This document shows positions 1-64,000 of a stretch of 64,000 bases of DNA, one piece after another. The notes below the pieces were generated by a model. It ran no database searches. It had not been told where the DNA came from and was given only the letters and a program-made list of their open reading frames with translations. Source of the DNA: Oscillibacter valericigenes (GTDB lineage Bacteria > Bacillota > Clostridia > Oscillospirales > Oscillospiraceae); NCBI RefSeq assembly GCF_016902445.1, contig NZ_JACSNX010000004.1, forward strand, positions 1 through 64,000, read 5' to 3'. Made by a program: the position numbers and the translations under genes. Positions within the stretch are counted from its first letter, which is position 1. Each line of letters starts with the position of its first letter.

Positions 1-292
1 CCGCCACGGAGACGGTGGTGCCCACCCGGGTGGCGATCTCGTTGGGCATGAACTCCTTCACGGCCACCCGGGCCTCCAGCTTGGTGTCCCAGGCCAGGTA
101 CGTGATGCCGAAGCCGCCCTGTCCCAGCACCCGGCCGATGATGTAGCGGCCGTTCAGCACGGTCCCGGCCCGCAGGGCCACCGGGAATTTCTTTTCATTT
201 TCAGCCAGGTCAAAGCCACAGTACGGGCAGGGGCCGTCTGTCTCGGGCTTTTCCTGAAAGCAGTTGTAGCAGAGATTTTTCCGTTCAGCCAT
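1..292 (-). CDS. Serine/threonine protein kinase with N-terminal zinc ribbon (partial)
   Basis: The gene runs off the left edge; only the first 97 codons are visible. Translating leftward from the ATG at 292 gives a short N-terminal zinc ribbon (CYNC near residue 8 and CPYCG near residue 26) followed by the start of a Hanks-type kinase domain. The glycine-rich loop GQGGFGITY and the ATP-binding lysine in AVKEF are both present. Kinases with this ribbon followed by a GQGGFGITY loop are common in Clostridia and phosphorylate Ser/Thr in the cytoplasm. The catalytic loop and any membrane anchor lie outside the window, so substrate and topology cannot be judged. Confidence 0.85.
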   Translation of the reverse strand, partial: MAERKNLCYNCFQEKPETDGPCPYCGFDLAENEKKFPVALRAGTVLNGRYIIGRVLGQGGFGITYLAWDTKLEARVAVKEFMPNEIATRVGTTVSVA

Positions 293-420
293 ATCGTCCC
301 TCCACATGAAACATCTGGTCGATAAGACCATCTTAGTTCCTTTCCGGGAGGAACTCAAGTATGCTGTCTGCATAGTATCCGGGCGGAGGCAAATGCCGTC
401 TCCGAATCGAAAATTATATC

Positions 421-449
421 TTGACATTGTGTCAAAACAGTGATATATT
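421..449 (+). promoter_or_regulatory. Sigma-A-type promoter of the flavoprotein/Fe-ADH operon
   Basis: TTGACA at 421-426 and TATATT at 444-449 are separated by 17 bases. The -35 hexamer lies inside a palindromic operator. The rest of 293-420 holds no gene; it contains only a short hairpin (AGTTCCT/AGGAACT at 335-355). Confidence 0.75.
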
Positions 450-527
450 GCAAATGCTGACACAGTGTCAAAACAAGAGCGGCCAGGGGCCGCAATGATT
501 TTCCTCTGTATTTGACATGGCGTCAAA
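421..527. promoter_or_regulatory. Three palindromic operators, probable TetR-family binding sites
   Basis: Three related palindromes lie in this leader: TTGACA-TTG-TGTCAA at 421-435 (on the -35), TGACA-CAG-TGTCA at 458-470 (at or just past the expected transcription start), and TTTGACA-TGG-CGTCAAA at 511-527. The same motif occurs once more at 2496-2512, on the -35 box of the TetR gene at 2591. The placement fits repression. That this TetR is the binder is inferred from the shared motif. Confidence 0.7.
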
Positions 528-573
528 ATCAAAGGCAGATACACCAAATCACTTTGAAAGGTCGGTAAACACT

Positions 574-1128
574 GTGAAGAAAAACATCGGTCCTGCGCTG
601 GCGCTATATCCCACGCCCGCTGTCGTGATTGGCGCAATGAACGGCGAAAAGCCCACCTGGACGCTGGCGGCTCATGTGGGCATCATCGGGCACGACAGGG
701 TCCTGGTCAGCCTGGCCGGCGCCCACTTCATCAACGAGTTCATCAAATCCGGCAAGAAGCTGTCCGTCAACATCGTGGACGAGGGCATGCTCCCGGAGGC
801 CGACTATGTGGGCTCCGTCAGCGGTGCGAAGGCGGACAAGTCGGCGGTATTTGAGTATGAGCCGGGTGAGGCCGGCGCGCCGATCATCCAGAAGGCTCCG
901 CTGACGATGGAGTGTTCCGTGGTTGATGTCTACAGCACCCCGGGCTTTGAGAGCTTTATCTGCACCATCGACAACACCTATGTGGAGGAGGAACATTTGA
1001 ACGAGGCCGGAAAGATCGATTACCACACCCTGAAGCCGGTACTGTTTGCGTTCCCCACCTATGAGTACCTGAAGACCGGAGAGGTCATCGGCAAGTGCCT
1101 GTCCTTCAAAAAAGATCCGCAGGCGTAA
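574..1128 (+). CDS. Flavin reductase-like FMN-binding split-barrel protein
   Basis: A protein of about 184 residues of the flavin reductase-like family, which binds FMN in a split beta-barrel and usually reduces flavin or serves as an electron-transfer flavoprotein. The opening KKNIGPALALYPTPAVVIGA and the later residues around VSLAGAHFINEFI are characteristic. I prefer the GTG at 574 because AAAGG at 557-561 lies upstream of it, whereas the in-frame ATG at 517 has no ribosome site and falls inside an operator. It is followed after 18 bases by an iron alcohol dehydrogenase, which suggests a shared redox job. The pair is probably controlled by the TetR at 2591. Confidence 0.8.
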   Translation: MKKNIGPALALYPTPAVVIGAMNGEKPTWTLAAHVGIIGHDRVLVSLAGAHFINEFIKSGKKLSVNIVDEGMLPEADYVGSVSGAKADKSAVFEYEPGEAGAPIIQKAPLTMECSVVDVYSTPGFESFICTIDNTYVEEEHLNEAGKIDYHTLKPVLFAFPTYEYLKTGEVIGKCLSFKKDPQA

Positions 1129-1146
1129 AGAAAGGAGAAGATTCAA

Positions 1147-2316
1147 GTGTTAGGCAATTTTTCTTACTGCAATCCGACCAAGCTGTATTTCGGCGATGAT
1201 TCGCTGCGCTTCCTTTCCGAAGAGCTACACAAGTACGGGCCGAATGTCGTGCTGATCTACGGCGGCGGCTCCATCAAGAAAAACGGCATCTATGAGGAAG
1301 TGACCAGGATCCTGCAGGAGAGCGGTAAGAATGTGGAAGAGATCGCCGGCGTCATGCCCAACTCCACCCTTGCCAAGCTGTATGAGGGCATCGAGATCGC
1401 CCGCAGTCACCATGCGGATCTGCTTCTGGCGGTGGGCGGCGGTTCTGTCTGCGACTATGCCAAGGCGGTATCCGTCTCGGTCAACTGTGAGGAAGACCCC
1501 TGGGAGAAATATTATCTGCGTTTTGAGGAACCCGCCTGTGAGACGCTGCCGGTGGGCTGCGTGCTGACCATGGTGGGGACCGGCTCTGAGATGAACGCCG
1601 GCGCCGTCATCACCAACCAGAAGACAAAGCAGAAGATCGGACATGTCTTTGCAGACGAGAGGATCATGCCCAAATTCGCCATCCTGAACCCCAGATACAC
1701 CCTGACGCTGCCGCGCTATCAGATGGTTTCCGGCATCTATGACATCTTCAACCACATCTGTGAGCAGTATTTCTCCGGCGAAGACGACAATGTGAGCGAC
1801 TATATCAGCGAGGGACTGATGCGGGCGGTCCTCCACGCCAGCCGGATCGCCAACAGAGATCCGCAGGACTATGAGGCCCGCAGCAACCTGATGTGGACGG
1901 CCACCTGGGCGTTGAATACGCTGGTGTCCCGCGGCAAGAGCACCGATTGGATGGTGCATATGATCGGTCAGTCAGTGGGGGCGTATACCAACGCCACCCA
2001 CGGCATGACGCTGGCAGCAGTGTCCCTGCCGTATTATCGGCATATTCTCCCCTACGGCCTGCAGAAGTTCAAGAGGTTCGCCGTCAATGTGTGGGATGTG
2101 GATCCCTGCGGTAAGACGGATGAGCAGGTGGCGGAGGAAGGGCTGAACGCCATGGAAGTGTGGATGCGTGAGCTGGGATTGGTCATGAAGATCTCCGAGC
2201 TGGGCGCGACGGAAGATATGCTGGAGGGCATCGCCGACGGTACCATCATCCTGTCAGGCGGCTACAAGGCGCTGGAACACAGCGAGATCGCTGAGATCCT
2301 GAAGGAGAGCATGTGA
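1147..2316 (+). CDS. Iron-containing alcohol dehydrogenase (butanol dehydrogenase/YqhD type)
   Basis: A 389-residue group III alcohol dehydrogenase that would interconvert an aldehyde and an alcohol with NAD(P)H in the cytoplasm. GGGS near residue 38 and GGGSVCDYAK near residue 97 are the cofactor signatures. The four expected metal ligands are visible: D199 and H203 in YDIFNH, H271 in VHMIG, and H285 in NATHG. Q275 stands where most relatives carry a second conserved histidine. The start is GTG with AAGGAG nine bases upstream. It shares an operon with the upstream flavin-binding protein. The substrate cannot be read from sequence. Confidence 0.88.
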   Translation: MLGNFSYCNPTKLYFGDDSLRFLSEELHKYGPNVVLIYGGGSIKKNGIYEEVTRILQESGKNVEEIAGVMPNSTLAKLYEGIEIARSHHADLLLAVGGGSVCDYAKAVSVSVNCEEDPWEKYYLRFEEPACETLPVGCVLTMVGTGSEMNAGAVITNQKTKQKIGHVFADERIMPKFAILNPRYTLTLPRYQMVSGIYDIFNHICEQYFSGEDDNVSDYISEGLMRAVLHASRIANRDPQDYEARSNLMWTATWALNTLVSRGKSTDWMVHMIGQSVGAYTNATHGMTLAAVSLPYYRHILPYGLQKFKRFAVNVWDVDPCGKTDEQVAEEGLNAMEVWMRELGLVMKISELGATEDMLEGIADGTIILSGGYKALEHSEIAEILKESM

Positions 2317-2390
2317 CAGCGGGAAAGCCGTTTCAGCATCCGGCCCCCTTCTTTCCGGTCGGGGGATCGCACAGATGAAGAAAGACAGAT

Positions 2391-2439
2391 CCGCCCGGAT
2401 GGGCTGCCTGCGCAGCCCATCCGGGCGGACCTCTTTTTT
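2391..2439 (+). terminator. Intrinsic terminator after the Fe-ADH gene
   Basis: A perfect 17-bp stem (2391-2407 with 2412-2428) closed by a CTGC loop is followed by ACCTCTTTTTT. It ends the upstream operon before the TetR promoter. Confidence 0.85.
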
Positions 2440-2495
2440 GCGGGGCAGAGGCGTATCTGCCGGCGGTCCCGGCGGTCGGGCGGCATCCACAGCCG

Positions 2496-2525
2496 TTTGA
2501 CGCAGTGTCAAAAGCGGGATATAAT
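2496..2525 (+). promoter_or_regulatory. TetR promoter with overlapping operator
   Basis: TTGACG at 2497-2502 and a perfect TATAAT at 2520-2525 are spaced by 17 bases. The palindrome TTTGACG-CAG-TGTCAAA (2496-2512) covers the -35 box and matches the three sites at 421-527, pointing to autoregulation. Confidence 0.8.
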
Positions 2526-2590
2526 GACATCAGCGCCGGAGCGCAGCATGTGCGCTGCGCGGCGAATAAGAGGGAGAGGAAGTGCCAGCC

Positions 2591-3265
2591 ATGCCGAAGG
2601 GATCTGAGGAGCTGACCCAGGCCAGAAAGGCCGAGATCATCAGCGCCTGCGCCGAGCTGTATGAGACCATGAATTTCAAGGATGTGACGCTCAAGGACAT
2701 CGGGGCGAAGACCTCGTTCACCCGCACCCTGATCTACTATTATTTCCACACAAAAGAGGAGATTTTCCTGGCCCTGCTGCAGAGGGAGTATGAGGCCTGG
2801 ATCGAGGACCTGCACGAGATCCGAATGAGCTGCCGCCGGATGACGGTCAGCCAGTTCGCAGATGCGCTGGCCCGTTCCCTGGAGCGGCGCAGCCGGCTTC
2901 TGAAGCTCATGTCCATGAATCACTATGATATGGAGGCAAACAGCCGGATGGAAAATCTCGTGGCCTTCAAGGTCGCCTATGGGAACTCCATCCGGGCGGT
3001 CACCCGCTGCCTGGAGCAGTTTTTCCCGCAGATGACCGCTGCTGACGTTCAGGGGTTCATCTACGCGTTCTTCCCGTTCATGTTTGGGATCTACCCCTAT
3101 ACCGTGGTCACGGAGGAACAGAAGGAGGCCCTGCGGCAGTCCCATACCGACTATGTGCTCCTGTCGATCTATGAGATCACAAGAGACATGGCGGTCAAGC
3201 TGCTGCAGGGCCTGGAAGGACGCGCTCCGGGAGCCGGGGGACAGGGCTGCGCTGCGGAGCCCTAA
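2591..3265 (+). CDS. TetR/AcrR family transcriptional regulator
   Basis: A 224-residue regulator with an N-terminal TetR helix-turn-helix (residues about 12-58, with DVTLKDIGAKTSFTRTLIYYYF as the DNA-reading segment) and a C-terminal ligand-binding helical domain without a clear specific signature. The ATG at 2591 sits ten bases after GAGAGGA; the in-frame GTG at 2582 is too close to it. A palindrome on its own -35 box, repeated at the promoter of the flavoprotein/alcohol-dehydrogenase pair, makes it the likely repressor of both transcripts. Its 3' end overlaps the convergent flippase gene by four bases. Confidence 0.88.
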   Translation: MPKGSEELTQARKAEIISACAELYETMNFKDVTLKDIGAKTSFTRTLIYYYFHTKEEIFLALLQREYEAWIEDLHEIRMSCRRMTVSQFADALARSLERRSRLLKLMSMNHYDMEANSRMENLVAFKVAYGNSIRAVTRCLEQFFPQMTAADVQGFIYAFFPFMFGIYPYTVVTEEQKEALRQSHTDYVLLSIYEITRDMAVKLLQGLEGRAPGAGGQGCAAEP

Positions 3266-4644
3266 AGACCGCTTTTTACCGCGCGGAGAAGTGCCTTGAG
3301 ATGGATCGCGCAGATGCCCAGGAGGCAGATGGCGGACCAGAGGGGCCAGAAGGGGACATCCCTCTCCATCATCACGCACTGTGCGGCCAGAAGAAGAGCA
3401 CTCACCGCGAGCTGAGGAAAACTCCAGTGGAGGCGGAGCAGGGAGCGGGTATGGACCGCCCGCACGGCAAAGATCAGGATATAGCTGAGCAGCGTGGAGA
3501 CCGCTGCTCCCATGGAGCCCCAGTACCGGATCAGAGAGAAGTTTCCGACGAGATTACACGCCGCGCCCAGCATGGTGGTGGCAAATGTGGCGGTGCTGCG
3601 CTGCTCCGCCATATAGATGGAGGACAGGAAGGAGCCGAGACAGGCGAAGGTCGTGGCCAGCGTGAGCACCGGCACATACCGCCATGCCGCATAGTAGCCC
3701 GGCGCGGCCAGCAGGCGGGTGGAGATCTGCGCGGTGAGGATGACGCCGGAGGCCGCTGCAAACGCAACTGCCGTATAGACAGAGTACACGTTGGAGAAGA
3801 ACCGCTCCTTTTCCGCCGGTGTCCGCTCAGCCACTGCGGAGATCTGCCATGCGGAGGTGAAGATATTGGCAACGGTCATGAGGATGCTGGGGACCTTGTT
3901 GGCCACTGCGTAGATACCGGTGGCGGCACTTCCGATCAGCAGGGCGATCAGATATCGGTCGGAGATGTTGATGATCCAGCTGCAGAGGGTGCTGGGGACC
4001 AGCGGCGCACTGTACCGGAGCATCCGGATGGTGTCCCGCCGGGAGAGGGAGGACAGGCGGAAGAACCGCCACAGACCCGCCCGCACAAAGACGAACACGG
4101 TGGTGATCCCGTCGGCCAGCACATTGGCCAGCACGTAGCCGGTGACGCCCATGGGGAATACCGCCAGCAGCAGGATGTTGAACAGGATGGTCAAGGCCGT
4201 GCGCAGGATGCCGTCCAGGGCAAAGAGGCGGACATGGCCGATGGAGCGCGCGAACTGGTTGCAGACAGAGTGCACGTTTGCCACCAGGACATAGAGCAGG
4301 ATCAGCCACACATATCCGGAGAGAAACGCCACTCTGTCCAGCAGGGGAGAGAGCAGGAGCAAAACGACAAAGCCGGCCGATGCTGTCAGCAGGCCGGTGG
4401 TAAAGACGCTGTTTTTGTCTGTGCTGCGCTCCAGACCATACCGGATCACACCGTTGGCGATCCCCACAGAGGCGATGGGGATGATCAAATTGCCGGTCTG
4501 CAGCAGCAGATCCGTCACGCCGTATTCCGCGCTGGAGAGGATGCGGGTGTAGAAAGGCGTCAGCAGGAAGGTGAGAAACCGGGCACCGAATGTGCTGATG
4601 CCGAACAGCACTGTATTTGCCATCAAGCTTTTGTAGGGATTCAA
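3262..4644 (-). CDS. Oligosaccharide flippase family protein (MOP/Wzx-like)
   Basis: A 460-residue polytopic membrane protein of the polysaccharide-exporter branch of the MOP superfamily, which flips lipid-linked sugars across the membrane. The N-terminal stretch NTVLFGISTFGARFLTFLL, followed by PFYTRILSSAEYG, is the classic family opening, and about 12-14 hydrophobic segments follow. I place the start at the TTG at 4644 because GGGAGG lies nine bases before it; a longer reading from TTG 4683 adds 13 residues with no ribosome site. It ends in TAG, showing that amber is a normal stop here. No other polysaccharide genes are adjacent. Confidence 0.83.
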   Translation of the reverse strand: MNPYKSLMANTVLFGISTFGARFLTFLLTPFYTRILSSAEYGVTDLLLQTGNLIIPIASVGIANGVIRYGLERSTDKNSVFTTGLLTASAGFVVLLLLSPLLDRVAFLSGYVWLILLYVLVANVHSVCNQFARSIGHVRLFALDGILRTALTILFNILLLAVFPMGVTGYVLANVLADGITTVFVFVRAGLWRFFRLSSLSRRDTIRMLRYSAPLVPSTLCSWIINISDRYLIALLIGSAATGIYAVANKVPSILMTVANIFTSAWQISAVAERTPAEKERFFSNVYSVYTAVAFAAASGVILTAQISTRLLAAPGYYAAWRYVPVLTLATTFACLGSFLSSIYMAEQRSTATFATTMLGAACNLVGNFSLIRYWGSMGAAVSTLLSYILIFAVRAVHTRSLLRLHWSFPQLAVSALLLAAQCVMMERDVPFWPLWSAICLLGICAIHLKALLRAVKSGL

Positions 4645-4942
4645 AGGACTCGGCCTCCCAGCCAGAGGATCGTGCGGGAGCAAGAGAGGGGATCCCCCGC
4701 GTCACACTTGATTTTACGGCGGATCTTTAAACGGAGTATAAACCGGAGATAAACAATTCCGGCCGCGGCACGGGGACAGACCCTCCGAAGATCCCGGAAA
4801 CAGCGCCGGGGCCCTGCCGAAGCACGCCTGGCCGCCATCCCGATGATTTCTTGTTATAGCATCGGGCGGATGTGCTGTCAACGTTTTTCCGCCGCCCTCC
4901 GCAAAAGCAGAGGGCGCCTGGATCGGCCGGACCTGCAGGGAA
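4645..4942. other. Intergenic region between flippase and histidine kinase
   Basis: No gene is recognisable. An imperfect GC hairpin lies at 4893-4916. Reading upstream from the kinase, the frame stays open but shows no start codon and no membrane segment, so the missing kinase N-terminus is not here. Confidence 0.5.
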
Positions 4943-6217
4943 GTGCTCCAGGAGGCCCCGGCGGACAGCGGCAGCCGGGAGATCCGGCAGATCGTTTCGC
5001 TGCTGGACGGCAGCGCTATGCGGCTGGTGCTGACGGAGGACGGCAGGCCTGTCTACACCTTCGGCACAGAGCAGGCGGATGACGCCCGGCTGCTGCAGAG
5101 CGCGGAAAGCCTGGACTGCGATCCCGTGCAGGTCAGCACCGGGAGCCGTGGGATCTATCTGACCCGCCTGACGTATCAGGGGCGCACCATGCAGCTGGCT
5201 TTGTTCGGCACGCCTGGGGAGCACACCGGCGAAGCGGTCAAGGCGGCGGTCGCACTGTCGGCTCTGCTGATCCTGCTGGCCATCGTGCTCTCCATTTTGG
5301 CGACGAACCGCTTTCTCACCCGCTTTGTGCTCCGCAGGGTGGAGGAGCCGCTGGATCTGCTGGCTGCCGGCGTCCGCCGCATCGGGGAGGGCGATCTGGA
5401 CTTCCGGATCGCCTATGCCGGGAAGGACGAGTTTGCGCCGGTGTGCGGCGCGTTTAACGAAATGGCCGCCCGGCTGAAGGAATCGGTGGAGCGCACCCGC
5501 CGGGACGAGGAGAGCCGGAAGGAGCTGCTGGCGGGCATCTCCCACGACCTGCGCACCCCTCTGACCTCCATCCGGGCCTATGTGGAGGGCCTGCTGGACG
5601 GAGTGGCCCAGACCGAGGAGAGCAAGCAGCGGTACCTGCGCACCATCCGCACCAAGGCGGAGGACATCGACCGGCTGGTGTCTCAGCTCTTTCTCTACTC
5701 CAAGCTGGACCTGGAGGGGGTCCCCATGGAGATGCGCCCCATCCGCCTGGACGAGTTTGTCGCCGGCTTTGTGGAGGAGGCCGCCCTGGACAGCCGGACA
5801 CGCGGGCTGGAGATCACGGCGGAGCAGCTGACTCCGGTGACCGTCTCCGCCGACCCTGAACAGCTGCGCCGGGTACTCTCCAACATTCTGGAAAACAGCA
5901 TCAAATATAAGGCCAAGGAGACGGGACGCCTCCGGATCACGCTGGAGGAGAGTGGCCGCCTGACCCTGGCCGATGATGGCCCGGGAGTGCCGGAGGAGGC
6001 CCTGCCTAAGCTGTTCGACGTCTTTTACCGCAGCGACCCGGCCCGTAGAGACCCCGCCGGCGGCAGCGGCCTGGGATTGGCCATCGCCGCCAAGGCGGTG
6101 CAGGGCATGGGCGGGACCATCCGTGCGTTCAATGTCCCCGGCGGGGGGCTGGCCATAGAGATCACACTGCCGAAGGAGGAACATGGAGATGCAGAAGATC
6201 CTGATCATCGAGGATGA
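4943..6217 (+). CDS. Sensor histidine kinase, N-terminally truncated
   Basis: The protein reads as sensor ectodomain, one transmembrane helix (about residues 95-118), HAMP linker, HisKA dimerisation domain with the phosphoacceptor H in AGISHDLRTPL, and HATPase_c with NILENSIKYKA, DDGPGVP and GSGLGLAIA. The usual first transmembrane helix, expected before the ectodomain, is absent; the apparent GTG start at 4943 falls in the ectodomain and has no good ribosome site. The frame overlaps the response regulator gene by about 30 bases, and the kinase precedes the regulator, the reverse of the usual order. It may be a damaged gene or a cytosolic-start variant; signalling ability is uncertain. Confidence 0.7.
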   Translation: MLQEAPADSGSREIRQIVSLLDGSAMRLVLTEDGRPVYTFGTEQADDARLLQSAESLDCDPVQVSTGSRGIYLTRLTYQGRTMQLALFGTPGEHTGEAVKAAVALSALLILLAIVLSILATNRFLTRFVLRRVEEPLDLLAAGVRRIGEGDLDFRIAYAGKDEFAPVCGAFNEMAARLKESVERTRRDEESRKELLAGISHDLRTPLTSIRAYVEGLLDGVAQTEESKQRYLRTIRTKAEDIDRLVSQLFLYSKLDLEGVPMEMRPIRLDEFVAGFVEEAALDSRTRGLEITAEQLTPVTVSADPEQLRRVLSNILENSIKYKAKETGRLRITLEESGRLTLADDGPGVPEEALPKLFDVFYRSDPARRDPAGGSGLGLAIAAKAVQGMGGTIRAFNVPGGGLAIEITLPKEEHGDAEDPDHRG

Positions 6218-6881
6218 CAGGGACATCGCCACCATCGAACGGGATTATCTGGAACTGAACGATTACCAGGTGGAGATCGCTGCGGACGGGCTTGCGGGAC
6301 TGGAGCGGGGGCTTCACGGGGACTTTGACCTGATCCTGCTGGACCTGATGCTGCCGGGTATGGACGGCTACTCTGTCTGCCGCCGTCTGCGGGAGGAGAC
6401 CGACATTCCCATCCTCATGGTGACCGCCCGGCGGGAGGACATTGACAAGATCCGGGGCCTGGGTCTGGGGGCGGACGACTACATTGAAAAGCCCTTTTCC
6501 CCCAGTGTCCTGGTGGCCCGGGTCCGCGCCTACCTGGCCCGGTACCAGCGCCTGACCGGCGGGCAGCAGAGGGCGAAGCCGGAGCTTCAGGTGGGCGGCG
6601 TGCGCCTGAACACGGAGACCCGGCGGGTCTTTGTGGACGGGCGGGAGGTGGAACTGAAAAACCGGGAATATGAGCTGCTCTGCTTTCTGATGCTCCATCT
6701 GGACATGGTGTTCAGCCGGGAGGAGCTGTACGAAAGGATCTGGGGGCTGGAGGCCATGGGGGACAACGCCACTGTGGCGGTCCATATCAACCGCATCCGG
6801 GAGAAGATCGAGCAGGACCCCGGCCACCCACGGTATATCCAGACAGTCTGGGGCGCGGGGTATCGCTTCCGGGGACAGTAA
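6189..6881 (+). CDS. Response regulator, OmpR/PhoB family
   Basis: A 230-residue two-component regulator: receiver domain with the acidic pair in IIEDD, phosphoacceptor aspartate in LILLDLMLPG, the T in MVTA and the K in IEKPF; then a winged-helix DNA-binding domain ending GAGYRFRG. The ATG at 6189 lies eight bases after AAGGAGGA, better than the ATG at 6183, which is only two bases away. It partners the kinase it overlaps and is followed 21 bases on by a DMT permease, which may be its target or simply cotranscribed. Confidence 0.9.
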   Translation: MQKILIIEDDRDIATIERDYLELNDYQVEIAADGLAGLERGLHGDFDLILLDLMLPGMDGYSVCRRLREETDIPILMVTARREDIDKIRGLGLGADDYIEKPFSPSVLVARVRAYLARYQRLTGGQQRAKPELQVGGVRLNTETRRVFVDGREVELKNREYELLCFLMLHLDMVFSREELYERIWGLEAMGDNATVAVHINRIREKIEQDPGHPRYIQTVWGAGYRFRGQ

Positions 6882-6902
6882 TGGGAAAGAGGGGAGAGGA
6901 AG

Positions 6903-7766
6903 ATGTGGCTGCTGTTTGCGGCTGGATCGGCATTTTTCGCAGGTGTGACGGACATTCTGGCCAAGTGCGGCATCCGAAGGACGGACTCCACGGTGGCCAC
7001 CGCGATCCGAACCATCGTCGTTCTGATCTTTGCATGGATCATGGTATTTTTGGTGGGGTCCCAGGAGCAGATTCAAACCATAGACCGGACGACGCTCTTG
7101 TTTCTGATCCTGTCCGGGCTGGCCACCGGCGCTTCTTGGCTGTGCTATTTTAGGGCGCTTCAAATCGGCGACATCAACAAGGTGGTGCCCATCGACAAAT
7201 CCAGCACCGTGCTCACCATCCTGCTGGCCTTCCTCCTGCTGGGAGAGCCCATCGGCCTGTTCCAGGGGATCGGAGTGGTGCTGATCGGCGCGGGCACCTT
7301 CCTGATGATCGAGAAGAGGCAGCAGAAAGGCCCACGCGGGGGCTCTGGGAAGGGCTGGATGCTCTGCGCTTTTGGCTCCGCTATGTTTGCCAGCCTCACC
7401 GCCATTCTGGGCAAGGTGGGTATCCAGGGGGTGGAGTCCAATCTGGGGGCCGCCATCCGCACCGGGGTGGTGCTGGTCATGGCCTGGGTCATGGTGCTGG
7501 TGACCGGCAAGGCCAAAGCGGTGCGGCAGGTGCCACGGCGCGAGTTGATCTTCATCTGCCTGTCCGGTATCGCCACCGGCGCCTCCTGGCTGTGTTACTA
7601 CCATGCCCTTCAGGACGGCCCCGCCAGCGTGGTGGCCCCCATCGACAAGCTGAGCATTCTGGTCACGGTGGCCTTCTCCTACCTGGTGTTCCATGAGCGG
7701 CTGACCCGCCGCTCCGGTCTGGGACTGGCCCTGATCGTGGCCGGGACGCTGGCCATGCTGATATGA
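6903..7766 (+). CDS. EamA/DMT-superfamily transporter
   Basis: A 287-residue inner-membrane permease with about ten transmembrane helices arranged as two EamA repeats. The duplication is visible as LSGLATGASWLCYFRAL in the first half and LSGIATGASWLCYYHAL in the second, each followed by a PIDK motif. Such proteins export amino acids or other small metabolites; the substrate cannot be told. It directly follows the two-component genes and ends at a strong terminator, so it probably belongs to their operon. Confidence 0.87.
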   Translation: MWLLFAAGSAFFAGVTDILAKCGIRRTDSTVATAIRTIVVLIFAWIMVFLVGSQEQIQTIDRTTLLFLILSGLATGASWLCYFRALQIGDINKVVPIDKSSTVLTILLAFLLLGEPIGLFQGIGVVLIGAGTFLMIEKRQQKGPRGGSGKGWMLCAFGSAMFASLTAILGKVGIQGVESNLGAAIRTGVVLVMAWVMVLVTGKAKAVRQVPRRELIFICLSGIATGASWLCYYHALQDGPASVVAPIDKLSILVTVAFSYLVFHERLTRRSGLGLALIVAGTLAMLI

Positions 7767-7772
7767 CAAGGC

Positions 7773-7804
7773 AAGCGGCGGGGCTGGGCCCGCCGCTTTT
7801 GTCT
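7773..7804 (+). terminator. Intrinsic terminator after the DMT transporter
   Basis: A 10-bp stem (AAGCGGCGGG with CCCGCCGCTT) with a six-base loop is followed by a short T-rich tail. Confidence 0.8.
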
Positions 7805-7895
7805 CAATTCATTCATAAAGATGCCTCCTTGGTCTGAAGATGGAATTTGTCGGCAATTTGCCCCGCCTTTAAATATGATGACAATATACCCCAGG

Positions 7896-7949
7896 AAAAT
7901 GAGAAAACCATGAGGATCCAATGAGGTTTTTTCACCGGATTCTCATTTT
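7896..7949 (+). promoter_or_regulatory. Direct-repeat array upstream of a response regulator gene
   Basis: ATGAG occurs at 7899, 7910 and 7921, exactly 11 bases apart, the helical-turn spacing used by OmpR/PhoB proteins that bind as tandem monomers. The block is framed by a perfect 10-bp inverted repeat, AAAATGAGAA (7896-7905) and TTCTCATTTT (7940-7949). It sits 46 bases before the start of the response regulator at 7995, suggesting autoregulation. Confidence 0.55.
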
Positions 7950-7994
7950 TCTCCGTTAAGATAGAGCGCATATCAATCAAGGAGGTGAACGCGT

Positions 7995-8672
7995 ATGCGT
8001 GTTTTGGTGATTGAAGACGATGCGGCGCTGAATGGCATCCTGGCCAAACGCCTGGCGGAGGAGGGCCACTCCGTGGATTGCTGCTTTGACGGCAGGGACG
8101 GCCTGGACTACGCGGAGGCGGCGGACTACGACTGCATCGTCCTGGACTGGATGCTCCCAAAGATAGACGGGCTGACGCTGCTGCGCAGGCTGCGGGGCGG
8201 GGGAAACCACGCCAACGTCCTGCTGCTCACGGCCAAGGATTCCATCGAGGACCGGGTGGCCGGGCTGGACGCCGGGGCGGACGACTATCTGGTGAAGCCC
8301 TTCTCTTTTGACGAGCTGCTGGCCCGGGTCCGGGCTCTGCTCCGCCGCCAGAGCGAGGTGCGAAGCCCTGTACTAAAGCTGGATGATCTGGTGATGGACA
8401 CGGCCAGCAAAACCGTCCAGCGGGCCGGGAAAAAGCTGCTGCTGACCTCCAAGGAGTACGCCCTGCTGGAGTATTTGCTGCGCCACCAGGGGCAGACCCT
8501 GACCCGCTCCCAGATCTCTGTCCACGTCTGGAACTTCGACTTTGACTACGACTCAAACATCGTGGACGTGTACATCCGGTACCTGCGCAACAAGGTGGAC
8601 AAGCCCTTTTCCAACAAGCTGATCCACACCGTCCGGGGCTTTGGCTATGTGATGAGGTGCGGCGATGCGTAA
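7995..8672 (+). CDS. Response regulator, OmpR family
   Basis: A 225-residue two-component regulator with a receiver domain (VIEDD, phosphoacceptor D in CIVLDWMLP, T in LLTAKD, K in VKPFSF) and a C-terminal winged helix ending RGFGYVMRCG. The ATG follows AAGGAGGTG at the ideal eight-base distance. The partner kinase gene overlaps its last bases but is interrupted by a stop codon, so this regulator may now be uncoupled or respond to other phosphodonors. Confidence 0.92.
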   Translation: MRVLVIEDDAALNGILAKRLAEEGHSVDCCFDGRDGLDYAEAADYDCIVLDWMLPKIDGLTLLRRLRGGGNHANVLLLTAKDSIEDRVAGLDAGADDYLVKPFSFDELLARVRALLRRQSEVRSPVLKLDDLVMDTASKTVQRAGKKLLLTSKEYALLEYLLRHQGQTLTRSQISVHVWNFDFDYDSNIVDVYIRYLRNKVDKPFSNKLIHTVRGFGYVMRCGDA

Positions 8673-9993
8673 GGTATCCATCCGCATTCAAATCATGCTC
8701 TGGTACACCCTGCTCACGGCGATCTTGCTGGCGGTATCCCTGCCGGTCCTGTACGGCGCCATGGCGGGGTCCCTGCGGCGGGACTAGGAGGCGTACCTCC
8801 GCTCGGCGGCGGGCCAGCTGGCCTCCCACATCGAACTGGAAGATGGCGATCTGCGGCTCCTCAACGACCTGGACCTGCCCGCTGGGACCCAGTATCTGCT
8901 CAACACGGAGTCTGGCGGACGGATCGTATCCAATGAAAACGCCTGGGCGGACGCGCCCGCCTTTCAGCCCGACGAGGTCTATCTGTCCTCCACCGGGCGG
9001 GGGGACCAGCTCTACCTGGATCAGGAGTTGGAGCTGGAAGGGGGAGAAAAGATCCGGATCCGGGTCTCCCGCTCCAACGGCACGGTGGAGCGGTCCCTGG
9101 ACCAGCTCCAACTGGTGATGCTGCTGGCCGTCCCCGCGTTCCTGGGGCTGGCTGTCTTTGGCAGCTACTTTCTGGCCAAGCTGGCCCTGCGTCCCATTGA
9201 CCATATTACCGAAACGGCGGTGTCTCTGGGGGCCGGGAATCTGTCCCGGCGGATCACAGGTATCGAGAGCCGGGACGAGGTGGGGCGGCTGGCGGGGGCC
9301 TTTAACGGGATGCTGGCCCGCCTGGAGGACTCCTTCCAGCGGGAGAAGCAGTTCACCTCGGATGCCTCCCACGAGCTGCGCACCCCGGTCTCCGTCATCA
9401 TGGCCTATGCGGAAAACCTGGCCGCCCATGCCCCCGACCGGGAGACGGTGGAGCAGGCATCCGCCATTCTGACGGAGAGCCGGAGAATGCACAGCATCAT
9501 CGCCCAGCTGCTGGCCCTGACCCGGGGCTATGAGGGAAAGTACCAGCTGTCCCTGGAGGAGATCACCCTGGCGGAGATGGTGTCGGACGTGCTGGCGGAG
9601 CTGACGGAGGCGGCGGCGGCCGGCGGCATTACCCTGATCGAGCAGGTGCCGCCCCGCATTCAGCTCTCCGCCGACCAGAGCCTGATGACCCAGCTGCTGC
9701 TGAACCTGGTGGAGAACGGGATCAAATATGGAAAGGCAGGCGGCACCGTCGCGGTCAACGCGCTGGAACAGGACGGGCATATCCTTCTGACCATCCAGGA
9801 CGACGGCATCGGGATCGGGGAAAAGGAGCTCCCCCATATTTTTGACCGCTTTTACCGGGCGGATCAGGCCCGGGACCGCAGCGGCTCCGGGCTGGGGCTC
9901 TCCATTGTGAAATGGATCGTGGAGGTCCACGGCTGGACCATCCAGGCGGCCAGCGAACCGGGGAGAGGCGCCCGGTTCACCATTCAGATTTAA
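8665..9993 (+). pseudogene. Sensor histidine kinase interrupted by an in-frame amber codon
   Basis: From the ATG at 8665 the frame encodes a first transmembrane helix, then meets TAG at 8785-8787 (codon 41) and continues without shift to 9993. The downstream part has the second transmembrane helix, a HAMP linker, HisKA (phosphoacceptor in DASHELRTPV) and HATPase_c (NLVENGIKYG, DDGIGI, GSGLGLSI). Everything except the single stop looks intact, so the lesion is recent, a sequencing error, or bypassed by reinitiation. Other genes here end in TAG, so general amber recoding is not supported. A fragment restarting near 9028 would keep only the second helix and the kinase core. Confidence 0.8.
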
Positions 9994-10013
9994 TCAGATT
10001 TAACAGGACAAGA

Positions 10014-10054
10014 AGAGCCGGCATCCGGAGCAAACCGGGTGCTGGCTCTCTTTT
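10014..10054 (+). terminator. Intrinsic terminator after the kinase pseudogene
   Basis: An imperfect 15-bp stem (AGAGCCGGCATCCGG with CCGGGTGCTGGCTCT, two G-T pairs) with loop AGCAAA is followed by CTTTTG. Confidence 0.7.
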
Positions 10055-10061
10055 GAGGCGC

Positions 10062-10304
10062 TCAGCGTTTGTGATGCCCTGTGCGGTGCTGAACCGCATG
10101 AGGCTGCACAGGTTCCTGTTTCTGGGGCAGGAGCGTCAGAACTGCCAGCGCGATGGCGCTCACACAGAGTACCAGCAAAAGCTTGGACGAGATCGTGTTG
10201 CCGGAGAAGTTCATCATGGGGTTATACCAGTCCAAAACGGCGAAGGTGAGAAAACACAGGGAGAGAATGATGACCAGATTGGAGAGGATCATTCGGATCT
10301 TCAT
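10062..10304 (-). CDS. Small two-helix membrane protein
   Basis: An 80-residue protein with two hydrophobic helices (about residues 8-25 and 42-60) separated by a short polar loop and ending in a basic, histidine-rich tail. I do not recognise the family. Its start overlaps the stop of the upstream phosphodiester-glycosidase pseudogene in the order ATGA, so it was the last gene of an operon whose first members are now broken. It may be a relic with no remaining partner. Confidence 0.6.
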   Translation of the reverse strand: MKIRMILSNLVIILSLCFLTFAVLDWYNPMMNFSGNTISSKLLLVLCVSAIALAVLTLLPQKQEPVQPHAVQHRTGHHKR

Positions 10305-11204
10305 GCGGAAGCCTCCTTTTTGGGTTCACAGATACAGATGCAGTCAGAAATGGTCTTGGAGGGCTTGTAGGAGTGGTTGACATATCGGTTTTCCAGAGTC
10401 ATGAAGACCGTGTGGCCACCGTCCAGATTGTAGGCCGCGGCGCAGCCCAGACCCTCAAAGACCTGCGCCAGCTCCGGGAGGCTCATTCCCCTGGAGTATC
10501 CCGGCTGGCGTCCATCCACCGTTACAAAGCAGTAATGGCCGGGCTCGTAGTAGCCCAGTGCGGTGCGGGGGTGGATCTTCTTGATATAGTCCCAGGTGTC
10601 AAAGGTTTTCAGGGCCTTTCCCCTGTCATCCAGCAGGCGGGGACCGAAGACCCAGGTCTGGAGGATCCCCTGCTACAGTGCCGCCTCTGGGTCAAACTGA
10701 TTGGGGCCGTATGTGGCCATGGTCCCGTCCTGGTAGAGCACGCAGCCCGTTGGCATCATATTTTTCGCCGGCAAATTCGGTCTGAAAAGAACGCAGATCC
10801 GCCATGTAGATATCCGCCACATAATAGGTCACGGCATCACTCCTGCGGCCAAAGGTGTGCTGCGTGACCTCCACGGAGAGGTCGGGGCTGGAATAACTGG
10901 TACCGGTGGAGACCACCGTGTCCGTGAAATGCTCCGCAAATTTTTCCCGCAGGCTGAGGGGCTGGGTTTGCTCCGGCGCACTTCTGGTGATCTCCGTGAC
11001 CTGTTGATGTGCGGAGGGCTGGAGGTTGTTCTGCACCTGAGGAAGGGACATGGATGACCCTCCCAGCCCCTGTATGGGGGCAATGTACAGAAAGAAATAA
11101 TTCCCGAACACCAGCAGCGCCGCAGCCAGCACATCCACCAGCAGAAACAGCGCTGCGGGCCGGCGGCGGGCGGCAGCCGGAGACGTCCTTTTACGCATGG
11201 ACAT
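10301..11204 (-). pseudogene. Phosphodiester glycosidase (NAGPA/DUF2233) family protein, broken
   Basis: The N-terminus (start 11204) has a basic segment and one membrane helix, followed by the family core (SSPDLSVEVTQHTF, VTYYVADIYM). Near 10740 the frame shifts by one base; it resumes as VLYQDGTMATYGPNQFD, then meets TAG at 10673-10675, then continues through QTWVFGP, ALGYYEPGHYCFVTVDGR and AAYNLDGG to the natural end. Two independent lesions make it a pseudogene. Family members remove sugars from phosphodiester-linked glycans at the cell surface. A truncated GtrA gene precedes it. Confidence 0.8.
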
Positions 11205-11370
11205 GGCGGGCCGCCTCCTTTTTCTCCGGCTTCTTTCCGCGGAAGATCACCAGTGTCTGGACGGAAAAGCTGACGGAAAACAGGGTCACCTCGGTGATCA
11301 GCTTGGCGGCAGGCGCCGGCAGGCCCAGGGCGGTCAGCACCTGCAGCAGAGTGCTGTTGGCCAGAAGGAC
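11191..11370 (-). pseudogene. GtrA-family membrane protein, C-terminal fragment
   Basis: Only the last 55-60 residues remain (LLQVLTALGLPAPAAKLITE through QTLVIFRGKK), matching the final two helices of GtrA-like flippase-associated proteins, whose ending is typically a Q-x-x-x-V-F motif. The upstream half is replaced abruptly around 11370 by sequence belonging to a protease gene on the other strand. Its end overlaps the start of the glycosidase pseudogene by 14 bases, showing that they once formed an operon for surface glycans. Confidence 0.65.
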
Positions 11371-11373
11371 CCC

Positions 11374-11643
11374 GGCGGAGCCGCCGCGGCGGCGGGGCTC
11401 CAGGTGGGGGATGTCATCACCCGGATCGATGGGACGGAGATCCGGACCATGACAGACCTGTCTGCGGCAAAGAAGTCTTACACCGCAGGGGATACCGCCC
11501 GGTTCACAGTCGTCCGCGGGGGACAGAGCCTGCAGATCACCGTGACATGGGGGGCGGAGCCGGATCCCGCCGCATCCGCTTCCCAAAACGCACAGGGACA
11601 GGCGCCCGGCGGCTACGGCCCCTATGGGGCCTGTTCGGCCTGA
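11374..11643 (+). pseudogene. HtrA/DegP-type serine protease, C-terminal PDZ fragment
   Basis: On the plus strand the reading GAAAAAGLQVGDVITRIDG, followed by RFTVVRGGQSLQITVTWG, is a PDZ domain end plus the Gly/Pro/Tyr-rich tail typical of clostridial HtrA proteases. No trypsin-like domain precedes it; the sequence to the left belongs to the GtrA fragment on the opposite strand. This is a remnant left by a deletion or inversion with its breakpoint near 11370. Confidence 0.65.
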
Positions 11644-11673
11644 CGCCGTACTACGGCGGGTGAGCGGGCATAG

Positions 11674-11712
11674 ACATGCGGCCGGGGACAGGTCCCCGGC
11701 CGTATGTTTTAC
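11674..11712 (+). terminator. Intrinsic terminator after the HtrA remnant
   Basis: ATGCGGCCGGGGA pairs with TCCCCGGCCGTAT around a short loop, followed by GTTTTA. It was probably the original terminator of the protease gene. Confidence 0.65.
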
Positions 11713-11811
11713 GGACAGTTTAACCGCCGTTTCCGGTCTGTTTAATCCCCCAATTTACACTGAGCACAGGAAGACGCGGATCAGACCGGTTGAAAGAGGG
11801 ATCGCCATCTT

Positions 11812-12492
11812 ATGAAAATGCAGCAGACAGAGGGGCGTCGCTCTGCCGTCCGAAGGGCGCCGCCGGAACAGACGGAGGAGCCTGGGAGAGAGGCGGGTGC
11901 AGGCGGAATCCTGCGATATGTCTCCCTGCTCGGCCTGATCCTCTGTGCCGTTTTGGCCGTTCTGGCCTGGAACAGCGGACTGCTGACTTCCCGGCAGGCC
12001 ATGTCCGCCTTCATCCGGAGAGCGGGGTTCTGGGGGGCGCTGCTGTTTCTGCTGCTGCAGACGGTGCAGGTGGTGATCCCGATCCTGCCCGGCGGGGTCA
12101 GCTGCCTGGCCGGGGTGCTGATCTTCGGCCCCTGGTGCGGATTTTTGTATAACTACCTCGGGATCTGCGCCGACTCCATGCTGGCGTTCCTGATCGCCCG
12201 CCACTTCGGACGCCCTCTGCTGGGGCGGATCTTCCGCCCCGAGCAGCTGGAGAGATACGACCGGTGGATGCGGTCCCGCAGGCACCTGTCCCGCTGGCTG
12301 GCGGCGGCTATCTTTTTCCCTGTGGCGCCGGACGATTTCCTGTGCTATCTGGCCGGGACCACTCCGCTCTCCTGGAAGACGTTCACCGCCATCATCTGGC
12401 TGTGCAAGCCGTTTTCCATTGCCCTGTACAGCGCGTTCCTGCTGCTGGGCTGGACGAATCTCCTGTCATGGCTGCATTTGGGAGGTATGTGA
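11812..12492 (+). CDS. TVP38/TMEM64 family (VTT domain) membrane protein
   Basis: A 226-residue membrane protein with a charged 35-residue N-terminal tail and about five helices. The VTT/DedA-like signature is visible in VVIPILPGGVSCLAGVLIFG and later FPVAPDDFLCYLAG. Related proteins are proposed phospholipid or lipid-carrier scramblases of the cytoplasmic membrane. It opens a tightly packed operon with a glycosyltransferase, a zinc-ribbon membrane protein, a PAP2 phosphatase and a GntR regulator, a set that suggests envelope lipid or glycolipid handling. Confidence 0.85.
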   Translation: MKMQQTEGRRSAVRRAPPEQTEEPGREAGAGGILRYVSLLGLILCAVLAVLAWNSGLLTSRQAMSAFIRRAGFWGALLFLLLQTVQVVIPILPGGVSCLAGVLIFGPWCGFLYNYLGICADSMLAFLIARHFGRPLLGRIFRPEQLERYDRWMRSRRHLSRWLAAAIFFPVAPDDFLCYLAGTTPLSWKTFTAIIWLCKPFSIALYSAFLLLGWTNLLSWLHLGGM

Positions 12493-12493
12493 T

Positions 12494-13534
12494 TTGTCTG
12501 TCTATCTCTATCCCGGCGGCTTCCGCCTGGTCTGCAGGAGCGGGATCGGGCAGGCCCTGCTCCACCAGCGAAGGGCCCTGGCGGCGGCCGGCATCCCCCT
12601 GGCACAGTCGATGCGGGAGGGGCAGATCGTCCACATCAACACGGTGTTCCCGGACGCGCTTTTGGCCGCTCTTGCAGCCCGCCTCACCGGGAAAAGGGTC
12701 GTCTATTACGCCCATTCGACCATGGAGGACTTTCGCCGCTCCTTTCCCGGCTCGAACTGGCTGGCCCCGCTGTTCAAGCGGTGGATCAGGCTGTGCTATC
12801 AGATGGGAGACGTCGTCATAACGCCCACGGACTACTCCAGACGGCTCCTTCTGGAATATGGCATCCGAAAGCCGGTCTACAGTCTTACAAACGGTGTGGA
12901 CACAGACTTCTTCTCTCCGGACGCGGCTCGGCGGCGTGCCTTTCGGGAGAGATACGGGCTGTCAGAGGAGGATCGGGCCGTCATTTCCGTGGGGCATATG
13001 ATCGAGCGCAAGGGGATCCTGGACTACATCGCCCTTGCCCGGCAGATGCCGCAGGTCCGGTTCTACTGGTTCGGCGATACCCCCGCCTGCCTGATACCGC
13101 GGGCCGTCCGCCGGGCGATGGCGGCGCCGCCGGACAATCTGTGCTTTGCAGGCTACATCGGGCAGAAGGAGCTCCGGGACGCCTATTGCGGAGCAGATGC
13201 GTTTGCCTTTCTCAGTTATGAGGAAACAGAGGGCATCGCGGTGCTGGAGGCGCTGGCCTGCGGGATCCCGGTGATCTTGCGGGATATTCCGGTCTATCAG
13301 GGGTGGATCCCGGAGGGAGACGGGATCTGGAAGGCCCGTGATGCGGCCGGGTTCCGGCAGGCGGCGGGTGACGCGCTGGCCGGCTCCCTCCGTGAGACGG
13401 AGGGGACCGGCCGCAGGATCGCGCTTGACCGCCGACTGGCGGCGGTGGGACAGCGTTTGGCGGCGACCTATCAAAAGGAATTTCCGGTTTCCAGAAGCGA
13501 AACCGACTGCGAAAATGAGGAGGTCATCTCATGA
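12494..13534 (+). CDS. Glycosyltransferase family 4 protein
   Basis: A 346-residue GT-B glycosyltransferase. The N-terminal fold starts SVYLYPGGFRLVCRSGIGQAL. The C-terminal donor-binding half shows SVGHMIERKGI and the E-x7-E signature in ETEGIAVLEALACGIPVI. The start is TTG at 12494 with GGAGGT seven bases upstream, two bases after the previous stop. It would add a sugar from a nucleotide donor to a lipid or glycan at the inner membrane face. Similar short GT4 enzymes neighbour diacylglycerol glucosyltransferases, but the acceptor is not deducible. Its end overlaps the next start. Confidence 0.87.
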   Translation: MSVYLYPGGFRLVCRSGIGQALLHQRRALAAAGIPLAQSMREGQIVHINTVFPDALLAALAARLTGKRVVYYAHSTMEDFRRSFPGSNWLAPLFKRWIRLCYQMGDVVITPTDYSRRLLLEYGIRKPVYSLTNGVDTDFFSPDAARRRAFRERYGLSEEDRAVISVGHMIERKGILDYIALARQMPQVRFYWFGDTPACLIPRAVRRAMAAPPDNLCFAGYIGQKELRDAYCGADAFAFLSYEETEGIAVLEALACGIPVILRDIPVYQGWIPEGDGIWKARDAAGFRQAAGDALAGSLRETEGTGRRIALDRRLAAVGQRLAATYQKEFPVSRSETDCENEEVIS

Positions 13535-14154
13535 AACACTGGAAAGAGCGGATCCTGCAGATGAAGTTCGGAAGGGTGGTCAGGCGATTGGCCATTTTCT
13601 CTGTCTGCGCAGTCCTGCTGGGAGGGATCCTTTCCGTGGTCCTGCTCCAGCCGCAGATTTCCCAAATCACTTCAGCTGCACAGCAGGAGGAGCAGATCGA
13701 TGCATTCCGGGGAGAGTGGTCCCATGACTGGGAGGGCTGGGACGATGCACATGGCATCACAGAGCCTGCCCTGCCGGTGAAGGTCGCTCTGCTTGCGCTG
13801 GGAGTGGTGTTCTGCGCACTGGTAGCAGCGTGGTGGCTTCTGGTGCCTGCCTGGCTCTTCCAGGCATCAGTGCGCGCACGGATGAACACGCTGGTGTGGC
13901 CGCTTTTGGGACTCCTGTGGAGCCTATGGGGACTGATCCTGTTCCTGGTTATCCGCAGTCTCCTGCGCCAGCGGTGCGCTGCCTGCGGCACCTGGCAGAG
14001 AAAGGCGTCCTTCTGCACCGCCTGCGGCAGGAGCTTCCATGTGACATGTCCGACCTGTGGGGCGGACTGCAGTCCGGACGACCGACACTGCGGCCGCTGC
14101 GGCGCTTCCCTGCAGCCCGCTGCGGAGGCAGCCTCCGGCAGAGAGGACAGGTGA
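13531..14154 (+). CDS. Membrane protein with C-terminal double zinc ribbon
   Basis: A 207-residue protein with transmembrane helices at about residues 20-40, 86-112 and 118-136, followed by a cytoplasmic tail carrying three CxxC-type knuckles (CAACG, CTACG, CPTCGADC) and a fourth (CGRCG), the arrangement of a double zinc ribbon. I do not recognise a named family. The ATG overlaps the glycosyltransferase stop by four bases, so it is translationally coupled. The ribbon could act as a protein-docking module for the membrane-bound enzymes on either side. Confidence 0.75.
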   Translation: MKHWKERILQMKFGRVVRRLAIFSVCAVLLGGILSVVLLQPQISQITSAAQQEEQIDAFRGEWSHDWEGWDDAHGITEPALPVKVALLALGVVFCALVAAWWLLVPAWLFQASVRARMNTLVWPLLGLLWSLWGLILFLVIRSLLRQRCAACGTWQRKASFCTACGRSFHVTCPTCGADCSPDDRHCGRCGASLQPAAEAASGREDR

Positions 14155-14160
14155 CAGCGA

Positions 14161-14696
14161 TGCGCTCCTTTGAATTTGCGCTCCTGGATTGGATCCAGGG
14201 GAATCTGCGGAACCCCGTCATGGATCTGCTGATGCCGGCTGTCACAACCCTGGGAAACGGCGGCCTCATCTGGATTGCGTTTGCCGGGATCCTCCTGCTC
14301 ATTCCGAGGTACCGGAAGGCCGGAGCGGCGGTCCTGGCCGGGCTCGCACTGGAGGTCATCTGCTGCAATCTGGTGCTGAAACCGCTGATCGCCCGGGTCC
14401 GTCCATGCGATGTGAATACGGCGGTTCAGCTGCTGGTCGCCCGGCCGGACGATTTCTCGTTCCCCTCCGGCCATACCGGAGCCTCGTTCGCTGCGGTCAC
14501 GGCGCTCTATGCCGACGGGAACAGACTGTGGATCCCGGCTCTGCTTCTGGCGGCGCTGATCTCGTTTTCCAGGCTATACCTGTATGTCCACTATCCGACA
14601 GACGTTCTGGCGGGGATCCTGCTGGGAGCTGCTGCAGGGTGGCTTGGGAGCCAGGGCATCGCTTGCGTTGGAGGGAAGCTGCACCATGGACTGTAG
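14161..14696 (+). CDS. PAP2-family phosphatase
   Basis: A 178-residue integral membrane phosphatase. The three-part PAP2 signature is complete: KPLIARVRP (K-x6-RP), PSGHT (PSGH) and SRLYLYVHYPTD (SR-x5-H-x3-D). Relatives dephosphorylate undecaprenyl pyrophosphate, phosphatidic acid or phosphatidylglycerol phosphate on the outer face of the membrane. In an operon with a glycosyltransferase and a VTT protein, recycling of a lipid carrier or production of diacylglycerol is plausible. The gene ends in TAG, overlapping the next start by 11 bases. Confidence 0.9.
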
Positions 14697-15030
14697 ATCA
14701 TTTTACCTGCAGATCGCCGGCCGCATCACGGCGGAGATCCTGTCCTGTCAGCTGCGCCCGGGTCAGCAGATGCAGTCCATCCGACGGCTGAGCGTACAGT
14801 ATCGGGTCAATCCCCATACGGTCCAACGGGCGATGGATAAGCTGAAGCGGGAACATCTGCTGGAAAAGTGCGGGCAGAGGCTCTTCATCACGTCAGACCG
14901 AGAACTGCTCCGCCGATGCAGGCAGCAGGGGGGCGCCAGGCTGGTGGGGGCGTTCCTGGAGGACATGGAGTCGCTCGGCTATACAAGGACTGAAGCGCGG
15001 CAGATGGCGCAGCAGGGAAGGGACGGATGA
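14686..15030 (+). CDS. GntR family transcriptional regulator (short, YtrA-like)
   Basis: A 114-residue protein with an N-terminal winged helix of the GntR type (IAGRITAEILSCQLRPGQQM, then SIRRLSVQYRVNPHTVQRAM) and a short C-terminal helical tail, the layout of the YtrA subgroup that controls membrane-related operons. GGAGGG ten bases before the ATG supports this start. As the last gene of the envelope operon it probably regulates that operon. Confidence 0.87.
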   Translation: MDCRSFYLQIAGRITAEILSCQLRPGQQMQSIRRLSVQYRVNPHTVQRAMDKLKREHLLEKCGQRLFITSDRELLRRCRQQGGARLVGAFLEDMESLGYTRTEARQMAQQGRDG

Positions 15031-15236
15031 CGTCTCTTTTTGCCTCAGGCATAAAAAGCCGTTGGAGCAAAGCGGACTTTGCTTCGACGTGGAAGGGACG
15101 GTCAAAATTGATATTTTTCAGGGGCAGACAAAAGCGCCGCGCAGCGGCGGCCCCAAACCGGAGCCCAGCGACAGCGGGTCCAGTTTGGAAGCGAGGAGCA
15201 GCAGAATGAGCGCACGATGAGCTTTGCAATGAAGTG

Positions 15237-15276
15237 AAAAAGCTCGGCGCAAGCGATATGTCGCTTGCGCCGAGCT
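15237..15276 (-). terminator. Intrinsic terminator of the tRNA-Ser pair
   Basis: On the minus strand a perfect 16-bp stem (15261-15276 with 15241-15256) and a four-base loop are followed by TTTT. The stem begins at the encoded CCA end of tRNA-Ser(GCT). The rest of 15031-15236 contains no recognised feature. Confidence 0.85.
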
Positions 15277-15369
15277 GGCGCAGAAGGAGGGATTTGAACC
15301 CTCGCGGCGTTTTTTAGACACCCTACTCCCTTAGCAGGGGAGCCCCTTCGGCCTCTTGGGTACTTCTGC
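15276..15369 (-). tRNA. tRNA-Ser (GCT anticodon)
   Basis: A 94-nt class II tRNA on the minus strand. The acceptor GCAGAAG pairs with CTTCTGC. The anticodon loop reads CTGCTAA with anticodon GCT, a long variable arm is present, the T-arm contains GGTTCAAATCC, and CCA is encoded. Confidence 0.95.
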
Positions 15370-15395
15370 AGATATCCTATGAACTTGAAACGATG

Positions 15396-15483
15396 TGGCG
15401 GAGAGAGTGGGATTCGAACCCACGGACGCTTGCGCGTCGCCGGTTTTCAAGACCGGTTCCTTCAACCGCTCGGACATCTCTCC
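15396..15483 (-). tRNA. tRNA-Ser (TGA anticodon)
   Basis: An 88-nt class II tRNA. The acceptor GGAGAGA pairs with TCTCTCC. The anticodon arm CCGGTCTTGAAAACCGG carries TGA. A long variable stem (GACGC/GCGTC), a T-arm with GGTTCGAATCC and an encoded CCA are present. It is cotranscribed with tRNA-Ser(GCT). Confidence 0.95.
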
Positions 15484-15517
15484 ATTCGGAAAGGCGCCCT
15501 CTGTCGGACGCCTGATT

Positions 15518-15547
15518 ATTATACTATACCCCGTTCCCATTTGTCAA
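15518..15547 (-). promoter_or_regulatory. Promoter of the tRNA-Ser pair
   Basis: On the minus strand TTGACA (15547-15542) and TATAAT (15523-15518) are 18 bases apart, 35 bases before tRNA-Ser(TGA). Confidence 0.7.
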
Positions 15548-15592
15548 CAACATCCATCATTTTTATTTTTTTAATTTTTTTCATTTTTGGGG

Positions 15593-15624
15593 TTGCATTT
15601 CCAGAAACAGTGTGCTATTATAAT
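15593..15624 (+). promoter_or_regulatory. Promoter of tRNA-Pro
   Basis: TTGCAT at 15593-15598 is followed at 17 bases by TATTAT (15616-15621); an overlapping TATAAT ends at 15624. The tRNA starts 26 bases later. Confidence 0.55.
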
Positions 15625-15649
15625 TGAGCTGACTTCGAGCAGCACATTT

Positions 15650-15725
15650 CCGGGTGTGGCGCAGTTGGTAGCGCGCTTGACTGGGGGTCAAGAGGCCGTG
15701 AGTTCAAGTCTCGCCACTCGGACCA
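15650..15725 (+). tRNA. tRNA-Pro (GGG anticodon)
   Basis: A 76-nt tRNA. The acceptor CCGGGTG pairs with CACTCGG (one G-U). The D arm has GCGC stems, the anticodon stem is CTTGA/TCAAG with loop CTGGGGG (anticodon GGG), the T-arm contains GTTCAAGTC, and CCA is encoded. Confidence 0.93.
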
Positions 15726-15726
15726 C

Positions 15727-15764
15727 AAAAAAGGACACGACGTAAGTCGTGTCCTTTTTTGTGG
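15727..15764 (+). terminator. Intrinsic terminator of tRNA-Pro
   Basis: AAAAAAGGACACGAC and GTCGTGTCCTTTTTT form a long stem with a GTAA loop directly after the tRNA. Confidence 0.9.
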
Positions 15765-15938
15765 CCTCCGCGGGCTGAAGGCCCGCTCCGCTCTTTGGGA
15801 TCAAAATGCTCCGGCCGACAGAGCCGTCCCTCCGCCAAGGTTTTTACCCGCGCGGAAAACGCTTTTTCGGCGCAAATACGCTGCGCCCCCTTTCCAGCTA
15901 CTGCGCCCTGCTTCCCACAGCAATGCAGCAGAGACACC

Positions 15939-15974
15939 AAGCGCCGGACAGCTTGCCCTGTCCGGCGCTTTTTT
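15939..15974. terminator. Hairpin terminator, convergent with the EndoQ-UvrD gene
   Basis: AGCGCCGGACAG pairs with CTGTCCGGCGCT, followed on the plus strand by TTTTTT. On the minus strand it lies just after the stop of the large helicase gene. The stretch 15765-15938 holds nothing recognisable. Confidence 0.65.
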
Positions 15975-15980
15975 CGGAGG

Positions 15981-18900
15981 TCAGAACAGGCTCAGCTGCT
16001 CGGCGTCTCGTCGGCGGCCTGCCGTTTCCCGGGCCACCGCCTCCGGCAGTTCCCTCAGGAAGGGGGATGGCTCCGGGGCGGAGGTGAGGATCAACTCCTC
16101 ACGGGCACGAGTCAGCCCGACGAAGAACAGGCGCCGCTCCTCCTCCACGTCCGCCGGACGGCCCGGGGACTCCAGAGGCAGCGCCCCGGCGGAGAGGCCG
16201 GCCAGGAACACCGCCGGGAATTCCAGCCCCTTGGCGCCATGGAGCGTCATCAGCCGCACGGCGCCGGAGGCCCAGTTTTTCCCGGCTGCCCGCTGGAGGT
16301 CCGCCTCCTGGCCCAGGACCAGGGCGTTCCAGAGGCTGTCAAAGTCCTCGTGGAACACCGCTGTGTTCCGCAGCCGCTCCAGGGCGGGGGAGGTGCCGTA
16401 CTGGGCCTCCCACTGCTCCACCAGCTGCCGGGGCTTTTTGGCCCGGACCCAGGGCAGCCATTCTTCCGCCCGGTCCAGCCAGGCCTCCAGGATGCCGTGG
16501 CCCCGCACGGCCTCCCGCAGGGCCGCCGGATTCAGCGCGTCTGCGGCTTGGCAGGGGGACTGGGCTTTTTGAATGAGGTCCGCCGGGCAGTCCCACAGCA
16601 GCCGCAGGGCGGTCTCCAGCGCCGCGCCGTCCGACGGCTCCAGCAGAAAACGGAAAAACGCCAGGGCACCCCGGACTGCCGGATCGTCCAGAAAATCCTC
16701 CTGCCCGGTGACTAAGCAGGGGATGTCGTCGTGGCGGAGGCACTTCTCCACCAGCTCCAGCTGACGATGAGTACGGCAGAGGACGGCAATGTCGGAGAAG
16801 GCCCGGACGGTCCGTTCGTGATCCAGGGCCTGAGCCTCCAGCATATCCACGCCGCCGGTCATGCGGCCGATCTCCTTGGCGATGAACACCGCCTCGGAGA
16901 AGCCGTCCGCCGCCTGCACCAGCCGCACCGGGGGGCCTGCGGGCCGATGGGGGACCAGGGTCCGGTCCCCGCCGGGATTGCGGGCGATCACCGCCAGAGC
17001 CGCCTCCAAAATGGCGGGGGCGGAGCGGTAATTTTCTGTCAGGCGGATTTCCTTTACATTCGCGACATCTTCAAGCAGCCGCTGGAAGCAGCGGCCCGAG
17101 GCGCCCCGGAATCCATAGATGGACTGGTCCGGGTCGCCGATGACGAACAGATCCCCGTTCCGGCTCCAGGACCGGACCAGCTGATACTGGGCATCGTTGA
17201 TGTCCTGGAACTCGTCCACCAGCAGGTGGCGGAAGCGCCGCAGTCCGGTGACGTCTTTTTTCAGCCCCTCCGTCAGCAGGTCATCAAAGTCCAGGGCGCC
17301 CAGCTCACCCAGTCGGGTCTGATAGGCCTCAAACAAGTCTCCATCCAGGCCCGCGTCCTCCAGAGAGGCGCCGTTCTTCACCCGGGAGACGGCCTGGAGC
17401 AGCGCTTTCCCGCCGCCCTTTTTTCCGCTTTCCCGCAGCACCTGCTCCGCGATGGTCAAAGCCTCGCCGGGGCTGATGAGCCGTACATCTCCCAGGAGAT
17501 CCAGACAAATGGAATGGAACGTGCCGATGGTCATGGGGCTCACCGCCCGTTTCCCGCCCAGCCGCTGCTCCAGCCGGGCGCGCATCTCCGCGGCGGCCTG
17601 GTTGGTGAAGGTGACGGCGGTGATTTCCCCGGGACGGACGCCCTTTTCCTCCACCAGCCAGGCGATCCGGGCCACCAGGGTCTTGGTCTTGCCGGTGCCG
17701 GGGCCCGCCGCCACGGCTGTGACAGCTGCCTCAGAGGTGACAGCCTCCAGCTGCCGGGGGTTCAGGTCCTCCGCCTGGGGAGCCTCCGGGACCGCTTCCG
17801 GCGCCACAGAGTGCTTCTTCAGCTCCCGGCGGGGCTTGGGCTTCCCTGGGGGCACGTCCAGACCGAACAGGGAGATCTGTCCGCTGAACCGGGCGATCTC
17901 GCCGGGGGTCAGCAGGGAGATGACGCCGTACTCCCCGTCAAAGCCCGGCCTGCGCTCCACCTGGCCGGAGCGCAGGCGGCGGATGCCCTCCGCCACGCAG
18001 GGATCGGCAGTGCGGGCGATGTCCTCCGCCGGCACCTCCCGCAGGATGGAGAACTCCGACCCCAGCTTCCGGAGCATCTGCTCGTACAGGGCCTGGGTGG
18101 CCTTTCCGGAGGCGGAGGCACCGGTGGAGGCGGCGATGACCTCCGGCAGGGGGGCCAGACTCTCAAAGGGCTTGGCGGTTTCGGGCCGGAACCCGGCGGG
18201 CCGATCCGCCAGAGCTTCCACCCGGTGCTCCACGCCGATGGTCAGCTTCTTTCCGCACACCGGACAGACACCGCCCAGGGCTGCCGTCTCCGCCGGGGTC
18301 AGGCAGACGCCGCAGTTCCGGTGGCCGTCCAGGTGGTACTTGCCCTCCTCCGGGAAGAACTCCACCGTGCCGCGAAATCCCTCCCCGGTGCGGATGGCCC
18401 GGAGCAGCTCCGGGTAGGTCAGGCCCGTGTCCAGCAGATCCGCCTCCCGGCCCAGCTTGGAGGGGGAGTGGGCGTCGGAGTGGGACACCAGCGTCAGACC
18501 GTCCAGGGCGGAGACCCGCCAGTTCATGGGCGGGTCTGAGGAGAGGCCGGTCTCCACCGCATGGATGTGGTCCGTCAGGTCGCCGAAGCATTCCTCCATG
18601 GTGTCAAAGCCGGAGAAGGCGCCGAACAGGGCGAAGTGGGGCGTCCAGATGTGGGCGGGGATGAATTCCGCGTCGGGGCAGGTCTCCAGCGTCAGCTCCA
18701 GCAGGTCCCGGCTGTCCAGTCCCAGGATGGGCCGGCCGTCGGAGCGGATGTTGCCGATGGCCTCCAGCCGGGCAGAGAGCTCGTCCGCCGCCTCCAGAGA
18801 GGGCAGGAGGATCAGGTTGTGGACCTTTCGAGTCTTGCCGTGGCGCTTGTAGATGCAGCTGATCTCCCCGGTGATGACGAACCGGGGCGCCGGTCCGGGG

Positions 18901-19124
18901 GCACCGTCCGGCAGGCGCAGGTCCTCCCGCAGGGTGTAGAGCCCCTCTCCGGCAGGCACCAGCTGCTCCCGCAGCTCCGCCCGCCAGGCGGGGTGGGTGA
19001 AGTCCCCGGTGCCCACCAGACCGATGCCCTTCCGCCGGGCCCACCAGTCCAGATGGGGCAGGTCTCCGTCTTTACTGGTGGCCCGGGAGAACCGGGAGTG
19101 GATGTGGAGGTCGGCGATGTACAT
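15981..19124 (-). CDS. EndoQ-like PHP nuclease fused to a UvrD/PcrA-type DNA helicase
   Basis: A 1047-residue fusion. Residues 1 to about 410 are a PHP-domain protein of the TIGR00375/endonuclease Q type: ADLHIHSRFS (H7, H9), GTGDFTHP (D41, H44), ITGEIS, PAHIWTP, SHSDAHSP, and a zinc knuckle with CGVC near 270 and CPVC near 287. EndoQ nicks DNA 5' of deaminated bases. QISLF at about 416-420 follows. From about 465 a superfamily 1A helicase begins: GPGTGKT Walker A, VTFTNQAAAEMRARL, DEFQDIND, GDPDQSIYGFRG, TLHGAKGLEF, VGLTRARE. The last five residues are QLSLF. The start is the ATG at 19124 preceded by AGAGGGGG. Nicking followed by unwinding is an inference from the fused parts. Confidence 0.85.
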   Translation of the reverse strand: MYIADLHIHSRFSRATSKDGDLPHLDWWARRKGIGLVGTGDFTHPAWRAELREQLVPAGEGLYTLREDLRLPDGAPGPAPRFVITGEISCIYKRHGKTRKVHNLILLPSLEAADELSARLEAIGNIRSDGRPILGLDSRDLLELTLETCPDAEFIPAHIWTPHFALFGAFSGFDTMEECFGDLTDHIHAVETGLSSDPPMNWRVSALDGLTLVSHSDAHSPSKLGREADLLDTGLTYPELLRAIRTGEGFRGTVEFFPEEGKYHLDGHRNCGVCLTPAETAALGGVCPVCGKKLTIGVEHRVEALADRPAGFRPETAKPFESLAPLPEVIAASTGASASGKATQALYEQMLRKLGSEFSILREVPAEDIARTADPCVAEGIRRLRSGQVERRPGFDGEYGVISLLTPGEIARFSGQISLFGLDVPPGKPKPRRELKKHSVAPEAVPEAPQAEDLNPRQLEAVTSEAAVTAVAAGPGTGKTKTLVARIAWLVEEKGVRPGEITAVTFTNQAAAEMRARLEQRLGGKRAVSPMTIGTFHSICLDLLGDVRLISPGEALTIAEQVLRESGKKGGGKALLQAVSRVKNGASLEDAGLDGDLFEAYQTRLGELGALDFDDLLTEGLKKDVTGLRRFRHLLVDEFQDINDAQYQLVRSWSRNGDLFVIGDPDQSIYGFRGASGRCFQRLLEDVANVKEIRLTENYRSAPAILEAALAVIARNPGGDRTLVPHRPAGPPVRLVQAADGFSEAVFIAKEIGRMTGGVDMLEAQALDHERTVRAFSDIAVLCRTHRQLELVEKCLRHDDIPCLVTGQEDFLDDPAVRGALAFFRFLLEPSDGAALETALRLLWDCPADLIQKAQSPCQAADALNPAALREAVRGHGILEAWLDRAEEWLPWVRAKKPRQLVEQWEAQYGTSPALERLRNTAVFHEDFDSLWNALVLGQEADLQRAAGKNWASGAVRLMTLHGAKGLEFPAVFLAGLSAGALPLESPGRPADVEEERRLFFVGLTRAREELILTSAPEPSPFLRELPEAVARETAGRRRDAEQLSLF

Positions 19125-19234
19125 GGAAGTCCCCCTCTGTCGAATCAAGTCGACCTCATTATACCCCCTCCGCTCCCGCCGCGCAAGGCGGCGGAAAAAG
19201 CGGTCCGGCGGAAGACCGCCGGACCGCAGAGACA

Positions 19235-19714
19235 TTATGGCTTTGGACCGCCGGAGGATGGAGACCGCGTGGGGCGCACCAGACGCGGAAACACCGCCCG
19301 GAACAGGGAGGAGGCCAGGATGACGCCCACCGCCAGGGCCGCCGCCATGCCCAGGGTGTCCAGCAGGGCGTTCAGGAACTGACCGGTGTCGCCCGCCAGG
19401 CAGTAGCTCATGGCGTAGTAGATGCCGCCGCCGGGCACCAGGGGCAGCAGGGCCACCAGCTGGTAGCCGGTGACAGGACAGCGGCGGATGCGGGCCATGA
19501 TCTCTGAGAACAGGCTGATGGCCATGGCGGCAAAAAAGCCCGCCAGAATGGTCTTGCCTCCCAGCAGATACACCAGCCATCCCAGCGCACCGCCGCAGCC
19601 GGCGATCAGCTTGCCGGGGCCGTGGATATTGAAGACCAGCGTGAAGCCGATGCACCCGGCAAAGGCACACAGGCAGGGCAGGATATACTGAGACCAGAGC
19701 TCCATGAATGTCAT
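19235..19714 (-). CDS. Threonine/serine exporter, ThrE C-terminal half (YjjB-like)
   Basis: A 159-residue membrane protein with about five helices, matching the DUF3815/ThrE_2 half of split threonine/serine exporters (LVALLPLVPGGGIYYAM is the recognisable core). It lies six bases downstream of the other half, so the two subunits are made together and probably form one exporter in the cytoplasmic membrane. Substrate assignment follows the family only. Confidence 0.87.
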   Translation of the reverse strand: MTFMELWSQYILPCLCAFAGCIGFTLVFNIHGPGKLIAGCGGALGWLVYLLGGKTILAGFFAAMAISLFSEIMARIRRCPVTGYQLVALLPLVPGGGIYYAMSYCLAGDTGQFLNALLDTLGMAAALAVGVILASSLFRAVFPRLVRPTRSPSSGGPKP

Positions 19715-19720
19715 CCCCCT

Positions 19721-20482
19721 TTACAGGATCTGTCCGATGCCCAGCCCCACTGCGGAGCCCAGGGCGATGCCCATGGCGATCAGGATGGCCTCCGCCGTTC
19801 GGCTGAGACCGGAGTAGGTGTCTCCCGCCACCAGTTCCCGCATGGCGTTGGTCAGGGCCACGCCGGGCACCAGCAGCATCAAAACACCGATGGTCACCAG
19901 GTCCACATTGCTGCCCAGCCCCGCCCGCACCAGCAGCAGGGACAGCAGAGAGGCGATGCCGCTGCACACCAGCGTCCGCAGAAAGCTGTTGCTGCCCAGC
20001 CATTTTCCGCCGAAGAGCAGGCAGGCACCCACCACCAGGCCGCAGAAAAAGGCGCTGAGCGCGTCCCAGATCCCCCCGCCGAACAGGGGACAGAAGAAGG
20101 CGGGGGCCGCGGCGTACCCCAGCAGCACCGTGGCAGGACGGTGGCGGCGGCAGGAGGCGGGCAGACGGCCTACCCGGGCCCGGGCCTCATCCAGGGGAGG
20201 CGCGGTGCGGCAGAGCTCCCGGCACAGGGCGTTGCATGCCTCCAGCAGTTCGATATCGGTGCCGTGGGAACGGATCCGCCGCATCCGGGTCGTGGGACGG
20301 CCATCCTCCGCCTTCAGGCTGACGATCAAACAGCTGGGGATGGCGAACACCTGGGCGTCCTCCCCCTGATAGGCACGCAGCAGCCGGTACACGGACTCCT
20401 CCACCCGGGAGATCTCCGCCCCGCTCTCCGCCAGCAGGCAGCCCAGCTCCGTGGCCAGATTCAACAGCTTGTCCGAGTCCAT
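19721..20482 (-). CDS. Threonine/serine exporter, ThrE N-terminal half (YjjP-like)
   Basis: A 253-residue protein of the DUF1212/ThrE family. The soluble N-terminal part has the typical GAEISRVEESVYRLLRAYQ and IPSCLIVSL segments, and five hydrophobic helices follow (for example LMLLVPGVALTNAMRELVAGD). It pairs with the YjjB-like gene immediately downstream. The gene is divergent from the MarR regulator at 20648, and the 165-base gap must hold both promoters. Confidence 0.88.
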   Translation of the reverse strand: MDSDKLLNLATELGCLLAESGAEISRVEESVYRLLRAYQGEDAQVFAIPSCLIVSLKAEDGRPTTRMRRIRSHGTDIELLEACNALCRELCRTAPPLDEARARVGRLPASCRRHRPATVLLGYAAAPAFFCPLFGGGIWDALSAFFCGLVVGACLLFGGKWLGSNSFLRTLVCSGIASLLSLLLVRAGLGSNVDLVTIGVLMLLVPGVALTNAMRELVAGDTYSGLSRTAEAILIAMGIALGSAVGLGIGQIL

Positions 20483-20647
20483 GAGACGCCTCCTTCCGCT
20501 CCTTTAAGATATGCGTTTTCCGGGAAAAACGCAAGGGATATTTTGACGAAGCACCGCCGCTGTTTGACGGCCCCTATTGACAGAGAGAGGCTGTATTCGT
20601 ATAATGGTCCGGGAATTTGTCCGAAAACGGATTGAGAGGTGAGGGAA

Positions 20648-21118
20648 ATGAACGCTTCAGAGCTGGCGGCGTTTTGGAAGGACTTCAACCGTCTGTACAA
20701 TGAGAATGGCCAGCTGTATCACCGGGTGGCCCGGTCCTGCGGCCTGTCGGACTGCGCCCTCTGGCTGCTGTACACCCTGCGGGCGGAGGATACGCCCCTG
20801 ACCCAGACGCAGCTGAGCGAGACACTGTCCCTGTCCAGGCAGACGGTGAATTCCGCCCTGAAAAAGCTGGTGGAGGCGGGTTATCTCCGGCTGGAGGCGG
20901 CGGATGGAAATCTGAAAAACAAGCAGGTCCTGGTGACGGAGGCGGGGGACGCCTTCCTGCGCCGGACCGTGGACCGGGTGTTCGGCATGGAGAACGCCGC
21001 GGTCTCCCACCTGTCCGGGGAAGAGCGCGCGGCGCTTCTGGACCTGAGCCAGAAGCTGCTGGACGCCTTCCGGACGGAGACGGAGCGATTTCTCAAGGCC
21101 CAGGACACAGGAGACTGA
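20648..21118 (+). CDS. MarR family transcriptional regulator
   Basis: A 156-residue winged-helix repressor. The HTH is in QLSETLSLSRQTVNSALKKLVEAGYL, and the wing follows with KNKQVLVTEAGDAFL. I use the ATG at 20648, preceded by GAGGTGAGGG; the in-frame GTG at 20639 falls inside that ribosome site. It is followed 17 bases later by a MATE exporter, the usual MarR-efflux arrangement, so it probably represses the pair in response to an exported compound. Confidence 0.9.
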   Translation: MNASELAAFWKDFNRLYNENGQLYHRVARSCGLSDCALWLLYTLRAEDTPLTQTQLSETLSLSRQTVNSALKKLVEAGYLRLEAADGNLKNKQVLVTEAGDAFLRRTVDRVFGMENAAVSHLSGEERAALLDLSQKLLDAFRTETERFLKAQDTGD

Positions 21119-21135
21119 AACAGGAGAATCCAAGT

Positions 21136-22467
21136 ATGCAGATCAAACTCTCTGACCACTTCACCTACGGGCGGCTGCTGCGGTACACGCTGCCGTCCAT
21201 CATCATGATGATCTTCACCTCGCTGTACAGCGTGGTAGACGGGCTGTTCGTGTCCAACCTGGTGGGAGATCTGGCCCTGTCGGCAGTGAACATCGCCTTT
21301 CCCATCACCATGATCATCGGCGCCTTCGGCTTCATGCTGGGCACCGGCGGCAGCGCCATCGTGGCCCGGACCCTGGGGGAGGGAAAGCCGGAGCTGGCCT
21401 CCCGATATTTCACGCTCTTCATCTGGTGTGTGGCGGGGCTGGGCGTGGTGCTCTCCATCGTCACCATCGCCTTCATCGAGCCCATCATGCGCTTTGCCGG
21501 GGCCAGCGACCTGCTGCTGCCGGACTGCATCGCCTATGGCCGGATCCTGCTGGCGGGCAGCGCCGTGTTCATGCTGCAGAGCGCCTTCCAGAGCTTTTTC
21601 TCAGCGGCGGAGAAACCCAAGCTGGGGCTGCTGCTCTCTCTGGCCGCCGGAGCCACCAACATCGTCTTCGACTACGTGTTCATTGCCCTGCTGGACATGG
21701 GTGTGGTGGGCGCCGCCTTGGCCACGGTGCTGGGCTACTGCGTGGGCGGCGTCATCCCGGTGGTGTACTTCCTCATGCCCCGGCGGGAGGGCCTGCGGCT
21801 GGTGCGGACCCGGTTTTACGGCCGGCAGCTGCTCCACGCCTGCACCAACGGCTCCTCGGAGCTGATGAGCAATATCTCCGCGTCCGTGGTAGGAATCCTC
21901 TACAACATCCGGCTGATGGACCTGCTGGGGGAGCCCGGCGTGGCGGCCCACTCGGTGATGATGTATGTGGACTTCGTGTTCGTGGCTGCGTTCCTGGGAT
22001 TCTCCATGGGCAGTGCCCCCATCGTCAGCTACCACTACGGGGCGGAGAATCACGATGAGCTGAAGAACATCTTCCGCCGCAGCGGCGTCATCATCGCCGT
22101 CACCTCCGTGGTGATGGTGGCGGCCTCGGAGCTCTTGAGCCGGCCCCTGTCCGCCGCCTTCGTGGGCTACTCGCCGGAGCTGCTGGAGCTGACCACCCAC
22201 GGCTTCCGGATCTTCGCCCTGTGCTATCTCTTCTGCGGGCTGAACATCTACGCCTCCGCCTTCTTCACGGCATTGTGCAACGGGGCGCTCTCCGCCCTGA
22301 TCGCCTTCACCCGCACGCTGCTGCTGCGGGGCGGGCTGGTGCTGGTGATGCCGCTGCTCTTCGGCGTGGACGGCGTCTGGTGGTCTGTGGCGGCGGCAGA
22401 GCTGCTGGGGGCCGTGCTGTCCGCGGCGCTGCTGATCCTCATGCGCCGCCGCTACCACTACGCCTGA
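21136..22467 (+). CDS. MATE family efflux transporter
   Basis: A 443-residue, 12-helix transporter of the multidrug and toxin extrusion family, exchanging a cation for drugs or metabolites across the inner membrane. The family opening (RYTLPSIIMMIFTSLYSVVDG, then LFVSNLVG) and the second-half repeat (PIVSYHYGAENHDELKNIFRR) are clear. It is cotranscribed with the MarR regulator directly upstream. The substrate is unknown. Confidence 0.9.
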   Translation: MQIKLSDHFTYGRLLRYTLPSIIMMIFTSLYSVVDGLFVSNLVGDLALSAVNIAFPITMIIGAFGFMLGTGGSAIVARTLGEGKPELASRYFTLFIWCVAGLGVVLSIVTIAFIEPIMRFAGASDLLLPDCIAYGRILLAGSAVFMLQSAFQSFFSAAEKPKLGLLLSLAAGATNIVFDYVFIALLDMGVVGAALATVLGYCVGGVIPVVYFLMPRREGLRLVRTRFYGRQLLHACTNGSSELMSNISASVVGILYNIRLMDLLGEPGVAAHSVMMYVDFVFVAAFLGFSMGSAPIVSYHYGAENHDELKNIFRRSGVIIAVTSVVMVAASELLSRPLSAAFVGYSPELLELTTHGFRIFALCYLFCGLNIYASAFFTALCNGALSALIAFTRTLLLRGGLVLVMPLLFGVDGVWWSVAAAELLGAVLSAALLILMRRRYHYA

Positions 22468-22543
22468 GAAAAAGCGGATATTCTGCAAGACAGGGCCCTC
22501 TGCGGTGTGGTACGCTGATCGATGCTGACAGGAGGAAAGACCC

Positions 22544-23362
22544 ATGAGACAAACGATGCGGACCGCCCGGCATGACCCGGTCCTGGGACTGGATGCCTAC
22601 TGCCTTCGGGGGCTGGAGCGGCCCTTTCCCAGCCACTTTCACGGCCACTATGTGATCGGCGTGGTGGAGCGGGGGACTCGGACCCTCACCTGCGGCAGAC
22701 GGCGGGAGGCCATCGGTCCCGGAGACGTGCTGCTGCTCAACCCCGGGGACAGCCATGGCTGCGTCCGGGAGGACGGGGCGCTGGACTATCGGGGGCTGAA
22801 CATTCCCCGGGACACCATGATGTCCCTGGCGGAAGAAATCACGGGCCGCCGGATCCTGCCGGACTTTACACGGCCGGTGGTCCGGGACCGGGAGCTGGCC
22901 CGCCGCCTGAGGGATCTGCACCGGGCGGTGCTGGAAGACGGCTCACCTCTCCGGCTGGAGGAGGCGCTGGTGCTGGCCTTTGGCCGCCTGCTGCCGGACT
23001 ACGCCGGACAGGCAGAGACGGCCGCCTGCCGGGCAGAGGTGGCACGGGCCTGCGTCTTCATGCGGGACCGCTTTGCGCAGCCTCTCACCCTGGCGGACAT
23101 CAGCCGCCAGGCGGGATTGAGCAAGTCCGCCCTGGTCCGGGCCTTTGCCCGGGAAAAGGGCATCACGCCCTACCGCTATCTGCTGGCGCTGCGGGTGGAC
23201 CGGGCCCGGCATCTGCTGGAGCGGGGCCTGTCCCCGGCGGAGACCGCCCTGGCCGCAGGCTTTTCCGACCAGAGCCACTTCACCAACTATTTTACCGCCT
23301 ATACCGGCCTGACGCCGGGGGCCTACCGGGCGCTGTTCCGGGAGGAACGGGAGAGAGGATGA
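22544..23362 (+). CDS. AraC family transcriptional regulator with N-terminal cupin
   Basis: A 272-residue regulator. The N-terminal AraC-type cupin (FPSHFHGHYVIGVVERG, then LLLNPGDSHG) senses a small ligand, and two C-terminal helix-turn-helix motifs follow (LADISRQAGLSKSALVRAF and ETALAAGFSDQSHFTNYF). The next gene, a DMT permease, begins eight bases after the stop, and such pairs usually have the regulator controlling the exporter. Confidence 0.9.
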   Translation: MRQTMRTARHDPVLGLDAYCLRGLERPFPSHFHGHYVIGVVERGTRTLTCGRRREAIGPGDVLLLNPGDSHGCVREDGALDYRGLNIPRDTMMSLAEEITGRRILPDFTRPVVRDRELARRLRDLHRAVLEDGSPLRLEEALVLAFGRLLPDYAGQAETAACRAEVARACVFMRDRFAQPLTLADISRQAGLSKSALVRAFAREKGITPYRYLLALRVDRARHLLERGLSPAETALAAGFSDQSHFTNYFTAYTGLTPGAYRALFREERERG

Positions 23363-23369
23363 CGCAGCT

Positions 23370-24305
23370 GTGGAGACAAATACTGCCCGGGGCCATTTGG
23401 CGGCCCTGCTGACCATTGCCATCTGGGGGACCACGTTCATCTCCACCAAGGTGCTGCTGGAGGACTTCCGGCCGGTGGAGATCCTGTTCATCCGGTTTGT
23501 GATGGGCTATCTGGCACTGTGGATCGCCTGCCCCCGCCGCCTGCGGGGCGTGACACGGCGGCAGGAGGGATCGTTCGCCCTGGCGGGGCTGTGCGGCGTG
23601 TGCCTGTACTACCTGCTGGAGAACATCGCCCTGACGTACACCATGGCCTCCAACGTGGGGGTCATCATCTCCGTGTCCCCCTGCTTCACCGCCCTGCTGA
23701 CCCATTTCCTCATGCGGGGAGAGGACCGGCTGCGGCCCACCTTCTTCGCGGGCTTTGCCGTGGCCATGGCGGGCATCTGCCTCATCAGCTTCAACGGCTC
23801 CGCCCTGGCGCTGGACCTGCGGGGAGACCTGCTGGCGCTGCTGGCCGCCTTCGTGTGGGCCTGCTATGCCCTGCTGACCCGGAAGATCAGCGCCCTGGGC
23901 CACCCCACGGTCCTCACCACACGGCGGACCTTCTTCTACGGACTGGTATTCATGCTGCCGGTGCTGGCGCTCTCCGGCGCCCGGCCGGACCTGGCCTGCC
24001 TTCTGGACCCGGTGGACCTGGGGAACCTGCTGTTCCTGGGGCTGGGGGCCTCTGCGCTGTGCTTCGTCACCTGGAACTTCGCGGTGAAGGAGCTGGGGGC
24101 GGTGAAGACCTGCGTGTACATCTATCTGGTGCCGGTGATCACGGTGGCCGCCTCGGTGGCGATCCTGGACGAGCCCTTCACCTGGATGACCGGCGTCGGG
24201 ACGGCGCTGACGCTGATGGGGCTATTCCTCTCTGAAGGCAAATTCCAACGGAGAGCAGGAGCGGACCGTGGGACAGGAGCAGGACAAATGCATCCTGATG
24301 ATTGA
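23370..24305 (+). CDS. EamA/DMT-superfamily transporter
   Basis: A 311-residue permease with ten helices in two EamA repeats (WGTTFISTKVLLEDFRPVEI in the first, VWACYALLTRKISALGHP opening the second). The start is GTG, eight bases after the AraC gene. The last 20 or so residues are hydrophilic and run beyond the usual end of the family, suggesting a lost stop or a loose tail. Probably an amino-acid or metabolite exporter under control of the adjacent AraC protein. Confidence 0.87.
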   Translation: METNTARGHLAALLTIAIWGTTFISTKVLLEDFRPVEILFIRFVMGYLALWIACPRRLRGVTRRQEGSFALAGLCGVCLYYLLENIALTYTMASNVGVIISVSPCFTALLTHFLMRGEDRLRPTFFAGFAVAMAGICLISFNGSALALDLRGDLLALLAAFVWACYALLTRKISALGHPTVLTTRRTFFYGLVFMLPVLALSGARPDLACLLDPVDLGNLLFLGLGASALCFVTWNFAVKELGAVKTCVYIYLVPVITVAASVAILDEPFTWMTGVGTALTLMGLFLSEGKFQRRAGADRGTGAGQMHPDD

Positions 24306-24383
24306 GGGGACCATGCCCCGCGGCCCCCGGCACCGGGCGGACCGGCTGACCGGCAGTCTGCCGCTGCTGCGGTGAGGGCATGA

Positions 24384-24426
24384 ATGGAGGGAGAGGGCCG
24401 CGCATAGCGCAGCCCTCTCCCTCCAT
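24384..24426. repeat. Perfect 15-bp inverted repeat between the DMT and XRE genes
   Basis: ATGGAGGGAGAGGGC (24384-24398) and its exact complement (24412-24426) flank a 13-base loop. No T tract follows on the plus strand, so it may be a weak terminator or a structural element. Confidence 0.6.
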
Positions 24427-24499
24427 GTTAACAGATGTTGCTTGCGGCAACGGCCCGTTTCCTGTATGATCGTGCCAGCAGGAAAGGAGTGCGATCCAT

Positions 24500-25009
24500 A
24501 TGCTGAACGAAAACCTGAAAGCCATCCGAAAAACAAAGGGCCTCTCCCAGGAGGAGCTTGCCATCAAGCTGAACGTGGTGCGGCAGACCATCTCAAAATG
24601 GGAACAGGGGCGGTCCGTGCCGGACGCGGAGCTGCTGCTCTCTCTGTCAGAGGTGTTGGAAACGCCCGTGAGCACACTGCTGGGGGAGACGGTGGCGGAG
24701 CCGGAGGCCGATGCCATCAAAGCCCTCTCTGAAAAGCTGGAGGTCCTCAACCTGCAGTTTGCACGGCAGAGGGAACGGCGGCGGAAGCTCCTCCATGGAC
24801 TGTGCATCGCGCTGTGCGCAGGCGTCGTCCTCGCCTTCGGTGTCCTGTTCACAGTGGGAAGCCCCTATCTGGACTGGAACTACCAGGACCCGGAGACCGC
24901 CGTGATGGGAACGGCGCTCCACGCCATGGAGTGGCTGTTCGTCCGAGCGGCGCCGGTGCTCCTGATCGGGGCGGCTGTCGGGGCGTTCCTGACGCGGAGG
25001 CGGACGTAA
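24500..25009 (+). CDS. XRE family regulator with two C-terminal membrane helices
   Basis: A 169-residue protein: an N-terminal Cro/CI-type helix-turn-helix (residues 5-60, with LSQEELAIKLNVVRQTISKWEQG), a linker helix, then two hydrophobic helices at about 100-120 and 145-160 separated by a short extracytoplasmic loop. Membrane-anchored XRE proteins of this form are frequent in Clostridia and are thought to report on envelope state. AAAGGAG lies before the ATG. No obvious target gene is adjacent. Confidence 0.83.
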   Translation: MLNENLKAIRKTKGLSQEELAIKLNVVRQTISKWEQGRSVPDAELLLSLSEVLETPVSTLLGETVAEPEADAIKALSEKLEVLNLQFARQRERRRKLLHGLCIALCAGVVLAFGVLFTVGSPYLDWNYQDPETAVMGTALHAMEWLFVRAAPVLLIGAAVGAFLTRRRT

Positions 25010-25011
25010 GC

Positions 25012-25245
25012 CGCGGAGAGTTAGGAATTAGGAATGAGGAATTAGGAATTTTTCGGAAACAGGCCGTAGGGGCCGACCTGTGTGTCGGCCCGTTCATGGA
25101 TGACGGAACAGCCCCCTTCCGCACCGTAGGGGCGGCAATCTGCCGCCCGGGGGATGCGCGCGGAGAGTGGAGAGTTGAGATAAAAGATAAAGGATAAAAG
25201 ATAAGAGATACCCCCTCCGCCGGGAAATATCTCTTATCTTTTATC
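25012..25245. repeat. Cluster of short intergenic repeats
   Basis: The 250-base gap is built of simple units. AGGAATTAGGAATGAGGAA-type repeats come first, then two small palindromes (GGGCCGACC-tgtgt-GGTCGGCCC-like, and GGGGCGGCAATCTGCCGCCC), then GATAAAAGATA tandem units. The last unit, GATAAAAGATAAGAGATA (25193-25210), is perfectly inverted at 25228-25245. Such repeats are common spacers in Oscillospiraceae chromosomes. Confidence 0.65.
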
Positions 25246-25259
25246 TGTTCACTTTTATC

Positions 25260-25784
25260 TTAGTCCGCTTCCCACTCCGCCTTGTGCTCCTCCCACCACG
25301 CCGGGAAGGCCGGGTCTTTTGGGGAGAGGGTGGGCTTGACGGGTTTTCCCTTAAAGATGCGGGAGGTATCATTTTTTGCCCAAAACGGCTCAATCAGAAG
25401 CAGGTGGTAATTCACACCCAAATACAGCAGTTGAAGGACTGCTTGTTCTTCCTGCGTCCACGGTTTCCCGGAATACGCCACGCTGAAATCCCAAAAGGAC
25501 ACCCGCCGAACTGGCGTCTCATCGTGAACTTCTTTCAGCTGACCGTACAGATATTCAATGTTCTTTTTGTTTTGCAGAAGCGCGTCCGTTTGAAAAAGCA
25601 CTTGAGCGTCAGGGTTATCCTCATAGCCAAGCTCTGGAGGGAATAATGTTGCCAATGTCGTTGTTTTCCGGTCCTCTATTTCTGCCAAGCACCGATTGAA
25701 GATGGCCTGGACATTGGCCTCGCTCAGATCAATCGGGTGAAAGCCCTCGGTTTTCATAATCGGTTTCTTATTGAGAAAGCCCAC
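25260..25784 (-). CDS. Hypothetical protein, 174 residues
   Basis: I do not recognise this protein. It is soluble, rich in aromatic and acidic residues, with no signal peptide or membrane helix. Notable stretches are HPIDLSEANVQAIFNRCLAE near the start and PAFPAWWEEHKAEWEAD at the end. The GTG at 25784 has GGGGG upstream; an ATG nine codons later is an alternative. Its base composition is clearly lower in GC than the neighbours, and it is flanked by the repeat cluster, which suggests horizontal arrival as a single-gene cargo. Confidence 0.65.
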   Translation of the reverse strand: MGFLNKKPIMKTEGFHPIDLSEANVQAIFNRCLAEIEDRKTTTLATLFPPELGYEDNPDAQVLFQTDALLQNKKNIEYLYGQLKEVHDETPVRRVSFWDFSVAYSGKPWTQEEQAVLQLLYLGVNYHLLLIEPFWAKNDTSRIFKGKPVKPTLSPKDPAFPAWWEEHKAEWEAD

Positions 25785-25943
25785 AACACAAGCCCCCTGC
25801 CGCGCCCAAACGGCGCTGATTCTGGTCTCATCCTACCATATCCTTCCACCCTTTGCAAGGCCGGCTGCTCCCCAGGTGACAAACCGGGAAACCTGTGGTA
25901 AAATAATCCGGTATGAAAATTTCTGTGATGCGGGGAGCCGTCT

Positions 25944-26345
25944 ATGGAAAACTATTTTGAACCGAATCTCACCGCCGACCAGCTGCGCGCCATCAGCTCC
26001 ATCGGCCTGGCCCACATGGGGGACGCCGTGTTCGAGGTGCTGGTGCGCACCTGGCTCTGCGCCCACGGAAAGGCCACGGGGAAGGGGCTGCACCAGGCCA
26101 CCATCGCCCTGGTGCGGGCGGAGTCCCAGGCGGAGAAGGCGGAGCGGATCTTACCGCTTCTGACAGAGGAGGAGGCCGCCGTGTTCCGCCGTGGGCGGAA
26201 CGCCCACGTGAAGTCGGTGCCCGGCCACGCCACCCGGGCCCAGTACGGCGAGGCCACGGCTTTGGAAGCACTGCTGGGCTGGCTGTACCTGCAGGGCCGG
26301 CGGGAGCGGATCAACCAGCTCTTTCGCGTGATGATGGAGGAATAA
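25944..26345 (+). CDS. mrnC: Mini-ribonuclease 3
   Basis: A 133-residue RNase III catalytic domain without the double-stranded-RNA-binding domain, the layout of Mini-III, which matures 23S rRNA in Firmicutes. The catalytic acidic patch is visible in IGLAHMGDAVFEVLVR and again in EATALEALLGWLYLQG; GRNAHVKSVPGHAT is the characteristic middle. The gene usually sits among translation genes; here the next gene, three bases on, is the ribosome quality-control factor. Confidence 0.92.
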   Translation: MENYFEPNLTADQLRAISSIGLAHMGDAVFEVLVRTWLCAHGKATGKGLHQATIALVRAESQAEKAERILPLLTEEEAAVFRRGRNAHVKSVPGHATRAQYGEATALEALLGWLYLQGRRERINQLFRVMMEE

Positions 26346-26348
26346 GCG

Positions 26349-28091
26349 ATGCCATTGGATGGAGTCTGTATGCAGGCGGTGGCGGAGGAGCTGCGGCCTG
26401 CCCTGCTGGGGCTGCGGATCGACAAGGTCCAGCAGCCCGCGAAAGACCAGGTGATCCTGCTGCTGCGGGGAAACAAGCGGCTGCTGCTGAACGCCGGGGC
26501 CAACGCCCCCCGCATCCAGCTGACGGGCCTCACCCGGGACAACCCGGCGGAGCCGCCCATGTTCTGTATGCTGCTGCGCAAGCACCTGGTGGGGGGCCGT
26601 GTGGCTGCCCTCACCCAGCCGCCGCTGGAGCGGCTGGTGCGGCTGGAGCTGGACGTCACCGACGACTTCGGCCAGCCGGGCCGCCGGACGCTGGTGCTGG
26701 AGGCCATGGGCCGCCGGTCCAACCTGATCCTGCTGGACGGGGAGGGCCGGATCATCGACTGCCTCCGCCGGGTGGATGCGGACATGTCCGCCAGCCGGCA
26801 GGTGCTGCCGGGGCTGTACTACGAGCCTCCGGCCTCTGTGGGCCGTCTGCCGGTGACGGAGGAGACGGAGGAGGGCTTCCGGGAGAAGCTCTCAACCGCC
26901 AATCCGGAGCGGGGGGTGGACGCCTTCCTGCTGGACAGCTACTTCGGCATCTCGCCCCTGATCGCCCGGGAGCTGGCCTTCCGCGCCGCCGGGGAGACGG
27001 ACGCCCATCTCTTCGGCCTGGGCCGGGAGGGGGAGGATCGGCTGTGGGGAGAACTATCTTCTCTTATCAGAGCCATACAGGAAAATCGCTTTACACCAAT
27101 CTGCTTGAAAAAGGACGGCAAGATGGCGGACTTCACCTATTGTCCCATCGCCCAGTACGGCGATGCCATGGAGCCTGTCCGGTATGACACCTTCTCCGCC
27201 CTGATGGACGACTTCTACGCTCTCCGGGAGCAGCAGGAGCGGGTGCGCCAGCGGGGGGCGGACCTGCTGCGGACCGCCACCACGGCGAGAGACCGCCTGC
27301 GGCGGAAGCTGGCTCAGCAGGAGAAGGATTATGCCGCCACCCAGGACCGGGACCAGCTGCGGATCTATGGCGACCTGATCACCGCCAATCTCTACCGGAT
27401 GGAGCGGGGCCAGAGCAGGCTGGAGACGGAGAACTTCTACGACCCGGAGGGCGGCACCATCGCCATCCCCCTGGACCCGCTGCTGACGCCCCAGCAGAAC
27501 GCCGCCAAATACTACAAGCGCTACACCAAGGCCAAGACGGCGGAGAAGTACCTGACGGAGCAGATGGCCATCGCCCGCCGGGACCTGGACTATATCGAGA
27601 GCGTGCTGGAGGAGCTGGACCGGGCGGAGACGGAGCAGGACTTCCTGGACATCCGGGGAGAGCTGCGGGACGCGGGCTTCCTCCGCAGGCAGGGGAAGAA
27701 GGAGGTCAGCCGCCCCGCCAAGCCCCTGGAGTTCCGCACCACCTCCGGCTTCCGGGTGCTGGTGGGCCGGAACAACCGCCAGAACGACAAGCTGACAAAG
27801 TCCGCCGGTCCCCGGGACATCTGGCTCCACACCCAGAAGATCCACGGCTCCCATGTGATCCTCTGCACCGAGGGGCGGGAGGCGGACGACGACACCATTG
27901 TGGAGGCGGCCAAGCTGGCGGCCTGGTTCTCCCAGACCCGGGAGGGGGCCAACGTCCCGGTGGACTACACGCCGGTGAAGAATGTAAAAAAGCCTGCCGG
28001 CGCCCGACCCGGTATGGTGATCTACTCCACCTGCCGCACCGTGAACGTAACGCCGGAGGAATCCCTGGTAAAAAAGCTGCGGATGCCGTAA
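26349..28091 (+). CDS. rqcH: NFACT family protein (Rqc2/RqcH homologue)
   Basis: A 580-residue NFACT protein: NFACT-N (PLDGVCMQAVAEELRPALLG, with DKVQQP), helix-hairpin-helix region, long coiled coil (about residues 280-430) and the C-terminal NFACT-R RNA-binding domain (DIWLHTQKIHGSHVIL, with YTPVKNVKKPAGARPGMV). In Bacillus the homologue binds obstructed 50S subunits and adds alanine tails to stalled chains; older annotation calls it a fibronectin-binding protein. Three bases separate it from mrnC, so they are cotranscribed. Confidence 0.9.
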   Translation: MPLDGVCMQAVAEELRPALLGLRIDKVQQPAKDQVILLLRGNKRLLLNAGANAPRIQLTGLTRDNPAEPPMFCMLLRKHLVGGRVAALTQPPLERLVRLELDVTDDFGQPGRRTLVLEAMGRRSNLILLDGEGRIIDCLRRVDADMSASRQVLPGLYYEPPASVGRLPVTEETEEGFREKLSTANPERGVDAFLLDSYFGISPLIARELAFRAAGETDAHLFGLGREGEDRLWGELSSLIRAIQENRFTPICLKKDGKMADFTYCPIAQYGDAMEPVRYDTFSALMDDFYALREQQERVRQRGADLLRTATTARDRLRRKLAQQEKDYAATQDRDQLRIYGDLITANLYRMERGQSRLETENFYDPEGGTIAIPLDPLLTPQQNAAKYYKRYTKAKTAEKYLTEQMAIARRDLDYIESVLEELDRAETEQDFLDIRGELRDAGFLRRQGKKEVSRPAKPLEFRTTSGFRVLVGRNNRQNDKLTKSAGPRDIWLHTQKIHGSHVILCTEGREADDDTIVEAAKLAAWFSQTREGANVPVDYTPVKNVKKPAGARPGMVIYSTCRTVNVTPEESLVKKLRMP

Positions 28092-28102
28092 AGAATTCGT
28101 GA

Positions 28103-28143
28103 AAAAGCAGGCTGTCTTTGGTGAAGACAGCCTGCTTTTTTGA
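28103..28143 (+). terminator. Intrinsic terminator after rqcH
   Basis: AAAAGCAGGCTGTCTT and AAGACAGCCTGCTTTTTT pair around TGGTG just after the stop codon. Confidence 0.92.
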
Positions 28144-28270
28144 TAAAATCACTAAAAAATGGAAACATTTTTGTACAGAACGGCACTTGCAAATCCGGCA
28201 GAAAGGTCTACAATGAGAGCTCCTGAAGGCAAGCGTTTGCAGAAATGGATGACAGAAAGGAAGGCAGAAG

Positions 28271-29584
28271 ATGTCTTATCATTTTCTTTTGGATCTGGCG
28301 CTGATCCTGTTCAGCACCAAGGTGCTGGGCATTTTGACCAAGCGGATCCAGATGCCCCAGGTGGTGGGGGCACTGGTGGCAGGACTGATCCTGGGCCCGG
28401 CCGTGCTGGATGTGCTGACGGAGACGGAGTTCCTCACCCAGCTCAGTGAGCTGGGCGTCATCGTCCTGATGTTCTCCGCCGGCATGGGTACCGACATCCA
28501 GGAGCTGAAGCACAGCGGCAAGGCGGGCTTCCTGGTGGCTCTGCTGGGCGTGATCGTGCCCCTGATCCTGGGCACGGGGCTGGCCATGGCCGCCGGCCGG
28601 GCCGGCATGATCGCGACCACCGGCTTTCTGGAGGATGTGTTCATCGGCACCATCCTTACGGCGACCTCTGTCAGCATCACGGTGGAGACGCTGAAGGAGA
28701 TCGGAAAGCTGGATACCAAGGTGGGCAACACCATTCTGGCGGCTGCCCTGATCGACGACGTGTTGGGCCTGATCGCCCTGACCATCGTCAGCAGCGTGGC
28801 CGGCGGACAGGACAGCATCGTCCTGGTGCTGGTGAAGATCGTTCTGTTCTTCCTCTTCTCCGGCGTGGCATCCTTCTTCGCACTGAAGTTCTTCCGCTGG
28901 CTGATGGCCCTGGACCGGGGCCGGGAGCGGCGGCGCTATCCGGTGCTGGCCTTTGTGCTGTGCCTGGCCATGGCTTACTGCGCCGAGGAGTTCTTCGGCG
29001 TGGCGGACATCACCGGCGCCTATGTGGCGGGCCTGGTGATCTCCTGCACCCCCAAGTCTACCTATATCCAGTCCAAATTTGAACCCCTGAGCTTTTTGCT
29101 GCTGACGCCGGTGTTCTTCGCCAGCGTGGGCATCAAGGCCAATGTCAGCGGCATGACGAGCAGTCTGGTGATCTTTTCCATCCTTCTGCTGCTGATCTCC
29201 ATCATCACCAAGATCATCGGCTGCGGTCTGGGTGCAAAGCTCTGCCATTTCACCGGAAAAGAGAGCCTGCAGGTAGGCGTGGGCATGGTGTGCCGGGGCG
29301 AGGTGGCGCTGATCGTGGCCAACCGGGGCCTGGAGCTGGGGGTGCTGTCCAGCGCCATGATGGCTCCCGTCATCATCACGGTGGTGGGCGGAACAATCCT
29401 GACCCCCATCATGCTGAAGCTGGTGTTCCGGCACGACGACCAGGTGGTCAGCACGCCGGAGAGCAATCTGGTGGACCACTACGACAAGATGGAGCAGCTG
29501 GATATCGTCTCGGAGAGCCTGCTGTCCAAGGATGAGAAATATCTGAAAGAGGGCGAGCGGAAGGTGGAGGACGATCCTTCCTGA
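28271..29584 (+). CDS. Cation:proton antiporter (CPA2, KefB/NapA-type)
   Basis: A 437-residue protein with 12-13 helices of the monovalent cation:proton antiporter-2 family. The core shows VGALVAGLILGPAVLDVL, TSVSITVETLKE, the ion-binding aspartates in AALIDDVLGL, and ADITGAYVAGLVIS. It exchanges Na+ or K+ for H+ at the cytoplasmic membrane. There is a short acidic C-terminal tail but no TrkA-N nucleotide-binding domain. The gene stands alone between two terminators. Confidence 0.9.
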   Translation: MSYHFLLDLALILFSTKVLGILTKRIQMPQVVGALVAGLILGPAVLDVLTETEFLTQLSELGVIVLMFSAGMGTDIQELKHSGKAGFLVALLGVIVPLILGTGLAMAAGRAGMIATTGFLEDVFIGTILTATSVSITVETLKEIGKLDTKVGNTILAAALIDDVLGLIALTIVSSVAGGQDSIVLVLVKIVLFFLFSGVASFFALKFFRWLMALDRGRERRRYPVLAFVLCLAMAYCAEEFFGVADITGAYVAGLVISCTPKSTYIQSKFEPLSFLLLTPVFFASVGIKANVSGMTSSLVIFSILLLLISIITKIIGCGLGAKLCHFTGKESLQVGVGMVCRGEVALIVANRGLELGVLSSAMMAPVIITVVGGTILTPIMLKLVFRHDDQVVSTPESNLVDHYDKMEQLDIVSESLLSKDEKYLKEGERKVEDDPS

Positions 29585-29602
29585 CTGCGCCGCGGGATCG
29601 AA

Positions 29603-29640
29603 ACAGGGAGCCGGCCTTTTGGCCGGCTCCCTGTCCTTGC
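29603..29640. terminator. Convergent hairpin after the antiporter gene
   Basis: ACAGGGAGCCGGCC and its exact complement enclose a TTTT loop (29603-29634). No long T tract follows, so it is a probable bidirectional terminator shared with the DUF378 gene. Confidence 0.6.
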
Positions 29641-29656
29641 AAATGGCGCTGCGCCG

Positions 29657-29881
29657 TCAGGCGGTGTGGCGCGCGTGGCCTGTCTCCTCGTCGGAGGAGC
29701 GGAACAGCAGCGTGATGCACCACAGGCCCGCCAAACCCACCAGGGCGTAGATGATGCGGGAGAGGATGGCCATCTGGCCGCCGCAGAAAAACGCCACCGC
29801 ATCAAAACCAAACAGGCCGATGGCGCCCCAGTTCAGCGCGCCGATGATGGCCAGTACCAGTGCGATCTTGTCAATCACCAT
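29657..29881 (-). CDS. DUF378 small membrane protein
   Basis: A 74-residue two-helix membrane protein of the DUF378 family (Bacillus YuzA type). The hallmark ALVLAIIGALNWGAIGLFGF is followed by a second helix with IIYALVGLAGLWCI. AAAGGAGG precedes the ATG. Function is unknown. Confidence 0.88.
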   Translation of the reverse strand: MVIDKIALVLAIIGALNWGAIGLFGFDAVAFFCGGQMAILSRIIYALVGLAGLWCITLLFRSSDEETGHARHTA

Positions 29882-29994
29882 GCGAAAAACCTCCTTTATG
29901 CCTTCCAGCAGGGATTTGGCGTTAGTGTGTCCGGCGGCGCAGGATCTATGCGGAAGGCGAATGGCGGCCGGGCGGACAAAATTTGTAAATCACA

Positions 29995-30024
29995 TTGAAA
30001 GAGCAGGGCTGGGTATTGTATAAT
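29995..30024 (+). promoter_or_regulatory. Promoter upstream of thrH
   Basis: TTGAAA at 29995-30000 and TATAAT at 30019-30024, spaced by 18 bases, lie 66 bases before the thrH start. Confidence 0.65.
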
Positions 30025-30090
30025 CAAAGACAGCCAGAACAGGATCCCCGCGCGGTCCGCCGCGCAGACCTGACAAAAGGGAGAGACGAT

Positions 30091-30690
30091 ATGAACATTG
30101 TATGTTTGGACATGGAGGGCGTCCTGGTCCCGGAGATCTGGATCGCCTTTTCCGAGGCCAGCGGCATTCCGGAGCTGCGGCGCACCACCCGGGACGAGCC
30201 GGACTACGACAAGCTGATGACATGGCGGCTGGGCATCCTGAAGGAGCACGGCTTAGGGCTCAGGGAGATCCAGGCCACCATCGCCAGGATCGACCCGCTG
30301 CCCGGCGCCAAGGCGTTTCTGGACGAGCTGCGTTCCATGACCCAGGTGATCATTCTGAGTGATACCTTTGAGGAATTCGCCAAGCCCCTGATGGAAAAGC
30401 TGGGCTGGCCCACCATCTTCTGCAATTCCCTGGAGGTGGCGGAAAACGGTGAGATCACCGGCTACAAGATGCGGTGCGAGAAGTCCAAGCTCACCACGGT
30501 GAAGGCCCTGCAGTCCATCGGGTACGACACCATCGCCAGCGGCGACAGCTTCAATGACCTGGGTATGATCCAGGCCAGCAAGGCGGGCTTTTTGTTCAAG
30601 AGCACGGAGCAGATCAAGCGGGACTACCCCCAGATCCCGGCCTATGAGGAGTTCGACGATCTGCTGGCCGCCATCAAGGCGGCGCTGTAA
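30091..30690 (+). CDS. thrH: Phosphoserine phosphatase/homoserine phosphotransferase ThrH
   Basis: A 199-residue HAD-superfamily enzyme. The opening NIVCLDMEGVLVPEIWIAF carries the nucleophile aspartate, ILSDTFEEFA is motif II, KLTTVKAL supplies the motif III lysine and GDSFNDLGMI is motif IV. ThrH proteins hydrolyse phosphoserine and can move the phosphate to homoserine. AAAGGGAG lies seven bases before the ATG. It is followed 29 bases later by a DUF1015 gene; thrH-DUF1015 clusters often go with serine metabolism. Confidence 0.92.
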   Translation: MNIVCLDMEGVLVPEIWIAFSEASGIPELRRTTRDEPDYDKLMTWRLGILKEHGLGLREIQATIARIDPLPGAKAFLDELRSMTQVIILSDTFEEFAKPLMEKLGWPTIFCNSLEVAENGEITGYKMRCEKSKLTTVKALQSIGYDTIASGDSFNDLGMIQASKAGFLFKSTEQIKRDYPQIPAYEEFDDLLAAIKAAL

Positions 30691-30719
30691 AAGTCTTTCG
30701 ACAAGAAAGGGGACGCAAC

Positions 30720-32000
30720 ATGAACGAGAAATTCCGGAAACTGGGCTTTTATCCCGCGGACATCCTGCTGCCCAAGGACGCGGACATGACGAAGTGGGCC
30801 GTGGTGGCCTGCGACCAGTTCACCTCCCAGCCGGAGTACTGGCAGGCGGTGGAGGACACGGTGGGGGACGCACCCTCCGCCCTCCGGCTGATCCTGCCGG
30901 AGGCCAGGCTGAACGACCCGGACGTGGACGATCACATCGCGGCCATCAACGGCGCCATGAACCGGTATCTGGCCGCGGGCGTGTTCCAGACCCTGCCGGA
31001 GTCCCTGTTCTATATCGAGCGGACCCAGTCCGACGGCAGGGTGCGCCATGGCCTCATCGGCATGGTGGACCTGGACCAGTACGACTTCACCCCCGGCTCC
31101 GGCGCCCTGATCCGGGCCACGGAGGGGACGGTGCTCTCCCGCATCCCGCCCCGGGTGCGGGTCCGGCAGGACGCCCCCATCGAGCTGCCCCACGTGATGC
31201 TGCTGATCGACGACCCGGACCGGACCGTCATCGAGCCCCTGACTGCCGGGACCGACACGATGGAGAAGCTGTACGACTTCGACCTGCAGCAGGGCGGCGG
31301 CCATCTGAAGGGCTGGAAGCTGACGGACACCCAGATGGACGCCGTGGCGGACGCCCTGACGGCCATGTGCACGCCGGAGGCCATGGAGAAAAAATACGGC
31401 CTGAAGAATGCGGCGCCGCTGCTGTTCGCCGTGGGCGACGGCAACCACTCCCTGGCCACCGCCAAGCAGTGCTATGAGAACCTGAAAAAGGTGACACCGG
31501 AGGACCAGTGGGCCACGCTGCCCGCCCGGTATGCCCTGGTGGAGGTGGTGAACAACCACGACGACGCCCTCCAGTTCGAGCCCATCCACCGGGTGCTCTT
31601 CGGCGTGGAGCCCGAAAAGGTCCTGGAGGCGTTCCAGGCCTACTATCCCGGCGCTCACGAGGGAACCGGCGAGGGCCACACCATCGCCTACACCTGCGCC
31701 GGCCGCACCGGCGCCGTCACCGTGCCCGATCCCAAGATGCAGCTGGCGGTGGGCACGCTCCAGACGTTCCTAGACGCGTATCTGAAGGAGCACGGCGGCG
31801 AGGTGGACTACATCCACGGCGACGACGTCACCGATGAGCTGGGCAGCAAGCCCGGCAACATCGGCTTCAAGCTGCCGGCCATGGGGAAGGAGCAGCTGTT
31901 CAAGACTGTCATGGCCGACGGCGTGCTGCCCCGCAAGACCTTCTCCATGGGTCATGCCCAGGACAAGCGGTACTATGTGGAGGCCCGGAAGATCAAGTAA
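30720..32000 (+). CDS. DUF1015 family protein
   Basis: A 426-residue cytoplasmic protein of the DUF1015 family, whose members near phosphoglycerate dehydrogenase and aminotransferase genes have been linked to serine or ATP-dependent kinase-like roles. AVVACDQFTSQPEYW at the start, LFAVGDGNHSLATAK in the middle and SMGHAQDKRYYVEARKI at the end are family features. AAAGGGG precedes the ATG. It is cotranscribed with thrH and ends at a strong terminator. The exact reaction is not established by the sequence. Confidence 0.9.
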   Translation: MNEKFRKLGFYPADILLPKDADMTKWAVVACDQFTSQPEYWQAVEDTVGDAPSALRLILPEARLNDPDVDDHIAAINGAMNRYLAAGVFQTLPESLFYIERTQSDGRVRHGLIGMVDLDQYDFTPGSGALIRATEGTVLSRIPPRVRVRQDAPIELPHVMLLIDDPDRTVIEPLTAGTDTMEKLYDFDLQQGGGHLKGWKLTDTQMDAVADALTAMCTPEAMEKKYGLKNAAPLLFAVGDGNHSLATAKQCYENLKKVTPEDQWATLPARYALVEVVNNHDDALQFEPIHRVLFGVEPEKVLEAFQAYYPGAHEGTGEGHTIAYTCAGRTGAVTVPDPKMQLAVGTLQTFLDAYLKEHGGEVDYIHGDDVTDELGSKPGNIGFKLPAMGKEQLFKTVMADGVLPRKTFSMGHAQDKRYYVEARKIK

Positions 32001-32024
32001 TCAGTTTCCGCACAGATGCAAACA

Positions 32025-32057
32025 GCGCCGCAGGCTTTTGCCTGCGGCGCGTTTTTT
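32025..32057 (+). terminator. Intrinsic terminator after the thrH operon
   Basis: GCGCCGCAGGC and GCCTGCGGCGC pair around TTTT and are followed by GTTTTTT. Confidence 0.92.
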
Positions 32058-32073
32058 CAGCCGGTGCGGCCGT

Positions 32074-32550
32074 TCAAATTCTGCGGTGCCGGACCGGCTT
32101 CTCATATGGGTTTTTCTTCTTCGGCGGAGGATCCGCTGTGATCCAAAACGCCAGCAGGGCGGCGATCTGGGCGAGGACCAGGAAGGCGAGGATCTCCGCA
32201 GGGGAGAAGGCGGGGACCTCCCGGATCACCCCCAGCCGGCAGATCAGCCATTTTGCCCCGAGTCCCACGCAGCTGGAGGCCAGCACGAACGCCATGCAGG
32301 GGAGAACGTTTGTCTTTGTGTAGGCCCGCCGCAGGCAGTATCCCACAAAGCCGTAGAGGACAAAAGCGCCCGCGCCGTCTATGGAGAGAGGAAACCCGGC
32401 CATGGCGGCCAGGAGGACGCAGCAGAAGGCCAGCAGACCCGGCAGCCAGCGGGGCAGGGTGATCTTGCCGTTGGCACAGGCGATCAGCAGAGACGGGACG
32501 CCCGCGCAGACGGCCGCAACGAGCGCCAGCACCAGAAGCATCTGAAACAT
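32074..32550 (-). CDS. Hypothetical membrane protein, 158 residues
   Basis: Five hydrophobic helices span most of the protein, followed by a short charged tail (PPPKKKNPYEKPVRHRRI). GGAGGG lies just before the ATG at 32550; longer readings upstream lack a ribosome site. I do not recognise the family. It stands alone, back to back with the thrH operon terminator. Confidence 0.7.
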   Translation of the reverse strand: MFQMLLVLALVAAVCAGVPSLLIACANGKITLPRWLPGLLAFCCVLLAAMAGFPLSIDGAGAFVLYGFVGYCLRRAYTKTNVLPCMAFVLASSCVGLGAKWLICRLGVIREVPAFSPAEILAFLVLAQIAALLAFWITADPPPKKKNPYEKPVRHRRI

Positions 32551-32690
32551 GTGGATCCCTCCCTGATCCGGAAGTCCGTTTTTTGCGGCCAGGCGGAAGA
32601 TACTGTTTTTCCAATATATATCACACGGCAGAGCGGTTTGCAAGCCCTGCGGCGGAAAGGCGGCGGTCCGGGACACGGAGCCCCGACACA

Positions 32691-32720
32691 GCAAAAGCCG
32701 CGGCTGACCGCGGCTTTTCC
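32691..32720 (-). terminator. Intrinsic terminator of the small membrane protein gene
   Basis: AAAAGCCGCGG and CCGCGGCTTTT pair around a four-base loop; on the minus strand it follows the 47-residue gene. Confidence 0.8.
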
Positions 32721-32733
32721 GACGGGGCGCTTG

Positions 32734-32877
32734 CTAGAAGGTGCCGCCCCGCCTCCGGAACTTCTGGATGGTTTCAAACGCGACATAGAGCACAGCGACG
32801 GACAGGACCGTGACGACCGGCAGGAACAGGACTGCATACAGCAGGGTGCTTCCGCTCAAAAACAGGATGTCCAGCAT
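32734..32877 (-). CDS. Small single-helix membrane protein, 47 residues
   Basis: ATG at 32877 with AAAGGAG eight bases upstream encodes one long hydrophobic helix (LLYAVLFLPVVTVLSVAVLY) and a basic tail ending KFRRRGGTF. The good ribosome site and its own terminator support a real gene. The function is not recognised; it could be a regulatory microprotein. Confidence 0.6.
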   Translation of the reverse strand: MLDILFLSGSTLLYAVLFLPVVTVLSVAVLYVAFETIQKFRRRGGTF

Positions 32878-33088
32878 ACGATGCTCCTTTCTGACACTGT
32901 TTGGGCGTCCTGCCCAAACATTTCCTTCCACCTCCTCTGTTCTGTGTATAAATTATACCACGCACGGGCTAAGAATGGAAGAGTTTTTTCCGGATCGGCC
33001 ACATTTGTACCCTGAGACTTTCCCAGCCGGTCCGGCTGTGCTATACTGGACCCAGACGGCGGGCCTAGGCCCGTGGGAGGTGGCATGA

Positions 33089-33967
33089 TTGAAGACTCTG
33101 ACACTGGAGGCACCGGCCAAGATCAACCTGACACTGGACATTCTGGGCCGAAGGCCCGACGGCTACCACGACATGCGGATGGTGATGCAGTCCGTGTCCC
33201 TGGGGGACACCGTGACGGTGACGGAGACGACGGAGGGCTTCTCCCTGCTGGCGGAGGACATCGCCCTTCCGGCGGGAAGACCCACGCTGGAGCAGCAGGC
33301 GGCGGAGTCGTTTTTCCGGTATCTGGGACATCCCATGCCGGGGCTGGAGGTGCGGCTCGTCAAGCGGGTCCCGGCTTATGCGGGGCTGGGCGGCGGCAGC
33401 GCCGACGTGGCGGCGGTGCTGCGGTGCCTGCGGGCCCTGTACGCCCCGGAGCTGCCCCGTTCCGCGCTGGAGGAGATCGGCCTGGCGGTGGGCAGCGACG
33501 TGCCCTTCTGCGTCCACGGCGGCACATGCCTTGCGGAGGGGCGGGGAGAGGTCCTGACGGATCTGCCGCCTCTGCCGGCGTGCGCCATCGTGCTGTGCAA
33601 GCCGGACTTTGGCCTGCCCACGCCGGAGCTGTTCACGCGGGTGGACGGGGCAGACCTGGGGGAGCGGCCGGATGCCTCCGCCATGGCGGAGGCCCTGGCC
33701 CGGGGAGAGCTGGCCGCCGTGGCCGGGTGCCTGGGCAACGTATTCGAGCGGGTGCTGACAGGGGAAGAGGGGGCGGACATCCGCGCCATCCAGGCCGCCC
33801 TGCTGGACTGCGGCGCCCTGGGGGCGGCCATGAGCGGCTCCGGCCCCACGGTGTTCGGCCTCTTCAACGATCCGGTGAAGGCGGACCGGGCGGCGGAGGT
33901 CCTGGGACAGACGTACCGGCAGACGTATCTGGCCGCACCGGTCAAAAAATTCGGAGAACTGGAATAA
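33089..33967 (+). CDS. ispE: 4-diphosphocytidyl-2-C-methyl-D-erythritol kinase
   Basis: A 292-residue GHMP kinase that phosphorylates CDP-methylerythritol in the non-mevalonate isoprenoid pathway. EAPAKINLTLDILGRRPDGYHD is the diagnostic N-terminus, PAYAGLGGGSADVAAVLR is the ATP-binding loop, and GAAMSGSGPTVFGLF is motif 3. The start is TTG, with GGGAGG at the right distance and no better codon nearby. Its neighbour downstream is spoIIR, as in many Clostridia. Confidence 0.93.
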   Translation: MKTLTLEAPAKINLTLDILGRRPDGYHDMRMVMQSVSLGDTVTVTETTEGFSLLAEDIALPAGRPTLEQQAAESFFRYLGHPMPGLEVRLVKRVPAYAGLGGGSADVAAVLRCLRALYAPELPRSALEEIGLAVGSDVPFCVHGGTCLAEGRGEVLTDLPPLPACAIVLCKPDFGLPTPELFTRVDGADLGERPDASAMAEALARGELAAVAGCLGNVFERVLTGEEGADIRAIQAALLDCGALGAAMSGSGPTVFGLFNDPVKADRAAEVLGQTYRQTYLAAPVKKFGELE

Positions 33968-34039
33968 AAATCAAATTTTCCGTCCATCATGGGAGAAACG
34001 GGTCCGAGAGGACTACATAGCAAAGGACGGAAAACGAAC

Positions 34040-34678
34040 ATGAAAACAGCTGCGAAGCGTGAACGAAAGACCCTGCGGATGGTGGAGCTGGCCCTGCTGC
34101 TGGGGGCGGCGGTGTTCCTGCTGTCCGGCATCTGGGCGCTGAATACCCAGCGGGACCTGGCGGACCGGGTGGTGCGGCTCCACGTGCTGGCCAACTCCGA
34201 CACGGAGGAGGACCAGGCGCTGAAGCTGCTGGTCCGGGACGCGGTGCTGGAGCGGGCCACGGAGATCCTGGAGCAGTCGGAGGACCGGAAATCGGCGGAG
34301 GCGCTCCTGCGGGAGAGCCTGCCGGAGCTGGAGGCCCTCGCCGGGGAGACGGTGCGGGCCAACGGGTATGACTACGCCGTGACGGCGGAGCTGGAGGACA
34401 CATCCTTTCCCACCAAGGAGTACGACGGCTTTGCCCTGCCCGCCGGGGAGTACCTGGCCCTGCGGATCCTCATCGGCGAGGGAGCCGGACAGAACTGGTG
34501 GTGTGTGGTGTTCCCGCCCCTGTGCACCGCCGCCTCCGCCGATGTGCCGGAGACGGCCCTGGCCGCCGGTCTGACGGAGGATCAGGTGAGCCTGATGGCA
34601 GAGGAGGGCAGCGGCTACGTGCTGAAGTTCAAGGCCGTGGAGTGGTGGGAGCAGCTGCGGGAGTGGCTGGAGGAGTGA
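34040..34678 (+). CDS. spoIIR: Stage II sporulation protein R
   Basis: A 212-residue secreted signalling protein of endospore formers. An N-terminal membrane/signal helix (about residues 15-33) precedes RLHVLANSDTEEDQALKLLVRDAV and FPTKEYDGFALPAGEYLALRI, ending with NWWCVVFPPLC. In Bacillus the forespore releases SpoIIR to activate SpoIIGA, which processes pro-sigma-E in the mother cell. AAAGGA precedes the ATG. Its presence implies that the organism is, or recently was, spore-forming. Confidence 0.93.
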   Translation: MKTAAKRERKTLRMVELALLLGAAVFLLSGIWALNTQRDLADRVVRLHVLANSDTEEDQALKLLVRDAVLERATEILEQSEDRKSAEALLRESLPELEALAGETVRANGYDYAVTAELEDTSFPTKEYDGFALPAGEYLALRILIGEGAGQNWWCVVFPPLCTAASADVPETALAAGLTEDQVSLMAEEGSGYVLKFKAVEWWEQLREWLEE

Positions 34679-34705
34679 ACTTCCCGGTCAGGCGAAAAGA
34701 GGAAA

Positions 34706-34740
34706 AGAGACGGCAGACCCATTGAGGGTCTGCCGTCTTG
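34706..34740. terminator. Bidirectional terminator between spoIIR and the DUF1643 gene
   Basis: AGACGGCAGACCC pairs perfectly with GGGTCTGCCGTCT around ATTGA; flanking runs are T-rich on the minus strand. Confidence 0.8.
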
Positions 34741-34768
34741 TGCGTTTGAAGGGAGTCCGGGCGCTCTG

Positions 34769-35377
34769 TCAGCGGGTCAGATAGGCGCTGATATCGAAGC
34801 CCTGAAGCGGCGTGGTGCCCTTCAGATACAGGGGGTGGTGGGGGTGGCCGGACTTCAGCAGGGGTCCGGCGGTGAACCACGCTGCCCCTGCCGCCTGCGC
34901 GTCGGCGGCAAAGTCCCGCAGGCAGTCCATCAGATACCCCCGCTTCTCGATGATGTTGCCCCAGGCGGCCCACAGGGCGGGGGCCGGAGACAGGGAGAGG
35001 AGATATCGGAAGGCCTTCCGATTCTCAGCATGGAGCACCGGGTTGCAGGACCGCTCCATGTCATCGGGACGGGTGGCCCGCTGGGCGTAGACGTTGAACA
35101 TCAGAAAGCTGTCGTACCCGTTGGAAAGGGCGATCCGCTGGGCGGACTGGAGGGTGGGGTCCAGGGCGTCCGGGGCGGCGGTGGAGGGGTTGATGCCCAT
35201 GCAGATCAGGGGCTTTCGGCCCCGGGTGCCCAGAATGTACCGGTATTCGGAGTAGTGGTTGGGGACGTACAGCCACCGCGTCACGTCATAGTCGGCCGAG
35301 GGCCGGAGGGCGGCGGCCAGGGCTTCGTCGAAAAGCTCTAGATCCAGGGCGTTGGTGGGCCCTTGGGGAATGTGCAT
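34769..35377 (-). CDS. DUF1643 domain-containing protein
   Basis: A 202-residue soluble protein of the DUF1643 family. The core KPLICMGINPSTAAPDALDPT, followed by MFNVYAQRATRP and later WAAWGN, is typical. AGGTCTCCC-type spacing before the ATG at 35377 is acceptable. The family is uncharacterised; its fold is thought related to uracil-DNA glycosylases, though I cannot confirm activity. It is divergent from addB. Confidence 0.85.
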   Translation of the reverse strand: MHIPQGPTNALDLELFDEALAAALRPSADYDVTRWLYVPNHYSEYRYILGTRGRKPLICMGINPSTAAPDALDPTLQSAQRIALSNGYDSFLMFNVYAQRATRPDDMERSCNPVLHAENRKAFRYLLSLSPAPALWAAWGNIIEKRGYLMDCLRDFAADAQAAGAAWFTAGPLLKSGHPHHPLYLKGTTPLQGFDISAYLTR

Positions 35378-35474
35378 CGGGAGACCTCCTTGGAAATTCT
35401 TCAAGAAACAGGATAGCACGAATCGACGGGATATGCTACAATGACTTTTGAAATCGCGCAAAGGAGGTCCCGCC

Positions 35475-38400
35475 ATGCTGACGATCCTGATGGGCCGGGC
35501 CAAAACGGGAAAATCGGAACAGGTGCTCCGCCGAATCAAGGAACTGGGGGATTCCGGCCAGCAGATCCTGCTGGTGCCGGAGCATGCCTCCCACCAGGCG
35601 GAGGTGGACCTGTGCCGCTTCTGCGGGGATACCGCCAGCCGCCATGCGGAGGTCCTTAGCTTCCGCCGTCTGTGTGACCGGGTGCTGACCCTGACCGGCG
35701 GCGCCGCCCGGGTGACGCTGGACGCCGGCGGCAAGCTGCTGACGCTGCAGAAGGCCCTGGGGGAGGTGGCTCCTCTGCTGAAGGTCTACCGCCGCCCCTC
35801 CCAAAAGGCGTCGTTTTTGCAGCAGCTGCTGGACCTCTTTGACGAGCTGCGCTGCTACGACGTGTCCCCGGCGCTGCTGGAGAGCCAAGCCCGGGAGATC
35901 CAAGGGGCCAGCCGGGACAAGCTGCTGGATCTGAGCCTGCTGTACGGGGCTTATGAGTCCCGGCTGTACCGTCCCGGCTTTGACGCCCGGGACCGGATGA
36001 CCAGGCTCTGCGAGGCGCTGGGACCCTCCCGCTACGTCTTCGGCAAGGACGTGTTTCTGGACGGCTTCACCTACTTCAACGCCCAGGAGCGGCAGGTGCT
36101 GGAGACCATAGCGCGGCAGGCCCGGTCCGTCACCGTCACGCTGCTGGGGGAGCCGGACAGCGCCGAGGAGATGTTCCAGGTTTCCCTCCGCACCCGGGAC
36201 CAGCTGGCGCGGCTGGCGGAGAAGGCGGGCTGTCCCTGGGAGGTCCGGACGCTGACCCGTGCCGACGACTCTGCCCTGGGCCATCTGGAGCGGTACTTCT
36301 TCGGAGAGGGGGAGCCCTACGAAGGGGACAGCGGCGCCATCCGCGTCCGGGAGGCAGACACCGCCTTCTCCGAGGTGGAGCAGACGGCGGCGGACATCCG
36401 AAACCTGGTGGCGGCGGGAAAGTGCCGCTACCGGGACATTACCGTGGCCGCCCGGAACATGGCGGACTACGAGGGCATCATCGAGACAGTGTTCGAGCGG
36501 TATGAGATCCCCGCCTATCTGAGCCGCCGCAGCGACATGCTGGAAAAGCCCGTGTGGAGCCTCATCACCGGCGTCCTTTCCGCCCTGGAGAATGGCTTTG
36601 AGTATGAGGACATGTTCCGCTGGCTGAAGACCGGCCTGGCGGGGCTGACGCCGGAGGAGTGCGACCTGCTGGAAAACTACGTCCTCACCTGGGAGATCCA
36701 CGGAAAGATGTGGCTGCGGGACGTGGACTGGACTGACAACCCCGACGGCTACGGCGCCCCCTGGAACGACCGGCGGCAGGCCCGGCTGGAGCAGGTGAAC
36801 GACCTGCGCCGCCGGGTGCGGGAGCCCCTGGCAGCTCTGAATGAGGGCCTGAAAGCCGGAAAAACTGCCGGCGAGAAAGTGGATGCCCTTTACAGCTTTT
36901 TGGAACGTCTCGACCTCCAGGGCACCCTGGAGGAGCAGATGCGCGCCCAGGCAGAGGCCGGCCGGCTCCAGGAGGCGGAGGAGACTGCCCAGCTGTGGGA
37001 GATCCTCTGCGCCATTCTGGACCAGTTCGTGGAGATCCTGGGAGATGAGCCCATGAGGACCGACGAATTCAGCCGCCTGCTGCGGCAGGTGGCCTCCCAG
37101 TACAGCGTGGGCACCATCCCGGTGTCCCTGGACCAGGTGTCCGTGACGGAGATCACCCGGAACGACCGGCACACGGACCGGTATCTGTTCCTGCTGGGAG
37201 CCAACGACCACGTGCTGCCCGCCGTGGGCCAGAGCGGCGGCATCCTGAATGACGACGACCGGGAGGAGCTGGCCCTCCGGGGCATCCGCCTGGCCCCCAG
37301 CGGCATGGAGCAGATGAGCATCGAGCTCCAGAATCTCTACGCCGCCCTGGCCCAGCCCACCGAGGAGCTGGTGGTCAGCTACGCATCAGCGGACGTGTCC
37401 GGGGCGGAGCTGCGGCCTGCCTTCGTGGTGGACCGGCTGCGGACGCTGTTCCCGGCGGTGCGGATAGAACACGAAAAAAATGACAAGGATTATCGCTTGA
37501 CAGCATCAATCCCGGCACTGGAGGCGGCCGGAACGGCCCCGGATGGGCCCCTGTGGCGGTATTTTGCGGGATCCTCCGACTACGCCGCCCCGCTGGCGGC
37601 CATGGAGCGGGCGGCGGCATTGAAGCGGGGCCGCCTGTCCCGCAGCGCTGTACAGGCGCTGTACGGGGAGCGGATCTCCATGTCCGCCTCCCGGATGGAG
37701 CGGCTGCGGAGCTGCCACTTCGCCTACTTCATGGAGTACGGTTTGAAGGCCAAGGCCCGCCGCCCGGCGGCCTTTGACGCCCCCCAGATCGGCACGTTCC
37801 TCCACTACCTGCTGGAGCACGTCACGAAGGACGTGCTGGACCGGGGCGGCTTTGCCGCCGTGGGGGAGGAGGACCTCCACGCCCTGGTGCGGCGGTACAT
37901 CGACCAGTACGCAGAGGAAGAGCTGGGGAATCTGGAGGGCCGGAACGCCCGGTTCCGGTATCTCTTTGCACGGCTGCGGAATACCGCCTACGCGGTGGTG
38001 GACCAGATCGCCCAGGAGATGCGCTGCTCCGACTTCGTGCCCCTGGCCTTCGAGCTGTCCTTCGGCGACAGCGGGGAGCTGCCGGCGGTGACGGTCAGCG
38101 AGCCGGACGCGGAGCTGCGGATCGGCGGCAAGGTGGACCGGGTGGACGGCTGGGTGAAGGACAACAAACTGTATCTCCGGGTGGTGGACTACAAGTCCGG
38201 CAAAAAGGCCTTTGATCTGGCGGCCGTCCGGATGGGCCTGGACATCCAGATGCTGCTGTACCTGTTCGCCCTGGAAAAGGAGGGCAGGCAGCGGTTCGGC
38301 AGGGACATCGAGCCCGCCGGGGTGCTGTATCTCCCCGCCCGGGACGAGATCCTCTCTGCCGAGCGGAATATCACGCCGGACCAGCTCCAGTCCATGCGGG

Positions 38401-38801
38401 AAAAGGAACTGCGCCGGACAGGGCTGCTGCTCTCTGATCCGGAGGTGCTCCAGGCCATGGAGCACGAGGCCCTGCAGAGCCCCCGGTTCCTGCCGGTGCG
38501 GGTGAACCGGGAGGGGGACCTGTCCGGCGCCCTGGCCTCTGCCGACCAGCTGGGACGGCTGGGGCAGTATGTGGAAAAACTGCTCCACCAGATCGCCCGG
38601 GAGGTCCGGGACGGCAACATCGACGCGGACCCCTGCTGCCGCAGCGAGGACGACAGCTTCTGCAAATACTGCGACTGGGCCGACGCCTGCCACTTCCAGG
38701 ACGGGCGGGACGGCGACCATCTGCACTACATCCTGCCGGTGAAGCCGGAGGACTTCTGGCGCCAGGTGGAGGAAGAGACCGAGGAAGGAGGCGGACGATA
38801 A
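35475..38801 (+). CDS. addB: ATP-dependent nuclease subunit B (AddB)
   Basis: A 1108-residue AddB homologue. LMGRAKTGKSEQVLRR near the start is the Walker A-like site of the degenerate helicase half. The C-terminal third has the RecB-type nuclease signature (GGKVDRVDGW, then VVDYKSGKKAF) and the [4Fe-4S] cysteines, one in RSCHFAYFMEYG (about 747) and three in FCKYCDWADAC (about 1062-1071). With AddA it resects double-strand breaks for RecA loading. AAAGGAGGT precedes the ATG, and addA starts one base after the stop. Confidence 0.93.
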   Translation: MLTILMGRAKTGKSEQVLRRIKELGDSGQQILLVPEHASHQAEVDLCRFCGDTASRHAEVLSFRRLCDRVLTLTGGAARVTLDAGGKLLTLQKALGEVAPLLKVYRRPSQKASFLQQLLDLFDELRCYDVSPALLESQAREIQGASRDKLLDLSLLYGAYESRLYRPGFDARDRMTRLCEALGPSRYVFGKDVFLDGFTYFNAQERQVLETIARQARSVTVTLLGEPDSAEEMFQVSLRTRDQLARLAEKAGCPWEVRTLTRADDSALGHLERYFFGEGEPYEGDSGAIRVREADTAFSEVEQTAADIRNLVAAGKCRYRDITVAARNMADYEGIIETVFERYEIPAYLSRRSDMLEKPVWSLITGVLSALENGFEYEDMFRWLKTGLAGLTPEECDLLENYVLTWEIHGKMWLRDVDWTDNPDGYGAPWNDRRQARLEQVNDLRRRVREPLAALNEGLKAGKTAGEKVDALYSFLERLDLQGTLEEQMRAQAEAGRLQEAEETAQLWEILCAILDQFVEILGDEPMRTDEFSRLLRQVASQYSVGTIPVSLDQVSVTEITRNDRHTDRYLFLLGANDHVLPAVGQSGGILNDDDREELALRGIRLAPSGMEQMSIELQNLYAALAQPTEELVVSYASADVSGAELRPAFVVDRLRTLFPAVRIEHEKNDKDYRLTASIPALEAAGTAPDGPLWRYFAGSSDYAAPLAAMERAAALKRGRLSRSAVQALYGERISMSASRMERLRSCHFAYFMEYGLKAKARRPAAFDAPQIGTFLHYLLEHVTKDVLDRGGFAAVGEEDLHALVRRYIDQYAEEELGNLEGRNARFRYLFARLRNTAYAVVDQIAQEMRCSDFVPLAFELSFGDSGELPAVTVSEPDAELRIGGKVDRVDGWVKDNKLYLRVVDYKSGKKAFDLAAVRMGLDIQMLLYLFALEKEGRQRFGRDIEPAGVLYLPARDEILSAERNITPDQLQSMREKELRRTGLLLSDPEVLQAMEHEALQSPRFLPVRVNREGDLSGALASADQLGRLGQYVEKLLHQIAREVRDGNIDADPCCRSEDDSFCKYCDWADACHFQDGRDGDHLHYILPVKPEDFWRQVEEETEEGGGR

Positions 38802-38802
38802 C

Positions 38803-41800
38803 ATGGCAAAACTGACCCTGACCCCCCAGCAGCAGGCGGTGGTGGAGAACCGGGGCGGCAGCCTGCTGGTGTCCGCCGCCGCCGGCTCCGGCAAAACCAA
38901 GGTGCTGGTGGACCGGCTCTTTCGCTATGTGACGGAGGAGCGCTGCAACATCGACGACTTCCTCATCATCACCTACACCAAGGCCGCCGCCGCGGAGCTG
39001 CGGAGCAAGATCGCCTCCGAGCTCTCCAAGCGGCTGGGCCAGACGCCGGGGGACCAGCAGCTCCGGCGGCAGCTGCTGCGGGTGTACCAGGCGGACATCA
39101 AGACCGTGGACGCCTTCTGCACGTCGCTGCTGCGGGAGAACACCCACCTTCTGGCCCGGGAGGGGGACAGCCGGGCCCTGACGCCGGACTTCCGGGTGCT
39201 GGACGACAACGAGGCCCAGCTGATCCGCCAGCGGGTGCTGGCCCGGGCTTTGGAGGATTTTTACGACCAGATGGACCAGGGCGGCGCTCTGCTGGCGGAC
39301 ACCCTGGGGGCCGGCCGGGACGACAGCCGCCTGGCCGCCCTGGTGCTGGAGCTGTACGACAAGGTCCAGAGCCACGCGGATCCGGCGGGCTGGCTGGCGG
39401 AGAACCGGACCGTCTGGGGCAGCTGGACCGGCGGCTTTGACAACACCCCCTACGCTGCCGAACTGCTGACCTCCATCCGCCGGAAGGGGGCCCACTGGGG
39501 GGCCCTGCTCCGGTCCGCCTCTGCCCGGACCGAGGGGGACGAGGCGCTGTACCGGGGGTACGGGGAGAAGTTCCTCCAGGTGTCCGTGGCCTTTGACGCC
39601 CTGGCGGAAGTTCAGACCTGGGAGGCGGCCCGGCAGGCGGAGGCGGCCATCGCCTTCCCCCGGCTCTCCACCCCCAAAGGACGGAAGGACGAGCCGGGCA
39701 TCGCCGCGCTGAAGCAGGTGTGGGAGCGGTGCAAGGCGGAGGAGAAGAAGCTGGCGGGCCTGCTGGCCGTCTCCGGTGAGGAGGCCATGGAGGACCTGAC
39801 CGCCGTGGCTCCGGCCATGGCGGCCCTGCTCCGCCTGACGGAGGACTTTGCGGAGCGGTACCGGCAGGAGAAGCTGCGGCTCAACGCCGCCGACTTCTCC
39901 GACCAGGAGCATCTGGCCCTGGGCCTGCTGGTGGGCCCCGACGGCGCCCCCACGGAGCTGGGGGAGCAGGTGGCGGCCCGGTATCGGGAGATCCTGGTGG
40001 ACGAGTACCAGGACACCAACGAGATCCAGAACGCCATCTTCCAGGCGGTGTCCCGGAACGGACAGAACATCTTCACCGTGGGGGACGTGAAGCAGAGCAT
40101 CTACCGGTTCCGTCTGGCGGACCCCACCATTTTCCTGGGAAAATACAACCGCTTCAAGCCCTGGCAAGAGGCCGCCGACGGGGAGGAGCGGAAGATCCTG
40201 CTGTCCAAAAACTTCCGCTCCCGGCGGGAGATCTTAGAGAGCACCAACTTCATCTTTTCCAACATTTTGTCGGTGGAGATGGGGGAGATGGAGTACGGCG
40301 AGGAAGAGGCCCTCCACTTCGGGGCGGAATACTACCCCGAGCGGGACGACTGCCGGACGGAGTTCCATCTCATCTCCGCCCACCAGAAGGCGGGGGAAAA
40401 CGACAAGCCGGTGAAGAAGGTCACCGCCGAGGCCCGGTTCGTGGCGGCGCGCATCCGGCAGCTGCTGGACGAGGGCTATCCCGTCACGGAGAGCGACGGC
40501 ACCCTGCGGCCCTGCCGGCCGGAGGACATCGTGATCCTGATGCGCTCTCCCGGCAGCCGGTCTGCCGCCTTTGCCGCCGCCCTGGCGGAGCGGGACATCC
40601 CCTGCTCCTTCCAGGAGAGCGGGGACTTCTTCCACACCATGGAGATCTCCGTCATGGTGTCCCTGCTGGAGATCGTGGACAACCCCCGGCAGGATGTGCC
40701 CCTCATCTCCGTCCTCCGTTCGCCCCTGTTCGGCTTCACGCCGGACCGGCTGGCGGAGGTGCGGGCCGCCGCTCCAACGGGAGACTACTACGACGCAGTA
40801 GTCATCGACGGGGGAGAGGACTGCCAGGCGTTCCTGGCCACCCTCGCTGACCTGCGGCAGGCGGGCCGGGACATGAGCGTCCACCGCCTGATCTGGCACA
40901 TCTACAACCGGCTGAACGTGCTGGGGGTCTTCGGCGCCATGGACGACGGCGCGGCCCGGCGGGAGAATCTCATTGCCCTGAGCCAGCACGCGGAGAAGTT
41001 CGAGAGCAACGGCTACCGGGGCCTCTTCGCCTTCGTCACCCAGCTGCGGCGGCTGCTGGAGCAGGACCAGGCTCCCGCCACCCGGGGCCCGGCGGAGGCC
41101 GCCGGCGTGCGGCTCATGAGCATCCACAAGTCCAAGGGCCTGGAGTTCCCCATCGTCATCCTGGCAGACCTGGACCATGCCTTCTCCCGGCAGGACTTTG
41201 ACACGCCGGTGCTGGTGCACCCGTCCATGGGCCTGGGGCCCAAGCGCATCGATCTGGAGCGGAAGATCCAGTATCCCACCCTGGCCCGGCTGGCCATCCA
41301 GGAGAAGCTCCGGCGGGAGAACCTGGCGGAGGAGCAGCGCATCCTCTACGTGGCCATGACCCGGCCCAAGGAGAAGCTGATCCTGGTGGACGCCCTGTAC
41401 AATGCCCCCGGGCGGCTCCAGAAGCTGGCGGCGGTGGCTGCCTGCCCGGTGCTGCCGGAGACGGTGGCAGAGGGCCGTACCCTGGGGGACTGGATCCTGC
41501 TGCCCCTGCTGTGCCGGCCGGAGGCCGCGCCCCTGCGGGCCCTGGCAGAGACGGAGATCGATCAGCTGTATATCGGGAATGACAGTCCCTGGCAAGTGTT
41601 TCTCCATGACAGTGAGGACTACCGGGACCGGCCCGTCCGGCCCCAGGTGACGGCGGAGGCGGCAGGGGAGACCGCCCCCTTTGACCTGGCGCTGCTGTCC
41701 TTTGTCTACCCCTACCAGCGGGAGACGGCCCTGCCCGCCAAGGTGACAGCCACCCAGCTGAAGGGCCGCCAGTTGGACCAGGAGATCGCCGAGCACGCCG

Positions 41801-42363
41801 CCCACACACCGTACCTCCGGCCCCTGAGCCAGCCCAGCTTCCGGCGGGAGCGGCAGGGCCTGACACCGGCGGAGCGGGGCACCGCCGCCCATCTGGTGCT
41901 GCAGTACCTGGACTTCTCAAACTTTGACGTGGCGGGCCAGATCGAGGCCCTGCGGCAGCGGAGCCTGCTGACGGACCAGCAGGCCGCGGCCGTGGAGACC
42001 GCACCCCTGGAGCGGTTCCTCCGCTCTTCCTTGGCGGAGGAGATCCGCCGGAGCCAAAACGTCCTGCGGGAGTACCGCTTCACTCTGCTGATGGACGCCC
42101 GGGACTATGATCCTGCCGCGGCGGAGGGGGAGACCATCCTCCTCCAGGGCGTGGTGGACTGCTGCTTCGAGACGGCGGAGGGGCTCACCGTAGTGGACTT
42201 CAAGACGGACCATGTGTTCACGACCGCGGAGGTCCGCCGGCGGGCGGAGCACTACCGCCCCCAGCTGGAGGCCTACAGCCGGGCCCTGGAGCGGGTGCTG
42301 GAAAAGACCGTCACCCGCCGGGCGCTGTACTTCCTGGCGGCGGGGGAGACCGTGGACATTTGA
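38803..42363 (+). CDS. addA: ATP-dependent helicase/nuclease subunit A (AddA)
   Basis: A 1186-residue UvrD-type helicase with a C-terminal RecB nuclease domain. SAAAGSGKTKVLVDRL is Walker A (about residues 26-33), DEYQDTNEIQN is motif II, VGDVKQSIYRFR is motif III, MSIHKSKGLEFPIVI is motif V, and VVDFKTDH near 1133 is the nuclease core. It forms the break-processing complex with AddB, whose gene lies one base upstream. Confidence 0.95.
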   Translation: MAKLTLTPQQQAVVENRGGSLLVSAAAGSGKTKVLVDRLFRYVTEERCNIDDFLIITYTKAAAAELRSKIASELSKRLGQTPGDQQLRRQLLRVYQADIKTVDAFCTSLLRENTHLLAREGDSRALTPDFRVLDDNEAQLIRQRVLARALEDFYDQMDQGGALLADTLGAGRDDSRLAALVLELYDKVQSHADPAGWLAENRTVWGSWTGGFDNTPYAAELLTSIRRKGAHWGALLRSASARTEGDEALYRGYGEKFLQVSVAFDALAEVQTWEAARQAEAAIAFPRLSTPKGRKDEPGIAALKQVWERCKAEEKKLAGLLAVSGEEAMEDLTAVAPAMAALLRLTEDFAERYRQEKLRLNAADFSDQEHLALGLLVGPDGAPTELGEQVAARYREILVDEYQDTNEIQNAIFQAVSRNGQNIFTVGDVKQSIYRFRLADPTIFLGKYNRFKPWQEAADGEERKILLSKNFRSRREILESTNFIFSNILSVEMGEMEYGEEEALHFGAEYYPERDDCRTEFHLISAHQKAGENDKPVKKVTAEARFVAARIRQLLDEGYPVTESDGTLRPCRPEDIVILMRSPGSRSAAFAAALAERDIPCSFQESGDFFHTMEISVMVSLLEIVDNPRQDVPLISVLRSPLFGFTPDRLAEVRAAAPTGDYYDAVVIDGGEDCQAFLATLADLRQAGRDMSVHRLIWHIYNRLNVLGVFGAMDDGAARRENLIALSQHAEKFESNGYRGLFAFVTQLRRLLEQDQAPATRGPAEAAGVRLMSIHKSKGLEFPIVILADLDHAFSRQDFDTPVLVHPSMGLGPKRIDLERKIQYPTLARLAIQEKLRRENLAEEQRILYVAMTRPKEKLILVDALYNAPGRLQKLAAVAACPVLPETVAEGRTLGDWILLPLLCRPEAAPLRALAETEIDQLYIGNDSPWQVFLHDSEDYRDRPVRPQVTAEAAGETAPFDLALLSFVYPYQRETALPAKVTATQLKGRQLDQEIAEHAAHTPYLRPLSQPSFRRERQGLTPAERGTAAHLVLQYLDFSNFDVAGQIEALRQRSLLTDQQAAAVETAPLERFLRSSLAEEIRRSQNVLREYRFTLLMDARDYDPAAAEGETILLQGVVDCCFETAEGLTVVDFKTDHVFTTAEVRRRAEHYRPQLEAYSRALERVLEKTVTRRALYFLAAGETVDI

Positions 42364-42376
42364 GGGAGGAGATCGT

Positions 42377-42802
42377 ATGGGAAAGGAGATCGTCAGCACC
42401 GTCACAGCCCTGCTCCCATACCCGCCGGAGCGGGTGTGGGCGGTGGTGACGGACCTGGAAAACTGGCAGTGGCGCAGCGATCTGAGCCGGCTGGAGCACA
42501 CCGGTAAGGACGCCTTTACGGAGTACGACAAAAGCGGCTTTCCCACCCGCTTCACCGTCACAGCCCGCCGCCCCACCGCCCTCTGGGCCTTTGACATCGG
42601 GAACGCCAACCTGACGGGCCGGTGGACCGGGGAATTCCGGCCGGAGGACGGTGGCACCCGGATGGTTTTCACGGAACATATCACCCCGAAAAAGCCCTGG
42701 ATGCGGCTGTTTGCCAAGGGCTATCTCCGCCGCCAGCAGGCCCGGTATCTATCGGATCTGGAGCGGGCGTTGGAGCGGCTGGCCGATTCAGGAAAAAAAT
42801 AA
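42377..42802 (+). CDS. SRPBCC family protein
   Basis: A 141-residue START-like (polyketide cyclase/AHSA1-type) helix-grip protein: PYPPERVWAVVTDLENWQWR opens the fold and WRLFAKGYLRR-type residues lie in the C-terminal helix. Such proteins bind small hydrophobic ligands. GGGAGGAG precedes the ATG, 13 bases after addA, so it is probably cotranscribed. Function unknown. Confidence 0.82.
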   Translation: MGKEIVSTVTALLPYPPERVWAVVTDLENWQWRSDLSRLEHTGKDAFTEYDKSGFPTRFTVTARRPTALWAFDIGNANLTGRWTGEFRPEDGGTRMVFTEHITPKKPWMRLFAKGYLRRQQARYLSDLERALERLADSGKK

Positions 42803-42810
42803 AAAAGGAC

Positions 42811-42839
42811 TTGCAATCTTGACACATGTGTGATACACT
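42811..42839 (+). promoter_or_regulatory. Promoter of rpmE
   Basis: TTGCAA (42811-42816) and TACACT (42834-42839) are 17 bases apart. The 70-base leader before rpmE could hold an L31-type autoregulatory structure, but I could not establish one. Confidence 0.6.
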
Positions 42840-42909
42840 AATCAACGCCTTTGTTGGGGTGAAAGCTCCGGCGAGGTAGTTTTGAACCAGAAAGGGGTGA
42901 ACGAGAGCA

Positions 42910-43113
42910 ATGAAGGAAGGAATCCATCCCAATTATCAGCAGACTACGATTACTTGCGCCTGCGGTAATGTGATTGAGACAGGTTCTACCAAGAAGGATA
43001 TCAAGGTGGAAGTCTGCTCGAAGTGTCACCCCTTCTTCACGGGCAAGCAGAAGCTGGTGGATACCGGCGGACGCGTGGCCAAGTTCAACAAGAAGTTCGG
43101 CCTGGACAAGTAA
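42910..43113 (+). CDS. rpmE: 50S ribosomal protein L31
   Basis: A 67-residue L31 of the zinc-binding form. C-x-C in TCACGNV and CxxC in [13 protein letters not shown] provide four ligands, with the family ending [12 protein letters not shown]. It sits on the large subunit and bridges to the small subunit. GAAAGGGG lies before the ATG. It has its own promoter and terminator. Confidence 0.97.
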
Positions 43114-43127
43114 GTCTGACACGTCAC

Positions 43128-43160
43128 AAAAGGGTCTGCTGTTTGGCAGGCCCTTTTTCA
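43128..43160 (+). terminator. Intrinsic terminator after rpmE
   Basis: AAAAGGGTCTGC pairs with GCAGGCCCTTTTT (one G-U) around TGTTTG. Confidence 0.88.
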
Positions 43161-43223
43161 TTTACTTTTCCAAAAAAAGCGCATATACTGTTGCTAGGAA
43201 AAACGGGAAGGAGCATTTTGGAT

Positions 43224-43733
43224 ATGGATCTGCATCCTGTGGAGCTGGAAACATTGACACCGGAGATCCTCCGGGTCTTCGGCCGGCAGAATCCGCTGCT
43301 GACCGCCGGGGACCGGACGGAGCTGAACACCATGACCATCGGCTGGTGCCAGCTGGGCCGGCTGTGGAATCAGCCGGTGTGCACGGTATTTGTGCGTCCG
43401 GAGCGCTATACCTATCGATTCATGGAGTCCCACGACTATTTCACGGTCTCCGTCCTGCCGCCGGAGGCGAAGAAGATCACCGCTCTCTGCGGCACGAAGA
43501 GCGGCCGGGACGTGGACAAGGTGAAAGAATGCGGCCTGACGGTCCGTTACGGCGCCGGAGACGCCCCCTTCTTTGACGAGGCGGACTGGGCCCTGGTGTG
43601 CCGGAAGATCTACGTCCAGGACATGGACCCCGCCTGCGTGCTGGGGGAGGGGGAGATCCTGCCCTTCTACGGCAAAGCGGGCGGCTGGCACCGTATCTAC
43701 GTGGGCCAGGTGGTGGAGGCCTATCAAAAATAA
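43224..43733 (+). CDS. Flavin reductase family protein
   Basis: A 169-residue FMN-binding split-barrel protein (NTMTIGWCQLGRLWNQPVCT and FVRPERYTYRFM are typical), predicted to bind flavin and act as a small redox enzyme. AAGGAG lies ten bases before the ATG at 43224. hflX follows nine bases after the stop and may be cotranscribed. It is distinct in sequence from the flavoprotein at 574, so it is not a recent duplicate. Confidence 0.85.
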   Translation: MDLHPVELETLTPEILRVFGRQNPLLTAGDRTELNTMTIGWCQLGRLWNQPVCTVFVRPERYTYRFMESHDYFTVSVLPPEAKKITALCGTKSGRDVDKVKECGLTVRYGAGDAPFFDEADWALVCRKIYVQDMDPACVLGEGEILPFYGKAGGWHRIYVGQVVEAYQK

Positions 43734-43742
43734 GGAGTTTGC

Positions 43743-45014
43743 ATGGCAGAGACACAGGAAGTACGAGATAAAGTGGTGCTGGTGGGGCTCAACTCCCCGG
43801 TGCTGAAAAAAGAGGAAAACGCCGACGAGGACACCATGGAGGAACTCTCCGCCCTGGTGGAGACCGCCGGCGGCGAGACCGTGGGGATCGTGCTGCAGAA
43901 CCGGCCGTCCCCGGACCCCAGGACCTTCATCGGCGAGGGCAAGGTGGCGGAGGTGCAGCTCTACTGCGAGAACACCGGCGCCACTATGGTGATTTTCGAC
44001 AACGATCTGTCCCCCTCCCAGATGCGGGTGCTGACGGAGCTGCTGGGGGTCCAGGTGCTGGACCGGTGCGGACTGATCCTGGACATCTTCGCCCAGCGGG
44101 CCAAGACGAAGGAGGGCCGCCTCCAGGTGGAGCTGGCCCAGTACCAGTATCTGCTGCCCCGGCTGACGGGCATGTGGACCCATCTGGAGCGGCAGGCGGG
44201 CACCAGCGGCAAGGGGCCCATCGGCTCCAAGGGCCCCGGCGAGACCCAGCTGGAAACGGACCGCCGCCACATTCGCCGGAAGATCGACAAGCTGCGGGAG
44301 GACCTGGAGGAGGTCCGCCGGGTGCGGGCCACCCAGCGCCAGCGGCGGCAGAAGAACGAGATCCCGGTGGTGGCCATCGTGGGCTACACCAACGCGGGCA
44401 AGTCCACGCTTTTAAACCACCTGACCGGAGCGGGCATTCCCGCCAACAACCGGCTGTTCGACACCCTGGACACCACCAGCCGCCTGCTGACCGTCAGCGA
44501 CACCCTGGACGTGGTGATCTCCGACACGGTAGGCTTCATCCGCAAGCTGCCCCACCAGCTGGTGGAGGCCTTCAAGGCCACGCTGGAGGAGCTGGAGTAC
44601 GCCGACCTGCTGCTTCACGTCATCGACGTGTCCAACCCGGAGTGGCAGCAGCAGGCGGCAGTGGTGGAGAACCTGATCCGGGAGCTGGGCGCCGGAGAGC
44701 TGCCCCGGATCGACGTGTTCAACAAGTCCGACCGGCTGCCCGCCGGAGAGATCATGCCCCACGGGGAGGACATCTGCTCCATCTCCGCCAAGACCGGCGA
44801 GGGCGTGGACAAGCTGCTGGAGATGATCGCATCGCGGCTGGACAGCGGCAGCCGGCGGGTGGAGTTCCGCATCCCCTATGACAAGGGGGGGCTGCTGGAC
44901 CAGCTGTACCGGGAGGCCAAGGTGGAGAGCGTGGAGTACGGCGAGACCATCGCCGTCACGGCGGTGTGCACGCCGAAGGTCCTGGGGCAGATGGCGCCCT
45001 TTATCGCGGAGTGA
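43743..45014 (+). CDS. hflX: GTPase HflX
   Basis: A 423-residue ribosome-associated GTPase that rescues stalled or heat-damaged ribosomes. The N-terminal domain contains FIGEGKVAEVQLYC and LDRCGLILDIFAQRA; a helical linker ends in QRRQKNEIP; the G domain shows GYTNAGKSTLLN (G1), DTVGFIRKLP (G3) and NKSD (G4). The gene ends overlapping the convergent small gene at 45001. Confidence 0.95.
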   Translation: MAETQEVRDKVVLVGLNSPVLKKEENADEDTMEELSALVETAGGETVGIVLQNRPSPDPRTFIGEGKVAEVQLYCENTGATMVIFDNDLSPSQMRVLTELLGVQVLDRCGLILDIFAQRAKTKEGRLQVELAQYQYLLPRLTGMWTHLERQAGTSGKGPIGSKGPGETQLETDRRHIRRKIDKLREDLEEVRRVRATQRQRRQKNEIPVVAIVGYTNAGKSTLLNHLTGAGIPANNRLFDTLDTTSRLLTVSDTLDVVISDTVGFIRKLPHQLVEAFKATLEELEYADLLLHVIDVSNPEWQQQAAVVENLIRELGAGELPRIDVFNKSDRLPAGEIMPHGEDICSISAKTGEGVDKLLEMIASRLDSGSRRVEFRIPYDKGGLLDQLYREAKVESVEYGETIAVTAVCTPKVLGQMAPFIAE

Positions 45015-45219
45015 CCTCCCGCAGGCCCGCCCCGGTGCGCAGGCCCAGCAGGAAGGCGTGGACGGCGGTGAATTCCAGGACCCGGTCCAGATCCTCCCGC
45101 TCTGCTGCGCGCAGCTCCCCGTCCAGAAGGGAGAACCACAGCTCATAGCCCTCCCGGGGGACTTCGTCCAGGTACGGGCGGATATAGCGGGGATAGAGCC
45201 ACTTCATGAAATCGGTCAT
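45001..45219 (-). CDS. Hypothetical protein, 72 residues, divergent from an XRE regulator
   Basis: ATG at 45219 with AAGGGAG about ten bases upstream encodes a small soluble, mainly helical protein (MTDFMKWLYPRYIRPYLDEV opening). No family is recognised. It shares the double operator at 45238-45292 with the XRE gene, so it is probably under that regulator and may be its partner. Its 3' end overlaps the end of hflX by 14 bases. Confidence 0.65.
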   Translation of the reverse strand: MTDFMKWLYPRYIRPYLDEVPREGYELWFSLLDGELRAAEREDLDRVLEFTAVHAFLLGLRTGAGLREVTPR

Positions 45220-45237
45220 CGAAAAGTTCTCCCTTCT

Positions 45238-45292
45238 CAAAATACGCCATATTAGGTGTATTTTGATAATAACACACCTGATGTGGCGTGTC
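45238..45292. promoter_or_regulatory. Two-site operator in the XRE/72-residue divergent promoter
   Basis: Two palindromes have the same design. The first is CAAAATACGCC-N6-GGTGTATTTTG (45238-45265), the second is AACACACC-N6-GGCGTGTC (45271-45292). Their centres are 30 bases apart, close to three helical turns, which suits cooperative binding of dimers. The whole also reads as a larger dyad (45244-45259 with 45274-45289, 14 of 16 matching). Confidence 0.7.
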
Positions 45293-45303
45293 AAGGAGGA
45301 TCT

Positions 45304-45522
45304 ATGGAAATTGGAAGCAGATTGAAAGCGCTTCGCAAAGAGCGGAAAGAGACGCAGCTGCAGGTTGCGCAGGCCATTGGCATGGGCGACCGCCACTATC
45401 AGCGGATCGAGAACGACGAGGGACTGCCGGGGCTGGAGATCTTCTGCGCCCTGGCGGAGCACTTCGGCGTGTCTCTGGACTATCTGGCAGGCCGGACGGA
45501 CCGGCGGGAGGTGGCCCGATGA
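45304..45522 (+). CDS. XRE family transcriptional regulator
   Basis: A 72-residue protein that is almost only a Cro/CI helix-turn-helix: GSRLKALRKERKETQLQVAQ, GMGDRHYQRIEN and FGVSLDYLAGRTD. AGGAGG lies just before the ATG. The double palindrome directly upstream is its likely operator. The stop overlaps the start of the acetyltransferase gene (ATGA), so the two are translationally coupled. Confidence 0.87.
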   Translation: MEIGSRLKALRKERKETQLQVAQAIGMGDRHYQRIENDEGLPGLEIFCALAEHFGVSLDYLAGRTDRREVAR

Positions 45523-46076
45523 CGCCTGTGATCGAGACGCCCCGCCTGCTGCTGCGGCCCTATCGGGACGCGGACGCGGCGGACCTATACGCCTATTCCC
45601 GGGACCCCCGGGTGGGCGTGATCGCCGGCTGGCAGCCCCACCGGAGCGAGGAGGAGAGCCTGCGTTTTCTCCGCACGGTCTTCTCCGCCCCGGACGTGTT
45701 CGCCCTGGAGCTGCGGGAGAGCGGCCGGGCCGTGGGCTCCATCGGCTTTGTGGGGGGCCACCCGGCGGGGGAGCACCCCGGCTGCCCGGACGATGAGATC
45801 GGCTATGCCCTGTCCCCGGCGCACTGGGGCCGGGGCCTTATGCCGGAGGCCATGGCGGCCGTGCTGTCCTACGGCTTCGGGCCAAAGGGCCTGGCGCGGA
45901 TCTGGTGCTCCCACTACGCGGGGAACTGGCGCTCCGCCCGGGTGATCACCAAGTGCGGCTTCCGCTACGCCTTTGCCCGCACGGAGCATGTGGCGGACTT
46001 CGGTGAGGACCGCCAGACGTATTTCTATGTCCTGACCAAGGAGGGGTGGCGTGAACGCGTATCGGGTGCCCTTTGA
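45519..46076 (+). CDS. GNAT family N-acetyltransferase
   Basis: A 185-residue RimJ/RimL-type acetyltransferase: IETPRLLLRPYRDADAADLY opens the fold, EIGYALSPAHWGRGLMPEAM is the acetyl-CoA loop region, and NWRSARVITKCGFRY is motif B. It would acetylate an amine on a protein N-terminus or small molecule. It is coupled to the XRE gene upstream and overlaps the YigZ gene downstream by 26 bases. Confidence 0.88.
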   Translation: MTPVIETPRLLLRPYRDADAADLYAYSRDPRVGVIAGWQPHRSEEESLRFLRTVFSAPDVFALELRESGRAVGSIGFVGGHPAGEHPGCPDDEIGYALSPAHWGRGLMPEAMAAVLSYGFGPKGLARIWCSHYAGNWRSARVITKCGFRYAFARTEHVADFGEDRQTYFYVLTKEGWRERVSGAL

Positions 46077-46689
46077 AAACGGAGAGAGCGAGTTCGTGGA
46101 GAAGCGGTCCCGCTTCATCAGCCACATCTGGCGGGTGGAGACCGAGGCGGAGGCCCGCTCCCACATCGAGGAGATGAAAAAGCGCTACTACGACGCCCGC
46201 CACAACTGCTGGTGCTATCTCTTGAAAGAGGGCGGCGTGGTCCGCTACAGCGATGACGGGGAGCCCCAGGGCACGGCGGGCCAGCCCATGCTGAATGTGT
46301 TCCAGCGGGAGAACGTAACCAACGTGTGCTGCGTGGTGACCCGGTACTTCGGCGGCGTGCTGCTGGGGGCCGGGGGACTGACCCGGGCCTATACGAAGGG
46401 CGCCAAGGACGCCCTGGACGCCGTGGGCATCGCCACCATGAGCCTGTGGACGCTGTGGGACGTGCCCTGTACATATCCCCTCTTCGAGCGGATGAAGCTG
46501 GAGATCGCGGCCTGCGGCGGCGTGGTGCGGGACGCGGAATACGGCGCGGACATCACCCTCCGGGCGGCGTTCCCGGCGGGCGGAGCGGAGCAGTTCTCCC
46601 CGCGCCTGACGGAGCTCTCCGCCGGGGGCCTCGCCATGACGGCGGCGGGGGAGGAGTTTCTCCCCGGCCCCCGGGAGGCAGCCAACTGA
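46051..46689 (+). CDS. YigZ/IMPACT family protein
   Basis: A 212-residue UPF0029 protein. FVEKRSRFISHIWRVETEAEA, HNCWCYL and DDGEPQGTAGQPMLN, then VTRYFGGVLLGAGGLTRAY, are the family hallmarks, and a DUF1949 RNA-binding-like domain follows. The start is GTG, with AAGGAGG upstream inside the GNAT gene. The eukaryotic relative IMPACT modulates translation control; the bacterial role is unsettled. Confidence 0.9.
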   Translation: MNAYRVPFENGESEFVEKRSRFISHIWRVETEAEARSHIEEMKKRYYDARHNCWCYLLKEGGVVRYSDDGEPQGTAGQPMLNVFQRENVTNVCCVVTRYFGGVLLGAGGLTRAYTKGAKDALDAVGIATMSLWTLWDVPCTYPLFERMKLEIAACGGVVRDAEYGADITLRAAFPAGGAEQFSPRLTELSAGGLAMTAAGEEFLPGPREAAN

Positions 46690-46693
46690 ATGG

Positions 46694-46727
46694 AAAAAGC
46701 GGGGACGGCCATCTGGCCGTCCCCGCT
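46694..46727. terminator. Bidirectional intrinsic terminator
   Basis: AGCGGGGACGGCC and GGCCGTCCCCGCT pair around ATCT. On the minus strand the stem is followed by TTTTT, so it mainly ends the HMA-like gene. Confidence 0.85.
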
Positions 46728-46731
46728 CCTG

Positions 46732-46947
46732 TCATTCCGCCCCCTGGATGCCGAAGCCCAGGGACTGGACTTTCTGCCGGATGTCCTCCCGCCGGACGCC
46801 GGTGGAGTCATAGTCCACCGCCAGCCGTCCGCCGCTGACGCTGACGGAGGTGACGCCCGGCAGGGTGTCCAGCTCCCGCTTCAGTTCCTTGGCGTCATGG
46901 CTGCTGGCCGGATGCTCCAGAGAGAAATACGTGCTGAGATGTGCCAT
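46732..46947 (-). CDS. HMA-like ferredoxin-fold small protein lacking the metal-binding CxxC
   Basis: A 71-residue protein whose second half (ELDTLPGVTSVSVSGGRLAV, then DDYDSTGVRREDIRQKV-like and SLGFGI) matches heavy-metal-associated domains such as CopZ. The usual CxxC loop between the first strand and helix is replaced by PASSHDAK, so copper binding by the normal route is not possible. AGGGGG precedes the ATG at 46947. It may be a non-metal structural relative with a scaffold or regulatory role. Confidence 0.65.
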   Translation of the reverse strand: MAHLSTYFSLEHPASSHDAKELKRELDTLPGVTSVSVSGGRLAVDYDSTGVRREDIRQKVQSLGFGIQGAE

Positions 46948-46984
46948 GGTCTGTCCCCCTTGCTGATCGATCCTGTTTCCGGCC

Positions 46985-47122
46985 TTACAGATCCTCCAGA
47001 TCCGCCGCCGGGATGTCGTTTTCCACATTGTCCCGGGCCAGATCCGTATCCAGTTCTGGATAGACGTCGGGAATGGGCTTCTCCGGCCGGGAAAGCCGGC
47101 CTGTTTTTGAGCGCTTGCCCAT
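46985..47122 (-). CDS. Small acidic protein, 45 residues
   Basis: ATG at 47122 with GAGGTG about eight bases upstream encodes a short hydrophilic protein (MGKRSKTGRLSRPEKPIPDV start, acidic DLARDNVENDIPAADLEDL end). A basic head and an acidic tail with no hydrophobic core suggest a disordered or spore-coat-like small protein. No family is recognised; the ribosome site and clear codon structure support it. Confidence 0.5.
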   Translation of the reverse strand: MGKRSKTGRLSRPEKPIPDVYPELDTDLARDNVENDIPAADLEDL

Positions 47123-47185
47123 CTGCAATCACCTCGGCCTTAGCCTGCCCGGCCTTGAGCCGGATTATGCGGGAAAAAGGCGAAA

Positions 47186-47218
47186 GTCCCGGCGGTGGAG
47201 CGCTCCATCCGCCGGGAC
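47186..47218 (-). terminator. Hairpin terminator downstream of the CarD operon
   Basis: GTCCCGGCGG and CCGCCGGGAC pair, with an inner TGGAGC/GCTCCA palindrome. On the minus strand a T-rich run follows. Confidence 0.7.
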
Positions 47219-47230
47219 CCAGGGTTCGGA

Positions 47231-47470
47231 TCAGTCCATGTAGGACCCGCATTTGTGGTTGTTGTACTGCTTTTTGATATGGATGAGAATGGAGCCGTCT
47301 GGCTGCTCCGCTTCGTCGGTGATTTTGTACTGGATGCGGCTTCGGTCCAGCTGGGCCTTGTAGTGCTCCACTTCCGCCCGGACTGCCTGTACGGCGGAGG
47401 CGTGGTCCAGATCCTCCTTCAGCTGAAAATGAATGGTCTGCAGGAGACAGGCTTCCTTGATTCGTTTCAT
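47231..47470 (-). CDS. Hypothetical protein, 79 residues, downstream of CarD
   Basis: A small soluble protein with an amphipathic helix (EDLDHASAVQAVRAEVEHYKA), then a beta-hairpin-like segment (QYKITDEAEQPDGSILIHIK) and a CxxY-type end. No family is recognised. The start overlaps the CarD stop (ATGA), so the two are coupled and possibly act together. Confidence 0.7.
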   Translation of the reverse strand: MKRIKEACLLQTIHFQLKEDLDHASAVQAVRAEVEHYKAQLDRSRIQYKITDEAEQPDGSILIHIKKQYNNHKCGSYMD

Positions 47471-48015
47471 GGTGTGTTCCTCCTATTCTGATTTGGGACT
47501 GGTTCATGGGGTTCTGGCGGCAGGCCCAGTTTCCGCCGGATATAGCCGCCGACTTGCTGCTTGTCGATGTGAAGCGAAAAGGCAAAGGACTGGGAGAGCA
47601 CCGCCTCCGCTTTCTTCAGGACCTGGGCGTCCGTAGAGGGCAGGCCCTTTGCGGTCTCCCGGGACTTTTCATACAGGCAGCGGACCAGGAGCAGCAGCTC
47701 CCGCTCATCACTTCGGCGCAGAATATCCCGGAAGGTATCCAGACGCTGCCGGCGGTCCTCCATCCAGGGCAGACGATCCTCGCCCACGTCAGTCAGAAGC
47801 CGGTCAATCTCATCCTTGGAGAGGACCGGCCGCATCCGGGCAGTCAGCTTGGGATTGTCCGCTGGCACAAAGATGCTGGAACCATCCTGGCTGACCGGCT
47901 TGAGAACGTAATACTCCCGGCGGGGGAGATCCGGCCCAAAGCGGATGGGGCAGATATCCTCCACCTGGCAGACGCCATAGGCGCCATAGTGTACAAAATC
48001 AGATTTGCCAGGCAT
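47467..48015 (-). CDS. CarD family transcriptional regulator
   Basis: A 182-residue CarD/CdnL-like protein. The N-terminal RNA-polymerase-interacting Tudor-like domain is clear (FVHYGAYGVCQVEDICPIRF, then REYYVLKPV and IFVPADN), followed by a helical DNA-binding domain ending in a tail rich in Pro and Asn. These proteins bind the RNA polymerase beta subunit and stabilise open promoter complexes. It is divergent from the T-box/tyrS transcript. Confidence 0.88.
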   Translation of the reverse strand: MPGKSDFVHYGAYGVCQVEDICPIRFGPDLPRREYYVLKPVSQDGSSIFVPADNPKLTARMRPVLSKDEIDRLLTDVGEDRLPWMEDRRQRLDTFRDILRRSDERELLLLVRCLYEKSRETAKGLPSTDAQVLKKAEAVLSQSFAFSLHIDKQQVGGYIRRKLGLPPEPHEPVPNQNRRNTP

Positions 48016-48175
48016 CTGGTCCCCCTTCCTTTCCAGCGACTTTCTGCCGCGGAGCAGTACTTCGGCTCATCTTAATTTTAACAAATTCCAAAGGCATCTT
48101 TCAAAGGACCTTTTTCCCAAAAAACAACGGCCTGGAATTTGGGCAAAATGCGCAGAAGAACCGCAAAACCGCCTG

Positions 48176-48204
48176 TTGACAAGCTCTGCAAAATCGGATA
48201 GAAT
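48176..48204 (+). promoter_or_regulatory. Promoter of the T-box/tyrS transcript
   Basis: TTGACA (48176-48181) and TAGAAT (48199-48204) are exactly 17 bases apart. Confidence 0.85.
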
Positions 48205-48210
48205 ACCAAC

Positions 48211-48478
48211 TACAGTGATGAAGCGGAGCAGTACCCGGGAGACCTGCCCTCAAGAGAGCCTCTGGTGTGGTGGAAAGAGGCGGACGGGCCCGGCGAATAC
48301 ACCGCGGAGCTGGCATCCCAACGGCCAACGGCCCAGTAGGCGTGCTCCGGGAGCGCCCGTTACAGCGCCGCCGTGTGTCTGCACGGCCTGAGGCGTCCGC
48401 CCGCGAGGACGGCGCGAACAGAGGTGGTACCGCGAGACCTTCTCGCCCTCTGTCCCTTGGGACAGGGGGCGTTTTTTC
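48211..48478 (+). ncRNA. T-box leader, tyrosine-specific
   Basis: The conserved T-box GAGGTGGTACCGCG lies at 48421-48434, followed by an intrinsic terminator (stem 48444-48456 with 48461-48471, then TTTTTT). In the stem I specifier bulge GAA-TAC-ACC the codon TAC (48298-48300) specifies tyrosine, agreeing with tyrS downstream. Uncharged tRNA-Tyr should stabilise the antiterminator and let tyrS be transcribed. Confidence 0.9.
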
Positions 48479-48522
48479 ATATCTGTCCCAGACTTCACGA
48501 CTGGACAAAAGGAGAGATGATC

Positions 48523-49758
48523 ATGCAGATCTACGAGGAACTGAAGGCCCGGGGCCTCATCGCCCAGGTGACGGACGAGGAGGAGATCCGGGAGCTGGTA
48601 AACAACGGCAAGGCCACGTTCTATATCGGCTTTGACCCCACGGCGGACAGCCTGCACGTAGGCCACTTCATGGCCCTGTGCCTGATGAAGCGGCTGCAGA
48701 TGGCGGGCAACCGGCCCATCGCCCTGATCGGCGGCGGCACCGGCTATATCGGCGACCCCTCCGGCCGGACGGACATGCGCTCCATGATGACGCCGGAGAC
48801 CATCCAGCACAACTGCGACTGCTTCAAGAAGCAGATGGAGCGGTTCATCGAGTTCGGCGAGGGCAAGGCATTGATGCTGAACAACGCCGACTGGCTGCTG
48901 AAGCTGAACTATATCGACCTGCTGCGGGAGGTGGGCGCCTGCTTCTCCGTCAACAACATGCTGCGGGCCGAGTGCTACAAGCAGCGGATGGAGCGGGGCC
49001 TCAGCTTCCTGGAGTTCAACTATATGATCATGCAGGCCTATGACTTCTACCACATGTTCCAGACCGTGGGCTGCAACATGCAGTTCGGCGGCGACGACCA
49101 GTGGAGCAATATGCTGGCCGGCACGGAGCTGATCCGCCGGAAGCTGAGCAAGGACGCCTACGCCATGACCATCACCCTGCTGATGAACTCCGAGGGCAAG
49201 AAGATGGGCAAGACCGCCAGCGGCGCCGTGTGGCTGGATCCCAACAAGACCTCTCCCTACGACTTCTATCAGTACTGGCGGAACGTGGGGGACGCCGATG
49301 TCCTCAAGTGCATCCGGATGCTGACGTTCCTGCCCCTGGAGCAGATCGACGAGATGGACACCTGGCAGGGCAGCCAGCTGAACACCGCCAAGGAGATCCT
49401 GGCCTTCGAGCTGACCAAACTGGTCCACGGCGAGGAAGAGGCTGCCAAGGCCCAGGAGGCCGCCCGGGCCCTGTTCGGGGGCGGCGGCGACAGCGCCAAC
49501 ATGCCCTGCACGAAGCTCTGCCGGGCGGATTTCACCGCCGAGGGCGAGATCGACATTCTGACATTGCTGGTGAAGTGCGGCCTGGCCGCTTCCAAGGGCG
49601 AGGCCCGGCGGCTGGTGCAGCAGGGCGGCGTCTCCGTCTGCGGCCAGAAGGTGGCCGACATCGAGGCCAAGTTCAGCTGCAAGGACTGCTGCGGCGAGGG
49701 CGCGGTCATCAAAAAGGGCAAGAAGGTCTATCACAAGGCCATGCTGGACGAGCAGTAA
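48523..49758 (+). CDS. tyrS: Tyrosyl-tRNA synthetase
   Basis: A 411-residue class I synthetase. The HIGH-like motif is in DSLHVGHFMAL, FGGDDQWSNML contacts tyrosine and tRNA, and KMGKTASGAVWL is the KMSKS equivalent. A C-terminal S4 domain follows (GLAASKGEARRLVQQGGVSV). The ATG at 48523 lies eight bases after AAAAGGAG and is preferred to the one at 48517. Regulated by the T-box upstream. Confidence 0.96.
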   Translation: MQIYEELKARGLIAQVTDEEEIRELVNNGKATFYIGFDPTADSLHVGHFMALCLMKRLQMAGNRPIALIGGGTGYIGDPSGRTDMRSMMTPETIQHNCDCFKKQMERFIEFGEGKALMLNNADWLLKLNYIDLLREVGACFSVNNMLRAECYKQRMERGLSFLEFNYMIMQAYDFYHMFQTVGCNMQFGGDDQWSNMLAGTELIRRKLSKDAYAMTITLLMNSEGKKMGKTASGAVWLDPNKTSPYDFYQYWRNVGDADVLKCIRMLTFLPLEQIDEMDTWQGSQLNTAKEILAFELTKLVHGEEEAAKAQEAARALFGGGGDSANMPCTKLCRADFTAEGEIDILTLLVKCGLAASKGEARRLVQQGGVSVCGQKVADIEAKFSCKDCCGEGAVIKKGKKVYHKAMLDEQ

Positions 49759-49775
49759 GCAACACCTTTCAGAGC

Positions 49776-49808
49776 GGCCCGCCGGGAATATCCCGGCGGG
49801 CTTTTTTT
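49776..49808 (+). terminator. Intrinsic terminator after tyrS
   Basis: GCCCGCCGGGA and TCCCGGCGGGC pair around ATA and are followed by seven T residues. Confidence 0.95.
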
Positions 49809-49881
49809 GCCTGTCCCTGTCAGATGGAAGTCTCATCATTCGTTTTATCAGCAGAACGGCGCCGGCAAAGGAGTTGATCGT

Positions 49882-50394
49882 ACGGAACAAATCACATATA
49901 CCCGCCGGGAGGCGGAGGAGCTGGTGGAGCGGTGGTCGGACACCGTGCTGCGGATCGCCTGGACCTGGACGAACAGCGTCCACGACGCCCAGGACATCTG
50001 CCAGACGGTGCTCTTGAAGCTGCTGACCAGCTCCCGCCGCTTTGACGAGGAGCGGCTGGAGCGTGCCTGGGTGATCCGGGTGACCGTCAACTGCTGCAAG
50101 GACTGGAAGAAGTCCGCCTGGGTCCGGCGGCGCCTGCCCTTAGAGGCGGCGGCTCACGCGGCGGTCCACCTGCCGGAGCTGGGGGAGAGCCCCGTGCTGG
50201 CGGCGGTGCAGGCCCTGCCGGACCGCTACCGCCAGGCGGTGTATCTGCGGTACTACGAGGGATATGAGCCGGCGGAGATCGGGGCGCTGATGGGCTGCAC
50301 GGCCAGCCAGGTCAGCACCTATCTCTACCGGGGCAAGGCAAAATTGCGGAAAACGCTGGGAGGCGCTTATGGACAGGAATGTTTATCAGAGTGA
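49882..50394 (+). CDS. ECF-type RNA polymerase sigma factor
   Basis: About 170 residues with region 2 (DTVLRIAWTWTNSVHDAQDIC, QTVLLKLL) and region 4 (ALPDRYRQAVYLRYYEGYEP, then GALMGCTASQVSTYLYRGKAKL). No ATG, GTG or TTG lies at a usable position. AAAGGAG ends at 49873, and the codon eight bases further is ACG (49882). The only in-frame canonical codon upstream is a TTG inside the tyrS terminator. The start has therefore been mutated, is non-standard, or the base is miscalled. The gene overlaps the membrane protein gene downstream by 26 bases, the usual sigma/anti-sigma arrangement. Confidence 0.75.
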   Translation, partial: TEQITYTRREAEELVERWSDTVLRIAWTWTNSVHDAQDICQTVLLKLLTSSRRFDEERLERAWVIRVTVNCCKDWKKSAWVRRRLPLEAAAHAAVHLPELGESPVLAAVQALPDRYRQAVYLRYYEGYEPAEIGALMGCTASQVSTYLYRGKAKLRKTLGGAYGQECLSE

Positions 50395-51454
50395 GTTGGA
50401 CCGGGTGCGGTTCACGGAGGCAGGGAAGTCCGCCCTGGCGGACGCCCTGATGACCGGGCGGGCAGAATCGGAACAACGGCGGGGCAGAGGCCCCTGGATG
50501 AAGCGGGGCGCCATTGCGGCCCTGGCGGCGGTGCTGCTGGTGGGTACGGCAGCGGCCGTTACCGTGTCCCTGTGGGATGGCTTTTTCGGCGGCCTGACTT
50601 CGTCAGAGCAGGCAGTGGTGGACACCCTCAGCGGCGATCTGCCGGGGGCGGTCTCCTCCAATGGCGCTGTGATAACGCCCCAGGCTGCCTTCGGCACAGA
50701 TGGCGTGTTCTATCTGATGCTGGAGATCCAGGCCCCGGAGGGCACGGTCCTGCCGGCTCTGGACGGGGAACAGGGAACATACCAGCTCTTCGATGCAGAG
50801 ATTGTAAACGGGGAGTGGCTGGAGCTGCGGGAGATAGACGGCAGCGATGTGGACTTCTCCTATTCCATGGAACCCACCTGGCTGGAGGACGACGATCCCA
50901 CGGACAACGTGATCCGGGTGGCGCTCTCCATCCTGGCGGATGGGGACTTGGAGGGGAAGGTCCTCCACATCCCGGGCCTCTGGAAGCAGTCGGAGACGAA
51001 GGAATACACGGAAATCTTCTCCGGGGACTTTGATTTCACGCTCTCCAGCGGATTGGCGGAAGAAGGTCTGCTGGCGGTGGATGTCACTGGCATCACGACA
51101 CAGTCGCCTTACGGCACATTGACCCTGGACGATTTGGAGCTCTCCCCCCTTGGGCTCCGGTTGGGCTATCACTATGATGAAGATACCGCCCAGGCAACCT
51201 GGGAGGCGGAAAGCAGCGGCGGAGATGCCCTTGTGACGAGCGATGACGGAGAGGCGCTGAAGTTTTCCGACATGGTCACCCCCAGCGCCGAACTGGTCCT
51301 GGTCCTGCGGGACGGGACCCGGGTGGAGATCGCCAACAGCTTCGGCGGGGGCGGCGCCGGCTGGGCGGAGCAGAGCGGCTTCTTTACCCGGCCTGTGGAC
51401 CTGGCCCAGGTGGCGTATCTGCTGTGGGGCGAGACGGAGATCCCCCTGAACTGA
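50369..51454 (+). CDS. Putative anti-sigma factor, single-pass membrane protein (DUF4179-like)
   Basis: A 361-residue protein: a cytoplasmic N-terminal segment of about 45 residues, one transmembrane helix (AIAALAAVLLVGTAAAVTVSL) and a large extracytoplasmic domain of mainly beta structure, rich in acidic residues. GGGAGG precedes the ATG within the sigma factor gene. The translational overlap with an ECF sigma and the membrane topology are the basis for calling it an anti-sigma factor; a zinc-binding HxxxCxxC motif is absent. Confidence 0.7.
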   Translation: MDRNVYQSELDRVRFTEAGKSALADALMTGRAESEQRRGRGPWMKRGAIAALAAVLLVGTAAAVTVSLWDGFFGGLTSSEQAVVDTLSGDLPGAVSSNGAVITPQAAFGTDGVFYLMLEIQAPEGTVLPALDGEQGTYQLFDAEIVNGEWLELREIDGSDVDFSYSMEPTWLEDDDPTDNVIRVALSILADGDLEGKVLHIPGLWKQSETKEYTEIFSGDFDFTLSSGLAEEGLLAVDVTGITTQSPYGTLTLDDLELSPLGLRLGYHYDEDTAQATWEAESSGGDALVTSDDGEALKFSDMVTPSAELVLVLRDGTRVEIANSFGGGGAGWAEQSGFFTRPVDLAQVAYLLWGETEIPLN

Positions 51455-51466
51455 ATCCGAGCTTCG

Positions 51467-51499
51467 ATCCGGGATGGCATCGCCATCCCGGATTTTTTT
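51467..51499 (+). terminator. Intrinsic terminator after the sigma operon
   Basis: ATCCGGGATGGC and GCCATCCCGGAT pair around ATC, followed by TTTTTT. Confidence 0.93.
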
Positions 51500-51570
51500 G
51501 ACAAATCCTTTGCGGCATGATATGATACAACACCGACTGTAACAGAGAAAAAAGAGAAAGGAATCGTATC

Positions 51571-52581
51571 ATGGAATTTGTCAAAAAGAACGCCCTGGGC
51601 ATCCTGATCTGCCTGGTGATCGCCGTGCCCGCCTGGCTGCTGGGGCAGCGGTTTGAGGTGGTGGGCGGCCCGGTGTTCGCCATCCTCATCGGCATGGTCA
51701 TCGCCCTGTTCTGGAAGGATCAGAAGGCCGCCAAGAGCGGCATTACCTACACCTCCAAGAAAATTTTGCAGCTGGCGGTGGTGCTGCTGGGCTTCGGCAT
51801 GAACCTGGGCAGCGTCCTCCAGGTGGGGGGACAGTCCCTGCCCATCATCGTCTCCACCATCGCAACCTCCCTGATCGTGGCCTTCGTACTCTATAAGGCG
51901 CTCCACATGGACGGCAACATCTCCACCTTGATCGGCGTGGGCTCCTCCATCTGCGGCGGCAGTGCCATCGCCGCCACTGCCCCGGTCATCGGCGCCGATG
52001 ACGAGGAGATCGCCCAGGCCATCTCCGTCATCTTCCTCTTCAACGTCATCGCCGCCCTGATCTTCCCCACCCTGGGCGGCGTGCTGGGCCTCTCTAACGA
52101 GGGCTTCGGCCTCTTCGCCGGCACGGCGGTGAACGACACCTCCTCCGTCACCGCAGCGGCCTCCGCCTGGGACGGGATGCACCCCGGCGCCAACACCCTG
52201 GACACCGCCGCTATCGTGAAGATGACCCGGACCCTGGCCATCATCCCCATCACCCTGGTGCTGGCCCTGCTGCGGACCCGCCGGGAGGGGAAGCAGGGCG
52301 GCGCCCAGGTGGATATTAAGAAGATCTTCCCCTGGTTCGTGCTGCTGTTCCTGCTGGCCTCCATCATCACCACGGTGCTGCCCATTCCCGCGGGCGCCGT
52401 GAGCTTTTTGAAAAATGCCAGCAAGTTCTTCATCGTCATGGCCATGGCGGCCATCGGATTGAACACCGACCTCGTAAAGCTGGTGAAAACTGGCGGCAAG
52501 CCCATCTTCATGGGCTTCTGCTGCTGGGTGGCCATCGCCTGCGTCAGCCTGGGAGTCCAGCATCTGCTGGGGATCTGGTGA
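51571..52581 (+). CDS. YeiH/UPF0324 family putative sulfate exporter
   Basis: A 336-residue membrane protein with about ten helices. [52 protein letters not shown] and [15 protein letters not shown] are the YeiH-family signatures. Members are predicted to export sulfate or related anions, with little direct proof. GAAAGGA lies before the ATG. Confidence 0.88.
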
Positions 52582-52716
52582 GTGCAAAACCGCCAATCCA
52601 TTGCGCCCCAATAGGTGCAACCCAGGGTTGACAAAGTTCCACCCGCCGCGTTCTTGTCAGGTGCGGATTGGGCGGCTTATCATAGGGCCATCCAAACGAG
52701 AAAGTGAGTGTGGACG

Positions 52717-53529
52717 ATGATGACATTTTCCGAAAAGCTGATGGACCTGCGGCGGAAGTCCGGCCTGAGCCAGGAGCAGCTGGCGGACCGGCTGGGGGTC
52801 ACCCGCCAGTCCGTCAGCAAGTGGGAGAGCGGCACCGCCATGCCGGAGCTTGTGAAGCTGATCTCCTTGTCAGATATATTCGGCGTGTCGGTGGACTATC
52901 TGGTAAAGGACTATCTGGAGGAACCGGAAAGCGCCGGCGGAGGAGACGACTTGTCCGCCCAGCAGGCGGTCCGGCTGGAGAAAAAGGTGGACGAGCTGAC
53001 CAACTATGTGAAGGGCAGGGTCTACCGCTTTGACAGTAAGACCCGCATCTTCGGCCTGCCGTTGGTCTCTATTCGGTTCGGCTTCGTCCGGAACGGGAAA
53101 CTGTCCATGGACAACGTCGCCAGGGGCATCATCGCCATCGGCAATGCTGCCATCGGCGTGGTGGCCATCGGCATCGTGGGGGTGGGCCTGTTCACCTTCG
53201 GCGTGGTGGGGCTGGGCCTGCTGTCCCTGGGTATCGTGGCCGCGGGCCTGGGGGCCTTCGGCGTGATGGCGCTGGGGTATCTGGCCCTGGGTGTCAGCGC
53301 CGTGGGGGTATACGCCGGCGGCGTGGCGGCCATCGCCGCCAAGATCGCCGCAGCAGTCTCCGCCGTGGCCCCCACCGCCATCGGGGAGCACGCCTCCGGC
53401 AGCCACGTGCTGCTGTGGGGAGACGGCCTGACGGCTCCCGAGGTCCGCGCCTTCCTGCTGGAGCACCATCCGGACCTGTGGCAGCCCCTGCTGGACCTGT
53501 TCTCCAGCCTCGGCGCCCATATCAAGTGA
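52717..53529 (+). CDS. XRE regulator with a glycine-periodic hydrophobic repeat domain
   Basis: A 270-residue protein. An N-terminal Cro/CI HTH (LSQEELADRLGVTRQSVSKW-like, with SVDYLVKD) leads, via a helix, to a region (about residues 105-215) made of short hydrophobic units each with a glycine (AIGNAAIGVVAIG, VGLFTFGVVGLG, LLSLGIVAAGLG, ALGVSAVGVYAGG). This repeat could form membrane helices or a beta-solenoid. A polar tail follows. Similar XRE proteins occur in Clostridia and are thought to sense envelope stress. The ATG at 52717 is chosen; the GTG at 52708 is an alternative. Confidence 0.8.
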   Translation: MMTFSEKLMDLRRKSGLSQEQLADRLGVTRQSVSKWESGTAMPELVKLISLSDIFGVSVDYLVKDYLEEPESAGGGDDLSAQQAVRLEKKVDELTNYVKGRVYRFDSKTRIFGLPLVSIRFGFVRNGKLSMDNVARGIIAIGNAAIGVVAIGIVGVGLFTFGVVGLGLLSLGIVAAGLGAFGVMALGYLALGVSAVGVYAGGVAAIAAKIAAAVSAVAPTAIGEHASGSHVLLWGDGLTAPEVRAFLLEHHPDLWQPLLDLFSSLGAHIK

Positions 53530-53546
53530 ATCCTCCAATCAACTTC

Positions 53547-53595
53547 ACACCGGTGAACAAAAATCATTGACTTTTGTTCACCGGTGTGCTATGCT
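53547..53595 (+). promoter_or_regulatory. TetR promoter with 16-bp perfect inverted-repeat operator
   Basis: ACACCGGTGAACAAAA (53547-53562) is exactly inverted at 53572-53587 with nine bases between. The promoter TTGACT (53567-53572), 17 bases, TATGCT (53590-53595) runs through it, so binding would block RNA polymerase. Confidence 0.85.
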
Positions 53596-53620
53596 CTCTG
53601 CCAGAGAGGGGGAGCGGTCC

Positions 53621-54196
53621 ATGCGGGTATCGAAGGCGCCGGAGGTCCGGCGGCAGGAGATCTTGGAGACGGCCATGAAGCTGTTCACGGAGAAGGGGTA
53701 TGAGGCGACCTCCATGCGGGACATCGCCCAGGCCTGCGGTGTGGTGGCCGGGCTGTGCTACCGGTACTTCGACTCCAAGCAGAAGCTGTTTCAGGAGGCC
53801 ACGGAGGCCTATGTGGAGGAGTGCTGCGGCCTAATCCGCCGCACCTTGGGGGACGAGACGCTGTCCCTGTCCCAAAAGCTGGACCGGCTGTATGGGACCA
53901 TGGGGGAGGAGGCCGACTTCCGCTACCACGGCTTCTTCCACCAGGCGGGGAACGAGGACTTCCACCAGCAGCTGTCCCTGCGGCTCTGCCAGCGGATGGC
54001 GCCCTTGCTGCGGGAGGCCCTGGCCCAGGAGGAGCAGCGCACCGGCCGCCGCTTTCGGGACCCGGAGACGTTGATCGCCTTTGTGACCTACGGCCAGATC
54101 CCGCTGCTCAGCGCCAGTGAGACGCCCCGGCGGGAGACGCTGGACCGTGTCCGACACTACATCGACCTGCTGCTGGAAGCGGAACTGCAGGCTTAG
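53621..54196 (+). CDS. TetR/AcrR family transcriptional regulator
   Basis: A 191-residue TetR protein: the HTH is in RRQEILETAMKLFTEKGYEA and MRDIAQACGVVAGLCYRYFD, with a helical ligand domain behind. GGGGGAG lies before the ATG at 53621. The perfect operator covering its promoter implies autorepression. A partial copy of that operator lies before the methyltransferase gene, the likely partner. Ends in TAG. Confidence 0.9.
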   Translation: MRVSKAPEVRRQEILETAMKLFTEKGYEATSMRDIAQACGVVAGLCYRYFDSKQKLFQEATEAYVEECCGLIRRTLGDETLSLSQKLDRLYGTMGEEADFRYHGFFHQAGNEDFHQQLSLRLCQRMAPLLREALAQEEQRTGRRFRDPETLIAFVTYGQIPLLSASETPRRETLDRVRHYIDLLLEAELQA

Positions 54197-54235
54197 ACGC
54201 CCGGCACACGCCGGGCGCGGCTTTCACCATATGAG

Positions 54236-54252
54236 TGAACAAAATTCATTCA
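54236..54252 (+). promoter_or_regulatory. Partial copy of the TetR operator before the methyltransferase
   Basis: TGAACAAAATTCATTCA resembles one arm and core of the upstream operator (TGAACAAAAATCATTGA at 53554-53570; two or three differences). It lies 13 bases before the methyltransferase start, overlapping its ribosome-site region. Confidence 0.5.
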
Positions 54253-54265
54253 AGGAGGAACTGAT

Positions 54266-54877
54266 ATGAAACCAGATAAAAAGCGGCAGTCCCAGCAGGC
54301 CTTTGACCAGCAGGCCGCCACCTATGACACTGACATCCAGGGCAGTCACGCCCGGACACTGTATCCCTACATGCTCCAGGAGATCACCCATGCCTGGGGA
54401 GATCGGGTGCTGGATCTTGGCTGCGGCACCGGGGCGCTGACGGCCCAGGTGCTGGAGCAGGACCCTCGCCGCCAGGTGACGGGATTAGACTTGTCGGAAC
54501 AGATGCTGGCCCAGGCCAGGGCCCGCCTGGGGGACCGGGTGAAATTGATTCAGGGCGACAGCGAGTGCCTGCCCTTCCCGGACGGGAGTTTTGACGTGGT
54601 GTATTGCTGCGACTCCTTCCACCACTATCCCGACCCGGCGGCGGTGCTGGCGGAGGTGGGCCGGGTGCTGGTACCCGGCGGCGTCTTTCTCCTGGGGGAC
54701 ATCTGGCTGCCCCTGCCGGGGCGGCTGCTGATGAACCCCTTCCTCCGCTGGAGCCAGGAAGGAGACGTGAAGATCTACGCCCGGCGGGAGATCACATCCC
54801 TGCTGGGGCAGGCGTTCCGCCAGGTCACCTGGCGGCGGACGGGAGGCCGGGCCTTCGTGGCTCGGGGCGTCCGGTAA
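54266..54877 (+). CDS. Class I SAM-dependent methyltransferase
   Basis: A 203-residue methyltransferase of the UbiE/Methyltransf_11 type. VLDLGCGTGALTAQVL is motif I (SAM-binding), VTGLDLSEQMLAQA motif Post I, DSFDVVYCCDSFHHYP-like residues form motif II, and EVGRVLVPGGVFLLGD motif III. AAGGAGG precedes the ATG. The acceptor is unknown. It appears to be controlled by the TetR gene just upstream. Confidence 0.87.
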   Translation: MKPDKKRQSQQAFDQQAATYDTDIQGSHARTLYPYMLQEITHAWGDRVLDLGCGTGALTAQVLEQDPRRQVTGLDLSEQMLAQARARLGDRVKLIQGDSECLPFPDGSFDVVYCCDSFHHYPDPAAVLAEVGRVLVPGGVFLLGDIWLPLPGRLLMNPFLRWSQEGDVKIYARREITSLLGQAFRQVTWRRTGGRAFVARGVR

Positions 54878-54900
54878 GGCCGGAGAGGGAGGCGCCCACC

Positions 54901-55038
54901 GCCTCCCAGGGAAAGTACCTCCAGGCCGTCTGCCGTCTCTCCCAGGGCGGGCTGCGGCCGGTCCGCCAGCGGGATGTGGTTCGTTATCTGGGCTGCTCCA
55001 AGCCCAGCGTGTCCCGGGCTGTGTCACTGCTGCGGCAG
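54901..55038 (+). pseudogene. DtxR/MntR-type metalloregulator, N-terminal fragment
   Basis: A 46-codon stretch reads SQGKYLQAVCRLSQGGLRPV and VVRYLGCSKPSVSRAVSLLR, the start and helix-turn-helix of DtxR-family regulators. No start codon precedes it, and after about 55038 the similarity stops; no metal-binding or dimerisation part follows. It is a remnant. The rest of 54878-55118 has no recognisable gene. Confidence 0.6.
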
Positions 55039-55118
55039 CCGCCCTGCTGGCCTCCGGCGGGGCGGAGCGCCAGGCGTAGAGGGGGGAGGGGAAGCACTCA
55101 CGCTCGACAGATGGATTC

Positions 55119-55173
55119 TTGACAGGCTCCTCGCCATGTGATATAAATGGTATGAAAAGTATAACTTTTCATA
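55119..55173 (+). promoter_or_regulatory. Promoter and palindromic operator of the AbrB/glycosyltransferase operon
   Basis: TTGACA (55119-55124) and TATAAA (55142-55147) are 17 bases apart. Immediately downstream, TATGAAAAGT-ATA-ACTTTTCATA (55151-55173) is a perfect palindrome covering the expected transcription start. Confidence 0.82.
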
Positions 55174-55203
55174 CTCTTTGAGAAAAAGAAAGGGGCGCTT
55201 GCC

Positions 55204-55416
55204 ATGAAGCCGCCGAAGGGAAAGTTCGCCGCCACCGCCCGGGTGGGGGAAAAGGGCCAGATCGTGATTCCGAAGGGAGCCCGGGATCTGCTGAACATCC
55301 AGCCGGGGGACACCCTGCTGGTACTGGCAGACGAGCAGCGGGGCATTGCCCTCACCAAGGACGAGGTCCTGTTCCAGCAGCTGGAGGGCTTTTTGAGCTG
55401 GGAGGAGGAGCCGTGA
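55204..55416 (+). CDS. AbrB/MazE/SpoVT family DNA-binding protein
   Basis: A 70-residue swapped-hairpin AbrB-fold protein: ATARVGEKGQIVIPKGARDL followed by NIQPGDTLLVLADE is diagnostic. It probably binds as a dimer to the palindrome at 55151-55173, repressing its own operon. Its stop overlaps the GTG of the glycosyltransferase gene by four bases. No toxin gene is adjacent, so a MazE antitoxin role is unlikely. Confidence 0.88.
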   Translation: MKPPKGKFAATARVGEKGQIVIPKGARDLLNIQPGDTLLVLADEQRGIALTKDEVLFQQLEGFLSWEEEP

Positions 55417-56600
55417 GCCGGATCGCCTGGTTCTGCATCCCCGCCTGGGGCCACACCAATCCCACGGTGGAGGTGGTGCGGGTCCTGACGGCCCGGGGCC
55501 ATCAGGTGCGCTACTACACCTTTGCTCCCTTCCGGGAGAAACTGGAGGCGGCAGGGGCGGAGGTGCGCCTGTGCGACAGATTCATGCCGCCTCCGCCGCC
55601 GGACCTGGACCGGCGGGTGGGCCGGGATTTTGCCTCCATGGTGGGGATGCTGACGGACACCGCCCTGGACATGGAGGCACCGGTGTGCCAGGAGCTGGAG
55701 GCATGGCGGCCAGACCTTCTTGTAGTGGACTCCGTCTGCCTGTGGGGCAAGCTCTTTGCCTGGAAGCTGCAGCTGCCCTGGGTCTGCTCCACCACCACCT
55801 TTGCCTTCAACCAGCAGACCGCCGCCCTGATGCGGCCGGGGCTGGCGGAGACTGCCCGGATGGCCCTGGGCTTGGGCCGCATCCGGCGGGACATGGCCCG
55901 CCTGCGGCAGCGGGGCTATCCGGCGGAGGACCTGCGGCAGCTGCTGGAAAACCGGGCGGACACCGACACCATCGTCTACACCTCCCGGCTGTTCCAGCCC
56001 ATGACGGAGACCTTTGGGGACCGGTTCGCCTTTGTGGGGCCCTCGCTGCCGCAGGTGCCGCCCCGGAAACACCGGGGAGACCGCCCACTGGTCTACATCT
56101 CTCTGGGTACGGTGATGCACCGGCGGCCCGGCTTTTACCGGGCCTGCTTCCGGGCTCTGGGCGGGCGTGATCTGGACGTGGTCCTCTCCGTGGGAGAGGC
56201 CACGGACCCGGCGGCCCTGGGACCAGCCCCCGGTAACTTCCGGGTGGAGCGCCGGGTGGACCAGCTGGCGGTTCTGGCGGAGGCGGACGCCTTTCTCACC
56301 CACTGCGGCATGAACAGCGCCAACGAGGCCATCTTCTGCCAGGTGCCAACCATTCTCTTTCCCCAGCAGGGGGAGGAGGCCGCTGTGGCGGACCGGATGG
56401 AGTCCCTGGGGCTGGGGGTGCGCCTGCGCCGGGAGACGCCCGCTGCCATCCGGCGGGCGGTAGAGACCGCACTGGGGGAGCCCCGGTTCCGGGAAAACGC
56501 CGCCCGGGTGGCGGAGAGCTTCCGGGCCGCCGGCGGCGCCGGTGCCGCGGCGGACTTTTTGGAACGGGTGCTGGACCGCAAAAACAGCGGGAGATCCTAG
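55413..56600 (+). CDS. Macrolide-type (MGT/UGT) glycosyltransferase
   Basis: A 395-residue GT1-family enzyme. IAWFCIPAWGHTNPTVEVVR is the acceptor-domain start with the catalytic-type His, VYISLGTVMHRR opens the donor half, and DAFLTHCGMNSANEAIFCQV is the nucleotide-sugar-binding signature with the HCG motif. Relatives glycosylate macrolides, lipids or flavonoid-like compounds, often as detoxification. It starts with GTG overlapping the AbrB gene, which probably regulates it. The TAG stop lies inside a shared terminator hairpin. Confidence 0.87.
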   Translation: MSRIAWFCIPAWGHTNPTVEVVRVLTARGHQVRYYTFAPFREKLEAAGAEVRLCDRFMPPPPPDLDRRVGRDFASMVGMLTDTALDMEAPVCQELEAWRPDLLVVDSVCLWGKLFAWKLQLPWVCSTTTFAFNQQTAALMRPGLAETARMALGLGRIRRDMARLRQRGYPAEDLRQLLENRADTDTIVYTSRLFQPMTETFGDRFAFVGPSLPQVPPRKHRGDRPLVYISLGTVMHRRPGFYRACFRALGGRDLDVVLSVGEATDPAALGPAPGNFRVERRVDQLAVLAEADAFLTHCGMNSANEAIFCQVPTILFPQQGEEAAVADRMESLGLGVRLRRETPAAIRRAVETALGEPRFRENAARVAESFRAAGGAGAAADFLERVLDRKNSGRS

Positions 56601-56620
56601 GTTTTTCCCAGGATCTCCCG
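56588..56620. terminator. Bidirectional terminator containing both convergent stop codons
   Basis: CGGGAGATCCT pairs with AGGATCTCCCG around a short AT-rich loop. The stop codons of the glycosyltransferase (plus) and DUF5662 gene (minus) both lie inside the hairpin. Confidence 0.75.
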
Positions 56621-57139
56621 CCGGATGTAGTCGAAGGCCGCGTCCTCGCCCTGGTCCCGGAGCGTCACCAGCATGGTCTCCAGCAGGGCGGCAGTGGCCG
56701 GGTGGATCAGCAGCCGCCGGTCCTTGCCCCGGAGGTAGAATTTGTAGGGATCCCCGGGGTCAAAGTCCTTTCCCCGGTAGACCTTGCTGGCGGCCAGCCG
56801 GTCACAGAACATCTCCGCCACGTATTTGGGGGGCATCTCCACCCCGGCGATGCCGCTGCCGTCCCGGGCGTAGTCCGTCCAGTATTCGAAGTGGTGGCGG
56901 TTGCGGCCCTTGTGGTGGAGCCAGGAGGCGCTGTACCCGTGTTCCTTCCGCTGGGCGTCGTTGGGGCTGTGGTCCCCCTGAAAGTATTTGACCCCCGCGA
57001 AGAACTCCACCGGGGAATACTTGGACAGGTCATGGGTCAGGCCCTGCCAGTACAGCCCCAGGCGGAAGCAGTACTTCCGCACCAGCGCCCGGTGGCGGTG
57101 CACGGTCCGCAGATGGGCCCAGAAATGCAAGGAGATCAC
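56597..57139 (-). CDS. DUF5662 family protein
   Basis: A 180-residue soluble protein of the DUF5662 family: FWAHLRTVHRHRALVRKYC, LTHDLSKYSPVEFFAGVKYF, YSASWLHHKGRNRHHFEYW and PPKYVAEMFCDRLAASKVY are characteristic, with many conserved His and Asp that suggest a metal site of HD type. Function is not established. The start is GTG. Confidence 0.87.
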   Translation of the reverse strand: MISLHFWAHLRTVHRHRALVRKYCFRLGLYWQGLTHDLSKYSPVEFFAGVKYFQGDHSPNDAQRKEHGYSASWLHHKGRNRHHFEYWTDYARDGSGIAGVEMPPKYVAEMFCDRLAASKVYRGKDFDPGDPYKFYLRGKDRRLLIHPATAALLETMLVTLRDQGEDAAFDYIRREILGKT

Positions 57140-57248
57140 CCCGTTTCCAAAATCTCACGTTCCAGTATAGCACGGCGGCGGGAAAATGACGAGCAAAATT
57201 TTCGCATGGAATCCCGCCTTCCGCAGACACTAGCGGAGAGGTGTTTGC

Positions 57249-57692
57249 ATGGAGGGAGTTTTCTTCCGCTGTCCCCCGGCGTGGGAGAATCTGCTGCCGC
57301 CCGGCGTGTTCGGAGCGGAGCGGGCAGAGGAACTGGCGGCGCGGTGCTGGCCGCTGCTGGTGCTGACCCGCCGGGGCTGCGAGGAGCTGGGGGACACGGC
57401 GGCTATGTGCCGGGTGCTGCTGGCGCCGGGGGATCGGGCGCTGTCTCTGGAACACGTCTCAGCGGAGACGGTGGTGACCTATGGCCTGTCCCACAGGGAC
57501 AGCCTGACATTGTCCAGCCTGGCGGAGCCGGTGCTGTGCGTCCAGCGGCAGCTGCCCCGGCCGGACGGCACCGTCATCGAGCCCCAGGAGTTCCCCCTGC
57601 CGGCCCTCCCGGGGCCGGCGGCAGAGCTTCTGCCGCTGCTGGGGGCAAGACTGTTGCGGCTGCCACAGACAGCTGACCCCTTCCTGTGGTAA
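57249..57692 (+). CDS. Hypothetical protein, 147 residues
   Basis: GAGAGGTG precedes the ATG. The protein is soluble, with a conserved-looking middle (TVVTYGLSHRDSLTLSSLAE and VLCVQRQLPRPDGTVIEPQE). No family is recognised. The mix of Cys, Trp and acidic residues and the codon use resemble neighbouring real genes. It is followed 27 bases later by a small cysteine-containing membrane protein. Confidence 0.68.
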   Translation: MEGVFFRCPPAWENLLPPGVFGAERAEELAARCWPLLVLTRRGCEELGDTAAMCRVLLAPGDRALSLEHVSAETVVTYGLSHRDSLTLSSLAEPVLCVQRQLPRPDGTVIEPQEFPLPALPGPAAELLPLLGARLLRLPQTADPFLW

Positions 57693-57719
57693 AGTGAACA
57701 CAAAAGGAGGGGATCTCAG

Positions 57720-57911
57720 ATGTTGTGGTATGAGGTGCTGGCACCGGTGCTGATCCTGGCGGGAGCGGCCTTTTTCGGCTGGATGCTCTATGGCCGGAAG
57801 AGCGGCCCCACCGGCTGCATCGGCTGCGGCAAATGCGTGGCGGACGGGGTGTGCATCCTGACGGGGAAGCAGGTCCCGGGGATCTTCAGAGACCGTGGGA
57901 AAAAGCAGTGA
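57720..57911 (+). CDS. Small membrane protein with CIGCGKC motif
   Basis: A 63-residue protein: one N-terminal transmembrane helix (VLAPVLILAGAAFFGWMLY) and a cytoplasmic or external tail with CIGCGKCVADGVC, three or four cysteines spaced like part of a ferredoxin site. AAAAGGAGGGG lies before the ATG. It may bind a metal or half an iron-sulfur cluster and act in a dimer. Family not recognised. Confidence 0.7.
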   Translation: MLWYEVLAPVLILAGAAFFGWMLYGRKSGPTGCIGCGKCVADGVCILTGKQVPGIFRDRGKKQ

Positions 57912-57919
57912 TCTCCCTG

Positions 57920-57947
57920 TTGACAATCCGGCGGAAATGTTTATAAT
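57920..57947 (+). promoter_or_regulatory. Promoter of the phzF/alaS T-box transcript
   Basis: TTGACA (57920-57925) and TATAAT (57942-57947) are 16 bases apart. Confidence 0.82.
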
Positions 57948-57954
57948 AAATGTG

Positions 57955-58187
57955 TCTGAATACGGCGAAACGCCATGACAAAGCCAGCTTCGTGAGACCG
58001 GCCAAGCGAGAGGGGAGACGGTGCGAGCCCCTTGCCTATGCTGCGGAGCAGCCACTTTGGAGCAGCCCGTGTGGAGCGGGACGGCCCATCCCCGTTACCG
58101 GATGACGTGAGATGTCCCCATGGGACAGATCAGGGTGGTACCGTGGAAGTCCTTCCGCCCCTGACGTGCGTCAGGGGCGGTTTTTTT
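57955..58187 (+). ncRNA. T-box leader, probably alanine-specific
   Basis: The T-box AGGGTGGTACCGTGG is at 58132-58146 and an intrinsic terminator (CCGCCCCTGACG with CGTCAGGGGCGG, then seven T) ends at 58187. Stem I contains GGTGCGAGCC. In the likely specifier bulge GGA-GCA-GCC (58059-58067) the codon is GCA, alanine; an identical nonamer occurs just upstream at 58045, so the exact position is uncertain but the codon is the same. alaS lies about 1.1 kb downstream, consistent with alanine control. Confidence 0.8.
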
Positions 58188-58212
58188 ATTTACCCGACAG
58201 GAGGAGACGGAT

Positions 58213-58995
58213 ATGAGGCAGTATGTCGTGGATGCCTTCACAAAAGAGGTGTTCGCGGGCAACCCGGCGGCGGTGTGCTACCTGGACCGCTGGCCGGCGG
58301 ACACGCTGATGCGCCGGATCGCTGTGGAGAACAACCTGTCCGAGACGGCCTTTGTGGTCCGGGAGGGAGAGGAGCTGCGCATCCGCTGGTTCACCCCGGG
58401 CGGGGAGATCGACCTGTGCGGCCATGCCACCCTTGCCTCCGCCTATGTGTACTTCCGGTTCGTGGACCCGGCGGCGGAACGGGTGACGTTCCAGAGCCTC
58501 AGCGGGCCCCTCACCGTCACCCGGGAGGGAAGTCTCCTGGCCATGGACTTCCCGGCCTATAAACTCTCTCCCACAGAGGTGACGGAGGAGATGACTGCCG
58601 TCCTGGGCCTGCGGCCCCGGGAGGCCTGGCTGGGCCGGGACCTGCTGTGCGTCCTGGACCGGCCGGAGGATGTGACTGACTTGAAGCCGGATCTGGGGAA
58701 GGCACTGGACCTGCCGGGCCTGCTGCTCCACGCCACAGCACCGGGGACAGGGGAGACCGACTGTGTCTCCCGGACTTTTGCCCCTAAGCTTTGTGTGGAC
58801 GAGGACCCGGTGTGCGGTTCCGGCCACTGCCACATCGTCCCGTACTGGGCGGACCGGCTGGGGAAGAAAGAGCTGACAGCCTATCAGGCCTCGTCCCGGG
58901 GCGGGACCCTGTACTGCTGCATGGAGGGGGATCGGGTCCGTCTGGCTGGCCACGCCGCTCTGTTTTCTCAGGGAGAGATCTTGACCGAGCCATAA
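58213..58995 (+). CDS. PhzF family isomerase/epimerase
   Basis: A 260-residue PhzF-fold protein (diaminopimelate-epimerase-like). The catalytic glutamate is in VENNLSETAFV, and RWFTPGGEIDLCGHATLASA and EDPVCGSGHCHIVPYW are the two family signatures. Substrates of non-phenazine PhzF proteins are mostly unknown. It is the first gene after an alanine-type T-box and precedes DUF6485 and alaS, so it is presumably induced when alanyl-tRNA runs low. Confidence 0.9.
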   Translation: MRQYVVDAFTKEVFAGNPAAVCYLDRWPADTLMRRIAVENNLSETAFVVREGEELRIRWFTPGGEIDLCGHATLASAYVYFRFVDPAAERVTFQSLSGPLTVTREGSLLAMDFPAYKLSPTEVTEEMTAVLGLRPREAWLGRDLLCVLDRPEDVTDLKPDLGKALDLPGLLLHATAPGTGETDCVSRTFAPKLCVDEDPVCGSGHCHIVPYWADRLGKKELTAYQASSRGGTLYCCMEGDRVRLAGHAALFSQGEILTEP

Positions 58996-59015
58996 GAGGA
59001 AAAGGAGAGAACGAA

Positions 59016-59225
59016 ATGCCGTCCAGCCCTTTCTGCACCTGCGGCAACCTGAACTGCCCGCTGCATCCTACCAAGCACGACCAGGGCTGCGCGCCCTGCA
59101 TCCAGAAAAACCTCCGTCTGCGGGAGGTCCCCAACTGCTTCTTCAACCTGCTGGACCATCCGGAGGGCCGTCCCGGTGACTCCCTGGAGGACTTCGCCAA
59201 ACTGGTCCTGGCAGAAGAGAGATAA
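59016..59225 (+). CDS. DUF6485 family cysteine-rich small protein
   Basis: A 69-residue protein with CTCGNLNCPLHPTKHDQGCAPC at the N-terminus, a likely zinc-binding knuckle, and an acidic helical C-terminus. AAAGGAG precedes the ATG. The sequence matches the DUF6485 family of anaerobes, uncharacterised. Located between phzF and alaS in the T-box transcript. Confidence 0.85.
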   Translation: MPSSPFCTCGNLNCPLHPTKHDQGCAPCIQKNLRLREVPNCFFNLLDHPEGRPGDSLEDFAKLVLAEER

Positions 59226-59275
59226 ACCGCATACAAAATCATCCAATCATACACATTTTAGGAGGAAGAAATCAT

Positions 59276-61939
<2,664 letters not shown>

Positions 61940-61988
61940 GGCGGTTGCCAACCGCCGGGGAATCCAGCCGGATTGCCGGCTTGTCCCA

Positions 61989-62521
61989 ATGCACCCCCCA
62001 TTTCTCTTTTGGTCTTGCCAAAAGAGAAAGGGGCCGTGCACGGTCCAAAGAGAAAAAACGCTTCGGCGGGTCGGTCCGCATGGATGCGGACCTCCTGCCG
62101 CCGGCGGGGGATGGCTGGCGATCCCTTGCGGCAGTCAGGGACGGAAACGCCCGGCCCTTGGGGGCGTCCAGGCCCGGGGATGTACAGGGATACCCCCTGC
62201 GTCTCTTTCCGCTGCCGCTCACGCTTCCGCGAAGGACCAGGCAGCGCCCAGCGGAGCGGAAGGTGCGGAAAGAGGAGCAGATCAAATGCGATCTTGCACC
62301 CCGACCAACCTCGCAACCTCCGCCACGGGACGGCAGTCACAGGAATCGCAGAAGAGAATAGCGTGCCCGAAGGCCAGGCAAAATCGGCGCTTGCACCGAT
62401 ACGCCGACCCCCGTCGCGCGGAGGGCAACTGCACCGGAGCGCGTCCAAGCCGCCTTTTCTTTTGGACCGTGCACGGCCCGTTTTCTTTTCCGCAAGACGG
62501 AAAAGAAAATGGGGGGTGCAT
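61989..62521. mobile_element. MITE-like non-coding element with ~78-bp terminal inverted repeats
   Basis: Starting at 61989, ATGCACCCCCCATTT begins a segment of about 78 bases that recurs inverted, ending at 62521, with roughly 80 percent identity. Each end holds an inner hairpin with a TCTTG loop and then GGCCGTGCACGGTCC. The hairpin arms differ between the ends but stay paired (TTTTGG/CCAAAA on the left, TTTTCCG/CGGAAAA on the right). The 370-base interior has no recognisable gene. It fits a MITE or a large folded RNA/DNA element. It fills most of the 656-base gap between alaS and the next gene; a small GGCGGTTGCCAACCGCC palindrome follows alaS. Confidence 0.6.
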
Positions 62522-62595
62522 CCCTGCATGGGACCATGCCCCCTGCGGGAGCAGGATCCCCCAGTTGGCCCTTTCGGCCGGAAAGGAGAAACTTT

Positions 62596-63225
62596 ATGTC
62601 GACTCGCAAGGACATCCAGACCTTTTTCAGCCTGCCCCTGGACTTCTCCATGCTGGAGCTGGAGCCGGAGACGGGTGAGGACCCGGTACGGTATTTCTGC
62701 ACCCCGGAGAATGCCGAGGTCATCGGCTGGGGCAGCAGCGGCACCCACTTTGTCCTCCTGCCGGGGGACGAGGCGGTGTACTGCGTGGAACCGGAGCTGG
62801 CGGGGGAGGGCACCTTCGTCCTGCCGGTGGGGGCGGACTTCCGGGAGTTCCTGTCCTATGTGCTCTTCTGTAAATGCACCAGCCCGCTGGCCCAGATCTT
62901 TATGATGGACGAGGCCCGGTTCCGGAAGCTCCTGGCGGACAATGCGGCCAATACCTGGCCGGGCTGCGAGGAGGACTTCAAGAGACGGGACGTCTCCCTG
63001 GCGGCGGTGGCGGAGACCTTCGGCATCCAGCCCCGGGACCCCTTCCAGCGGGTGAAGGCGCTCCAGGCGATTTTCGACCCGTCGGTGCTGGTATTTTCTG
63101 ACGAGTATTATGACACCCTGGGCCTGGAGCACCCGTCACGCCCGGAGGATCGAGACATCATCACCGGCCGCGATGTGGCCGTCACCACGATTTTCTATAC
63201 GGATCATCAGGAGGACGTCCCATGA
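62596..63225 (+). CDS. Hypothetical protein, 209 residues
   Basis: A soluble protein with no membrane helices; the family is not recognised. A mixed alpha/beta pattern is seen, with STHFVLLPGDEAVYCVEPEL-like strands early and SDEYYDTLGLEHPS near the end. GAAAGGAG precedes the ATG at 62596. The stop overlaps the start of the TIGR04076 pseudogene by four bases, indicating an operon. Confidence 0.75.
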   Translation: MSTRKDIQTFFSLPLDFSMLELEPETGEDPVRYFCTPENAEVIGWGSSGTHFVLLPGDEAVYCVEPELAGEGTFVLPVGADFREFLSYVLFCKCTSPLAQIFMMDEARFRKLLADNAANTWPGCEEDFKRRDVSLAAVAETFGIQPRDPFQRVKALQAIFDPSVLVFSDEYYDTLGLEHPSRPEDRDIITGRDVAVTTIFYTDHQEDVP

Positions 63226-63566
63226 AAAAAGTCAAGATCACCGTCTTGAAAACCACCCTGGACAAGGAGCTGGCGGCGGAGTACGGCGCTGAGGGCCTGG
63301 GCCCCTGCCCCATGATGCGGGAGGGCCAGGTGTTCTACGCCGACTACGCCAAGCCGGAGGGGCTCTGCGATGAGGCCTGGAAGGCCATCTACTAGTATGT
63401 GTTCGCCCTGGCCCACGGGGCGGGGGAGGGCCTGTTCTACTACGGCGACTGGATCCGCAGGCCCGGCGTGGCCGTCTGCTCCTGCAACGATGGGCTCCGC
63501 CCTGTGATCTTCAAGCTGGAGGCCACGGAGGAAGAGGCGGTCATCGACTACACACCGGTGCGGTAA
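63222..63566 (+). pseudogene. TIGR04076 family protein interrupted by an amber codon
   Basis: ATG at 63222 (AGGAGG seven bases upstream) begins KKVKITVLKTTLDKELAAEYG. The frame passes GPCPMMREGQVF and CDEAWKAIY and meets TAG at 63393-63395 (codon 58), then continues in frame as YVFALAHGAGEG, SCNDGLRPVIFKLE and VDYTPVR-like to a normal TAA at 63564. The family normally has an uninterrupted sequence here. A single-base nonsense change (for instance CAG to TAG) or a sequencing error explains it. Confidence 0.8.
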
Positions 63567-63626
63567 AACCTTTATTTTCAATATCTTGCAAGGACGATTC
63601 CTTCACAGCAAAAAGGAGGGACTGCC

Positions 63627-63800
63627 ATGCTGCCCAAGGACCCATACATCCTCCTGAGCTTCGTCAACGCCCGTCTCCGGGACCAGTACGCGGACCTGGA
63701 GGACCTGTGCGCATCTCTGGACGTGGATGAGACATCCCTCCGGGAGACGCTGGCGGGGCTTGACTATCATTACGATTCCGTTTATCATCAGTTTGTGTAG
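63627..63800 (+). CDS. DUF4250 family small protein
   Basis: A 57-residue protein, MLPKDPYILLSFVNARLRDQ at the start and YHYDSVYHQFV at the end, matching DUF4250, a short uncharacterised family of anaerobic Firmicutes and some Bacteroidota. AAAAGGAGGG lies before the ATG. Ends in TAG. Confidence 0.88.
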   Translation: MLPKDPYILLSFVNARLRDQYADLEDLCASLDVDETSLRETLAGLDYHYDSVYHQFV

Positions 63801-63825
63801 ATTTCATTTCAAAGGAGGTTTGAAA

Positions 63826-64000
63826 ATGTCCGATTGCCTATTCTGCAAGATCATCGCCGGGGAGATCCCCAGCAGCAAGGTCTACGAGGACGACGTGTGC
63901 TACGCCTTCAACGACATTGATCCCCAGGCGCCCACCCACTTCCTGGTGGTGCCCAAGGCCCACATCGGCTCCGTGTCCGAGATCACGGCGGACAACAGCG
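63826..64000 (+). CDS. HIT family (histidine triad) protein, partial
   Basis: The gene is cut by the right edge after 58 codons. CLFCKIIAGEIPSSKVYEDD, then FNDIDPQAPTHFLVVPKAHI, is the classic HIT N-terminal half; the HxHxH triad itself lies outside the window. AAAGGAGG lies eight bases before the ATG. Relatives hydrolyse nucleoside phosphoramidates such as adenosine 5'-monophosphoramidate. Confidence 0.93.
   Translation, partial: MSDCLFCKIIAGEIPSSKVYEDDVCYAFNDIDPQAPTHFLVVPKAHIGSVSEITADNS

Follow-up and report, generated by a model that had tools for sequence, protein, structure and literature searches.

An EndoQ-like nuclease joined to a UvrD-like helicase, with two clamp-type motifs, in a single chain of Oscillibacter valericigenes

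The minus strand of the window (the whole stretch of 64,000 nucleotides that was analysed, from a gut bacterium) encodes, at 15981 to 19124, a single chain of 1047 residues in which an EndoQ-like nuclease is followed by a UvrD-like helicase. This is one open reading frame, which confirms the original prediction of a single-polypeptide fusion. What is new is that a known nuclease family and a known helicase family occur in one widespread chain with a doubled clamp-type motif. We think it somewhat probable that this chain is a clamp-tethered excision-repair enzyme for deaminated bases, with the nicking, the coupling of the two halves and the clamp binding all inferred. The features of the gene and its surroundings are as follows.

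15981–19124, minus strand: fusion gene, 1047 aa (EndoQ-like nuclease, disordered linker, UvrD-like helicase and clamp-motif tail)
17895–19124, minus strand: EndoQ-like half, residues 1–410 (metal site H7, H9, E87, H102, H158, D217 and H219; pocket G193 and S195)
18255–18323, minus strand: zinc ribbon of the EndoQ half, H268-x2-C271 ... C287-x2-C290
17775–17894, minus strand: interdomain linker, residues 411–450, from the predicted structure
17865–17879, minus strand: clamp-type motif QISLF in the linker, residues 416–420
16017–17774, minus strand: UvrD-like SF1A helicase core, residues 451–1036
15984–15998, minus strand: C-terminal clamp-type motif QLSLF, residues 1043–1047, directly before the stop
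19131–19138, minus strand: likely ribosome-binding site AGAGGGGG, identified by eye
19200–19227, minus strand: intrinsic terminator, lying between the fusion gene and the ThrE gene upstream of it

The assignment of the N-terminal half to the EndoQ type held up. The EndoQ fold spans this half whole, zinc and C-terminal domains included, and overlays on the Pyrococcus furiosus enzyme over 385 residues at 2.5 Å. Each listed metal-site and pocket residue is kept in 29/29 fused rows compared. The PHP metal ligands (H8, H10, E76, H84, H139, D193 and H195 in PfuEndoQ) are present in all 29 of these and in 16/16 Bacillus-type stand-alone EndoQs, and the base-pocket residues named for EndoQ (Pfu H139, G169 and S171; PMC8307549) are present in the fusion. 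At the zinc site three of the four aligned Cys are kept and the first, equivalent to C249 of PfuEndoQ, is His268 in 29/29 fused rows; an extra Cys274 is nearly invariant among fusions. The TIGR00375 score of the fusion, 157.2 bits, lies under the curated cut-off of 326.6, which only 2 of the 213 matching genomes in our phylum sample pass. Identity of the EndoQ half is 35.6% to PfuEndoQ and 22–32% to 16 Bacillus-type stand-alones (11 of 30 loci plus 5 others, those where simple frame-picking succeeded). The EndoQ of Bacillus pumilus is another close known system. Both its fold and the active-site and pocket residues examined mark the N-terminal half as an EndoQ, and this half is predicted to nick DNA at lesions.

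The C-terminal half had been predicted to be an SF1A helicase, and it has the Walker A and B motifs, the other core motifs and the fold of UvrD. In order, these motifs include Walker A (GPGTGKT, 474–480), DEFQD (637–641), GDPDQSIYGFRG (663–674), ENYRS (697–701), TLHGAKGLEF (960–969) and motif VI, which ends in TRA (1005–1007). This helicase is distinct from PcrA. It scores 296.5 bits against TIGR01073, the PcrA equivalog model, where the cut-off is 911.2. The Tudor domain (PF21196), which in PcrA is C-terminal and binds RNA polymerase, had no match in the fusion protein or in 5/5 other fusions; the same model matches the PcrA-type rows L194 and L197, but not the paralogue L195. In a tree made by a quick method, the 25 fusion helicases form one group separate from the 13 PcrA/UvrD-type rows. 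The helicase half also diverges faster than the EndoQ half. Models of GajB match the helicase half, and the PADLOC matches listed (25 of 51) all fall within the helicase region. None of the 21 NCBIfam matches to the fusion is to a dedicated fusion model.

The original prediction overlooked two peptides in this chain, QISLF in the linker and QLSLF at the C-terminus. Both fit the consensus for clamp-binding peptides (QL[S/D]LF or QxxLF; PMC12309361) and both are at accessible, disordered places; B. subtilis PolC likewise ends in QLSLF, which serves there as clamp motif with a KD of 3.8 uM (PMC12309361). The predicted structure has pLDDT below 50 at residues 416–450, 1037–1042 and 1044–1047, and its pTM of 0.58 does not fix the orientation of the domains. 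In an alignment of 60 rows (79 frames, of which 72 passed a start, stop and length filter, reduced to 59 plus the window protein) Q416 is kept in 60/60, F420 in 56/60, Q1043 in 60/60 and F1047 in 59/60, and most columns around both motifs vary. Without selection of rows, a QxxLF-type tail motif was found in 72 of the 77 frames reaching a stop (misses L037, L045, L062, L071 and L078, with L037, L071 and L078 looking truncated) and a linker motif in 74 of the 76 assessable frames (misses L020 and L024; the region is lacking in 3/79). As a comparison, shuffled controls had the motif in 3.0% of tails and 3.8% of linkers. Similar results came from 29 further loci in other families (27 frames from the 29 best-scoring phylum loci, L138–L166, plus L183 and L184), with the tail motif in 28 (all except L138) and the linker motif in 26 (all except L143, L155 and L183). 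By eye, 11 of 12 additional terminated tails, from loci fetched for fragmentary or frame-broken matches, end in QxxLF. The two motifs co-occur in most rows. By contrast, clamp motifs were found in 0/16 Bacillus-type EndoQs, in 0/14 tails of fusion-type stand-alone EndoQ relatives (by inspection) and in 0/13 rows of the PcrA/UvrD type, including one open frame.

The positions of the two peptides are also informative. Archaeal EndoQ binds PCNA with a KD of 55 nM via a C-terminal box and is stimulated by it, and deletion of the box abolishes both binding and stimulation (PMC4858679). The linker QISLF lies directly after the EndoQ domain, as the archaeal PCNA box does, and thus at a place where a clamp link has been proven. 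The tail QLSLF occupies the position of PcrA's RNA-polymerase tether. The available text of PMC4858679 mentions, without an assay, clamp-like C-terminal motifs in bacterial EndoQ homologues, a statement not matched by our 16 Bacillus-type rows. Taken together, the sequence data suggest that the two QxxLF peptides are docking tags for the beta clamp.

A strong intrinsic terminator stands between the fusion gene and the threonine/serine exporter gene upstream, and a purine-rich ribosome-binding stretch lies ahead of the ATG of the fusion gene. The fusion gene is therefore probably transcribed alone. The flanks contain the ThrE exporter pair, regulators, a MATE pump, a PAP2 protein, a glycosyltransferase and, downstream of the fusion gene, tRNA genes. 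The 8 flanking proteins scanned are housekeeping-like; PADLOC matched just one of them, a MarR-type regulator, with three weak hits. We saw no conserved operon partner, the largest neighbour cluster covering only 12/80 loci (the best 80 of 180 related stretches found). The same ThrE pair adjoins the full fusion in all four genus genomes that carry it (the window genome, G401, G415 and G421). A mobile or phage gene was considered and rejected, with 0/3010 plasmid and 0/160 phage matching records covering 80% of the protein and the ThrE pair constant. In six genus genomes without the fusion, ThrE-like genes are present and the other queried neighbours are absent beside them; one of these stretches is just 3.5 kb and several of the genomes are incomplete, and no clean empty site was seen among the six. 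ARAGORN found no tRNA at the ThrE-like genes of fusion-free genomes, which is uninformative because the fusion-bearing stretches L135–L137 give none either.

The original prediction had looked to the Oscillospirales for further fusions. The fusion does recur, but its spread is far wider. For this we used a phylum sample of 398 evenly drawn genomes, each at least 90% complete. Among the matches listed, and by a hand tally, at least 52 of the 398 genomes and at least 23 of 141 families have the fusion. Seven of the 52 rested on fragmentary matches, for which fetched DNA shows both halves, either in-frame or cut by a contig end. Also among the 52, the fusion of G037 is interrupted between its halves by an in-frame TAG, and that of G311 changes frame near its start. 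Of the 52 listed, 51 lie outside the class of the window genome. That class contributes 17 of the 398 genomes, and among the matches listed the fusion was found in the window's own genome and in none of the other 16. It was also found in none of 15 other-family genomes of the window's order. Within the genus, 3 of 24 other genomes have a full-length fusion and a fourth has the EndoQ half alone. Where the titles of the related stretches (best 80 of 180) name a group, it is mostly Oscillospiraceae- or Butyricicoccus-type, Lachnospiraceae-type (Mediterraneibacter, Blautia and Anaerostipes) or Christensenella; many further titles give only 'Clostridia bacterium'.

In the EndoQ tree, made by the same quick method as the helicase tree, 14 stand-alone relatives fall at several places among the fusions, so that 6 label changes are needed, and no UvrD match was found beside these 14 genes. 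The scattered stand-alones together with the single helicase lineage fit one fusion event followed by repeated loss of the helicase, with multiple fusions as an alternative. The scatter and the faster evolution of the helicase half indicate that EndoQ seems able to work without the helicase.

To relate the fusion to base-excision repair we compared it with UDG (PF03167), which is missing from 38 of the 398 genomes (20 named directly and 18 by elimination from the positives). In statistics computed without a species tree, the fusion occurs among the matches listed in at least 16/38 UDG-negative and at least 36/360 UDG-positive genomes (Fisher p 2.0e-6), any EndoQ in 32/38 and 182/360 (p 5.5e-5), and EndoQ in genomes with no fusion among the matches listed in 16/22 and 146/324 (p 0.015). 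When UDG status was shuffled within families, the fusion gave p 0.048 and any EndoQ gave p 0.009. The within-family association of the fusion is weak: six families are informative, and in two of them the fusion is missing from every UDG-negative genome. At the family level, a UDG-negative member occurs in 14/23 fusion families and 12/118 others among the matches listed (p 4.6e-7), a value that depends on the number of genomes per family because any one genome suffices. In family f30, 4/4 fusion genomes are UDG-negative compared with 1/7 others, and three of those four share a genus. Among 11 genomes with only a short fusion-type EndoQ match just 1 is UDG-negative; one of the 11, G188, probably has a fusion cut by a contig end. 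EndoV was found in 0/40 relatives and in 8/398 genomes of the phylum sample, none of the 8 a fusion genome, and is too rare for testing.

The expectation that fusion genomes generally lack UDG was not borne out, since 36 of the 52 counted have it, the window genome included. It is also present in the 4 other genus genomes that have the fusion or its EndoQ half. The fusion is thus not simply a replacement for UDG. The wider proposal of an alternative to base-excision repair survives in part: enrichment in UDG-negative genomes and clamp-type motifs at two places speak for it, and the many UDG-retaining genomes speak against it. In some lineages the fusion appears to stand in for UDG-initiated repair.

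In the mechanism that we favour, the EndoQ half, judged by its intact residues, would cut the backbone directly on the 5' side of uracil, hypoxanthine or an abasic site, which would leave a 3'-OH and put a 5'-phosphate on the nucleotide with the lesion. These ends are those described for EndoQ (PMC4357722), which also acts on single-stranded dU and dI DNA (PMC11354406). Given its expected 3'-5' polarity, the UvrD-like motor would load across from the nick, on the strand that is still unbroken, and travel away, and the lesion-bearing 5' end would be displaced while a polymerase extends the 3'-OH. The same strand logic applies where PcrA unwinds from a nick that plasmid Rep proteins have introduced. 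The QxxLF peptides after the EndoQ domain and at the C-terminus would dock the chain on the beta clamp, which would put search, nick, unwinding and resynthesis on newly replicated DNA. Pol I and ligase would complete the repair, and the pathway would run alongside UDG-initiated repair. PcrA is reported to pull down Pol I and ligase, mainly via its N-terminal region (PMC5397179). More speculatively, and with clearly less confidence, the fusion could be a glycosylase-free, self-contained machine, a clamp-tethered chain that locates a deaminated base behind the fork, cuts on its 5' side and strips the lesion strand with its own motor, and that replaces or backs up UDG across many families. Its two peptides could then fill both sites of one clamp dimer, with enzyme and polymerase exchanging on the same ring.

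The long disordered linker would also suit two independent tools on one clamp-bound chain, with EndoQ nicking for repair by Pol I and ligase and the helicase working elsewhere at forks, on proteins, R-loops or RecA, and never on the EndoQ nick. The faster evolution of the helicase half, its absence beside the 14 related stand-alone EndoQ genes and the many roles of the PcrA family (PMC5397179) agree with this. We nevertheless consider it rather unlikely, given that one helicase lineage (25 rows) is joined to EndoQ across at least 23 families among the matches listed and that the clamp motifs are retained jointly in most rows. A catalytically dead EndoQ half that merely senses lesions and targets the helicase might explain the Cys to His change at the zinc site, but with the checked metal-site and pocket residues invariant in 29/29 fused rows and His being a usual zinc ligand, we give this reading very little credence.

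Two further readings seem improbable to us, both to a similar degree. One is an anti-phage system acting on uracil-containing or otherwise modified phage DNA as a Gabija-like nuclease-helicase pair. The patchy occurrence within the genus, the GajB matches and the mention in a review of a possible antiviral role of bacterial EndoQ (PMC8307549) fit it; confinement of the listed PADLOC matches (25 of 51) to the helicase region, housekeeping-like flanks free of defence matches other than the three weak ones of the MarR-type regulator, and the lack of any plasmid (0/3010) or phage (0/160) record reaching 80% coverage do not, and the association with UDG absence suggests housekeeping repair. A defence gene is hence not favoured. 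The other is that the chain marks strands with nicks for mismatch or ribonucleotide-type repair: clamp-bound EndoQ would nick at misincorporated uracil in the new strand and the helicase would open that strand for excision of the mismatch. Clamp motifs are present, and in E. coli mismatch repair the unwinding is done by UvrD; yet neighbours are not widely conserved (largest family 12/80 loci), and this reading would not account for the specificity for dI and abasic sites that an intact pocket leads one to expect.

These data matter because little is known of how bacteria repair uracil and hypoxanthine when UDG and EndoV are absent, or alongside these enzymes, and the phylum that bears the fusion includes common gut bacteria. 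EndoQ has been regarded as a largely archaeal enzyme with a few bacterial members (PMC4357722). The clamp link proven for the archaeal enzyme seems to recur here with the bacterial clamp. If the coupling is true, this would be a one-protein excision pathway, and it could explain how some UDG-negative bacteria tolerate cytosine deamination.

In the open-access literature, as far as its text was available, we found no description of an EndoQ–UvrD fusion. The closest known systems each share part of it. P. furiosus EndoQ (5ZB8, 7K30) has the same fold, metal residues and base-pocket residues, and the clamp motif of the fusion follows the EndoQ domain where the archaeal enzyme has its PCNA box; the fusion differs in having a helicase, a motif of the bacterial-clamp type and His for one aligned zinc Cys. 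Compared with PcrA, UvrD and Rep, it has no Tudor domain, has a short C-terminal tail ending in QLSLF, belongs to a separate helicase lineage and falls below the TIGR01073 cut-off. Gabija resembles it in that GajB is a UvrD-like helicase paired with a nuclease, but the GajB matches listed cover the helicase region only and 0/8 flanking proteins match Gabija. Archaeal nucleotide incision repair by EndoQ or Mth212 likewise is proposed to begin with a single 5' nick and no glycosylase (PMC8307549, PMC4357722). Its proposed downstream steps are carried out by separate proteins (PMC4357722), whereas in the fusion the motor is in the same chain.

A DnaE-like gene follows the fusion gene on the same strand, a few kilobases or less beyond its 3' end, in 10 of the 80 loci examined (the best 80 of 180 related stretches), namely L066, L050, L054, L056, L058, L059, L062, L063, L071 and L078, and identity as DNA polymerase III alpha was confirmed for the L066 copy only. 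The titles of these 10 loci name Mediterraneibacter, Lachnospiraceae, Lachnoclostridium or Ruminococcus turbiniformis.

L066 9294-12764, DnaE-like gene, confirmed DNA polymerase III alpha

In the window, the fusion gene is closely followed on its 3' side by tRNA-Ser and tRNA-Pro genes, and AddB and AddA genes are also present.

15276-15483 (minus strand) and 15650-15725 (plus strand), three tRNA genes, two for tRNA-Ser and one for tRNA-Pro
35448-42363 (plus strand), AddB and AddA genes with ADDB_N, UvrD and PDDEXK domains

Partial and interrupted relatives of the fusion were also found. The EndoQ half occurs alone in G403, a genome of the same genus as the window genome (L134 452-1699). Its frame ends shortly ahead of the position of the predicted beta-clamp-type motif in the linker and is followed by a convergent reading frame, close to the contig end. 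At L182 (genome G037), the EndoQ and helicase halves share one frame and are separated by an in-frame TAG, which could reflect a split gene, a decaying gene or a sequence error.

Stand-alone EndoQ genes of the fusion type were seen in other settings. At L169 and L170 (genomes G275 and G001), one lies about 10 kb or less from a fused gene. At L181 (genome G296), another is immediately 5' of a gene for an Lhr-type SF2 helicase.

L181 7501-8814, stand-alone EndoQ gene
L181 8881-13542, Lhr-type SF2 helicase gene (Pfam WH_Lhr, DEAD_assoc)

G296 carries the UvrD fusion too, at a different place from this pair. The arrangement at L181 is possibly a second pairing of EndoQ with a helicase.
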